42,657 nucleotides of DNA. Source: Candidatus Methylomirabilis tolerans. Lineage in GTDB: Bacteria > Methylomirabilota > Methylomirabilia > Methylomirabilales > Methylomirabilaceae. The notes under the pieces are model-generated. The model was not told where the DNA came from, did no database searches, and worked only from the letters and a program-made list of their open reading frames with translations. Positions 1-42,657 of this stretch are shown one piece after another. Within the stretch, counting starts at the first letter, position 1. Every line of letters starts with the position of its first letter. Location of the stretch: positions 1-42,657 of the forward strand of contig JAIOIU010000032.1 of the NCBI GenBank assembly GCA_019912425.1, in the 5' to 3' direction. The position numbers were made by a program, and so were the translations under genes.

Positions 1-138
1 GCGCAAGGTATGTCTCCGGTCTCGTTCTTCAAGAAGGCGCAAGGCTTCGCGTATTACTTCGCTTGCGGAACCATAAAGCCCGCTCTCTACTTTGTTTTTC
101 ACCAGTTTTTCAAGTTGTGGCGTCAGTGAAATGTTCAT
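1..138 (-). CDS. parD: ParD/CopG-type antitoxin, N-terminal part (cut by window edge)
   Basis: Reading the minus strand from the ATG at 138-136 gives 46 residues beginning MNISLTPQLEKLVKNKVESG and continuing with a ribbon-helix-helix pattern (GSASEVIREALRLLEERD). This is the standard start of ParD antitoxins, which bind their own operator through the beta strand and neutralise a ParE-type RNase/gyrase toxin with the C-terminus. A clear GGAGG lies at 153-149, ten bases before the ATG. The C-terminus and any parE partner lie beyond base 1, so whether the pair is complete cannot be seen. It is divergent from the regulator gene at 453. Family recognition is firm; activity is not known. Confidence 0.85.
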   Translation of the reverse strand, partial: MNISLTPQLEKLVKNKVESGLYGSASEVIREALRLLEERDRRHTLR

Positions 139-241
139 TATATTATTTCCTCCTTTGACCTCCATGATAACATAGAATATCAATCCTTGTTATCCGAAAG
201 AGAAACATGAAAAGCGCTCCGCTCCCGGAGAACCATGGGCA

Positions 242-273
242 CGAAACCGACCGCTTCGCGGAGGCTGAGCCCC
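242..273. repeat. 32-base direct repeat, left copy
   Basis: Bases 242-273 recur at 1548-1579 with three mismatches; the first 20 bases (CGAAACCGACCGCTTCGCGG) are identical. The core contains a small hairpin, CCGC-TTC-GCGG. The two copies bracket the AT-rich regulator gene, with the left one in the spacer between parD and that gene. Confidence 0.75.
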
Positions 274-381
274 ACCTTAATCCTCCACTCTTATCTTAAT
301 ATCTTATAGTCTCAGTGGCATAGCCTTGATAGTCGTATACCTATAAAACAATACTAAAATTAGTTAGTTATGTGGTAACGG

Positions 382-410
382 TTGACAAATAAAATGTGAA
401 GGTTTACAAT
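382..410 (+). promoter_or_regulatory. Sigma-70-type promoter of the wHTH-ATPase-STAS gene
   Basis: TTGACA (382-387) and TACAAT (405-410) are separated by 17 bases, close to the sigma-70 consensus, and stand 43 bases before the ATG at 453. The motif GGTTGACAAAT at 380-390 is repeated as GGTTGTCAAAT at 423-433, each with a TTG-N-CAA core, so a repressor could bind over the -35 and again downstream of the start of transcription. The rest of the 314-base spacer 139-452 is AT-rich and holds only the parD ribosome site, the 32-base repeat and this promoter. Confidence 0.6.
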
Positions 411-452
411 TGCAAAAGTTAAGGTTGTCAAATAGCACAGTTGAGGTTTTCC

Positions 453-1499
453 ATGACTAAATTAAGAAAACGCGGTGAAAAAATTAGAGAGTTTATTCTT
501 GAAAATGTGGGGAGAGATCCCAAAGATATAGTAAATATTACTTGCGATACATTTACCGTTTCTCGCCAGGCGGTCAATAAACATATCCGGCAACTAATTG
601 AGCAAAAGGCTTTAACCCGAGAGGGAAAAGCTAAAAGTGTGCGCTATTTTTTGCATCCGCAATCGGAGTGGAATGCAGCATTCTCTCTTGTTGACAATCG
701 TGCCGAAGATGTCGTCTGGAGAAATGAAATAAAACAACAGTTAGGTCAGTTGCCGGATAATGCACTTGCGATTTGGCATTATGGCTTTTCAGAGATGTTT
801 AATAATGTTATCGATCACTCCGAAGGGACTACTGTCGAAATTAATATCAAGAAAACAGCATATTCAGCAGAAATGTACATACGGGACAATGGAATCGGAA
901 TTTTTACGAAAATTAAAAATGCCATGGGTCTTCTTGATGAACGTCACGCGGTTGTTGAACTGACTAAGGGGAAACTAACGACTGACCCAACTCACCATAC
1001 GGGGGAGGGAATCTTTTTTAGTTCGCGTATGTTCGATGAATATAGCATTTTATCGGGTGAGGTTTTTCTCTCACATACATATGAGAAGGACGAGGATTGG
1101 ATATTACAGACTAAAAAATACCAAAATGGTACGTTCATAGCTATGAAATTAAAAAATAATACGGCGCGAACGACCCAAGAGATATTCAATAAATTTTCTG
1201 ATGATGATTACGGTTTTACAAAAACAGTTGTACCCGTTCGTTTGGCGCAATATGGTAATGAACAATTAATTTCCAGGTCACAGGCGAAACGGCTATTAAC
1301 AAGAATTGAGCGTTTTAAAACTGTATTGTTCGATTTCAGGGATGTTGAATCGATAGGTCAAGCTTTTGCGGATGAAGTATTTCGAGTTTTTGCAAGGCAA
1401 CATCCGAATATGGAGATACTGCCGATACACGCCAATGATGCTGTCTTGCACATGATTAGACGCGTTGGATCTAGCACAGAAGATAATATCTTCAACTGA
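453..1499 (+). CDS. Winged-helix / GHKL ATPase / STAS-like (DUF4325) regulator
   Basis: A 348-residue protein. Residues about 5-65 form a winged helix (FTVSRQAVNKHIRQLIEQKAL, then a basic wing). Residues about 85-235 carry Bergerat-fold ATPase boxes: N box EMFNNVIDHS (~115-124), G1 box DNGIGI (145-150) and G2 box HTGEGIFF (182-189). Residues about 245-340 look like the STAS-like domain DUF4325 (TVLFDFRDVESIGQAFADEVFRVF). The ATG at 453 is preferred over the in-frame TTG at 441 because TGAGG at 442-446 sits seven bases before it. The domains recall anti-sigma kinase/antagonist partner switching, but here sensor, kinase-like and DNA-binding parts share one chain. The gene is clearly more AT-rich than its neighbours and lies between direct repeats, suggesting transfer. 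Target and ligand are unknown. Confidence 0.8.
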   Translation: MTKLRKRGEKIREFILENVGRDPKDIVNITCDTFTVSRQAVNKHIRQLIEQKALTREGKAKSVRYFLHPQSEWNAAFSLVDNRAEDVVWRNEIKQQLGQLPDNALAIWHYGFSEMFNNVIDHSEGTTVEINIKKTAYSAEMYIRDNGIGIFTKIKNAMGLLDERHAVVELTKGKLTTDPTHHTGEGIFFSSRMFDEYSILSGEVFLSHTYEKDEDWILQTKKYQNGTFIAMKLKNNTARTTQEIFNKFSDDDYGFTKTVVPVRLAQYGNEQLISRSQAKRLLTRIERFKTVLFDFRDVESIGQAFADEVFRVFARQHPNMEILPIHANDAVLHMIRRVGSSTEDNIFN

Positions 1500-1547
1500 T
1501 GCTCAAAAGCCCCAGAAATAACCTATCCTTCTCGCTAGCCAGCGGCT

Positions 1548-1579
1548 CGAAACCGACCGCTTCGCGGCGGCTCAACCCC
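1548..1579. repeat. 32-base direct repeat, right copy
   Basis: Second copy of the 242-273 repeat, 29 of 32 bases identical, starting 48 bases after the regulator's stop codon and ending 11 bases before the end of the MfnF-like gene. Same orientation as the left copy. Confidence 0.75.
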
Positions 1580-1590
1580 GCATTGAGCAC

Positions 1591-2625
1591 CTATCTACGA
1601 GAGAGCGTCTCCCCCAAGAGGTAGGCAGCCGACGCGCATGGGCTCAATGCTACGGAGCTGCTCTCGGTCAATGCCGGAGGGTCACATGTCGTAAGGTTCA
1701 GCCGCCTTGCGCAGGCCTCCCCCAGGAAGGCGCCGATCCCCACCGGCACTACAGGGAGACGGAGGCCGTTCTCGATCCTGGAGAGCACCTGAAGCATCCC
1801 CTCTGTGATCTGTTGGATCTGGTGCTCGGCGATATAGGCCGCCATCGCGTGAAGCTCTCCGGTCGTGAGATGCTGACTGTCTTCGCAGGCCACCCGGGCC
1901 AGGCGGCGGAGCGCTCCCTCCCTTGTTTTCTCACGACCGTCAGGAGTCGCGCAGGTGTAGTCCTCCGACGCGAGCCTGCCTAATATCAGATAGACGTCCG
2001 CCGAGATGGCGAAGTATTCAGCCGCGATCCGGCAGATCGCTCCTCGCACAGGAAGCTGGGAGACGATAGCGGCGACAGGCGTGCGGAGGGCGCCCGTATA
2101 GATCAGTTCTCCGCGCATCAATCGCTCGATGTCCCGCTTACCCTGTGCAGCAATCTTTCCGTCCAGGATCGGGATCAGATCAGTAGTGGTGCTGCCGATA
2201 TCGATGAGCAGACAATCCGGTTGCCGGTTCGCCAATGCCCGCGCCTCAGCGATCCAATTCGTTGCCGCAAGCGCCAGGAGGTCGGCCTCACGTCCGTCCA
2301 GGCGAACGAGTCTCCCCTCAAGATCGACGGCATACAGCGGGATTGCAGGGACCGCCTCTCTCACCGCGTCGATGATGGATGCCACGCCTGCGGCCCTGTC
2401 GTCGAACGCATCGCACAGCTCCCCGGTCATGGTTACCACCATCGCATCGGCTGGTCCAAGGTCGCTATAGATCTCCCGCAAGAGTGGATGGAGGCCGCCG
2501 CTGTTGTTCCACAGCTCGAAATAGCGGCGAACTGTACACCCGCTTTCGGCGCGCCCGTCAGTGAACAGAAGGCGGGCGGCCTTCACGTTTGCGCCGCCGA
2601 TATCCCATCCGATCACCCGGATCAT
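1591..2625 (-). CDS. mfnF: MfnF-like hydantoinase/ASKHA-fold protein of H4MPT-linked C1 pathway
   Basis: 344 residues of the hydantoinase-A-like family linked to the H4MPT/methanofuran C1 pathway. In methanogens MfnF joins the aminomethylfuran unit to glutamyl-tyramine during methanofuran synthesis; bacterial homologues sit in formaldehyde-oxidation gene clusters. The ASKHA nucleotide-binding elements are visible: phosphate-1 GWDIGGANVKA (6-16), phosphate-2 IDIGSTTTD (141-149) and a glycine-rich PVGIGAFLG near 296-304. Its ATG overlaps the stop of the upstream ATP-grasp gene in an ATGA, so the two are translationally coupled. The family call is strong; the exact reaction in this bacterium is inferred from the archaeal enzyme. 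Confidence 0.82.
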   Translation of the reverse strand: MIRVIGWDIGGANVKAARLLFTDGRAESGCTVRRYFELWNNSGGLHPLLREIYSDLGPADAMVVTMTGELCDAFDDRAAGVASIIDAVREAVPAIPLYAVDLEGRLVRLDGREADLLALAATNWIAEARALANRQPDCLLIDIGSTTTDLIPILDGKIAAQGKRDIERLMRGELIYTGALRTPVAAIVSQLPVRGAICRIAAEYFAISADVYLILGRLASEDYTCATPDGREKTREGALRRLARVACEDSQHLTTGELHAMAAYIAEHQIQQITEGMLQVLSRIENGLRLPVVPVGIGAFLGEACARRLNLTTCDPPALTESSSVALSPCASAAYLLGETLSRR

Positions 2626-3671
2626 TGCCGGCTCCCCACTGGTCTCACGTGGCAGGAACGTGTGGTAAACCGCGTCGACCCGACGATCTGGATCGCGGCA
2701 GGATCCGGAAGCGTGCCTGCCACCGCGTCAAGAATCAGGGCAGCCGGATTCTGCCGAAGGACCTTTCGGACCCCGACATACGAGGTTGTGAGGCGGGGGT
2801 TGACCTCGATGACCACCGCGTCGTGGTCGGTCAGAACCAGGTCGATCCCGACATACCCCTTCAGGCCTGGAATCGCCTGCACGACCTCCTCGACCCGACG
2901 GAACGCCAGGGCGCGGAGTGGGTGCTCAAACGGGATACGACCTCCGTGATACCTGAGCCTGCTCCGTCCTCTGATCTCCTGGAGGTTGAGGGTCAGGGGG
3001 AGACATCGACTGCCGTCAGTGAGGAGCGAGACGCTGACGGCAACGCCGTCGATGTAGGCTTGCGCAAGGAGTGTCGCATCGAGCGCTTTCTGCCTGGCGG
3101 CCGCGGTTATCCGCTCTAATTCCGCTTGCTGCCTCGCGACAAACACGCTGTGACATCCCACCCCGTCGATCGGCTTTACCACCACGGGGTAGCCGATCTG
3201 GCGGCCTATCGACGCCGGGTCATCAGCGGGCCGAAGGCGGAGCGTTCTGGGGGTGGGGATGTCGTGCGCCTTCAACAGTTGGTACGTCAGCGTCTTATCG
3301 CCGGCGGCTTTGATCCCGACAGTGCTGGAACCCAACACTAACTTGCCGCAGGCCTCGACCATCCCTGTGATCGATTCGAGCAGGCCGCCTGTCTCCGGAG
3401 CAACCAGGAATGCGGCATCCGCTTCCTCGACCAACTGCGCGAAGCATTGATAGTAGTTATTCCTGCTGTCAACAACCTGAAGTCCTGGACGAGCAGGGAA
3501 CTGAGGAAGGTACCCCCGATCGATCTGTACTGAAAGCTGGTGCTCCTTCAGGTCAAGCAGATCGGTAAGAAGCGCCTCAAGCATCATTCGTCCTTCTGCC
3601 AGCAGCGCTTCCGTGACCGAGCTTCCGTCCAGCCCTCCGGCTGTGATAGATTCATGCACAACGATCTTCAT
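2622..3671 (-). CDS. mfnD: MfnD-like ATP-grasp ligase
   Basis: 349-residue ATP-grasp protein resembling the tyramine/tyrosine-glutamate ligases that build the side chain of methanofuran. ATP-grasp elements: GDKTLTYQLLKAHDIPTP (124-141), the nucleotide lysine in PVVVKPIDGVG (162-172) and the metal-binding VIEVNPRLTTSYVG (287-300). The frame stays open upstream to 3911, but that extension runs through the G/C-homopolymer spacer and into the divergent HisA-like gene, so the ATG at 3671 (MKIVVHESITAGG) is taken as the start; no strong ribosome site was found. It overlaps the MfnF-like gene by four bases and is divergent from the HisA-like gene. Substrate is inferred from context. Confidence 0.8.
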   Translation of the reverse strand: MKIVVHESITAGGLDGSSVTEALLAEGRMMLEALLTDLLDLKEHQLSVQIDRGYLPQFPARPGLQVVDSRNNYYQCFAQLVEEADAAFLVAPETGGLLESITGMVEACGKLVLGSSTVGIKAAGDKTLTYQLLKAHDIPTPRTLRLRPADDPASIGRQIGYPVVVKPIDGVGCHSVFVARQQAELERITAAARQKALDATLLAQAYIDGVAVSVSLLTDGSRCLPLTLNLQEIRGRSRLRYHGGRIPFEHPLRALAFRRVEEVVQAIPGLKGYVGIDLVLTDHDAVVIEVNPRLTTSYVGVRKVLRQNPAALILDAVAGTLPDPAAIQIVGSTRFTTRSCHVRPVGSRQ

Positions 3672-3718
3672 CGCCCGGACGCCACAGGTGTTCCTCGGAC
3701 AATCCCCCCCACCTGGTC

Positions 3719-3743
3719 CCTTCCCCCCCCATGAGGGGGAAGG
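3719..3743. repeat. Inverted repeat in the mfnD/hisA-like spacer
   Basis: CCTTCCCCC (3719-3727) and GGGGGAAGG (3735-3743) form a 9-bp stem with a 7-base loop between two divergent genes. With no T tract on either side, it is more likely a dispersed intergenic repeat than a terminator. A related C-rich hairpin, CTCCCTTTGACAAAGGGAG, occurs near 28415-28435. Confidence 0.55.
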
Positions 3744-3809
3744 TGAGGATAGGGGGTGAAGATGCCTTTTTGTGGGCCGTAGTCCGGTGTTGCCGTATGG
3801 GGTGTTGCC

Positions 3810-4553
3810 ATGCAGGTCATACCCGTCATCGATATCATGCGAGGGATCGCAGTCCATGCCCGTCGTGGAGAACGGATGGCGTACAGACCGATCCGGAGCG
3901 TTCTGCTGCAAGGGGCCGATCCTGTCGCTCTCGCGCGGGCGTACCGTGACACCCTCGAAAGTGAAGCGGTGTACATTGCCGATCTGGATGCTCTCATGGG
4001 AACAGGCGAGAACCTGGCCGTCATTGCTGAGATGCGCGCCGCCGAGCCACAGCTTACACTCCTTGTTGATGCCGGCATTCGCAACATCGAGCAGGCGAAG
4101 TCGCTGCTTGATGTTGGCGCGAGCAAGGTGATCGTCGCCTCGGAATCAGTCGTGAGTCTCTGGGCGGCCTCAGAACTCCTTGTCGCCCTGGGAACCGAGA
4201 GGGTGCTCTTCAGCATCGACCTGAAGGATCGAGCCGTCACCTGGCGAGGCCCTTCGCTCGAAGCGCGAGACCTCTATGAGGCGATAACATCCCTTGTGTC
4301 GCTCGGATTTCGCGAGGCAATCCTTCTGGAAATAGACAGGATCGGAACGGGCAGCGGGGCAGACGCAGAACTGCTCGGCAGGGTCACGACGGCCGCGCCT
4401 GGCATGAGATTTATCGTGGGTGGCGGAATCTCGTCGGCTGCGGAGCTTATCCTCCTCCAGCGCGCCGGCGCGTCCGGGGTGTTGCTCGCCACCGCGCTGC
4501 ACAGCGGAACGATCACGCGGGAAGACCTGATCCGTACGAAGGCAGAAACTTAG
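3810..4553 (+). CDS. HisA-like (beta/alpha)8 barrel protein of C1-cofactor cluster
   Basis: 247 residues similar to HisA/HisF and specifically to the HisA-related family (COG1411) found in H4MPT-containing organisms. It keeps the N-terminal aspartate (IPVIDI, D8), an aspartate at the second catalytic position (FSIDLKD, D137) and phosphate-binding loops (VGGGISS 203-209; GASGVLLATALH about 220-231). True HisA works in histidine synthesis, but no his gene is near and the neighbours are methanofuran-type and pterin genes, so a role in C1-cofactor synthesis is more likely; the reaction is unknown. It is divergent from mfnD and convergent with the PTPS gene, sharing four bases at the stops. Confidence 0.75.
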   Translation: MQVIPVIDIMRGIAVHARRGERMAYRPIRSVLLQGADPVALARAYRDTLESEAVYIADLDALMGTGENLAVIAEMRAAEPQLTLLVDAGIRNIEQAKSLLDVGASKVIVASESVVSLWAASELLVALGTERVLFSIDLKDRAVTWRGPSLEARDLYEAITSLVSLGFREAILLEIDRIGTGSGADAELLGRVTTAAPGMRFIVGGGISSAAELILLQRAGASGVLLATALHSGTITREDLIRTKAET

Positions 4554-5038
4554 AATGCTTCTTCGTACGAGGCTTCCTGTCCGAATGATTCCTGTACGCC
4601 GACCCTGATCATGGTTACCCCGTCGCCCCCGTAGCGGTTCTTAATCTCTTCCCGCAACACCCTGCAGATGTACCTGGCCAACAGCTCCGCACTGGTGTTG
4701 TGGATCGGTAGCAACAGCACGTCCTCCTCCGGGAAGCTGTACCGCTTTTTACCATACGTCGCCCCGATCACCGAATCACCCGGCTCGATCTTCAAGTCGG
4801 CATTCTCAGTCGGCAGCAGCACGTGGTGGTCCAGCCGCTCACAGATCTCTTTCATAAGCGGCTTGACCGCAAGGAAATCGAGGACGTAGTCGCTTGGCTG
4901 AAGCGCCCCTTCCAGTTCCACCCAGGCCCTATAGTTGTGGCCGTGAAGCGTCTCGCACTTGCCATTGCCGAAAAGCACGAAGTGGCCCGAGCTGAATTTG
5001 AGATTCTCATGGTCAATCCTGATGCGAAATGCGGCCAT
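4550..5038 (-). CDS. 6-pyruvoyl/6-carboxy-tetrahydropterin synthase family protein
   Basis: 162 residues of the PTPS/QueD family (COG0720). Zinc ligands appear in SSGHF (H19) and in CETLHGH (C28, H32, H34), which is the CxxxHGH motif with the catalytic cysteine; a further catalytic histidine is in LDHH (71) and a pterin-anchoring glutamate in VQESFG. It converts dihydroneopterin triphosphate to a 6-substituted tetrahydropterin. QueD-type queuosine synthesis is possible, but the H4MPT-type neighbours and the pterin dehydratase at 10864 suggest pterin cofactor metabolism. The ATG at 5038 has a strong GAGGAGGT just upstream. Which pterin is made cannot be read from the sequence. Confidence 0.8.
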   Translation of the reverse strand: MAAFRIRIDHENLKFSSGHFVLFGNGKCETLHGHNYRAWVELEGALQPSDYVLDFLAVKPLMKEICERLDHHVLLPTENADLKIEPGDSVIGATYGKKRYSFPEEDVLLLPIHNTSAELLARYICRVLREEIKNRYGGDGVTMIRVGVQESFGQEASYEEAF

Positions 5039-5138
5039 TGCACCTCCTCATGCGACGCTTTTGCGTAGCTAGTTGGAAGCTATCGCACCGGTACGCCGGA
5101 TGTCAAGCTGGATTTACTAACCGTTTCGAAACAACCGC

Positions 5139-5167
5139 TAGACAGATTATGGGTCAAATGATAAAAT
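5139..5167 (+). promoter_or_regulatory. Promoter of the CBB gene block
   Basis: TAGACA (5139-5144) and TAAAAT (5162-5167) with a 17-base spacer match the sigma-70 consensus at five of six positions each. A transcript would start about 155 bases before the phosphoribulokinase ATG, leaving a long leader (about 5175-5328) with room for regulation; no known riboswitch was recognised. The 5039-5328 spacer holds nothing else convincing. Confidence 0.55.
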
Positions 5168-5312
5168 TTCGTCCGCATGAATTCGAAAATGACGACTGTC
5201 GCCGTGTAATGAATCGAATGGGGGTGCCTTCAGCCGTGAAGTGGCGGCGAGATCATTATTGGCCAGCCCAGACGTCGGACCGTTATTCTGTCATCAACAT
5301 ACAATCCGCGTC

Positions 5313-5324
5313 AAAGGAGGTGAT
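5313..5324 (+). promoter_or_regulatory. Extended Shine-Dalgarno of phosphoribulokinase
   Basis: AAAGGAGGTGAT is a full match to the anti-Shine-Dalgarno end of 16S rRNA, four bases before the ATG at 5329. The match is unusually long and fixes the start; it predicts strong translation of the key CBB enzyme. Confidence 0.8.
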
Positions 5325-5328
5325 GTAG

Positions 5329-6315
5329 ATGGCGAAGACCACCCCGCTCCTGCTCGGTATCGGCGGAGACAGTGGGACCGGGAAGTCCACGTTTGTTGGC
5401 GGCATCTACAAAATCTTCGGTCCTGAGAAGATTACAAATATCAATCTTGATGATTACCATACGTTCGACCGTGTTCAACGCAAAATCTATGGGCTCACCG
5501 CCTTGCATCCAGCGGCCAACAACATGGCCTTAATGGGCAAGCATGCCTGGCAGCTTAAAAATGGCGAGAAGATCATCAAGCCGGTGTATGATCATTCAAC
5601 CGGATGCTTCGCGGAACCCGAGGAAATCGAGCCGAAACAGATCGTCATCATCGGCGGCCTGTTCCCATTTTTTACCCAGGAGCTGAGGAATGTTTTTGAC
5701 TTGAAAGTGTATCTGGACCCGGATGAGGAGCTGAAACGGGCCTGGAAGATCCATCGAGATGCTGGAAGGCGTGGGTACAGCATTGAGCAGGTCATGAAGG
5801 AGATTGAGGCCAGGCAGGATGATATCAGGCGGCATATCGAACCTCAGAAGGAATATGCTGATATCATCGTCCGGTTTTACCCTCCCAACGGCTCATGGAC
5901 CCCTCAGGACGATGCCCACCTGAACGTCCGCCTGTTTCTCAGTCGAAATCTGCCGAAGACCGGTCTGGATGAACTTCTCCAGGAGACAATGGGTCGGAAG
6001 ACCCGCAGGGCCGTCCGACTGGTTGATGAAGATTATTATGGTCAACCGTTCCATACCTTGGAGATCGATGGCTCCATTCACCCCCAAACGGCAGCAGGGC
6101 TGGAGCAAAGGATCTGGGCCCATCTCCTTTCGCCGATGAAATTGATCCAAGATCTGGCGCCTGATCAACTTGGCAGTTTTGCCGCAGGTGAGGCGTCCGG
6201 TCACAGCGACCCCCTGGCCCTTGTGCAATTGTTAGCGATTTATTACCTGCTTCAAGCGCGAGAAACGCGGCAGAACGCCCCGCAAGAAGGTCTTGTAGAA
6301 ATGACAGAGGGATAA
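5329..6315 (+). CDS. prk: Phosphoribulokinase (CBB cycle)
   Basis: 328 residues. Phosphorylates ribulose 5-phosphate to ribulose 1,5-bisphosphate, the CO2 acceptor, in the cytosol. The P-loop GGDSGTGKST lies at 12-21, followed by NLDDYHTFDR and YDHSTG, typical of the phosphoribulokinase/uridine kinase family, and IIIGGLFPFF containing the Walker-B-like strand. The long form with a C-terminal extension resembles the cyanobacterial/plant-type (class II) enzyme more than the short proteobacterial one. Four bases separate it from the GAPDH gene, so the two are surely co-transcribed. Its presence is diagnostic of the CBB cycle, although RuBisCO is not in the window. Confidence 0.93.
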   Translation: MAKTTPLLLGIGGDSGTGKSTFVGGIYKIFGPEKITNINLDDYHTFDRVQRKIYGLTALHPAANNMALMGKHAWQLKNGEKIIKPVYDHSTGCFAEPEEIEPKQIVIIGGLFPFFTQELRNVFDLKVYLDPDEELKRAWKIHRDAGRRGYSIEQVMKEIEARQDDIRRHIEPQKEYADIIVRFYPPNGSWTPQDDAHLNVRLFLSRNLPKTGLDELLQETMGRKTRRAVRLVDEDYYGQPFHTLEIDGSIHPQTAAGLEQRIWAHLLSPMKLIQDLAPDQLGSFAAGEASGHSDPLALVQLLAIYYLLQARETRQNAPQEGLVEMTEG

Positions 6316-6318
6316 GCG

Positions 6319-7413
6319 ATGGCGAGGATTGCCATTAACGGATTCGGGCGAATCGGTCGGCTGGCGTTTCGAGCCGCCTGGGAGCAGAAGTCGGCCCTCG
6401 ACCTGGTGGCCATTAACGATCCGGCCGGCGCGCGCACCGATGCGCTGTTACTGGAATTTGACTCTAACTACGGGCCTTTTCCCGCGAAGGTCGAGAGCGA
6501 CGAGGGCAGCATGCGGGTGGACGGGAAGCGGATCCTGGTCTTCCGGGAACGCGATTGGACGAAGCTCCGCTGGTCGGATGTCGGGGCCGACATCGTGTTG
6601 GAATGCAGCGGACGGGGGACGAAGCGCCAGGAGGCCGAAAAACATCTGGCGGGAGGGGCGAGACGGGTACTGATTTCAGCCCCCGCAAAGGATGAGGACC
6701 TGACCATTGTTCTCGGTGTGAATCACGAACGATACGATCCGACTCTTCACCGGATTATCTCCAACGGGTCATGCACGACAAATGGTCTCGCACCGGTGGC
6801 GAAGGTGCTGCTTGACGCTTTCGGGATCCAATGGGGATTCATGAGCACGGTCCATAGCTACACCAATTCGCAATCTATTCACGATCGCGGGGCAGAAGAC
6901 GTTCGAGAGTCAAGGGCCGCCGCCCTTAACATCATCCCGACCGATACCGGCGCTGCGCGGGCCCTTGTAAAGGTGATTCCAGAGCTTGCCGGCCGTTTCA
7001 ACGGGATGGCCTTTCGGGTCCCGACGCCGACGGTCTCTGTCATTGACCTCGTTGCGGAGGTTGATCGTGACGTAACGATTGATACGGTCAACGCCGCCTT
7101 CCGAGAGGCAGCTAAAGGGCGACTTCGCGGGATCCTCGAGGTCTGTGACCGCCCGTTGGTCTCGATGGACTTCAAGGGTAATCCCCATTCTTCTATTGTG
7201 GACGCCCTCATGACGCTGGTTCTGAAGGAGCGGATTGTGAAGGTTGTCGCCTGGTATGACAACGAATGGGGATATTCGTGCCGGATGGCCGACCTTGCGG
7301 CCTATATCAGCGCCCGTGACCTCCAGCAAGATCAGCAGCGGTTGTGGGGCGTTACGAAGGATGTAAAACCAGCATCAATAGTCAATACGGGCGAGGTTGA
7401 TGCCGGCGCATAA
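6319..7413 (+). CDS. gap: Glyceraldehyde-3-phosphate dehydrogenase (type I)
   Basis: 364 residues. Interconverts glyceraldehyde 3-phosphate and 1,3-bisphosphoglycerate; beside prk it most likely runs in the reductive CBB direction. NAD-fold start INGFGRIGR (6-14), catalytic Cys152 in SNGSCTTN, base His179 in STVHSYTN, and WYDNEWGYS near the C-terminus. Asp34 (AINDPAG) at the end of the second strand usually indicates NAD rather than NADP preference. The protein is about 25-30 residues longer than usual because of a polar C-terminal tail (LQQDQQRLWGVTKDVKPAS). Second gene of the block, four bases after prk. Confidence 0.93.
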   Translation: MARIAINGFGRIGRLAFRAAWEQKSALDLVAINDPAGARTDALLLEFDSNYGPFPAKVESDEGSMRVDGKRILVFRERDWTKLRWSDVGADIVLECSGRGTKRQEAEKHLAGGARRVLISAPAKDEDLTIVLGVNHERYDPTLHRIISNGSCTTNGLAPVAKVLLDAFGIQWGFMSTVHSYTNSQSIHDRGAEDVRESRAAALNIIPTDTGAARALVKVIPELAGRFNGMAFRVPTPTVSVIDLVAEVDRDVTIDTVNAAFREAAKGRLRGILEVCDRPLVSMDFKGNPHSSIVDALMTLVLKERIVKVVAWYDNEWGYSCRMADLAAYISARDLQQDQQRLWGVTKDVKPASIVNTGEVDAGA

Positions 7414-7511
7414 GATCGCCCAGGCAGGCAGGTTGGCAATTGACACAACAGCAGGGATATCGGCAATCTGCAAAACAGAGTGGAGGGATTAGAGCTTAGG
7501 AGGTCTGGGGT

Positions 7512-9533
7512 ATGGGGGGATCAGTGAAAACCGATCAGGAATTGCTTGACCAGTTGTGCATTAATACCATCCGAACGCTGGCAATGGATGGGGTTCAAAA
7601 GGCGAACTCAGGACATCCGGGCCTTCCCATGGGAACCGCCTCCATGGCGTACGTCCTGTGGGCACGCTTCCTCAGGCATAATCCTACGCATCCTTCGTGG
7701 CTGAATCGTGATCGGTTCGTCCTTTCACCAGGCCATGGTTGCATGCTGCTGTACTGTCTCCTTCACCTGACCGGGTATGACCTTCCACTCGATGAACTCA
7801 AGCGATTCCGGCAATGGGGTAGCCGAACCCCAGGACACTCGGAATATGGTATGACGCCAGGGGTGGAGACGACGACGGGCCCCCTTGGCCAAGGTTTTGG
7901 AAACGGCGTCGGGATGGCGATCGCCGAGCGATTTTTGGCCCATCATTTCAACCGACCCGGGTACCCGATTGTTGATCACTATGTGTACGCTATCGTGAGC
8001 GATGGGGACCTGATGGAGGGGATTACCGCCGAGGCGGCCTCTCTTGCCGGACATCTTGGACTGGGTAAGCTTATCTACCTGTATGACGATAATCGGATTA
8101 CCATCGATGGCAGCACCGACCTGGCCTTCACTGAGAATGTTGGACAGCGCTTTGAAGCGTATGGTTGGCACGTCCAGCGAGTGGATGGGAACGACGTCAA
8201 CATGATCGAGACCGCGCTGAGCGCGGCCCAGGCCGAGCAGGGCCGCCCATCGCTAATTATCGCCAGGACTCACATCGCCTATGGTAGCCCCAATAAGCAG
8301 GATACGGCAGAAGCTCACGGGTCGCCTCTTGGAGAAGAGGAGGTGCGGCTGACCAAGGAGGCGTTGGGCTGGCCGCTGGAACCCGCGTTCTATATTCCCG
8401 ATGAGGCCTTGGCGTACTTTCGAGAGGCTCTGCAGCGAGGTCATGCCTGGGAAGCAGAGTGGCAGACCCGGTTCGATGCGTATGCTGCGGCCTATCCCGA
8501 ACTTGCCGAAGAGTGGAGCAAGGGGATGAGCGGTCAACTTCCCGAGGGCTGGGTCGAAAAGATCCCGACCTTCACCCCTGCCGGAGGAAGCTTGGCGACC
8601 CGTGAGGCCTCAGGCAAGGTGCTGAATGCCATTGCCTCATCCCTGCCGACCCTTATCGGCGGTTCAGCCGATCTGACCCCATCAAATAATACCTATCTGA
8701 AAGGATGCGGAGATTTTCAGGAGTCAAGCCCAGGGGGCCGGAACTTTCATTTCGGCGTTCGAGAGCACGCGATGGGGTCGATCCTCAACGGCATGGCACT
8801 ACATGGGGGCGTGACTCCCTATGGTGGGACCTTCCTCGTTTTTTCCGACTACATGCGTCCGGCGATCCGGGTCGCTGCGCTATCACACATCCATGTCATC
8901 TATGTGTTTACCCATGACAGCATCGGTTTGGGTGAAGATGGCCCCACCCACCAACCGATTGAGCATCTGGCTTCCCTTCGAACCATGCCGAATCTGACAG
9001 TCATCCGCCCTGCTGACGCGACAGAAACCGCCGTCGCCTGGCGTGTCGCCCTGGAACACCGCAGCGGTCCCGTCGCGCTGGCGCTGACCAGACAGAAGCT
9101 CCCGATTCTCGACCGGACCAAACTTCCACCCGCCGAACTCCTTCTAAAGGGAGCCTATGTCCTGGCCGATGCCGACCAGGGGCATCCGCGTATTATTCTT
9201 ATGGCCACCGGGTCGGAGGTGCACCTGGCCCTGGAGGCATGGGGACGACTGGCGGATGCGGGCATCCCCGCGCGTGTCGTCAGCATGCCGAGCTGGGAGT
9301 TGTTTGATCAGCAGCCGGAGGCGTATCGCAACGAGGTGCTTCCTCCAGCCGTAACCGCCCGCCTTGCCATCGAGACCGGATCTCCCCACGGCTGGCACCG
9401 CTACGTCGGCCTGCTTGGAGGGGTCATCGGTATGACACGATTTGGAGCCTCTGCTCCGTATCAAGTCCTCATGCAGCAATTCGGCTTCACGGCTGAGCAT
9501 GTGGTGTCCCGAGCTATGGAACTCCTGGCATGA
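7512..9533 (+). CDS. tkt: Transketolase
   Basis: 673 residues, full length. Transfers two-carbon units between sugar phosphates with thiamine diphosphate, regenerating pentose phosphates in the CBB cycle. Visible motifs: [10 protein letters not shown] near the N-terminus, ThDP-binding SDGDLMEG (163-170) continuing to a YDDN, and the pyrimidine-domain [28 protein letters not shown] at 7498-7503 precedes the ATG at 7512. The 98-base gap from GAPDH has no obvious terminator or promoter, so it probably belongs to the same transcript. Orientation and neighbours support a cbbT role. Confidence 0.93.
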
Positions 9534-9562
9534 ATCCCGCTGTTGGGGCAACGACAGAAACA

Positions 9563-9632
9563 GGGTGTAGGGTCTAGGGTATAAGTAAAGGCCAGAAGAA
9601 AAACAGATCTCAACCCTAACCGTCTACCCTAA
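9563..9632. repeat. Imperfect inverted repeat of GGGT(C/G)TAGGGT type
   Basis: The tkt-glpX spacer contains GGGTGTAGGGTCTAGGGT (9563-9580) and, inverted, AACCCTAACCGTCTACCCTA (9612-9631), which can fold on each other imperfectly. The same CCCTACACCC word reappears at 37398-37426 inside the lolA gene, marking a dispersed short repeat. Confidence 0.5.
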
Positions 9633-9651
9633 CTAAGGGGGGAACCATACT

Positions 9652-10665
9652 ATGACCGAGCTAATGGATCGAAACCTGGCTCTCGAGCTCAGCAGGGTCA
9701 CCGAGGCTGCCGCCTTGGCGGCGGCTCGTCTGATGGGTAGACGTGACCGCGATGGCGCTGACCAAGCCGCCATTGACGCCATGCGCCACGCCCTGAGTTC
9801 GTTGGAGATCAACGGTACGGTGGTGATTGGAGAGGGGCAGGAAGATCAGACCTCCATGCTGCATGTGGGAGAGCGGGTCGGCACAGGCTCCACCCCTGAT
9901 CTTGATGTTGCAGTCGATCCGATTGACGGAGTGACACTCCTTACTAACGGCCGACCCGGTGCAATCTCTGTTGCTGCGCTTGCCGATCGACATACGCTGT
10001 TTTCTACCAGGCTCGCCTATATGGATAAGATTGTCGTCGGTCCGCGAGCCGCAGGGGCGATCAATATTGACGCCCCTGTTAAAGAGAATCTGCAACGGAT
10101 TGCCCAGGCTGAGGGTCGGGAGGTCGATGACCTGACGGTGGTCATGCTCGACCGGCCACGCCACGAGCGCCTCGTCAAAGAGGTGAGAGAGGCTGGAGCC
10201 CGGATCAAGCTGATCAGTGAGGGAGATGTTGCGCCGGGGGTGATGGCGGCGATGGAGGAGGATACCGGCATTGATGTTCTCATGGGGACCGGGGGTTCGC
10301 CGGAGGCGGTGCTTATTGCCTGTGCGTTGAAGTGTCTGGGTGGTGAGATGCAATGCAGGTTCTGGCCGAGAGATGAACAGGATAGGCAGATCCTCGAGGT
10401 GGAAGGTCACGATCCGGATCGCATTTTGACCGTAGATGACCTCTGCAAGGGGAAAAATGTGTTTGTGGCGGTTACCGGCATCACCGATGGCGAATTACTT
10501 CGGGGGGTCCGCTATACGGGAGGATACGCGCGAACAACCTCCCTCATGATGCGCTCTGTCTCCGGAGGGGTGCGATGGATGGAGGCAAGGCATGACCTGA
10601 AACGCCTGAAGGAGATCGCTGGTACCCGCTACGAAGGTGTGAAACATCGGCAGATACACCATTGA
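9652..10665 (+). CDS. glpX: Class II fructose-1,6-bisphosphatase / sedoheptulose-1,7-bisphosphatase (GlpX)
   Basis: 337 residues of the GlpX family. Removes the C1 phosphate from fructose 1,6-bisphosphate (and often sedoheptulose 1,7-bisphosphate) in the regenerative arm of the CBB cycle. Recognisable blocks: GTVVIGEGQEDQ, the metal site DPIDGVTLLTNGRPGA (89-104), GTGGSPEAVL, and VFVAVTGITDGELLRGVRY. The metal motif reads DPIDG rather than the DPIEG of E. coli GlpX, as I recall also for actinobacterial enzymes. Last gene of the CBB block, ending 45 bases before a strong terminator; start ATG 9652 follows a GGGGGG stretch. Confidence 0.9.
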   Translation: MTELMDRNLALELSRVTEAAALAAARLMGRRDRDGADQAAIDAMRHALSSLEINGTVVIGEGQEDQTSMLHVGERVGTGSTPDLDVAVDPIDGVTLLTNGRPGAISVAALADRHTLFSTRLAYMDKIVVGPRAAGAINIDAPVKENLQRIAQAEGREVDDLTVVMLDRPRHERLVKEVREAGARIKLISEGDVAPGVMAAMEEDTGIDVLMGTGGSPEAVLIACALKCLGGEMQCRFWPRDEQDRQILEVEGHDPDRILTVDDLCKGKNVFVAVTGITDGELLRGVRYTGGYARTTSLMMRSVSGGVRWMEARHDLKRLKEIAGTRYEGVKHRQIHH

Positions 10666-10710
10666 TGGGGGAGATATCCGCAACCCTCGTTTTTTGACAT
10701 AAGGGTACAG

Positions 10711-10752
10711 AAAAGAACGCGCCTCAGTGGGATCACTGAGGCGCGTTCTTTT
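10711..10752 (+). terminator. Strong intrinsic terminator after the CBB block
   Basis: A perfect 19-bp stem, AAAAGAACGCGCCTCAGTG (10711-10729) and its complement (10734-10752), closes a four-base GGAT loop and runs into T residues. The A run on the left makes it potentially bidirectional. It cleanly separates the CBB transcript from the pterin dehydratase. Confidence 0.9.
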
Positions 10753-10826
10753 TATGAGGGTTCACCGCCGGAATTCGCTTGCCCAGTGAGGGCTCATACC
10801 CTACATTTCGAGTAAGAGGTGGGTAT

Positions 10827-10859
10827 ATGAGTGATTCAGTAGAAGAAAGGGAGGGGTAG
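10827..10859 (+). CDS. Possible 10-codon leader ORF before the pterin dehydratase
   Basis: ATG at 10827 opens a frame coding MSDSVEEREG and stops at 10857-10859, four bases before the dehydratase ATG; AGAGGTGGG lies just upstream. The GGGAGGGG inside its last codons is the likely ribosome site of the next gene. It may couple translation, or be chance. Confidence 0.25.
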   Translation: MSDSVEEREG

Positions 10860-10863
10860 GTCT

Positions 10864-11247
10864 ATGTCAACAGCCAAAGAGTGCCCGGTCATTTCTGATG
10901 AGGAAGTGATGAAACGTGTGGAACAGGAACTGCCAGGGTGGTACCTGGAGGGGCGATGGATAAAGAGAAAGTTCAACACCGACGGCTGGCCAACCACTCT
11001 CATGTTGGTCAACACCATTGCCTACCTGGCCGAGGCCGCTTGGCATCATCCGGACCTGGAGGTCACATGGGGAAAGGTCTGGGTGAAGCTGAGGACTCAC
11101 GCCGCCGGTGGGATCACTGAAAAGGACTTTGCGCTCGCCAGACAGATCGAGCAGTCAGTGCTCTGGCGGCCGGGCGAGAGCTCCCCCCTTGACGGTACGC
11201 CCAACAAATGGGTCCGCGGCGGCAGCCAAGAAAAAAGTAGTGCCTAG
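10864..11247 (+). CDS. Pterin-4a-carbinolamine dehydratase family protein
   Basis: 127 residues. The active-site pattern ExxxHHPx5Wx9Hx8D is complete: E57, H61, H62, P63, W69, H79 and an Asp after GGITEK. Such proteins dehydrate 4a-hydroxytetrahydrobiopterin; bacterial relatives also occur near H4MPT genes, and catalytically altered relatives assist RuBisCO assembly. Because all catalytic histidines are kept, an enzymatic pterin role is preferred. It follows the CBB terminator, so it is transcribed separately. It is convergent with pagL, the two stops sharing a palindromic CTAG. The C-terminal 20 residues (SSPLDGTPNKWVRGGSQEK) extend beyond the usual fold. Confidence 0.85.
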   Translation: MSTAKECPVISDEEVMKRVEQELPGWYLEGRWIKRKFNTDGWPTTLMLVNTIAYLAEAAWHHPDLEVTWGKVWVKLRTHAAGGITEKDFALARQIEQSVLWRPGESSPLDGTPNKWVRGGSQEKSSA

Positions 11248-11969
11248 AAGTAATACGAGACCCCCAGTAGACCCATGACCGAATTGACGCCGACGTTGGG
11301 ACTTTCGCGGCCGGCATTCGAGACGTGATGTAAGCCCACTTGTCCCACAATAGCCAGTTCATCGGTCAAGAAGTAATTGATTCCAGGTCCGCCCAGAATG
11401 GTAAAGTTGAACTGAGTGGCAAGGTCCCGTTCGAGGTGCAGACCCCATTGGAGAATGCCAACGCCGATCTCGAAGAACGGCACCCACCGAGTACCCGTCA
11501 CGAAATTGTAGCGGAACAGGAGGCTTGCGCCCCCTCCAACCTCTGTGTCCGGGTGTGTTGTGACCATAAAGGTCGGCTGGAAGATCACCTCCAGGCTCCC
11601 GCGAACCGGGAAAGGGCCATGGACATCGGTGACTGTATAGCCGATCTGGAAGAACACCGGGACAAATTGGACATCTGGCGCCCTATTGGCAAAAATCTTG
11701 ACGGTATCGGCACCACCGGTCTTCACGCCCAGGTGCCATGTTCCAGACTGGAACCCTTCTTCCGGATGGATGGTCGATTTTGACCTCTCTTCACCTGCTG
11801 ATGGGGGGCCATCTGGGCCGGCAAAGGCGAGGGTCCGAATAGCGATCAGTTCGGTCTCTCGCCCCAGCGCGACTGCCTGTTGAGAGGTCTCAGCCCAAGC
11901 TACGGCAGGTGATGCGATTGCCAATACGGCCAGCCAGATACAAACCGGTATCCGTCTCAATCCATTCAT
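11244..11969 (-). CDS. pagL: PagL-family lipid A 3-O-deacylase (acyloxyacyl hydrolase)
   Basis: 241 residues with a signal peptide (basic MNGLRR, hydrophobic CIWLAVLAIASPAVAWA, cleavage near A26) followed by alternating strands of an outer-membrane beta-barrel ending in the aromatic SYYF. The active-site motif HVSNAG (215-220) carries the catalytic His215 and Ser217, with nearby Glu222 and PNVGVNS. PagL removes the 3-O-acyl chain of lipid A at the outer membrane, so the cell should have LPS. AAAGGAG stands about six to twelve bases before the ATG at 11969. It is the last gene of the minus-strand glyQ-to-pagL row, though a hairpin separates it from the upstream ORF. Confidence 0.82.
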   Translation of the reverse strand: MNGLRRIPVCIWLAVLAIASPAVAWAETSQQAVALGRETELIAIRTLAFAGPDGPPSAGEERSKSTIHPEEGFQSGTWHLGVKTGGADTVKIFANRAPDVQFVPVFFQIGYTVTDVHGPFPVRGSLEVIFQPTFMVTTHPDTEVGGGASLLFRYNFVTGTRWVPFFEIGVGILQWGLHLERDLATQFNFTILGGPGINYFLTDELAIVGQVGLHHVSNAGRESPNVGVNSVMGLLGVSYYF

Positions 11970-11995
11970 CGTAAAGGTCTCCTTTGGGGTGTGAG

Positions 11996-12020
11996 CGTCT
12001 GAGGCATTACGCCTCAGACG
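11996..12020. terminator. Perfect hairpin at the end of the small ORF
   Basis: CGTCTGAGGC (11996-12005) and GCCTCAGACG (12011-12020) form a 10-bp stem with loop ATTAC; the stop codon of the small minus-strand ORF lies in the loop. No T tract follows, so it may be a Rho-dependent or attenuating hairpin, or protect an mRNA 3' end. Confidence 0.55.
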
Positions 12021-12429
12021 TCCCGATCATATCCTTTCGAGCGGTTGAGTGGCGTAGTGAATCGCCTCTCTTCCGATAGGTTAGCCCGATTCGGTAACTG
12101 ATTACCCGAGTGCATGGCGATTGTGCCGTCTGTCTGCCCTTTGTGTACTCCCAACCGATGCAGACCAGCAATCCGGACTTGTCCTCCAGCCGGTTACTGA
12201 CCATCGATTCTACGACTTCCAGGATTTCGAACCCGCCACCTCGACAGCCGGCGCTCGAACAGGGGAGCATTGGCTCAAGCGAGCCACGCGCCGCTTGCAT
12301 GATATGTGAGAAGGCACCGCCTTCCACCGAAGGCCCCCCTCCGGAATGATAGCACTCATCCCACTCGACGGTCACAGTGTCCATAGTCGGAAGGCGCTGG
12401 GTAGCGTTACTGGCTCTCGACGTGACCAT
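12007..12429 (-). CDS. Small conserved-looking Cys/Gly-containing protein coupled to pyrE
   Basis: 140 residues, family not recognised. The ATG at 12429 shares its A with the TGA of pyrE (TGATG), the usual sign of translational coupling. The middle (residues 18-122) looks like a folded domain: VTVEWDECYHSGGGPSVEGG, then two close cysteines (57, 62) before a glycine run and FEILEVVESMVSNRLEDKSG, then LLVCIGWEYTKG. Five cysteines (26, 57, 62, 90, 106) could bind metal or form disulphides; there is no signal peptide or membrane segment. The C-terminal 20 residues are polar and weak. The overlap and composition support a real gene, but an opposite-strand frame in the same place cannot be excluded without a search. 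Confidence 0.5.
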   Translation of the reverse strand: MVTSRASNATQRLPTMDTVTVEWDECYHSGGGPSVEGGAFSHIMQAARGSLEPMLPCSSAGCRGGGFEILEVVESMVSNRLEDKSGLLVCIGWEYTKGRQTAQSPCTRVISYRIGLTYRKRGDSLRHSTARKDMIGTSEA

Positions 12430-13091
12430 CAGTCGGTGCCGGTCCTGCCGGTTCTCATTCGGTGAGACTTCTGTGGCCTGGGCTCCGATAAAAACTCCTG
12501 ATTGATCGGCGTGCCCCTTCGGCACATCGGGCAGTTTTTCGGAGTGTACGTCGGGAATTCCCGGTCGACTAGCGTGAAAAAGGGGAATTTGAAATTCACC
12601 TTCCGGATCCGCCGCCATAGCGTCCCGATCCCAACCACTGTTCCGCCTAATGATTTGACCAGTTTGATCAGCCCCTTGACGGTCTCACCTGTGGTCACAA
12701 TATCTTCGACAATCAGCACCTTGGGGTTGCCAACAAAATACTGTCGGAATTCTCGCGGAAGAGTGACCTGGCTTGCGCCGGACCCATCGCGTTGCTTGCC
12801 GGCATAGATGAAGCGAGGTCGCAGCGGATGGGCGCGTGCCACGCAATGGCCCAGCAGTGAGGCGCCGTAACCGGTGGTTAGGACCAGGTCGACCGGCTCC
12901 TCCGCGAAATGTTTTGCGATCACATCCCCTAATCCTTCCGTGAAGGCCGGCTCGGTAGTGGCCAACGCTTTTTCTACATACTCCTGGGCGTGACGTCCAG
13001 AAGACAGTACGAAGTGATCGTTTGTAAGGTACGCTCCGGTCCTGAGGATGATACCCCGGTTAATCCGCTCCAAAATCTCTGCGTCCATCAA
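12429..13091 (-). CDS. pyrE: Orotate phosphoribosyltransferase
   Basis: 220 residues. Joins orotate and PRPP to orotidine 5'-phosphate in pyrimidine synthesis. The PRPP-binding motif VLIVEDIVTTGE is at 125-136; the N-terminal GAYLTNDHFVLSSGRHAQEYV and LTTGYGASLLGH fit the OPRT fold. A two-cysteine NCPMCRRGTPIN (186-197) is typical of the longer OPRT subgroup. The last about 20 residues (RPQKSHRMRTGRTGTD) are basic. ATG codons at 13091 and 13088 are both possible starts. No other pyr gene is nearby; it lies between glyS and the small coupled ORF. Confidence 0.85.
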   Translation of the reverse strand: MMDAEILERINRGIILRTGAYLTNDHFVLSSGRHAQEYVEKALATTEPAFTEGLGDVIAKHFAEEPVDLVLTTGYGASLLGHCVARAHPLRPRFIYAGKQRDGSGASQVTLPREFRQYFVGNPKVLIVEDIVTTGETVKGLIKLVKSLGGTVVGIGTLWRRIRKVNFKFPFFTLVDREFPTYTPKNCPMCRRGTPINQEFLSEPRPQKSHRMRTGRTGTD

Positions 13092-13177
13092 TACCTCTCA
13101 CAATGAGCGTGCAGCGTATAGCGTGCGGCGAAGATCACAATACGCCGAACGTAACGAACGCGCTGAGGGCTCAAGGC

Positions 13178-15247
13178 CTACGACGCCGTAATCTTGCTGA
13201 AATTTGCAATTCCGCAAAACAGATCTGCAACCTCTTTCAGGATGGCCAGACGATTCTCCTGCAGGTCTCGATCTTCCGCCATCACCAGAACCTCCTCGAA
13301 GAACATGTCCACTATGGGGCGAATCGCGGCGATGAGTTGCAGGGCTCGCGCGTAGTCGCCGGCCTGGATCAGGTGTTCCGTTTCGGTCCGTAGCGTCGTT
13401 GCCTCGCTATGGAGAGCCCGCTCGGCGCTGCTTACGAACCGTCTTGGATCAACCGATTTGGAAAAACCTTTTGGAAGAATCTTGATGACCCGTTTAAAGG
13501 TGACTGCCAGCTCGGTAAAATCGGCCTCTCGCCTGAAAGCGGCCAGGGCCTCAGCGCGTTTACCGGCATCGGGGACCCGCTCTGCATCGACGGAAAGGGC
13601 GGCCTCGACCAGATCGCCGGGTACACCCCGTTCGATCAGGATCGCCTGGAGTCTGGCCGACAGAAACTCCATGACCTCCTGTGCGACACGCTCCCGCGGG
13701 AGTGTCACGCGATCACTGAGGAGATCCAAGCTCTTCCGTATTGGCTGTGAGAGCGGCAGATTGATACCCGCGTTGAGAAGGATCTGTATGATCCCTTGCG
13801 CGTGTCGCCGGAGGGCATACGGATCTTCCGACCCGGTCGGTATGAGTCCAATGCCGAAGCAGCCGCAGATAGTGTCGAGCCGGTCGGCAATCCCCACTAG
13901 GGCGCCAACCAGTGATTCCGGGAGCCTGTCGCCGGCAAAACGAGGGAGATAGTGTTCCTCAATCGCCTGGGCCACAACGGCAGGCTCCCCGGAGAGCTGC
14001 GCATACTCACGGCCCATGACCCCTTGCAGGCTTGGGAACTCCTTGACCATCGTGGTCACGAGGTCAGCCTTGCACAACTGCGCCGCCCGACAGGCATCAT
14101 GCGCAAGGTGCGGGGCAACCTGCTCGGCCAGGCAGGCGGTCAGCTCCGTCAGCCGACCGACCTTTTCGAGCATGGTGCCAAGTCGCTCCTGAAAGGTAAT
14201 CCCCTTCAGTTGAGGAACTCGCTCGCAAAGCTGGACCCTGCGATCCTCCTTAAAAAAGAAGGCGGCGTCCTTGAGACGCGCCCTTAGGACCCGTTCGTTG
14301 CCGGCACGGATCAGGTCCATATCCTTTGCCTTCATGTTGGAGATTGTCACGAAATAGGGAAGGAGCTTGCCGGCGTCGTCTGTTACCGGAAAGTAGCGCT
14401 GGTGCTTTCGCATGGGGGTCATGATCACCTCACGCGGTAAGCTGAGATACTCCTGTTCGAAGCCACCGCACACCGCGGTAGGGTATTCCACCAGACTGGC
14501 CACCATCTCCACCAACTCATCGTCGAACACCGGTTTCCCGCCGACTGTGGCTGCGGCCTCCTTGGCCAACCGTGTCACCAGCTCGCGGCGACGGTGCTGG
14601 TTGACGATGACATACCGCTCTTCCAGTTTCTCAATATAATCCTGGAAGCTCCTGACGCGGATCTGGCTACGGCTCAAGAATCGGTGACCGTACGTCTTGT
14701 TGCCGCTCTTGACCCCGTCAATTTCAAAGGGGATCACCCGGCCACTGTACAGGGCAACGAGCCACCGGATCGGGCGGACAAACCGGAATGTGCCTTGCCC
14801 CCACCGCATCGACTTCGGAAAGGAGAGCGACGTAATCAGGCGGGGCAGGACAACCGGCAGGATCTCGTCCAGACGCGCGCCCTGCTCTACGATGGCAGCC
14901 ACAACATACTCTCCCCGATCAAGCGTCTTTACTTGGAGCTGCTCCACAGGGACGCCCTGTGCCCTCGCGAAGCCAAGTGCGGCCTTGGTCGGATGGCCTT
15001 CCTGATCGAACGCCGTCGCCCTGGGTGGCCCAACCACCTCACGAACCAGATCGCCTTGATTCTGGTCCAGCCGCTCCACATGCAAGGTAAGGCGCCGAGG
15101 AGTACCGAATGTGCGCACGCCGGTAAAGGCGATGCGGTGCTCTTCGAACAGGCGACGTGCCTGTGCCGCCAGATCCTTCAGCGCTGGTGCTATGTAACTG
15201 GAAGGGATCTCCTCGATGCCGATCTCAAACAACAGGTCTTGAGTCAT
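13178..15247 (-). CDS. glyS: Glycyl-tRNA synthetase beta subunit
   Basis: 689 residues, the normal length. Forms the alpha2beta2 enzyme with GlyQ; the beta chain recognises tRNA. The start MTQDLLFEIGIEEIPSSYI is the family signature, followed by an HD-like core (GVMGREYAQLSGEP, AIEEHYLPRFAGDRLP), GIADRLDTICGCFGIGLIPTGSEDPYALRR and a C-terminal anticodon-binding helical domain (DMFFEEVLVMAEDRDLQENRL). It begins 24 bases after glyQ ends. A degenerate GCG-rich repeat lies in the following spacer. Confidence 0.95.
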   Translation of the reverse strand: MTQDLLFEIGIEEIPSSYIAPALKDLAAQARRLFEEHRIAFTGVRTFGTPRRLTLHVERLDQNQGDLVREVVGPPRATAFDQEGHPTKAALGFARAQGVPVEQLQVKTLDRGEYVVAAIVEQGARLDEILPVVLPRLITSLSFPKSMRWGQGTFRFVRPIRWLVALYSGRVIPFEIDGVKSGNKTYGHRFLSRSQIRVRSFQDYIEKLEERYVIVNQHRRRELVTRLAKEAAATVGGKPVFDDELVEMVASLVEYPTAVCGGFEQEYLSLPREVIMTPMRKHQRYFPVTDDAGKLLPYFVTISNMKAKDMDLIRAGNERVLRARLKDAAFFFKEDRRVQLCERVPQLKGITFQERLGTMLEKVGRLTELTACLAEQVAPHLAHDACRAAQLCKADLVTTMVKEFPSLQGVMGREYAQLSGEPAVVAQAIEEHYLPRFAGDRLPESLVGALVGIADRLDTICGCFGIGLIPTGSEDPYALRRHAQGIIQILLNAGINLPLSQPIRKSLDLLSDRVTLPRERVAQEVMEFLSARLQAILIERGVPGDLVEAALSVDAERVPDAGKRAEALAAFRREADFTELAVTFKRVIKILPKGFSKSVDPRRFVSSAERALHSEATTLRTETEHLIQAGDYARALQLIAAIRPIVDMFFEEVLVMAEDRDLQENRLAILKEVADLFCGIANFSKITAS

Positions 15248-15271
15248 CAGGGACTATCCTGCATCATGGGG

Positions 15272-16180
15272 TTAAGACTGCCACGCCTTCATGAGTGGGA
15301 AGCCGACCTCCTCCCGCTGCTTCAGATAGGCTTCCGCGCAGCGGCGGGCGAGGTTTCGGACGCGACCGATGAAACTGGTCCGCTCAGTGACACCTATGGC
15401 CCCCCTGGCGTCCAAGAGGTTAAACGTATGAGAAGACTTGAGACAATAGTCGTATGCCGGAAGCACCAGCCCCTTCTCGATCAGGCGGAGACCTTCCCGT
15501 TCATACTGGTCGAAAAGCTGAAACTGAAGCGCCACGTCGGCTTCCTCAAAGTTGTGGACCGACCACTCCACCTCGCTTTTGTGATGGATATCGCCGTAGG
15601 TCACGCCCTTGACCCACGTCAGATCGTAGACGCTGTCCACTCCCTGCAGGAACATGGCGATTCGCTCGATCCCATAGGTTAACTCTGCAGAGACCGGTTT
15701 CAGATCGACGCCTCCAGCCTGCTGGAAGTAGGTGAACTGGGTAATCTCCAAGCCGTCCAGCCAGACCTCCCAACCGAGACCCCAGGCGCCAAGGGTCGGC
15801 GACTCCCAGTCGTCCTCCACGAAACGGATATCGTGTCTGAGCGGGTCGATACCGAGGCTTCGAAGGCTGTCCAGGTAGATCTCCTGAATGTTGTCAGGGG
15901 ATGGCTTCATAATGACCTGATACTGGTAGTAGTGCTGGAGACGATTCGGGTTCTCACCGTACCGTCCATCGGCAGGGCGCCGGGTCGACTCGACATAGGC
16001 GACATTCCACGGCTCAGGCCCCAGGACACGCAGAAAGGTCGCCGGATTCATCGTCCCAGCGCCCACTTCAACGTCGTAAGGCTGCTGGATGACACACCCC
16101 TGTTCCGCGTAAAATCGCTGCAACGCGAGAATCAATTCCTGGAACGTCATCACCTGTTCTGCTGAGTTTTTCACGATCAT
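15272..16180 (-). CDS. glyQ: Glycyl-tRNA synthetase alpha subunit
   Basis: 302 residues, the length of the E. coli protein. Catalytic subunit that activates glycine. Class II features: [58 protein letters not shown] spans motif 2 and the glycine site, and later [19 protein letters not shown] and [15 protein letters not shown] (motif 3). The ATG at 16180 gives an N-terminus aligned with E. coli; the later ATG at 16150 (MTFQELIL) has a close AGGTG and is the alternative. First gene of the minus-strand row. Confidence 0.95.
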
Positions 16181-16400
16181 GTCCGTGTGTTTGAGAAAGC
16201 GAGAGAAGGGAGATGCACAACCTATAATGTGGCAGCTTGCTTGAAAAGCCTAAACGCGATAGAGGCTAGCAACTTAGCCTCCAGTCTGTCAAGGGAAAAC
16301 CTCGGAAATCATGGAGTTTCTACCCAGAGGTTGGGTACTGTCCTCATTTCGATTCAAATGCCTCCTTGGGGGTCATTGCGCCGGATGCCCTGCCACGCGC

Positions 16401-16473
16401 GTCATTGCGAGGAAGCGAACGCGACCGTGGCAATCTCACAGGTGTTAGCGTGCCTCGCTGTACTCGCAATGAC
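16401..16473. repeat. Intergenic inverted repeat (GTCATTGCGAG type)
   Basis: GTCATTGCGAG (16401-16411) and CTCGCAATGAC (16463-16473) are perfect 11-base inverted arms around a 51-base interior; a further partial copy GTCATTGCG sits at 16372-16380. This word is a widespread non-coding repeat in several environmental bacterial lineages and looks like a MITE or REP-type element. The rest of the spacer 16181-16625 shows no credible gene. Confidence 0.65.
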
Positions 16474-16625
16474 CGAGCAGGAGCGCCATTTGGGAGAAAC
16501 GTGGCAATAACGACCCACAATGTGGTAAAAAACGTAGTCATAACGAGGAGTCGTGTGGCGAAAAGGGCGATCATGTCGAATCAACACGATAATCAACATG
16601 GTAATAACGCGGATTGGAGGACACG

Positions 16626-16970
16626 ATGAGCCGCTATGTTCAATTCGATTTGCCCGATGGGAGCACGGTCGTGATCGAAAGTGATGAGCCGGACGGTGGT
16701 GTCGTCAAAGCCGGTTTAGGCGAGGTGGCCGAACGGGCGCGTGAGACCTTTGAGCAGGCGGTTGAGAATGCGCGCGATGCCGCACTCGTCATTGTGGACA
16801 AGGTGCGCGGCCTATACGAGGCCCCTGATGAGATAGAGGTCACCTTCGGGTTAAAGGCGTCGGGTGAATTGAACACGCTGGTGGTCGCAAAAACAGGCAT
16901 CGAGGCGAGTTACAGCGTGAGGTTGACCTGGAGGCAGGAGAGTCCTGAGATGGAGCAGCCTTCGCTTTGA
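16626..16970 (+). CDS. Trypco1 (trypsin-co-occurring domain 1, CU044_2847-type) protein
   Basis: 114 residues starting MSRYVQFDLPDGSTVVIESD. The pattern of an initial beta hairpin, a GGVVKAG turn, a long helix with ETFEQAVENARDAALVIVDKVR, and strands DEIEVTFGLKASGELNTLVV and GIEASYSVRLTWR matches the small Trypco1 domain, normally encoded with trypsin-like protease or effector domains in conflict-type systems. GGAGG at 16617-16621 precedes the ATG at 16626. No protease follows; instead a HEAT-like fragment overlaps its stop codon. Its function is unknown. The charge-rich tail EMEQPSL is probably not part of the domain. Confidence 0.7.
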   Translation: MSRYVQFDLPDGSTVVIESDEPDGGVVKAGLGEVAERARETFEQAVENARDAALVIVDKVRGLYEAPDEIEVTFGLKASGELNTLVVAKTGIEASYSVRLTWRQESPEMEQPSL

Positions 16971-17155
16971 AGGTGAGCGACGAGGCGGCGGACAACAGTG
17001 TGCGTGTGGAGGCTACTAGAACGCTGTGGAGGTTTGGCGATGCTCGCCTCCTGCCAGACCTGGAGCGCATCGCCGACCAGAATGTCGATGGTAGTGTTCG
17101 GCCAGCGGCGCGAAGGGCGGCGGAGCAGATTCGACAACGACTATCGGGTAAGTAA
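16967..17155 (+). pseudogene. HEAT-repeat fragment after Trypco1 gene
   Basis: The frame beginning with a TTG that overlaps the Trypco1 stop encodes about 62 residues, of which SVRVEATRTLWRFGDARLL and VRPAARRAAEQIRQRL resemble one and a half HEAT/PBS-lyase repeats, as at the C-terminus of larger scaffold proteins or bacterial M1 aminopeptidases. No start signal of its own and the small size suggest the tail of a larger gene whose body was deleted. The 304-base stretch 17156-17459 after it has short frames only and no convincing gene apart from the promoter below. Confidence 0.45.
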
Positions 17156-17391
17156 CGGCCTGGGATGAATGAGCTGCAGGCTCACCTCCACATTAATATT
17201 GCCTGCGACTCCGACGGCTGGCGCATTCATAGTTGGCGCAATCACATCCGGACCATCCTCGCCACGGTACTTTGTGAGGCTGATCCTGAAACGAGGACCG
17301 CTGCTGAGAACCTGGTTCACTACCTGGGTAGCCGTGGTTATTTCCAGTTCCGAGACCTATTGCGGAGTGCATTCCCCAGCCATTTCCGGGC

Positions 17392-17444
17392 TTGACGCAC
17401 ATTCCCGTCTCGTCTATCCTGCGATTGAACTAATTAATCAGTTC
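17392..17444 (+). promoter_or_regulatory. Promoter and candidate operator of the Phd/PIN toxin-antitoxin pair
   Basis: TTGACG (17392-17397) and TATCCT (17415-17420) with 17 bases between them form a promoter. Seven bases downstream lies the palindrome GAACT-N8-AGTTC (17427-17444), in the right place for the autorepression typical of Phd/YefM antitoxins. Confidence 0.5.
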
Positions 17445-17459
17445 TTTAGTTGAAGGGAG

Positions 17460-17771
17460 GTGGAATCCATCGGTACCAACGTGACAAAGCATACGACCAG
17501 GGTCGTCTCTGCCCTCACTGCGAGAACCCAGCTTGGTGCGATCATGCAACGCGCACGGGACAACCAGGAGCGGTTCATCGTGGACCGCCGAGGCGAGCCG
17601 CAGGTGGTGATCCTCTCGGTAGAGGACTACTTCCGGAATGTGGTGAAAGAGCCACAGAGTCTCGCGCGGCTCCAGGCAGAAGCAAGGCAACGAGGTCTCG
17701 ACAAGTTCCCGATGTCTGCGATCGATCGGGAGATCCGCCGCATCCGGAAGGTCAGGCAGCGTGGCGTCTGA
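17460..17771 (+). CDS. Phd/YefM-family antitoxin
   Basis: About 103 residues. The N-terminal TTRVVSALTARTQLGAIMQRARDNQERFIVDRRGEPQVVILSVEDYFR is the Phd/YefM DNA-binding fold; the C-terminal helix (ARLQAEARQRGLDKFPMSAIDREIRRIRK) would wrap the toxin. The start is unclear: there is no ATG. GTG at 17460 overlaps the ribosome site GGGAGG (17455-17460), GTG at 17481 is 20 bases from it, and the best-spaced codon is ATC at 17469. Upstream are a promoter and palindromic operator. It overlaps the PIN toxin gene by 11 bases, so antitoxin is translated first. Confidence 0.82.
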   Translation: MESIGTNVTKHTTRVVSALTARTQLGAIMQRARDNQERFIVDRRGEPQVVILSVEDYFRNVVKEPQSLARLQAEARQRGLDKFPMSAIDREIRRIRKVRQRGV

Positions 17772-18186
17772 ACTCCGGGCGGTCCTCGATACGAACGTTG
17801 TTGTTACGGCGGTACTCAACCCGGATGGTCTTCCCGCCGCAATTGTCTCTGCCGCGACCGCGCGGATCTTTAGGCTGTGCCTCTCCGATCCTATCCTCGA
17901 AGAATATGGAGAGGTACTCACGAGAGGTAAGTTCCAGTTTCCGCAGGACATCGTCGCCAGCCTGCTTGCCGATCTCAAAGCGACCTCCTTGAAGGTCAAG
18001 CCCACTGTGCCGCTCTCCCTCACCAAAGACCCCGCCGATAATAAATTCCTCGAATGTGCTATAGCTGCAAACGCTTCCTTTCTTGTTACCGGGAATAGTC
18101 GACACTTCCCCATACGGTGCAGAAACGTACAAGTGATTACGCCCCGCGTGTTCTTTGCCTTTCTCGTCGAGCAACTTGCCAGCTAG
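17761..18186 (+). CDS. PIN-domain toxin (putative toxin component, PIN family)
   Basis: 141 residues. Starts with GTG inside the antitoxin gene. PIN nuclease acidic residues: AVLDTNVVVTAVL (first Asp), DPILEEYGEVL (Glu), KDPADNKFLECA (Asp), and LVTGNSRHF, where many relatives have Asp but some have Asn, at the fourth position. Such toxins are Mg-dependent RNases cutting tRNA, rRNA or mRNA. Length and order agree with complete type II pairs, so it is probably intact. Followed by the remains of a decayed gene on the opposite strand. Confidence 0.85.
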   Translation: MASELRAVLDTNVVVTAVLNPDGLPAAIVSAATARIFRLCLSDPILEEYGEVLTRGKFQFPQDIVASLLADLKATSLKVKPTVPLSLTKDPADNKFLECAIAANASFLVTGNSRHFPIRCRNVQVITPRVFFAFLVEQLAS

Positions 18187-18455
18187 CCAATGAGAGTGAG
18201 CACGCCGACGGTTCTCAGCAAGGGACCGCTCTTTGTTGTCACACTCCACGGCAGAGGTTGGGTATCTGGCCGGACGGCGAGGTGGCTGGATCGCTCGATT
18301 CTCGCGATCAGCGCTTCGGCTCGCTCGCGGTCGACGCTCACGTCCCACGACAGAGCCGGGTCGAGGCTGGGGTCGTAGCGGTAGGTTTTCGGGGCCTTCT
18401 GCTTAAATTGCGACTGCAACTTTGCCTTCGTCGACCTTCACCCTTTTGGTGGCAT
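18183..18455 (-). pseudogene. Decayed gene 5' fragment, possibly of a DNA methylase/restriction protein
   Basis: An ATG at 18455 starts MPPKG, is interrupted by TGA at 18440-18438 in codon six, and continues in the same frame as RSTKAKLQSQFKQKAPKTYR and YDPSLDPALSWD for about 80 residues before losing sense near the toxin gene. The K-x-YRYDPSLxPxLxW pattern is reminiscent of N-termini of site-specific DNA methyltransferase/helicase proteins, but this is a weak memory-based match. Truncated and stop-containing, hence a remnant. Confidence 0.35.
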
Positions 18456-18575
18456 GTCCGCTCCCCCTGCTGTTTCAGTCAGTATGTGTATCCTAGGCAG
18501 GGTCTCCCAGTGTTGTGTTTGTTAAGCTTTCTTTTCCTGGAGGCGTCCGAATTAGACATTAGGATACTCCAGGCA

Positions 18576-18604
18576 TTGACATTTATGCGATCGTGCAATA
18601 GTAT
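18576..18604 (+). promoter_or_regulatory. Promoter of the fic gene
   Basis: TTGACA (18576-18581) and TAGTAT (18599-18604), 17 bases apart, about 75 bases before the fic ATG, in a locally AT-rich segment. The remaining spacer between 18456 and 18679 shows no gene. Confidence 0.5.
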
Positions 18605-18679
18605 GGACATCTCGATAGACACTACAATGAACATGCAGATCATAATTATCTAGCAAGTAAGGAATAGTTGTAGACAAAT

Positions 18680-19852
18680 ATGCGGACATATGAGAAGACA
18701 CATCCTTGGCTAACATTCTCGGTTGACTTTAGCCGCGCTCCAAGCCGTCTGTGGATCATGCTGGGAGAGTGCCAATCAACGTGCGAGCATATTGCCGGCG
18801 TTCCTTTGCGTCCGGATACGGCAAATAAATTATATCAATTGTATTTGGCCAAGGGCGTCCTTGCGACCACTGCTATTGAAGGAAACACACTCTCTGAAGA
18901 GGAGGTTCTGCGACATTTGCAAGGCACGCTCAAGCTTCCACCGTCGCGTGAATACCTCGCGCAGGAGATAGATAACATCGTGACCGGATGCAACCTTATC
19001 CTGTCAGATCTTAAGGCAGGGAGGGTCCTTACCTCTGGTATGGTCAAGAAGTTGAATCAGATCGTCTTGGACAAGCTCAGGCTAGATGAAGAGGTGATGC
19101 CAGGCGAGATACGAGGACACGCGGTCAGCGTTGGACGCTATCAAGCTCCGCCGGCCCAGGACTGCGAATATCTACTGGGTCGCCTCTGTGAGTGGCTCAA
19201 CAGTGAGGCCTTTAATCCAAAGCCGGAGATGGTGATCGTCTATGCGATTCTCAAGGCCGTGTTGGCACACCTCTATCTGGCATGGGTTCACCCATTCGGA
19301 GATGGAAATGGTCGAACCGCCCGGTTGGTTGAGTTTCAGATCCTGATCGCATCCGGCGTACCGGCCCCCGCTGCCCACCTTTTAAGTAATCACTACAATC
19401 AGACTCGAACCGAGTATTACCGTCAACTCGATCAAGCGAGCCGCTCCGGCGGCGACGCATTACCGTTTGTGCTCTATGCAACGCAAGGTCTGTTGGATGG
19501 GCTTCGGTCTCAGTTGCAGGACATCAGGGAACAGCAGTTAGATGTGGCGTGGCGCAATTACGTCCATGAGGCGTTCAGTGACAAGAAGAGTCCCAGCGAC
19601 GCACGACGTCGGCACCTCGTGCTGGACCTTTCGCGGAGTGCTGGACCACTTCCTTTCTCGGAGCTTTCTGAGGTTAGCCCGCGTATCGCGGCCGCGTATG
19701 CTCGCAAGACGGTTAAGACGCTGTCCCGCGACGTAAAGGCGTTGATCCGGATGGGACTCCTTGTGCAAGAGCCAGGCGGCCTTCGCGCATGCAGGGACCG
19801 CATTTTGGCATTCTTGCCACCAAAAACTGAAACTGATGCCGCGGGGAATTAG
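18680..19852 (+). CDS. fic: Fic-family protein (AMPylase/nucleotidyl transferase) with C-terminal winged helix
   Basis: 390 residues. The catalytic Fic loop HPFGDGNGRTAR starts at His204. An N-terminal autoinhibitory motif of the form (S/T)xxxE(G/N) is present as TTAIEG (T63 to G68; Glu67 would block ATP), making this a class II Fic protein. Residues about 300-385 look like a winged helix (PLPFSELSEVSPRIAAAYARK, KTLSRDVKALIRMGLLVQE), common in Fic-wHTH regulators. Such proteins transfer AMP to hydroxyl groups of targets, often topoisomerases or self. The start ATG at 18680 has only a distant AAGGA. It ends eight bases from the convergent His-rich gene. Target unknown. Confidence 0.88.
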   Translation: MRTYEKTHPWLTFSVDFSRAPSRLWIMLGECQSTCEHIAGVPLRPDTANKLYQLYLAKGVLATTAIEGNTLSEEEVLRHLQGTLKLPPSREYLAQEIDNIVTGCNLILSDLKAGRVLTSGMVKKLNQIVLDKLRLDEEVMPGEIRGHAVSVGRYQAPPAQDCEYLLGRLCEWLNSEAFNPKPEMVIVYAILKAVLAHLYLAWVHPFGDGNGRTARLVEFQILIASGVPAPAAHLLSNHYNQTRTEYYRQLDQASRSGGDALPFVLYATQGLLDGLRSQLQDIREQQLDVAWRNYVHEAFSDKKSPSDARRRHLVLDLSRSAGPLPFSELSEVSPRIAAAYARKTVKTLSRDVKALIRMGLLVQEPGGLRACRDRILAFLPPKTETDAAGN

Positions 19853-19859
19853 GGCGAAA

Positions 19860-20633
19860 TCAGGCCGCTTTCTTCCATTTGCCGTTCCTAAAGAATATGA
19901 GGCCGCCAATGAGGACCGACAGGCCGAACAACATACCGATCACCTGAAGCCCCACCTGAGACAAAAACGAAGAGCCGGCTGCCTGAGCGAGGCCAACCGT
20001 AAAGGGAATACTGAACGTAGGATCTACGGCGTGTATTTCCGCCTCTGTCGGGTCACCGCTGCCGTGGCTGTGCTTGACCAGGTCCCACTCGCCCGGGTCG
20101 GCGGCGGTATGGGACTTATGGGCAATCCCTGGCCCGACCTCTTCCAACTTCATAATGGCCTTATAATGACCGGCTGTGGGAATATCGGCAGTGACCCTGA
20201 TCGACCCATCACGGTACACTGTCGGCGGCAGAGAGACGATAGCATGGGAATGCGCGCCTTGGCCGTCTTCATGGCCTTTGCCACTGTCTTCGTCGGCCGC
20301 CACAATCTGAACGGAGATGGGCAGCTCTCGCATCTCCTCATTGAGCAGGTCAAAGGTGATCGCCATTTTGCCCGTTTTCGGAAGTCCTTCACAATACGAC
20401 TGGAATTCCCGCTTGAGCTTTTCGGATCCTACTTCCTGCAACATGCCGATCGCTGATTCGCCGTATTGTTGCTGGTAGGCCGAAAAATGCACCCTGTAAT
20501 GACCCTTCACCTGGACACACGCGTCCATTTTATCCATGCCGCCCATCCCCTCACCGCCGTGGGCGCGAGCCTGGGCCGTCCAGACAATAAGCAGAAGGGC
20601 TGCGCAGCATAGCGATATTAGGTGCTTCATCAT
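19860..20633 (-). CDS. His-rich secreted protein with C-terminal membrane anchor
   Basis: 257 residues, family not recognised. A signal peptide (MMKHLISLCCAALLLIVWTAQARA) is followed by HGGEGMGGMDKM, a periplasmic domain, and a C-terminal membrane helix (VGLQVIGMLFGLSVLIGGLIFF) with a basic tail GKWKKAA. Histidine clusters occur in the middle (GKGHEDGQGAHSHAIV) and at KHSHGSGD, flanking a strand-rich IRVTADIPTAGHYKAIMKLEEVG that resembles periplasmic copper/FixH-like domains. It may bind copper or another metal. AAGGAGGAATTG precedes the double ATG at 20633/20630; the upstream spacer to 20772 contains nothing else clear. Metal binding is inference from composition. Confidence 0.7.
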   Translation of the reverse strand: MMKHLISLCCAALLLIVWTAQARAHGGEGMGGMDKMDACVQVKGHYRVHFSAYQQQYGESAIGMLQEVGSEKLKREFQSYCEGLPKTGKMAITFDLLNEEMRELPISVQIVAADEDSGKGHEDGQGAHSHAIVSLPPTVYRDGSIRVTADIPTAGHYKAIMKLEEVGPGIAHKSHTAADPGEWDLVKHSHGSGDPTEAEIHAVDPTFSIPFTVGLAQAAGSSFLSQVGLQVIGMLFGLSVLIGGLIFFRNGKWKKAA

Positions 20634-20772
20634 TCAATTCCTCCTTCAGTTGCAACTACAACTAAGATTTCTATGTTGGATGATCCATTACCTGGTATTG
20701 TACACCAAAGAGATTACCGTGCAAACTCCTGCTTGCAATAAAGGTTTGTAGAATCATCTCATTCCCGATCGA

Positions 20773-21072
20773 TTACCGAGTGTCTGGCGTATCCCTGGTC
20801 CGGGTTGTTTCACGTTCCCGGAGTCGCTGTTCCAACTCAGCGATGTGTTGCGACTGCTCCCGCAATCGCATGCGCAGCCGGAAGGTTCCGGGGAGGCTCA
20901 GGAAGATCGCCATGATTGCCCCGAGGGCGGTCGAAATCAGGATCATGACCACCAGCGAACTCTGAAATTGCCACCAGATGAATTTTACGACTGCCTCGCC
21001 GGAGTTCTGAACGGAAAAAGTTGCGACGACTACTGCGAGAATCAGGAAGCCTATGAGGGAAAACTGATTCAT
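20773..21072 (-). CDS. lapA: LapA-domain (DUF1049) inner-membrane protein
   Basis: 99 residues. Two hydrophobic helices, FSLIGFLILAVVVATFSVQN and SLVVMILISTALGAIMAIFL, then a coiled C-terminus QSQHIAELEQRLRERE: the plan of LapA/YciS-type proteins that help balance lipopolysaccharide assembly. The frame extends six codons further to a TTG at 21090 overlapping the hemolysin-like stop, but GGAGG at 21083-21079 is correctly spaced for the ATG at 21072, so this start is chosen. It lies 14 bases after the CNNM/CBS gene and is surely co-transcribed. A role in LPS assembly is family knowledge. Confidence 0.75.
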   Translation of the reverse strand: MNQFSLIGFLILAVVVATFSVQNSGEAVVKFIWWQFQSSLVVMILISTALGAIMAIFLSLPGTFRLRMRLREQSQHIAELEQRLRERETTRTRDTPDTR

Positions 21073-21086
21073 GTTGCGCCTCCGGC

Positions 21087-22409
21087 TCAATGCGTTGCCG
21101 GCAGCTCCTCGACCTTGATTCGAGCGAGCCGTCGGCCGTCCATGTCCACGATCGTCAGCTTCTTGCCTTGATAGATGATAATGTCGCCGGCCTTGGGCAT
21201 TCGCTGAAGCTGGGTCAGCATAAAGCCCGCCAGGGTCTCGTAGGTCGGCGATTCAGGAAATGGCAGTCCGTGCTCGTCCCGCAGGTCCTTAATGCTCAGT
21301 GAGGCGTCGATGATGAGCGAGCCGTCCCTCAGCCGCTCGACGGGTTTTTCGGCGGCCTCGTATTCATCGTGGATCTCTCCGACGATCTCTTCGAGAAGGT
21401 CCTCCATGGTGACCAGGCCATCCACTCCCCCGTGCTCATCCACCACGATCGCCATCGAGAGCCGCCGCCGCTGCAGCTCTTTCAGGAGCTGGCTGACCTG
21501 CATCGTCTCCGGGACGAAGTAGGCGGGGTGCGTGATGGCCTTAAGGGAGACCTCGCGGTTTTCCAGTTGCAGCCGCAGCAGATCCTTGTAGTACAGGACG
21601 CCGCAGATGTCGTCGAGACTCTTGTGATAGACGGGATAGCGGGAGTAGCCCGTCTCCACCACGAGCTTGAGTGCCTCCGCCAGCGGGGTCTCCAGCTCAA
21701 TCGCCTCAATTTGGGGGCGAGGGATCATGACCTCCTTGACCGAGGTCTCCGTGAATTCGAAGACGCTGTGGATCAACTCCTGCTCTGTCTGGTCGAAGAT
21801 CCCTTTCTCCTTCCCTTCTTGAACCATGAGCTTGATCTCCGCCTCGCTGACAAACCCTGTCGGCCCCTGAGGGGCAGCGCCGAAGAGCGAGAGGATCAGG
21901 CGGCTTGAAGTGGTCAGTGGGCGACCGATCAACGAGAACCAACGGCCAAAGGCCTCGTGAGGTCCGGCGATCGCGAGGGCAACCTGTTCCGCATAGCGGA
22001 GGGCAAGCGATTTGGGGACCAGCTCTCCGAAGACGATCGTGAGATAGGTGATGACAACGACCACGATCCCAAGGGCGACCAACTCACCCGTTGCCCCCAG
22101 TCCTCCCCCTGGAAGGCGATCAAGCAAGGGGCGGATCACCCTCACTGCCAGCGCTCCGCCAATAGCGGAGGCCAGCGTACTGACAAGATTGATCCCGATC
22201 TGGATGGTAGCCAGAAATCGGTCGGGGTCATCCTTGAGTCGCTGAACCGTCGATGCCCGGCCATCTCCTGCTTCCACAAGCTCCTGTACCCGGCTTCGCC
22301 GGAGCGAGATGATCGCTATCTCGGAGCCCGCGAAGAAGCCGTTGATCAGAATCAGCATGAAGATGAACACCGTTTCCAGCACCAGTGTTCCACTGCCTAA
22401 GCCTTCCAT
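21087..22409 (-). CDS. CNNM-CBS-CorC/HlyC family membrane protein (hemolysin-like)
   Basis: 440 residues. Domains in order: CNNM transmembrane domain (about 5-195; [25 protein letters not shown] and [22 protein letters not shown]), a linker with [17 protein letters not shown], a pair of CBS domains (about 215-345; [38 protein letters not shown]), and the CorC_HlyC domain (about 360-435; [21 protein letters not shown]). Proteins of this kind are Mg2+ or Co2+ exporters or regulators; the hemolysin name is historical. Encoded with LapA; an unusual hairpin separates it from the GH57 gene. Confidence 0.88.
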
Positions 22410-22426
22410 CAGATTACTCCTTTTTT

Positions 22427-22466
22427 AGCTTCGCACCTTGAACCTTGCACGTCGCACTGCGAAGCT
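22427..22466. repeat. Hairpin spacer containing a GTGCG repeat
   Basis: AGCTTCGC (22427-22434) and GCGAAGCT (22459-22466) are inverted arms at the end of the GH57 gene, overlapping its stop. On the minus strand the interior begins GTGCGACGTGCAAGG and ends in GCGAAG, a member of the degenerate family also seen at 13105-13133 and 37296-37324. The T run is on the wrong side for a minus-strand terminator. Confidence 0.45.
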
Positions 22467-24949
22467 TACGGCCAGAGGCCGGGATCCGCCGCCAGTCGCT
22501 CTTCGATCGGACGAAGGCGCTGCCGAAGCCTTCCGGTCGAAAACCCAAACCGTTCGCCTAAGCGAAGAACGGCCGAGGCCAGGTTACACTCCTCCCTGGA
22601 CTCAGTCTGAAGTACCCGCTCGATCAGCGGCGGCACGTCGTGCGTGAGGACCTCATGCATCAGGGCAACAGATTCTAGCCGGTCCACGGCGTAGCCCATC
22701 CGGTCAGCGATGTCGACAACCTCCTGCACCCCCCGGAGTCCATTCAGGTCCGGACACTCGCGCAACCGCCTCACCCGCATCCCGAATGCCCTGGACAGGA
22801 AATCCTGCAACTGCTCCTGCTGCGGAAGGCCGAGTCGCTTCGCCTCATCGGCCAGCGTGAGCAGGCTGTGGTGCAGATCGGTCCCGTTATCGGACAGCCA
22901 CTGCTGTAGGGACTCTTCCAGGCGGCGGGCTACGGTAAATCTCGCCGGGACTCGCAGCGCTTCAGGGGGAGTGAGCCCCCCGTCGAAGAACGCGCGGATT
23001 AATCCCTGGGTTCGCGCCGTCAGTTCATCGTAGCGTTTGCGGAGCACGTCCCACTCTTTGTAGAGCGCCATTAAGACCTCCTGTCGCTCCTCCGGGGAAA
23101 GCATCTTCAATAAAATCGGCGTTGCCTGAGTATCATTCGGTAGCGGTACGTCGTTCACCAGTCCTTCGAACATCTCTCGCCATCGGCGGAGATCCTTCTC
23201 TTCCCCCCAGGGAAACAGAAGTCCCCTCATCCCATCGACATCCAACCACTTCAAGACAAACCCGAACTCTCCACGCTCCCGAGTAAGAGATGAACATACC
23301 TCGATGCCGCCGACGATCATCGTACCATCTACAAGGGGAAGGCGTTCAAGGCTCAGCCGATGGAGGTCGAAGGTGTGCACGCGATAGGGCTCTGGCAAGT
23401 CCTCCACCAGCGATCGCATCGCATAAAGGGCAGCGGGGCGAGAGAGGTCAGCTCGTGCCGTGCGAACCCGGACCTCCCAGATGCGCCGGCCGTCGCGTTC
23501 GGCTGGAATGTTGCTTCTTGCGGCTTGAAGTCTGGTCAGGAATTTTGCCTCCAGATTGGTTGTCACAAAGGCAGACGCGAGTTCGAGGGCCCGCGCCGCG
23601 TGTTTAAGGTTCTGCACCGCCTCGATATCAGAAATGTCGCTAAAGAACCAGCCGTCACTGGACTGCATCAGGAGGGCATGTCGCTGCATCTCCAGCAGTT
23701 TCAGTGCCGCCGCTCTGTCTTGTGGCGAGAGCGATCGGCTGGCGTACGCCCCAAAAAACTCCTCGATCGAGGAGTTGCTTCGATCAAAGATCAGGGTAAT
23801 GTAGCCGTTCCTCGCGGCCCAGACATCGGTGAACAACCGACTTGCCTGTTCTGCGAAAAGGTGGCGCAGATTGTCGCGAAGACTGTGAATGGCTCCTCGG
23901 AAGGGGGCGCGCCAGCCCTGATGCCAGCCAGGCTGGCCGCCGGTGCTGCATCCGCAGTCCTCCGTCCACCGTCCCAGACCGTGGGCGCAACTCCAGGCGC
24001 TCGCGTCCCGAATAACGACCTCATGCGTGGGGGGCGTGTTCGCGAGGTAAGCCCCGAAGTTGGTGACTGCGATCTTTTGCGGCATGGTCTCATTCGTCAA
24101 CAGGGCGGCAAGCGCGCGCTCCCCGAACCTGGTGTGATGACCGTACGATTCGCCATCGGTACAGAGGATATGCAGGCGTGAAGGCGAGTTGTGGGCGACC
24201 TCGGCGAGTCGACCGGCGAGACGATCGGATCCCTGCAGCAGGCCGTCAAAGGCGATGGCGCGGGACAGGGCCGCATCGTAAAAGAACAGATCGATCGTAC
24301 CCCCATGAGGCAGGCGGCATGTGTACGGGCGCGAAGGATCGATCCAGTCCGAGCCCAACTCATGCCACCGCTCTTCTCCCAGCGGACGAATCCGGGTCGC
24401 CTGCCAGGGCGCCAGGACGGTGAAGCGAATGCCGTGATCCGCAAGCACCTCAAGCGTCGCCAGGTCCACGCCCGTCTCCGGAAGCCACATTCCCTCCGGC
24501 TCATGGCCGAAACGGGACCGGAACTCGGCAATCCCCCACTTGACCAGCGTGGCGCGGTCCTTCGGGTCGGCGAGCGGCAGAATGGCATGGACATACGGGT
24601 GGGCCAAGGCATTGCCGTGGCCGCCCAACCGGGCCACACTTTCACGATCGCCCTCAATAATGCGGCGAACGGTCTCAGGGGCCTTGCGTTCGAGCCAGCG
24701 GAAGAGCGTGGGACCGATGTCAAAGCTGATGCCGGCATAATTATTGACTAGCTTGACGATCCGGTCCTCGTGGTCGAGGAGTCTGGCCCATCCATTCGGC
24801 GCGTAGCACTCCGCAGTAATCCGCTGATTCCAGTCGTGGGCGGGAGCGGCGGAAGGCTGCTGCTCGACCTCATCGGTCCAGGGGTTCTCGCGCGGCGGCT
24901 GGTAGAAGTGGCCGTGGACGATCACCGACACCGTAGAGGGCATATTCAT
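22466..24949 (-). CDS. GH57-type glycoside hydrolase with DUF3536
   Basis: 827 residues. The N-terminal barrel (about 1-330) carries GH57 motifs: VHGHFYQPPREN (His12, His14), WLPE with the candidate nucleophile Glu158, and CTDGESYGHH with the candidate acid Asp265. The C-terminal half is the DUF3536 region (ETGVD, RNGYITLIFDRSNSSIEEFF, ...GEFGFVLKWLDVDGMRGLLF). GH57 enzymes act on alpha-glucans (amylase, branching or glucanotransferase); the exact activity of the DUF3536 class is not established. It has no signal peptide, so it is cytoplasmic. Its ATG overlaps the mlaD stop by four bases, coupling it to a lipid transporter operon, an uncommon partnership. Confidence 0.8.
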   Translation of the reverse strand: MNMPSTVSVIVHGHFYQPPRENPWTDEVEQQPSAAPAHDWNQRITAECYAPNGWARLLDHEDRIVKLVNNYAGISFDIGPTLFRWLERKAPETVRRIIEGDRESVARLGGHGNALAHPYVHAILPLADPKDRATLVKWGIAEFRSRFGHEPEGMWLPETGVDLATLEVLADHGIRFTVLAPWQATRIRPLGEERWHELGSDWIDPSRPYTCRLPHGGTIDLFFYDAALSRAIAFDGLLQGSDRLAGRLAEVAHNSPSRLHILCTDGESYGHHTRFGERALAALLTNETMPQKIAVTNFGAYLANTPPTHEVVIRDASAWSCAHGLGRWTEDCGCSTGGQPGWHQGWRAPFRGAIHSLRDNLRHLFAEQASRLFTDVWAARNGYITLIFDRSNSSIEEFFGAYASRSLSPQDRAAALKLLEMQRHALLMQSSDGWFFSDISDIEAVQNLKHAARALELASAFVTTNLEAKFLTRLQAARSNIPAERDGRRIWEVRVRTARADLSRPAALYAMRSLVEDLPEPYRVHTFDLHRLSLERLPLVDGTMIVGGIEVCSSLTRERGEFGFVLKWLDVDGMRGLLFPWGEEKDLRRWREMFEGLVNDVPLPNDTQATPILLKMLSPEERQEVLMALYKEWDVLRKRYDELTARTQGLIRAFFDGGLTPPEALRVPARFTVARRLEESLQQWLSDNGTDLHHSLLTLADEAKRLGLPQQEQLQDFLSRAFGMRVRRLRECPDLNGLRGVQEVVDIADRMGYAVDRLESVALMHEVLTHDVPPLIERVLQTESREECNLASAVLRLGERFGFSTGRLRQRLRPIEERLAADPGLWP

Positions 24950-25908
24950 TGCGGCTCGGCGGAGGCGCCGGACTGCCGGGTGGACTGGATCAGGCTTCGC
25001 AGGATCCGGCTGCGATTCGCGCCTCGCAGGAGTGACGACAGATCCTCATAGAGCGTAGGATCGTCGATGAGCGCTCCAAGCGTGCCCTCCCCTTGAGCCA
25101 GGCGGGACGACACCAGCTTGAGATTCTTCGAGGTCTGTTCGAGATCCGCCATGACCGACTCGGCTCGTGGATCCGCAAACAGGATGTGAGCCAACCCTTT
25201 TTGATGCTGGAACTCTTTCATCAAATGCGATAACTGCTGAAGAGCGGTCGTCACTTCGGACAACTCCTTCAGGATGTTGCCTGAGCGCTTTTCATAGACT
25301 ATCGCATGGAGCAACCCGGTCCCCTGTTCGATCTCTTCCATAATCCGGTTGAAAGAGGCGATGCTCTCGGCCAGATCCTGCCGCGCCTCCGCCCCCGTTC
25401 CGCCCCCCACAAGCTGACCCAGGGCGTCTGAGATTTTGACCACGTTGTTTACGATTTGATCGCCCTTTTGGAGCAGCTTGGCATAGTCCGGTGGATCGAC
25501 GCTCGCGATCGTTGCCCCTGGCGGCAGGATCGGCTTATCGGGGCTGCCCACCGTCAGTTCCAACACCTTATCCCCCACCAGCCCGATAGTTCCGATGCTT
25601 GCGATCGAATCTTCCCGTACCCGATCCTGAAGCCTGGCGTCGAGACTCATGGTGACCCGGATCTTCTTGCTGACAAGGTCCTTGCTGAAGGTAATGTCAT
25701 GAACCGAGCCGATAGAGGTACCGGCGAGACGGACCGGCGCCCCGACGTTCAGTCCCTCGATGTTGCTGAAAAAGGCGTGCAGGGTGTAGCGGCGCTCGAA
25801 GATGCGGCTCTGGCTTCCGATGGTCAGAACAAAGCCGATAAAAAGGCCTATGAGCCCCAGGATAAAGATTCCCACGCGCAGCCGCATCCACCGTTCACGT
25901 TCCGACAT
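24946..25908 (-). CDS. mlaD: MlaD-type MCE-domain protein
   Basis: 320 residues. One N-terminal membrane helix (VGIFILGLIGLFIGFVLTIG, 12-31) is followed by an MCE domain (YTLHAFFSNIEGLNVGAPVRLAGTSIGSVHDITF) and a long helical tail (about 150-320), like the periplasmic hexameric lipid-channel subunit MlaD/LetB. It would work with the MlaE permease and MlaF ATPase to move phospholipids between membranes. The tail is longer than in E. coli MlaD and ends in a low-complexity TRQSGASAEPQ. A 100-base repeat-like spacer (25909-26008) divides it from mlaF. Confidence 0.85.
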   Translation of the reverse strand: MSERERWMRLRVGIFILGLIGLFIGFVLTIGSQSRIFERRYTLHAFFSNIEGLNVGAPVRLAGTSIGSVHDITFSKDLVSKKIRVTMSLDARLQDRVREDSIASIGTIGLVGDKVLELTVGSPDKPILPPGATIASVDPPDYAKLLQKGDQIVNNVVKISDALGQLVGGGTGAEARQDLAESIASFNRIMEEIEQGTGLLHAIVYEKRSGNILKELSEVTTALQQLSHLMKEFQHQKGLAHILFADPRAESVMADLEQTSKNLKLVSSRLAQGEGTLGALIDDPTLYEDLSSLLRGANRSRILRSLIQSTRQSGASAEPQ

Positions 25909-26008
25909 CTCGTTGCCTCCTGCCCTACTATTGCAGTTGCAGGTTCTGTGTTCCGTGTGCCATGTCAGTCAGAACTCAGAACTTGGAGCCTTGAACTTGG
26001 AACATCTC

Positions 26009-26749
26009 TCACGTCATCGTTCCTTTAATAAACTGCTGGACCAGCGGCAGATCAGTACGTTCAATCTCCCGTGGCGTTCCGACGACGGCAATCTTGCCCT
26101 TGTCCAGTAGGCCGATCCGATCGGAGATCTTGAACGCGCTCTGCATGTCGTGTGTGACCACGACCGACGTCACATCGAGCTTCCTATCCATATCTATGAT
26201 TAACTCGTTGATCTTTTCAGTGTTGGTTGGGTCCAGGCCGGTCGTCGGCTCGTCATACAGAATAATCTTTGGCGTCAAAGCGATCGCTCTGGCCAGGGCG
26301 ACCCGCTTCCTCATGCCGCCGGACAGGTCGGCCGGCTCCTTGTCTTCGGCGCCTTCGAGTCCTACAAGGAGGAGCGTCTCCATGATCCGTTCTCGGATCT
26401 GACGCTCCGACATGGCCGTATGTTCCCGGAGAGGGTAGGCGATGTTCTCTGCTACCGAGAGGGAGTCGAAGAGCGCGGAACTCTGAAAGACCATTCCGAT
26501 CTTTCTCCGGACTCGGGTGAGTTGATCCTCCGTCAGCGGCACGATATCCTCCCCCTCGATGAAAATCTGACCCGCCTCCGGCTTGAGCAGACCGACGATG
26601 AGCTTCAAGGTGACGCTTTTACCGATTCCGCTCCCGCCGATGATGGTCACCGTCTCACCCGACCGGATCGTGAGATCCATCCCGGCTAAGACGGGTGTGT
26701 GATTGAATGACTTGAAGACCTGGCGGAACTCGATAGCCGGGGCGCTCAT
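26009..26749 (-). CDS. mlaF: MlaF-type ABC transporter ATPase
   Basis: 246 residues. Walker A GGSGIGKS (38-45), Q loop GMVFQSSALF, signature LSGGM, Walker B IILYDEPTTGLD and switch VVVTHDM all intact. Energises the MlaFE(D) lipid transporter on the cytosolic face. The Q-loop form GMVFQSSALFDSLSVAENIAYPLREH is typical of the MlaF/Mkl group. The gene starts one base after mlaE ends. No mlaB (STAS) or mlaC gene is next to it. Confidence 0.92.
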   Translation of the reverse strand: MSAPAIEFRQVFKSFNHTPVLAGMDLTIRSGETVTIIGGSGIGKSVTLKLIVGLLKPEAGQIFIEGEDIVPLTEDQLTRVRRKIGMVFQSSALFDSLSVAENIAYPLREHTAMSERQIRERIMETLLLVGLEGAEDKEPADLSGGMRKRVALARAIALTPKIILYDEPTTGLDPTNTEKINELIIDMDRKLDVTSVVVTHDMQSAFKISDRIGLLDKGKIAVVGTPREIERTDLPLVQQFIKGTMT

Positions 26750-26750
26750 C

Positions 26751-27536
26751 TCACCAGCCCTCCATCCACCAGAAAAACTTCGTCAGAAAGAAATCCGCAA
26801 TAATGACCGCGATGGCCGAGGTGACAACGGTTGCGGTCGTGGCCTTGCCCAGGCCCTCCGTTCCCCCTACTGTCTCCAACCCTCTGTAACAGCCGATGAT
26901 GGCGATGATGAAGCCGAAGACGACTGTCTTGCTCAGACCGCTGACAATGTCGGCCACCGTCAGGTTGCGTGCGACGGAATTATAGTAGAGTTGGTAATCG
27001 ACCTGGAACTCGTACCTGGAGATGACCATGCCCCCCAGAATGCCCAGGATATCCGCCATGACCGTCAGTAACGGCAGGACCAGCATCGCGCTCAACACTC
27101 GGGGCACCACCAGCTTCTTGATCGGGTTCGCCCCCATGGCCCGCATCGCGTCGATCTGCTCCGTGACCTTCATCGAACCCAGCTCGGCGGTGATCCCGGA
27201 GCCGACCCGCCCCCCCACCAAGAGGGCCGTGAGAACCGGCCCCAACTCGCGGACCATTGAGAGCGAAACGATAATTCCCACATACGCCTTCGCCCCGAAT
27301 CGGCTCAGACCGTATGCGGTTTGCAGCGCCAGGACAAGGCCGGTGAAGACCGCGGCTACGCCGGCGATCGAGATCGATTTCACGCCGATATGGTCGACCT
27401 GCTGGATAAGCCCACGGGGGTTGAAGGGAGGCATGAAGGCGTAGCGCACGGTATGATAGGTCAACTGCGAGAGCCCACCCAGCAATTCGAGCAGTCGAAT
27501 CGACTGGCCTCCAACTGCTATAGCCGCATTCCGCAC
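26751..27536 (-). CDS. mlaE: MlaE-type ABC transporter permease
   Basis: 261 residues. MlaE/Ttg2B fold: amphipathic start, then several membrane helices (SIAGVAAVFTGLVLALQTAYGL; VRELGPVLTALLVGGRVGSGITAELGSM with the typical ELG motif; VLSAMLVLPLLTVMADILGILGG; VVFGFIIAIIGCYRGL; VVTSAIAVIIADFFLTKFFW). Start is GTG at 27536 with AAGGA seven bases upstream. Integral inner-membrane part of the phospholipid transporter; first of the mla genes proper. Confidence 0.92.
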   Translation of the reverse strand: MRNAAIAVGGQSIRLLELLGGLSQLTYHTVRYAFMPPFNPRGLIQQVDHIGVKSISIAGVAAVFTGLVLALQTAYGLSRFGAKAYVGIIVSLSMVRELGPVLTALLVGGRVGSGITAELGSMKVTEQIDAMRAMGANPIKKLVVPRVLSAMLVLPLLTVMADILGILGGMVISRYEFQVDYQLYYNSVARNLTVADIVSGLSKTVVFGFIIAIIGCYRGLETVGGTEGLGKATTATVVTSAIAVIIADFFLTKFFWWMEGW

Positions 27537-27572
27537 CGTATATCCTTATCGTCGTTCCACGTACTCGACACG

Positions 27573-28130
27573 TTACTGCACTTGGGACTCGGGACCTTTT
27601 TTGTCGATCAAGATCCACCCCTCGACAAACCGCTCGAATTCCGGCAGCCGGTCCTGAAAGAGCTCAGGGGGAGCCACGTAGATCAGATCATAGGTACAAT
27701 CATCATTCTTGGTAATATAACTGCTGACCATGACCTTGGCGTCTCTGAGTTGCCCCTCCAGCAGCGTGTGGATCGCCTCCGAGCCGTTCAGCGAAATAGG
27801 TTGTTGTGTTATGACCCGCTTTGCGTCGATCCCAAAGAACAGGCGTCTGGCCAAGATTCGGAGTGGGATCGGCTGCTCGCCGTCGCAACTGACAAGCAAT
27901 GCGGCAACCTGACCGCCAGGCTCCGCCCGAAACGCCAGATCAGTTCCTTCCATCTCAAACTGCTGCCAGCCCTCACGCAGCAGCGGGATCTTGAAACCTC
28001 TGGCCTCATGAACGAAGATACCGTCCACGACGTGATTGGACGCACAGGCCGTGAGTATGAGCAGGATAAGGGTTGCAATACCCTCAAGGCGCCTGGCATT
28101 CAGGGAGATACGTTCCCCCTTTCGACGCAT
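27573..28130 (-). CDS. Lipoprotein of unknown function at head of mla operon
   Basis: 185 residues. Lipobox LTAC with Cys29 at the end of a hydrophobic stretch (GIATLILLILTAC) marks a lipoprotein. The mature part is mixed alpha/beta: FVHEARGFKIPLLREGWQQFEMEGTDLAFRAEPGGQVAALLVSCDGEQPIPLRILARRLFFGID, resembling short periplasmic proteins annotated only as hypothetical in C1-metabolising bacteria. Lying 36 bases before mlaE and transcribed with it, it may act in place of an MlaA/MlaC-type partner. No family was recognised, so function is inference. Confidence 0.65.
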   Translation of the reverse strand: MRRKGERISLNARRLEGIATLILLILTACASNHVVDGIFVHEARGFKIPLLREGWQQFEMEGTDLAFRAEPGGQVAALLVSCDGEQPIPLRILARRLFFGIDAKRVITQQPISLNGSEAIHTLLEGQLRDAKVMVSSYITKNDDCTYDLIYVAPPELFQDRLPEFERFVEGWILIDKKGPESQVQ

Positions 28131-28163
28131 ATATTCTCAGGTGAGGCATAACCGCGGATAGAC

Positions 28164-28192
28164 ATTATAAACAACTTCATCATACTGGAAAG
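28164..28192 (-). promoter_or_regulatory. Candidate promoter of the mla operon
   Basis: On the minus strand TATAAT (28169-28164) lies 33 bases upstream of the lipoprotein ATG. The -35 region (CTTTCC at 28192-28187, 17 bases away) is weak. Confidence 0.35.
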
Positions 28193-28472
28193 ACGAGCGA
28201 CGCGTCAAGCTGAGCCCTGTGGTAGTGGACACTCTCCGTTCTAACAGGATGAGTGGTGGAGCTCGGACATCCAACAGATGGGAGCGTCGCAGAGGAGGCG
28301 TTATGATGCAAAAGGTGGGGGGGACTGAGGATGCTTATGAGACCGGTCAAGACGCTAAGGGGCGAGATGACCGCTTTCCAAACGGGAAAGCCAGTATTGA
28401 ACAATCCCTCCTGCCCTCCCTTTGACAAAGGGAGAATTATCCTCATGAGACCGTTAATAGGTATCGGAACCG

Positions 28473-28524
28473 GGTGAACGGTGTTGGCGGGGACGCGGAA
28501 ACGGACCAGCCAACACCGTTCACC
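28473..28524. repeat. Long perfect inverted repeat between ompA and mla operon
   Basis: GGTGAACGGTGTTGGC (28473-28488) and its exact complement (28509-28524) are 16-base arms round a 20-base loop. It lies in a 449-base spacer (28131-28579) between two minus-strand transcription units. No T tract follows on either strand. The same spacer holds words such as GTGGTAGTGGACAC (28219 onward) that recall an insertion-sequence end, and a C-rich hairpin near 28415, but no intact gene. Confidence 0.6.
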
Positions 28525-28541
28525 TATACGCCGGTGAGCTA

Positions 28542-28579
28542 CTGAACCAATGAGGACCTAAGCCCTCACCAGGTTTCAG
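28542..28579 (-). terminator. Hairpin directly after the ompA stop
   Basis: Reading the minus strand, CTGAAACC...TGAGG pairs imperfectly with CCTCATTGGTTCAG, starting immediately after the ompA TAA. No U run follows, so it may be a weak or Rho-dependent end. Confidence 0.4.
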
Positions 28580-29329
28580 TTACTCTTGCGGTTGCAACTC
28601 AACTCGCCGATTCTTCGCGCGACCCTCGGCCTCGTCGTTCGAGGCGATCGGCTGTTCTTCTCCGAATCCCACAGCAGTGAGATTGGCTTGATTCAGGCCA
28701 CGCGAAATCAAGTAGTTCATCACCGACTCGGCACGCTGCTGCGACAGCTTCTTATTATAAGCCGCCGTGCCCATACTGTCCGTATGGCCGGCAATTCTGA
28801 CCTTGAGGTCCGGGTGCTTGGTGAGCGTCTTCGCAACATCATCCAGAATCGCATGAGATGGCTGGGTCAACTCGGCCGAATCGTACGCAAAGTTCACGCC
28901 TTTCAGGACGATGGGTTCTCGCTCCGGGCAGCCGAGCCGATTCACCTTTACGCCGCGAGGAGTACCCGGGCACTGATCTTTGTAGTCCGGCACACCATCC
29001 CCATCGCTATCCAGCGGACATCCGGTCGCATCCACCTTCACCCCCACCGGGGTATTCGGGCATTTATCAGCGCTATCCGGCACACCATCCCTATCAGCGT
29101 CAGGAGCAGCCTCCTGGGGAGTCAGCGCTGCGCAGAGAAGTGCGCCCGCCACTGCTCCGGCGCCCGCCCCTATCCCAGCCTCCCTTCCCCCCGCTGCGCC
29201 TGCTCCAATTGCGGCGCCAGCGGCACCACCAGCCACTGAGCAAATGAGCGCGTTATACCAGGGTCGCTGGGTGGCGCAGCCCGTTATGAACAACACGGCC
29301 ACAACGACGACAGCTTTCACTTTCTTCAT
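28580..29329 (-). CDS. OmpA-family lipoprotein with glycine zipper and TSP3 repeats
   Basis: 249 residues. Lipobox LFITGC with Cys18; residues about 30-70 are a glycine zipper (AGGAAGAAIGAGAAGG, GIGAGAGAVAGALLC); residues about 75-135 hold two calcium-type TSP3 repeats (DADRDGVPDSADKCPNTP and DSDGDGVPDYKDQCPGTP); residues about 140-248 are an OmpA peptidoglycan-binding domain with NFAYDSAEL, IAGHTDSMGTAAYNKKLSQQRA and RAKNRRVEL. Outer-membrane lipoprotein tethering the membrane to peptidoglycan, with a possible calcium-stiffened linker. An upstream promoter is at 29447-29419. It is the first gene of a short unit. Confidence 0.85.
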   Translation of the reverse strand: MKKVKAVVVVAVLFITGCATQRPWYNALICSVAGGAAGAAIGAGAAGGREAGIGAGAGAVAGALLCAALTPQEAAPDADRDGVPDSADKCPNTPVGVKVDATGCPLDSDGDGVPDYKDQCPGTPRGVKVNRLGCPEREPIVLKGVNFAYDSAELTQPSHAILDDVAKTLTKHPDLKVRIAGHTDSMGTAAYNKKLSQQRAESVMNYLISRGLNQANLTAVGFGEEQPIASNDEAEGRAKNRRVELQPQE

Positions 29330-29418
29330 TTTCTCCTCCTTTCAAGACTTGAGACCTGCTAAGAACAACGGCTGCACCCTCGGTACCGCGAAGCAATAAC
29401 CCACCATATGGATAACGC

Positions 29419-29447
29419 CTTGTATATCAAAACAGGGTTCTTGTCAA
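29419..29447 (-). promoter_or_regulatory. Promoter of the OmpA/TSP3 gene
   Basis: On the minus strand TTGACA (29447-29442) and TACAAG (29424-29419) are 17 bases apart, about 90 bases before the ompA ATG. Confidence 0.45.
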
Positions 29448-29521
29448 CGCAATAAGTCTACACGAAAAAATCTGCTGTGATATTGTAGGCGCCGAACTGT
29501 TACTGGTTTAGTTCACAGAGC

Positions 29522-29567
29522 TTGACTTTTTGGCGAAAGATACTGTATAAAACAACTGTATAAAACA
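29522..29567 (+). promoter_or_regulatory. Candidate promoter upstream of galU with duplicated -10
   Basis: TTGACT (29522-29527) is followed 18 bases later by TATAAA (29546-29551). The 13-mer ACTGTATAAAACA occurs twice in exact tandem, 29542-29554 and 29555-29567, giving two TATAAA boxes 13 bases apart. The galU ATG is about 290 bases downstream; the spacer 29330-29857 otherwise shows only the small frame below and the divergent ompA promoter. Confidence 0.5.
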
Positions 29568-29589
29568 CCGAAGGTCATTCAAAGAGCGT

Positions 29590-29703
29590 ATGAATCGAAA
29601 GAGCTGGGAATCTTTTGCAGGAGCGAAATCTGATCGTGTGGTTTTCGATCGTCTGCCCTGTTCGTACCCATCCGGGCGGGGGGAGGAATACATCCGGGCA
29701 TGA
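29590..29703 (+). CDS. Possible 37-residue leader ORF upstream of galU
   Basis: ATG at 29590 opens MNRKSWESFAGAKSDRVVF continuing to IRA and a TGA at 29701-29703. It starts about 30 bases after the duplicated -10, where a leader peptide would be. It has no recognised similarity and only a weak ribosome site. Confidence 0.22.
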   Translation: MNRKSWESFAGAKSDRVVFDRLPCSYPSGRGEEYIRA

Positions 29704-29857
29704 TGGCACCGTCCTCACTACCGACTTTCTCAGAACGGTCATCACAGGTATGACCCCGCCGCGGGTTCTCTCAAGATCCTCCCTGGAGGCTTCACCGCTT
29801 TGCCTGGCGGCAGACAGGTCTCTTACAATTCAAGTGGACTCGAAGCGGACTTAACTC

Positions 29858-30763
29858 ATGCGGATTCGTAAAGCCATTGTACCTGCTGCGGGTTTGGGGA
29901 CACGGTTCCTCCCCGCAACGAAGGCACAGCCGAAAGAGATGCTTCCGATCGTGGACAAGCCTACCATCCAGTATGTGGTGGAGGAAGCCGTCGCGTCGGG
30001 AATCGAGGACATCATTATTGTGACCGGTCGGGGGAAGGACGCGATCGAGAACCACTTTGACCGATCACTGGAGCTGCAGATTGTCCTTGAGCGACAGGGC
30101 AAGGAGGAGCAGTTGCGGGAGATCGAGCGGATCTCCGAGTTGGCGTCGTTTTGCTACATCCGCCAAGAGGAGCCCCTCGGATTGGGGCACGCGATTCTAA
30201 CGGCAAAAGCGCTCGTGGGGAATGAGCCCTTTGCCGTCTTGCTTGGAGACGATATCATCGATGCTGAGGTCCCGTGTCTGGCGCAGATGATCTCGGCATT
30301 TGAACGGTATCAGTCCTCGATTATTGCCGTACAGCAGGTCAGCAAGGAAGAAACCAGCAGCTACGGGATTATCGATCCCAAGCCGACCGAGGATTCAGTC
30401 TATCAGATTCTGGATCTGATGGAGAAGCCGTCCCCGGCAGAGGCTCCGTCTGACCTGGCTATTATCGGGCGCTACATTCTGACGCCGGAGATCTTTGAGG
30501 CGCTGGAACAGACCCTCCCGGACAAAGGTGGAGAGGTTCAACTCACGAATGGCCTGCGGGTGCTGCTCCAGACCCAGGCGATGTATGGGCTCGCGTTCCG
30601 CGGGTACCGGTATGATGCGGGAAATAAGCTGGGTTTTTTGAAGGCAACCATACAGTTTGCGCTCAAGCGTCCGGATCTGGCGCCAGGTTTACAGGAATAC
30701 CTGAGAACACTCAGCCTGGGAGAGATGGGGGCGGCTGTGGAACGGGATCGAAAGGAGAACTGA
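29858..30763 (+). CDS. galU: UTP-glucose-1-phosphate uridylyltransferase
   Basis: 301 residues. Makes UDP-glucose for polysaccharide and envelope synthesis. Nucleotide-binding start [20 protein letters not shown] (9-28), then [22 protein letters not shown], active-site GDDIIDAE and C-terminal [22 protein letters not shown]: all typical of GalU. Complete length. It lies six bases before lon, so these form one transcript. The 528-base upstream region with a leader is unusually long for this gene. Confidence 0.93.
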
Positions 30764-30768
30764 AAGCT

Positions 30769-33345
30769 GTGGCGGATGAGAAGACGGTAGAAAGCACAGA
30801 GGAGATATCGGCCCCCGACACTGAGATGACCGAGGCCAAAATCGAGGTCCAGGCTCGGAAGGTGCCCGATACGATCCCGCTCCTGCCGGTGCGAGACGTG
30901 GTGATCTATCCCTTCATGATCTTACCTCTCTTTGTCGGTCGAGAGAAATCGGTTCGCGCGGTGGATGAATCGCTGTCGAGGGACCGTCTCATCTTGCTGG
31001 TGGCGCAACGGGATGCCGAGAAGGAGGATCCCGGCGCCGATGAGATTCATTCGGTCGGGACCGTGGCGATGATTATGCGGATGCTCAAGATGCCGGACGG
31101 GCGAGTCAAGGTGCTGGTTCAAGGTCTTTCTCGTGCCAAGGTGATCGGAGTTGAGCGGCGGGAACCCTACTTTGAGGCAAGGATCGCCGAAGTTCCCGAG
31201 ACGGATCTGGTGACGTCAACCGTTGAAGTGGAGGCCCTGATCCGTTCGGTTAAGGAGTTGGTGAGTAAGGGCGTGGCCCTCGGGAAGCAGATCTCCTCGG
31301 ATGTGGTGGTGATCATCAATAACCTCGATCATTCGGGCCGTCTGGCTGACCTTGTGGCCAGTCACTTGGATCTGAAGATGGAACAGGCCCAGGAGGTGCT
31401 GGAACTGTTCGATCCGACCCAGCGCCTGAAGAGGGTCAGTGAGCTGTTGAGTAAGGAGCTCGAGGTACTCGAGGTTCAGCATCGGATCCAGAGCCAGGCG
31501 CGGGAGGAGATGGATAAGACCCATCGGGAGTACTACCTCCGGGAGCAGTTGAAGGCCATTCAAAAGGAGCTGGGCGAGACCGATGACCGAAGTCAGGAAC
31601 TGCGGGAGTTGGAGCAGAAAATTCAGAAGGCCAAGATGCCGACAGCGGTCGAATCCGAAGCGAAGACGCAGTTGGGGCGGCTCAGCCGGATGCACCCCGA
31701 CGCGGCGGAGGCCTCTGTTATCCGAACTTATCTTGACTGGTTGATCGAGCTGCCTTGGAGTCGGCCGACCAAGGACAAGCTATCGATCAAGCAGGCCTCG
31801 AAGGTCCTCAACGAGGACCACTACGACCTTGAAAAGGTGAAGGAGCGGATCCTCGAATACTTGGCTGTTCGCAAGCTGAAAAAGAAGATGAAGGGACCGA
31901 TCCTCTGCTTTGTCGGCCCGCCGGGGGTCGGGAAAACCTCCCTTGGTCGCTCCATCGCCCGCGCTATGGGGCGCAAGTTCGCCCGGATCTCGCTGGGAGG
32001 CGTTCGTGATGAGGCCGAGATTCGCGGCCATCGGCGGACATACATTGGGGCGCTGCCCGGTCGCATCATCCAGGGGATCAAGCAGACCGGATCGAATAAT
32101 CCCGTCTTCATGATCGACGAGGTAGACAAGGTCGGGACCGATTTTCGGGGCGATCCTTCCTCAGCCCTGCTGGAGGTGCTGGACCCGGAGCAGAACTATA
32201 GCTTCAGCGACCATTACCTCGGCGTCCCTTTTGATCTCTCCAATGTCATGTTCATTTGTACGGCCAACCTCGCCGACCCGATCATCTCAGCGCTACGCGA
32301 TCGGCTGGAGATCATCGATATCTCCGGGTACACCGAGGAGGAGAAACTGTATATCGCCAAGCGCTATCTGGTTCCCCGACAGTACCGGGAACACGGAATC
32401 GATGAGAAGCGCCTGCTGTTCACTGATGAGGCGATCCTGAAGATGATCAACGAATATACCCGGGAGGCCGGGCTCCGGAGTCTGGAGCGTGAGATAGCCA
32501 CCATCTGCCGGAAGGTGGCCCGCCTTGTGGCGGAAGGACAAAAGGGGCAGACCAAGGTCACTGCGGCGGCCCTGCAGCGGTTCCTGGGCGCGCCGAAGTT
32601 TCTGACTGACCCAGAACAGGAGGCCGACGAGATCGGTGTTGCCACGGGCCTCGCGTGGACGCAGACAGGCGGGGACATTATCTACATCGAGTGCAGCATC
32701 CTGCGCGGGAAGGGCAGTCTTTCTCTCACGGGGCATCTGGGTGAGGTGATGAAAGAGTCGGCCCAGGCCGCCCTGAGTTACGCTCGCTCGCGGGCTGCCG
32801 ATCTGGGAATCAAGGATGAATTTTTTACTAAGCATGACATCCATATCCACGTCCCGGCCGGAGCGATCCCAAAGGATGGTCCATCGGCCGGTATCACGAT
32901 GGCCGTCGCGCTGCTGTCCGCCCTGACCAAGGTTCCCGTGAGGAGGGACGTCGCAATGACCGGTGAGGTGACCCTGCGCGGTAAGGTGCTGCCGATCGGC
33001 GGGATCAAGGAAAAGGCCCTGGCGGCACGGCGAATGGGGATCCATACGGTAGTCGTTCCGGCCCGCAACGACAAGGATGTCAAAGAGCTTCCTGCGAATG
33101 TCAAGCGGGGCATGGAGTTCGTGTTCGTGGATCATATGGACCAGGTACTCGACATCGCCCTGACCAAACGGACACGGGCTAAGCGTCGCTTCGGAGTGGC
33201 TCTCAGCGCCAAGCGTGGGACGACTCCTTCGACCAGACTCGGGACAGGCCCTCTTCGACCTGGCTCAGGACGGGCTTCGACTGGACACAGAGCATACTCG
33301 CCGAAGCATCCGCACCCCGTGGTCCATGCACAAGGGACTTCATAA
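30769..33345 (+). CDS. lon: ATP-dependent protease Lon, with an extended C-terminus
   Basis: 858 residues, about 45 more than usual. N-terminal LAN domain ([26 protein letters not shown]), AAA+ module with Walker [10 protein letters not shown] (from about 383) and Walker [12 protein letters not shown], and the protease domain with KDGPSAGI (catalytic Ser706) and [10 protein letters not shown] (catalytic Lys749). Degrades damaged and regulatory proteins in the cytosol. The start GTG at 30769 is preceded by AAAGGAG. The tail after about residue 810 is low-complexity and derives from a tandem repeat (33227-33284); it is probably not functional. Confidence 0.95.
33227..33284 (+). repeat. Tandem CTTCGAC...GGAC repeat inside the lon 3' end
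   Basis: Two 23-base copies (33227-33249 and 33253-33275), each CTTCGACC plus CTCxGGAC plus GGC at conserved places, and a partial third (33275-33284). This word is a common intergenic repeat in bacteria; here it codes the last residues of Lon. Confidence 0.7.
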
Positions 33346-33347
33346 TC

Positions 33348-35012
33348 ATGCCTAACGACCGAACGGTCCGGATCGTCCCCCTGGGAGGTCTGGGGGAGAT
33401 CGGATTGAACATGATGGTCATCGAAACAGCCGATGACCTGCTGGTGATCGATGCCGGGTTGATGTTCCCGGACGAGGAGATGTTCGGGATCGACCACGTC
33501 ATCCCGGACATGCGCTATCTGCTCACGCATCGGGAGAAGATACGGGCAGTGCTGCTCACGCACGGCCATGAGGATCATACCGGCGCACTCCCTCATCTGC
33601 TGAGCGAGATCAAGGTTCCAGTCTATGGCACGCGCCTCTCGCTGGGGCTAGCGGCGGAAAAATTGAAGGAAGCGAATCTCCTATCCGATGTCGACCTTAA
33701 GGCCGTTCGCCCCCACGATCGCCTGCAGTTCGGCCTCTTCGAGGTTGAGTTCCTTCAGGTCTGCCACAGTATTCCCGACGGCGTAGCGCTTGCCATCAGG
33801 ACCCCCGGTGGCATGATTGTGCATACCGGCGATTTCAAATTCGATCAGAGTCCGGTGGATGTCCAACTTACCGATTACCGGCGGCTTGCTGAACTTGGGG
33901 ATGATGGTGTATTGGCCCTCCTCTCGGATAGTACGAATGCGGGCCGAGATGGATTCACGCCTTCGGAGCAGGTGGTGGGACAGGCGTTCGATACAATCTT
34001 TCGGGAGGCCCGGGGGCGTGTGATCGTAGCCTGCTTTGCCTCAAACATCCATCGCGTCCAACAGATCCTGGATGCGGCGGCAACCATGGAAAAGCGGGTG
34101 GCGGTGTGCGGGAAGAGCATGGTGGCCAACACGCGGATCGCCGCGGAGTTGGGGCGCCTCCGGATTCCTGATAATACGCTCGTCGGCCTGGATGAGTTGG
34201 AGCGTCTTCCGGTTGCCAAACGGGTGATTGTGACTACCGGGAGCCAGGGCGAGCCGCTCTCCGCTATCGCCAGAATGGCTGCTGCCGAGCATAAACAGGT
34301 TCAGGTGTCGCCAGGCGATACTGTTATTTTTTCAGCGCGCGTCATCCCCGGTAACGAAAAATCGATCGCTCGAACGATTAATGGTCTCTACCGACAAGGG
34401 GCCCGTGTCATCACCGAGGAGGCAGCGGTGGTCCATGTCTCGGGACATGCCAGCCGGGAAGAGCTGAAGCTGATGCTGAATCTGACCCGCCCCACCTTCT
34501 TTGTGCCGATTCACGGAGAGTACCGCCACCTGCATCTGCATGCTCACCTCGCACGAGAGGTTGGGGTACCGGAGGCCCGGACTCTTGTGATCGAGGACGG
34601 CGATATTCTGGAATTTGATGGCGGCAGTGCACAGGTTGTCGGCAGGGCGCCTGTCGGTCGGATCTTTGTCGACGGGAAGGGGATCGGAGATGTTGGAGAT
34701 GCCGTCATTCGCGATCGACAACGATTAGCGCAGGAGGGGGTTGTGGCCGTAGTCCTTGCCGTAGATCAACAGTGCGGCAAATTAATGGCGGGACCCCGGA
34801 TCGTCTGTAGCGGGTTCGTCCGTGCACAGGATTCAAAGGTCCTTGCGGATAGTATGAAAATCCTGGTTTGCTCCGTATTGGAAAGCGCCTCCGAAGAGGA
34901 TCGGACCGATCTGCGTCTCATGGAGCAGCGCATCAAGACGGCGGTCAAAAAGCAGTTGCAAAAGGAGATCGAGCGACGGCCTATGATCCTGCCGGTGATC
35001 ATGGAGGTGTAA
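33348..35012 (+). CDS. rnj: Ribonuclease J
   Basis: 554 residues. Metallo-beta-lactamase/beta-CASP RNase with 5'-to-3' exo- and endonuclease activity, central to mRNA decay and rRNA maturation. Zinc site HGHEDHTG (72-79), HTGDFKFD around 160, and beta-CASP/C-terminal histidine motifs VSGHASREEL and PIHGEYRHLHLH. Complete length. It begins two bases after lon ends and 16 bases before ftsK, so lon, rnj and ftsK appear to be one operon. Its presence suggests an RNA-decay style like that of Gram-positives and alphaproteobacteria. Confidence 0.93.
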   Translation: MPNDRTVRIVPLGGLGEIGLNMMVIETADDLLVIDAGLMFPDEEMFGIDHVIPDMRYLLTHREKIRAVLLTHGHEDHTGALPHLLSEIKVPVYGTRLSLGLAAEKLKEANLLSDVDLKAVRPHDRLQFGLFEVEFLQVCHSIPDGVALAIRTPGGMIVHTGDFKFDQSPVDVQLTDYRRLAELGDDGVLALLSDSTNAGRDGFTPSEQVVGQAFDTIFREARGRVIVACFASNIHRVQQILDAAATMEKRVAVCGKSMVANTRIAAELGRLRIPDNTLVGLDELERLPVAKRVIVTTGSQGEPLSAIARMAAAEHKQVQVSPGDTVIFSARVIPGNEKSIARTINGLYRQGARVITEEAAVVHVSGHASREELKLMLNLTRPTFFVPIHGEYRHLHLHAHLAREVGVPEARTLVIEDGDILEFDGGSAQVVGRAPVGRIFVDGKGIGDVGDAVIRDRQRLAQEGVVAVVLAVDQQCGKLMAGPRIVCSGFVRAQDSKVLADSMKILVCSVLESASEEDRTDLRLMEQRIKTAVKKQLQKEIERRPMILPVIMEV

Positions 35013-35028
35013 CGGAGGGAGGCGGTCG

Positions 35029-37290
35029 ATGGCGACTGAAGGTATGCCTGAGCCGATAGTGACCCAAAGGGGGCCGCGTGGAGGAGATCGATCGCCGGGA
35101 GTCCAGATTCTCACCCATCCCAAGACTCACGAGGTATTGGGCATCCTTGGGATCGCCGTCGCCCTCTTCTTGTTGGCAAGTCTGTTGTCCTATGATTCCC
35201 TTGATCCCTCGTTCTTTAACTCCGGAGGCGGCCCCGGACATCAGGTACACAACTATGGGGGGCGATGGGGAGCGGAACTTGCCGGTGATCTTCTGGAGTT
35301 GTTGGGTGTCGGCGCGCTGGCCTTACCATTCTTCCTGGTCCTGTTGAGTTGGAGGTTTCTCAGTGCGAAGACTACCTCCTTTATCATCTGGAAGCTGGTA
35401 GGGTGCATTCTGTTCCTCCTGAGCCTGGGGCTCCTGGCCCAACTCTTCGCCAGGGCGGGGCTGCCTGTCGGTCGAGTCTGGGAACGTCCTGGGGGCTTTG
35501 TCGGCGCAGAGTTGCACCGGACCTTCAGTCCGTTAGTGGGTCGCGTAGGCCTGCCGCTCTTGGGACTGACGACCCTTGTTCTTGGCCTGGCGTGCCTGAG
35601 CAGCCGTCCGCTTGCGAGCCTCTCCTTCGGGTATCGGGGTGTGATCGAGCGGGTAGCGGCTCGCATAAAGGAACGGCGGGCGAAAAAGGCGCAGTTGCCG
35701 GGTCGAATCAGGCCGCCCTATACTCCTCCCGCCGAGGAAGAACCTCGGATCGAGAGCCGATCGTTTCCCATGCTGACAGAGCCTGCTTCTGGGGTGGCCA
35801 CAGCAGAGCCTAAAGCGTCCGCGGTCGATCCCCCTCCACAGCCGTCCTTTCCCTTTGCGATTCCGAAAGAGGGTTTTCAGACCCCGCCGCTCTCGTTGCT
35901 TGATCTGCCGGCAGGGGCGGAGAGCGGACTCTCCGATGATGAGCGGGAGGCGAACGCGCAGATCATCGAGCGTAAGCTGCTGGACTTCGGGGTTGAGGGA
36001 AGAGTCACGCAGGCGCAGCCCGGGCCTGTCATTACCCGATATGAGATCGAGCCTGGACCCGGAATCAAGATCAACCGGATTGTTGCTTTGGCTGACGATC
36101 TGGCGTTGGCCCTGCGGGCGCTGAGCGTGCGCGTCGTGGCGCCGATTCCCGGGAAGGCGGTTGTCGGCGTGGAGATCCCGAACCGCCGTCGTGTTGTGGT
36201 GCACCTGCGCGAGGTGCTCGCATCCAAGGCCTTTGAGGGATCCGCTGCACACCTGCCCCTCGCTTTAGGGAAGGACATCGCCGGCGACTCCTATGTGGTC
36301 GATCTGGGCCAGATGCCACACCTGCTCATCGCCGGGGCGACAGGGTCGGGCAAAAGTGTCTGCCTCAATGCCCTGATTGTCAGCCTGCTGTACAAGGCCA
36401 CAGCAGAAAGCATCCGTCTGCTGCTGATCGATCCGAAGCGGGTAGAACTCTCCGTCTATGAAGGGATTCCGCATCTGGCTGAGCGCGTCGTATGTGATCC
36501 GAAGGAGGCGGCGAAACGGCTTCAACGCCTTGTGATCCACATGGAAGGGCGATACAAACTGTTCGCGCGGCTCGGGGCCAGAAATATTGCCAGCTATAAC
36601 CGGCTGATCCACAACGCCAGGCGGGAAGGAGGAGGCGAGGTCTTTCAACCGCTTCCCTATCTGGTGGTGGTCATCGACGAACTGGCCGATCTGATGTTGA
36701 CCGCTGCCGCAGACGTCGAGCGAGCCATCGCCAGGCTGGCGCAGATGGCGCGTGCGGTAGGCATCCATTTAATCGTGGCGACGCAACGTCCTTCGGTGGA
36801 TGTGATTACCGGGATTATCAAAGCCAATTTCCCGGCCAGGCTCGCATTTCAGGTCTCCTCTAAGGTCGATTCCAGGACGATCCTCGACATGAACGGCGCC
36901 GAGCAACTGTTGGGCGATGGCGATATGCTGTTCGTTCCGCCTGCAAGCTCAAAGCCGCACCGGATTCACGGATCGTTCGTGTCCGATATCGAGATTAAGC
37001 GTATTGTCGATTTTCTGAAAGCGCAGGGAAAGGCCGAGGAGTTTCCATGGTCGCTGCTACCAGCTGAGGAGGAGCAGGAACCGTCAGGGAATGAAGATGA
37101 TGAGTTGTATCAACAGGCGGTCGACCTTGTCGTCGCGACACGTCAGGCGTCGATCTCCCTGATTCAGCGGCGACTCAGGATTGGGTTCAACCGGGCGGCA
37201 CGGATGATCGAGCGGATGGAGTACGAACGGATCGTCAGTCGCACTGAAGGCGGCGGGCGGGAGGTCCTCGTTGAACAACGGAATCCATAG
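35029..37290 (+). CDS. ftsK: DNA translocase FtsK/SpoIIIE
   Basis: 753 residues. Four N-terminal membrane helices (about 30-190, e.g. VLGILGIAVALFLLASLLSY, LWSRFLS... region, LVGCILFLLSLGLLAQLF), a proline-rich linker (about 225-290), then the alpha/beta motor with ITRYEIEPGPGIKINRI, Walker A GATGSGKS (about 436-443), Walker B VVVIDELADLM (about 547-557) and IVATQRPSVDVITGIIKANFPAR, and a winged-helix gamma domain (about 690-750, QASISLIQRRLRIGFNRAARMIERME) for KOPS recognition. Drives chromosome dimer resolution at the septum. The lolA start lies 20 bases after it. Confidence 0.94.
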   Translation: MATEGMPEPIVTQRGPRGGDRSPGVQILTHPKTHEVLGILGIAVALFLLASLLSYDSLDPSFFNSGGGPGHQVHNYGGRWGAELAGDLLELLGVGALALPFFLVLLSWRFLSAKTTSFIIWKLVGCILFLLSLGLLAQLFARAGLPVGRVWERPGGFVGAELHRTFSPLVGRVGLPLLGLTTLVLGLACLSSRPLASLSFGYRGVIERVAARIKERRAKKAQLPGRIRPPYTPPAEEEPRIESRSFPMLTEPASGVATAEPKASAVDPPPQPSFPFAIPKEGFQTPPLSLLDLPAGAESGLSDDEREANAQIIERKLLDFGVEGRVTQAQPGPVITRYEIEPGPGIKINRIVALADDLALALRALSVRVVAPIPGKAVVGVEIPNRRRVVVHLREVLASKAFEGSAAHLPLALGKDIAGDSYVVDLGQMPHLLIAGATGSGKSVCLNALIVSLLYKATAESIRLLLIDPKRVELSVYEGIPHLAERVVCDPKEAAKRLQRLVIHMEGRYKLFARLGARNIASYNRLIHNARREGGGEVFQPLPYLVVVIDELADLMLTAAADVERAIARLAQMARAVGIHLIVATQRPSVDVITGIIKANFPARLAFQVSSKVDSRTILDMNGAEQLLGDGDMLFVPPASSKPHRIHGSFVSDIEIKRIVDFLKAQGKAEEFPWSLLPAEEEQEPSGNEDDELYQQAVDLVVATRQASISLIQRRLRIGFNRAARMIERMEYERIVSRTEGGGREVLVEQRNP

Positions 37291-37295
37291 CTACG

Positions 37296-37324
37296 GTGCG
37301 AGGTGCGTAATGCGTAGTACGAAG
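37296..37324. repeat. GTGCG-type repeat forming the lolA start
   Basis: The run beginning GTGCGAGGTGCGTAATGCG and ending in ACGAAG resembles the elements at 13105-13133 and 22429-22457 (minus strand). Here it supplies the ribosome site (GAGGTG), the ATG at 37310 and the first four codons of lolA. Confidence 0.45.
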
Positions 37325-38047
37325 CGCGGGATATCGGGCGTGGTCTTGGTCCTGCTGGGTGTCATTGTGTTAGGCGGTTTATCCCAGGCGGCAACGGACC
37401 CTACACCCCACACCCCACACCCTACATCCGTTCCTGTGTCCGCGTTGACCGCCGATGAGGTGGCCGATAAGGTCCAGGCAACCTACCAGGGGTTCGCGGA
37501 CCTCCAGGGAACCTTCCTCCAGCGTGCGACGAATAAACTGAGCGGGATGACGCAAGAGGCATCAGGCCGGCTCTTCCTCAAGTGGCCCGGGAGGATGCGC
37601 TGGGAGTATGAGAAGCCGGAATCGAGACTATTCTTGATCGATGGCAAGACCCTCTGGAGCTATAGCCCATCCGAGCGACAAGCCATGGCGCAAGATGTGA
37701 GCGGCGCACTCACGACGGGCCCCATTGGGATCCTATTTGGGATGAGTAGCCTCCGACGAGACTTTCAGGTCCGACCTATCGTTCACGCGGGGACTAAGGA
37801 CGGTCTTGAGTATCTCCTGGAGCTGACTCCCAAAGGGAAGGATCTGTCCTTTAAGCGGGTGATCCTGGGGGTGGATCGGGAAAGCTTTTTTATCCAGCGA
37901 CTGACGGTTTTTGATCTGTATGGAAACACGACGATGGTCGAGTTGTCCAAGCAGAAGATCAACGGCGGGCTGAAGGACGAACTGTTTCAATTCTCGCCCC
38001 CGCCTGGAACGGATGTGGTGGCCCCTCTAAGGCCTGCCGTTCCATAA
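37310..38047 (+). CDS. lolA: LolA outer-membrane lipoprotein carrier protein
   Basis: 245 residues. Signal peptide MRSTKRGISGVVLVLLGVIVLGGLSQAA; mature protein of the LolA fold (VQATYQGFADLQGTFLQRATNK, GRLFLKWPGRMRWEYEKPE, LFLIDGKTLWSYSPSERQ, KRVILGVDRESFFIQRLTVFDLYGNTTMVELSKQKINGGL). Carries lipoproteins across the periplasm from LolCDE to LolB. The frame opens further upstream, but ATG 37310 with GAGGTG four bases away and a proper signal peptide is chosen. The linker DPTPHTPHPTSV just after the signal peptide is coded by a repeat (37398-37426), so it is likely an insertion. Confidence 0.88.
   Translation: MRSTKRGISGVVLVLLGVIVLGGLSQAATDPTPHTPHPTSVPVSALTADEVADKVQATYQGFADLQGTFLQRATNKLSGMTQEASGRLFLKWPGRMRWEYEKPESRLFLIDGKTLWSYSPSERQAMAQDVSGALTTGPIGILFGMSSLRRDFQVRPIVHAGTKDGLEYLLELTPKGKDLSFKRVILGVDRESFFIQRLTVFDLYGNTTMVELSKQKINGGLKDELFQFSPPPGTDVVAPLRPAVP
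37398..37426 (+). repeat. CCCTACACCC-type repeat inside lolA
   Basis: The segment repeats the word ACCCTACACC or CCCCACACCC three to four times and is the same element as at 9563-9632. It codes the Pro/His/Thr-rich linker of LolA. Confidence 0.5.
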
Positions 38048-38065
38048 GCCAAAAGGAGATTATGC

Positions 38066-38557
38066 ATGGCCAGTGAGGCATCCTTTGATATTAGTTCGAT
38101 AGTCGATCTGCAGGAGGTAGATAATGCCGTCCAGCAGGTGATGAAAGAGATCCAGCAGCGGTTCGATTTCAAGGGGACAGCCTGTCGAGTCACGCGGGAC
38201 GAGCAAGGCCTCCTGCTCTACGCCGACGACACCTATAAGCTCAAGGCGGTGGTGGACCTGTTGGAAGCGAAGCTGGTGCGGCGAAAGGTATCTCTGAAGG
38301 CCCTTGTATACGAAACTCCTGAGTCGGCGGCCAAAGGAACCGTTCGGCAGCGCACAACGCTGCAGCAGGGTATCTCCGCCGACAAAGCGAAAGAGATTAC
38401 CAGGGTGATCAGGGGGCTCGGTTTTAAGGTAACTACGCAGATCCAGGGCGACCAGATACGGGTCTCGGCGAAAAGTAAAGACGATCTGCAGGCCGTCATG
38501 CAAGCGCTCCGAGCGCACGATTTCGGTATCGACCTGCAGTTCGGCAACTATCGGTAA
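38066..38557 (+). CDS. yajQ: YajQ-family nucleotide (cyclic-di-GMP)-binding protein
   Basis: 163 residues, complete. Starts ASEASFDISSIVDLQEVDNAV and contains RFDFKG, typical of the UPF0234/YajQ family of two ferredoxin-like domains; the second half includes GISADKAKEITRVIRGLGFKVTTQIQGDQIRVSAKSKDDLQ. Xanthomonas homologues bind c-di-GMP and control transcription; others bind RNA or ATP. AAAAGGAG precedes the ATG at 38066. The next gene encodes a diguanylate-cyclase-type protein, so a signalling link is plausible. Confidence 0.9.
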   Translation: MASEASFDISSIVDLQEVDNAVQQVMKEIQQRFDFKGTACRVTRDEQGLLLYADDTYKLKAVVDLLEAKLVRRKVSLKALVYETPESAAKGTVRQRTTLQQGISADKAKEITRVIRGLGFKVTTQIQGDQIRVSAKSKDDLQAVMQALRAHDFGIDLQFGNYR

Positions 38558-38638
38558 CGCGAATGCCTGATTCCACATTTCCCTTACTCAGCAAACGATA
38601 TCGTTCGACATTCACAATATCAAGAGGTTGCTCCGGCC

Positions 38639-39865
38639 TTGAGTAACAGTAAACCTGAACGCTATGAAGATGAGAGCCAAACAGTCCTGATTGTCGAGGA
38701 CGGTACCGGCTCAGTCCTCAAGCTTCGTGAACTGCTCACGCATCGAGGGTTCTTCGTCTTGCAAGCCTCATCCAGGCAGGAGGCGCTGGATGCCATTGCC
38801 GCCGGCTGTATTGAGTTGGTAGTCTTGGATATCGGATCATACGTCTCGCTGCAGCAGCGGGCTGACCGCCTTGCGGCGGTCAATCGGTTGACCAGAGTCA
38901 TCGGCGCCTCATTCGATCTCAGCGAGGTCTATCACACTTTTGTCACAGAGGTGAGACGCCTCGTTCATTACGACCGGATCGGACTCGTCTTGTGGGATGA
39001 CTCAGACCACGAATTCAAGCCGCTCCGGATGACCACTGATCAGCCTATTACTGAGGAACTTGAGCATGTCTGTGCGCTGGACGGGAGAACCGGTCTCGAA
39101 TGGGTTATGCGCCAACGACACCCATTTATCGAGCATGATCTGGCGGAATCGAGGCAATTTGTAGAGGACGAGGCGCTGCTTAAGGTAGGGATCCGATCTT
39201 CTGTTCGCCTCCCTCTCATTGCGAATGGGGAAGCGATCGGCGTCGTCTGTCTCGACAGCACCACGCCCTTCCGTTATGGAGAGCAGGAACTTGAGATCCT
39301 GGTACCTCTGAGTGAGCAGTTGGCTATCGCGATCGAGCATGGACGCCTGTTTCAAGAGATTAACAGGTTGGCCATGACCGATGAGTTGACGGGCCTCTTT
39401 AACCATCGCTACTTCTATCAGCAACTCGAACAGGAGCTCAGACGAACCAGACGCTACGGTCATCCGCTCTCGCTGATCATGTTGGATATCGATCTCTTCA
39501 AGCAGTATAACGACCTCAACGGTCACCTGGCCGGTGACGAGGCCCTTCGTCGCATTGCTGCCCTGGTGAGAAACAGCACACGAGGCGTTGACATCGTTGC
39601 GCGATACGGAGGGGACGAGATCGGCATTATCCTTCCGGAAACCGATTTGCGGCAGGCCTGGGTACAGGCGGAACGAATCCGCTTTGCGATGGAGCACGAT
39701 ACGTTGGGTGGGGAAAAAGCGTCTGACGGCCAGAGGCTCACCGTGAGCCTCGGCGTTGCCTGTCTCGAACCGGATATGCGCCAGGGTGAAGATCTGGTAC
39801 GGGCGGCGGATACGGCACTCTATCGCTCCAAAGCCGCGGGTGGCAACCAGACCTTCGTTGTCTGA
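38639..39865 (+). CDS. Truncated receiver / GAF / GGDEF diguanylate cyclase
   Basis: 408 residues. Residues about 13-72 look like the first half of a response-regulator receiver: TVLIVEDG (acidic pocket), then VVLDIG with the phospho-Asp, but the following beta4/beta5 with Ser/Thr and Lys is missing. A GAF domain (about 100-240) and a GGDEF domain (about 245-405) follow. The active site is GGDEI (324-328), intact, and the inhibitory I-site RGVD (315-318) lies five residues before it, so c-di-GMP feedback control is likely. Start is TTG at 38639, after AAGAGG. It adjoins yajQ, a c-di-GMP-binding protein family. Confidence 0.85.
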   Translation: MSNSKPERYEDESQTVLIVEDGTGSVLKLRELLTHRGFFVLQASSRQEALDAIAAGCIELVVLDIGSYVSLQQRADRLAAVNRLTRVIGASFDLSEVYHTFVTEVRRLVHYDRIGLVLWDDSDHEFKPLRMTTDQPITEELEHVCALDGRTGLEWVMRQRHPFIEHDLAESRQFVEDEALLKVGIRSSVRLPLIANGEAIGVVCLDSTTPFRYGEQELEILVPLSEQLAIAIEHGRLFQEINRLAMTDELTGLFNHRYFYQQLEQELRRTRRYGHPLSLIMLDIDLFKQYNDLNGHLAGDEALRRIAALVRNSTRGVDIVARYGGDEIGIILPETDLRQAWVQAERIRFAMEHDTLGGEKASDGQRLTVSLGVACLEPDMRQGEDLVRAADTALYRSKAAGGNQTFVV

Positions 39866-39893
39866 ACTATTCAATTGTCAGGAGGATCCTGCT

Positions 39894-41168
39894 GTGAAGA
39901 AGGGGGCAAGGGCTGAGATCCTCACGATTGGGACTGAGTTACTTCTTGGACAGACCATCGATACCAATTCAGCCTACATCGGTGAACAGCTTGCAGCAGC
40001 GGGGATCGAGGTCTACTGGAAGAGCAGTGTCGGGGATCACGAGACGAGGATCAGGGAGGTGCTTCGTACGGCGCTCACACGATCCGAGATCGTCATTGCG
40101 ACGGGGGGCCTCGGTCCTACGGAGGACGATCTGACCTGCCGAGCCATCGCTGCTGAACTGAGTCGACCGTTGATCCTCGATCAGACGGTCTTGGAGTCGA
40201 TCCGCCGCCAATTTTCCGAGCGCAGGCTCGTCATGCCCAGGAACAACGAACGGCAAGCGATGATTCCGGACGGCGCTACCGTATTGCCGAACCTCTGTGG
40301 AACCGCGCCGGGTCTCGTCATCCGCCTGGGGGGTGAGAAGATGGTGGTGGTAATCCCGGGAGTTCCCTCGGAGATGCGGTCGATGCTCGACGCGCAGGTG
40401 ATCCCGTATCTGTGCAAAACATTTGGTGTAAAGTCAAGGATTCGCTCTCGCACCCTGAAAACATGCGGCATCACGGAATCGGCGCTCGATGAAACCATCA
40501 GCGACCTGATCCGCCTCTCATGCAATCCCACGATCGCGATCCTGGCCTACCCGGGAGAGATCCACATCCGGTTGACCGTGAAGAGCGAGTCGGAGACGGA
40601 GGGCGATCGACTGCTCGACGATCTTGAGACCAGGATTCGCACCCGACTGGCCGAATTTCTCTTCGGGCGGGATGAGGAACGACTTGAGGAGGTCGTGGGA
40701 CGGCTCTTGCTCGATGCCAAGGCGACCGTTGCCGTTGCCGAGTCGTGTACCGGCGGGTTGGTATGTCACCGACTGACCAATCTCCCGGGAAGCTCCGCCT
40801 ATTTTATTCGCGGCGAGGTGGTCTACAGCAACGAGGCGAAGGAGCGCCTGCTCGGGGTACCGCGTGAACTGATGGCAGAGCATGGCGCCGTCAGTCGACC
40901 CGTCGCCCTGGCGATGGCTGTCGGGATGCGACAGGTCGCCGGAACGGATCTGGCGCTGGGCATTACCGGTATTGCCGGACCGGGTGGCGGCACCGCCACG
41001 AAACCGGTTGGTCTGACCTATATCGCGCTGGCTTCAGGCGACGGCGCGACCTGCTGCGAGTACCGGTTTCTGGCGGATCGGGATACCAATAAGCTGTTTG
41101 CCTCCCAGAAGGCCCTCGACATCCTCCGCCGACACCTGCTGTCGCTTCGATATGTCGGACAGATCTGA
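39894..41168 (+). CDS. cinA: CinA-family protein (competence/damage-inducible)
   Basis: 424 residues. N-terminal MoCF-like domain (AEILTIGTELLLGQTIDTNSAYIG...; later GLGPTEDDLT and GVPSEMRSM) and C-terminal nicotinamide-nucleotide amidase domain (AESCTGGLVCHRLTNLPGSSAYFIRG, GITGIAGPGGGTATKPVG). It can hydrolyse ADP-ribose and deamidate NMN, recycling pyridine nucleotides. The frame is open upstream into the GGDEF gene, but GTG at 39894 with AGGAGG eight bases before it is the clear start. It overlaps thpR by 17 bases. Confidence 0.9.
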   Translation: MKKGARAEILTIGTELLLGQTIDTNSAYIGEQLAAAGIEVYWKSSVGDHETRIREVLRTALTRSEIVIATGGLGPTEDDLTCRAIAAELSRPLILDQTVLESIRRQFSERRLVMPRNNERQAMIPDGATVLPNLCGTAPGLVIRLGGEKMVVVIPGVPSEMRSMLDAQVIPYLCKTFGVKSRIRSRTLKTCGITESALDETISDLIRLSCNPTIAILAYPGEIHIRLTVKSESETEGDRLLDDLETRIRTRLAEFLFGRDEERLEEVVGRLLLDAKATVAVAESCTGGLVCHRLTNLPGSSAYFIRGEVVYSNEAKERLLGVPRELMAEHGAVSRPVALAMAVGMRQVAGTDLALGITGIAGPGGGTATKPVGLTYIALASGDGATCCEYRFLADRDTNKLFASQKALDILRRHLLSLRYVGQI

Positions 41169-41745
41169 CGTCCAGCCCGTCTCAACGGTCCGCGCCTTTG
41201 TTGCCGCTAATCTGACTCCTGACCTCAAAGCAGCCCTGGCCATGGTGCAGGACCGGCTCAAGGCCACCAGAGTCGACGTCGGATGGGTACGGCCGGACAA
41301 CCTTCATCTGACGCTCAAATTCCTTGGGCAGGTCGAGGAGAGTCGCATCGACGCCATCAGGGACGCGATCGCTGCTGCGGCTTCCGGGTCAGGTCCGATT
41401 CGTCTGGTCTTTCAGGGTCTTGGCGCCTTTCCCCGGCCCCGCGAGGCCCGGGTCGTCTGGATCGGACTCTCCCACGGGTCGGAGGCGCTGGCGGCGCTTC
41501 AGACGAGGATTGAGGCAGCACTCGAGTCGCTCGGATTTGCGCGGGAGGCACGACCGTTCACCGCACATCTCACGTTGGGTCGAGTGCGGGGTCCTGCGCG
41601 CCGAGAGCAGTTGGCTCGCGCCATCACTGAGGCGCCCGCCGAGGCGCTGGGCGAGATGGTGCTCGACCGGATCGAGCTGATGCAGAGCGACCTGAGCGCC
41701 GGAGGCGCGCGTTACTCCATCCTGCAAAGCTTTCCGCTCGACTGA
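41152..41745 (+). CDS. thpR: RNA 2',3'-cyclic phosphodiesterase (ThpR/LigT)
   Basis: 197 residues. Two HxTx catalytic motifs, NLHLTLKFLG and FTAHLTLGRV, in the LigT/2H phosphoesterase fold, with VRAFVAANLTPDLKAAL at the start and ELMQSDLSAGGARYSILQSFPL at the end. Opens 2',3'-cyclic RNA ends, helping tRNA and RNA repair. The ATG at 41152 lies inside the end of cinA; a longer upstream frame (to 41098) exists but would read through cinA and adds no family sequence. CinA and ThpR are often neighbours in bacteria. The last gene before a promoter. Confidence 0.88.
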   Translation: MSDRSDVQPVSTVRAFVAANLTPDLKAALAMVQDRLKATRVDVGWVRPDNLHLTLKFLGQVEESRIDAIRDAIAAAASGSGPIRLVFQGLGAFPRPREARVVWIGLSHGSEALAALQTRIEAALESLGFAREARPFTAHLTLGRVRGPARREQLARAITEAPAEALGEMVLDRIELMQSDLSAGGARYSILQSFPLD

Positions 41746-41781
41746 GATCCCTGACAACTGTGCAGTCCTGCGCAAAAGTGC

Positions 41782-41811
41782 TTTTCAGCTCTCACCCTGA
41801 TAGGGTATAAT
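41782..41811 (+). promoter_or_regulatory. Promoter before the TldD-like gene
   Basis: A perfect TATAAT (41806-41811) lies 59 bases before the ATG at 41870. The -35 region TTTTCA (41782-41787), 18 bases away, is only a partial match. The position separates cinA-thpR from the next unit. Confidence 0.5.
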
Positions 41812-41869
41812 TTCACTTTTGGTCCTGTATTCTTAAAAAGATCTCGACCAATGAGAGGAAGACACAGCG

Positions 41870-42657
41870 ATGGTGTCACAGCCGATGACAGTACAGATCA
41901 TCGATCAGATCAGACCGATGATCTTCGATCTTGCCACGCGCTACCGAAAGAGTCTTCGCGGCTGTCGCTACGCGGATATTCGCGTGCAGGTTGATGAAGG
42001 ACAAGCGGCTGCGGCGGAGAACGGCGGGAGTAAACACAGCACCAGGGACTACGCCTTTGCGATCGGCATTCGCGCCTTGTCCGGTAATGCGATGGTCGCG
42101 CCGGGCTATTTCGGACAGTCGCTCGGCACGGCCGACCTGGGCCGCCTGGACCAGGTGGTCAAGGAGGGACTCCGCCATGCGCATCATCGTGCCCTGGCCA
42201 ACGCCGAGCGAAAGGCAGCGACCCGGGCGGAGTTCGGCCCCATAGCCGACGCTCTGGGCAGCACGATCCTCGCCCCCATTGACATCCATCAGGATACCGT
42301 TCCTGCGCTGTTCGAGATCGACCCGCGCTCCGTCCCGTTAGACGAGCTCGTTGCACTGACGACTGAGATCTCCAAGAGCACCCTCGCGCTCGACCCTCAT
42401 GTCAAGTATACGTTCATCTCGGCCTTTACCCTGTTGACCCGGGAGTTGTTCTGCAGTTCCGAAGGGGCCAACATCGACCAGTGCTTCGCCATGACTCAGG
42501 GCACCTGTTTCATCGTAGCCCACGGCAAATCGGGTACGCAGGAGCTCTACGATTACATGGGCCACCAGCGCGGCTGGGAGGTCTTAACCCGGGGAGCGCA
42601 CGAGGAGTCCATTCGATTTCCGGAGTTCCGAACCTTCTGTGCCAATCTCACGAAAGA
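41870..42657 (+). CDS. TldD/PmbA-family metalloprotease-like protein, N-terminal part (cut by window edge)
   Basis: 262 codons from the ATG at 41870, open to the window edge. The sequence MVSQPMTVQIIDQIRPMIFD leads into SLRGCRYADIRVQVDEGQAA and the fold of the TldD/PmbA N-terminal domain (AFAIGIRALSGNAMVAPGYFGQS, later SSEGANIDQCFAMTQGTCFIVA). TldD/PmbA proteins are metalloproteases that process modified peptides such as microcin B17 or CcdA; the metal motif (HExxxH) is further into the missing C-terminal half. GAGGAAG precedes the ATG. Family call good, but incomplete. Confidence 0.75.
   Translation, partial: MVSQPMTVQIIDQIRPMIFDLATRYRKSLRGCRYADIRVQVDEGQAAAAENGGSKHSTRDYAFAIGIRALSGNAMVAPGYFGQSLGTADLGRLDQVVKEGLRHAHHRALANAERKAATRAEFGPIADALGSTILAPIDIHQDTVPALFEIDPRSVPLDELVALTTEISKSTLALDPHVKYTFISAFTLLTRELFCSSEGANIDQCFAMTQGTCFIVAHGKSGTQELYDYMGHQRGWEVLTRGAHEESIRFPEFRTFCANLTK

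Follow-up and report, generated by a model that had tools for sequence, protein, structure and literature searches.

A strain-variable foreign DUF4325 gene between two probable, worn attC-like sites of an integron-type array in Candidatus Methylomirabilis tolerans

Integron gene cassettes are recognised by reading frames that lie on one strand between attC sites and by cassette starts that are complementary to the box of their own site. A cluster of attC sites has been defined by two or more attCs with spacings below 4 kb, and clusters without an integrase (CALINs) are common in MAGs (PMC9668308). In the literature searched, we found no report of integrons in the Methylomirabilis group. Here, we analysed a window of 42,657 nucleotides from Candidatus Methylomirabilis tolerans, which is contig C32 from its first base and over its whole length. 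The source genome (G000) comprises 2.65 Mb in 167 contigs and was scored 99.96% complete. We consider it likely that two 32-base repeats near the start of the window are worn attC-like sites of an integron-type cassette array; the foreign DUF4325 gene between them varies in presence between strains (Table 1).

Table 1 Features of the window around the probable end of the cassette array (L071 denotes a stretch of the same-species genome G014).
Feature	Position	Strand	Evidence
ParD antitoxin gene, 5' part, cut by the contig end; neighbouring array unit	1..139	-	orthologous G014 stretch L071 19096-19404 (-) matches PF03693 ParD_antitoxin, E 5e-11
Copy 1, probable worn attC-like site; holds the 242-273 repeat, GTT box CTTAATC	215..273	+	92% identical to positions 29-87 of the 89-bp family element
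1,306-bp unit, present in G000, absent in G014	262..1567 (equivalently 242-1547)	+	empty site L071 19463
Phased iterons TTKWCAA, probable operator	about 375/380-452	+	starts at about -71, -50 and -28 from ATG; gaps 21 and 22 bp
348-aa regulator-like protein, HATPase_c_2 + DUF4325 (STAS-like)	453..1499	+	PF14213 57.7 bits (gathering cut-off 23); PF13581 27.7 bits (cut-off 27.4)
Copy 2, probable worn attC-like site at the array end; holds the 1548-1579 repeat, GTT box ATTGAGC (1580-1586)	1539..1581	+	93% identical to positions 47-89 of the family element
Array/chromosome junction	1580..1590	+	downstream flanks of the hydantoinase gene, eight array-bearing genomes
Hydantoinase/oxoprolinase-family gene bordering the array, conserved synteny anchor	1591..2625	-	PF01968 E 2e-27; in 13 of 15 genus genomes

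The sequence-only reading of this DNA had described a 32-base direct repeat with three differences and a hairpin, enclosing an AT-rich gene beside a ParD antitoxin, and all of this was confirmed. The two copies (242-273, CGAAACCGACCGCTTCGCGGAGGCTGAGCCCC; 1548-1579, CGAAACCGACCGCTTCGCGGCGGCTCAACCCC) differ at three bases, have an exact 20-mer in common and both contain the hairpin CCGC-TTC-GCGG. The GC content of the gene region is 38-41%, as compared to 50-64% in the next 6 kb, and that of the gene itself is 39%. The antitoxin gene runs off the contig, and its assignment is borne out by the orthologous G014 stretch. Assembly is made harder by attC sites that resemble one another (PMC9024848), which may explain where the window contig starts. 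The 16-base core of the repeat has two exact copies in the window and no more, and a 33-mer allowed up to three mismatches had no match in dinucleotide shuffles of the window. A search of window 1-3000 against Rfam yielded no hit. Homology to a wider family extends beyond the 32 bases in both copies. The G of the GTT box is replaced in each, by C in copy 1 and by A in copy 2, leaving neither border of the DUF4325 unit with an intact box. In addition, the unit starts with TTAATCC, and reading of positions 1440-1560 revealed no complementary GGATTAA box before copy 2. Folded as single-stranded DNA, the two window copies performed no better than shuffles (z -0.7 and -1.8).

With at most two mismatches, the 20-mer occurs at five places in the source genome, the flanks of which extend the repeat to a palindromic element of about 89 bp. 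A full-copy query at E < 1e-10 likewise gave five matches in this genome: two full copies (contigs C45 and C90), one partial copy (C38) and the window pair. The element was found in 8 of the 15 genus genomes, whereas all 80 other phylum genomes searched lacked it. Its copies are clustered a few kb apart in the same orientation, with genes between them that include ParE and ParD. When flanks were compared, 15 of 18 family copies, a count that leaves out the window pair and its G014 orthologue, ran into GTT on the 3' side, and the sequences beyond it were unrelated. As single-stranded DNA, a full copy folds at -33.9 kcal/mol (z -5.7); covariation within the family was not above that of shuffles. 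Several full copies appear to begin right behind another attC-like end and to stop at the next GTT. Those at L073 9164-9284, L088 8609-8729, L078 211-326 and L074 15882-16000 appear to begin at GTTCTCCC, and GGAGAAC in several full copies complements their own start. Several of them are possibly ORF-less mini-cassettes of about 118 bp.

In G014, the 1,306-bp unit is missing and a single repeat copy lies between two intact flanks. Identity reaches 256/261 over window 1-261 and 478 of the 493 available bases from window 1548 onward; window 2-273 is 97% identical to L071 19223-19494. One copy at an empty site is what the sequence-only reading had named as support for insertion or excision. It had set against this a repeat lying in dozens of spacers with constant gene occupancy; we found five copies in the genome, and the gene in 1 of the 15 genus genomes. 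Both of the options that it opposed, a dispersed repeat and a gene moving between two copies, hold in part. Overall that reading is supported, and what it missed is the attC-like nature of the repeats in an integron-type array. The DUF4325 unit is a single gene between two same-orientation attC-like sites, the presence of which varies between strains.

The single copy in G014 is a hybrid, with copy 1 to the left of the core and copy 2 to its right, which places the exchange point inside the shared 20-bp core (CGAAACCGACCGCTTCGCGG). This junction is positioned in the hairpin core, away from G^TT. An integrase cut at G^TT would have left copy 1 whole, unlike what is seen. Crossover or slippage between decayed sites is the simplest account of the hybrid. 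As to direction, loss in G014 would require less than gain in G000, and the data fit both. Under gain, which we hold to be possible though rather unlikely, G014 would retain the ancestral single site and the G000 lineage would have received the gene from circular or linear repeat-bearing DNA recombining through the shared core. An AT-rich, foreign gene confined to one genus genome speaks for such an event, and the hybrid copy set beside its two parental copies is equally compatible with it. However, the donor would already have to carry the genus-restricted repeat, whereas for a deletion the two direct repeats would suffice. Fold energies of the parental and hybrid sites gave no preference between gain and loss.

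The array is inserted between an amino-acid-kinase gene, on the leader side, and the hydantoinase gene. In G003, G006, G007, G008 and G010, which have no array, the kinase adjoins the hydantoinase. In G000, G014, G001, G002, G005, G011, G012 and G013, other sequence lies on the hydantoinase side and ends at TTGARY near the stop codon; the preceding base is G in six of these genomes and A in G000 and G014 (ATTGAGC). A single contig spans kinase, array and hydantoinase in G014, G001, G002, G005 and G011; in G000 the two ends are split between contig C38 (kinase) and the window (hydantoinase). Contig C147 of G014 shows a classical array: the kinase and a conserved leader are followed by reading frames that lie mostly on one strand, with canonical sites between them, for example GCCTAACCTGCCCATGCAGCCGGCTCCGCCGGCGGCTGATGGGCAATGCGTTAGGC (GCCTAAC...GTTAGGC). 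On L071, attC sites at 11839, 12543 and 14083 and family copies at 11012, 15121 and 16270 are all on the + strand; at least two attC sites on this stretch (called by hand) share an orientation and lie within less than 4 kb of each other. The start of cassette 1, TTAGGCAGC, complements its own R'' box, GCTGCCTAA, at 9/9 bases, with GCTGCCTAAC ahead of its own site; by eye, the correspondence covers 7 bases in cassette 3 and 5/6 in cassette 2. Both ParE and ParD genes lie within the array. Sites were called by hand and with our own script rather than with IntegronFinder; in its strict R''/L''/L'/R' form, the script found canonical sites in G014 and few elsewhere, and missed the repeat family. 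We read this locus as an integron cassette array with attC sites, with no integrase found nearby.

Two further observations concern the G014 array. At L071 10489-10779, a second, partial kinase gene start lies inside the array and is followed by a second leader-like stretch. The ParD stretch adjoining copy 1 occurs twice, at L071 15916-16147 and 19223-19494.

The repeats might instead be an ordinary dispersed palindrome of REP or MITE type with no integron link, between copies of which the gene moved by chance recombination. The hairpin, the non-coding nature and low copy number of the repeat, the weak covariation evidence and the array without adjoining integrase all suit this account. Yet homology of most copies stops at G^TT before unrelated sequence, the copies share one orientation with genes between them, the same array has canonical attC sites and toxin-antitoxin cassettes, and its ends are fixed. 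We judge this account improbable and retain the integron-type array.

An integron integrase scoring over the curated cut-off was found in two genus genomes, intact in G001 (C37) and interrupted in G002 (C13); no intact one was found in G000 or G014. In genomes with both array ends on one contig, no integrase lies beside the array, and none of the loci is a complete integron, which has an integrase gene adjoining the array. A same-strand frame of 1,053 aa, the end of which the intact G001 integrase (L090 5079-6158) overlaps, looked on reading like a DNA polymerase subunit. Scattered through the genus genomes are many short in-frame pieces whose match to the integrase model is confined to its C-terminal 35-65 residues (e.g., G014:C60:6104-6298, G014:C60:9474-9626, G000:C45:674-775 and G005:C1:1430515-1430712); these are either decayed integrases or something that cassettes carry.

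It is very unlikely that the unit represents a small element integrating site-specifically through the 20-bp core with a recombinase in trans: one core in the empty site and one at each end when occupied is the geometry expected of insertion, yet the unit codes for a regulator only, with no recombinase, and core copies elsewhere flank unrelated genes. The least probable account is that one of the two MAGs was misassembled. Both are fragmented, the window contig has 241 bases ahead of copy 1, and G014 carries the ParD stretch twice; against this, the 20-bp core is shorter than usual assembly word sizes and both flanks run on for hundreds of bases at 96-98% identity.

In weighing the attC-like reading, we counted for it the empty site, the genus-restricted family in one orientation, the G^TT ends, the folding of the full copy, the canonical sites in G014, ParE and ParD, the array-free genomes, the integrase in two genus genomes and the foreign gene. 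Against it we counted the broken GTT boxes, the missing GGATTAA, the weak folding of the window copies, the covariation result, the lack of an intact integrase in G000 and G014, the calling of attC sites by hand and with our own script, and the few script sites outside G014. The window repeats would then be the 3' parts (L'-R' arm and hairpin) of two attC-like sites with which a chromosomal cassette array closes at its far end. The DUF4325 gene would be the last array unit, probably captured earlier as a cassette, and the GTT boxes at both borders of the unit would have decayed after capture. We infer that the original capture was the work of an integron integrase; this step is putative because neither copy has kept the G of its GTT box and the expected self-complementary ends are missing from the unit. 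The window sites appear to have lost their activity. With the boxes decayed, presence or absence would now depend on crossover or replication slippage between the identical 20-bp cores, which would remove the gene and leave a hybrid site as in G014.

The DUF4325 gene is of foreign origin. The 14 other genus genomes lack the regulator, and homologues with 33-51% identity occur in 5 of the 80 other phylum genomes. A protein of a Deltaproteobacteria MAG is 83% identical to the regulator over its best segment. DNA similarity to this homologue is limited to 369-1483, that is, to the gene and its upstream region, and does not include the repeats. The regulator contains a GHKL-type ATPase domain with conserved ATP pocket motifs, and its N-terminal stretch is probably a winged helix, judging from the amino acid sequence. 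Neither PADLOC nor NCBIfam assigned the protein in a meaningful way, and there was no match among PDB sequences or viral contigs. An AlphaFold model from a three-sequence alignment had a pLDDT of 34 and was discarded.

Upstream of the gene, TTKWCAA iterons are phased. Phased iterons also precede the L091, L107, L108, L109 and L110 homologues, and L091 (2923-2999) has a fourth copy; at L092 the sites are unphased, and L111 has none. The motif was chosen after inspecting the data, so that the shuffle fractions overstate its significance. Phased iterons ahead of most of the DUF4325-HATPase homologues examined suggest conserved self-regulation. The regulator is likely a DNA-binding protein that controls its own gene, presumably through these iterons.

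A broader proposal, which we put forward tentatively, is that worn attC sites serve as short homology tracts for integrase-free loss (or gain) of cassettes at the array end, a second turnover route of sedentary arrays of which the same-species hybrid junction would be an instance, and that the cargo here belongs to a little-studied GHKL/STAS-like family self-controlled through phased TTKWCAA iterons. What emerges is a hypervariable integron-type array that occupies a single fixed locus in the genus Methylomirabilis, presumably of the phylum NC10. The locus also offers a same-species example in which the terminal unit of an array comes or goes at a position away from the integrase cut site, and the conserved iterons give a way into unstudied DUF4325 regulators.

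Compared with described integron cassette arrays and CALINs, this locus is alike in its fixed position, its hairpin sites in one orientation, homology stopping at G^TT, toxin-antitoxin and hypothetical genes, and strain-variable content. It differs in the decayed boxes of the terminal sites beside the DUF4325 gene, in a presence/absence junction placed within the hairpin core instead of at G^TT, and in that an integrase was not found near the array. With REP- and MITE-like palindromes it shares a dispersed, hairpin-forming, non-coding repeat; unlike them, it has ends at G^TT and a same-orientation array with genes between the copies. Finally, the window protein resembles DUF4325 STAS-like proteins with a GHKL ATPase domain, its HATPase_c_2 match being just over the cut-off. 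To this family, for which the literature searched describes no function, our analysis adds the phased iterons before most homologues tested.
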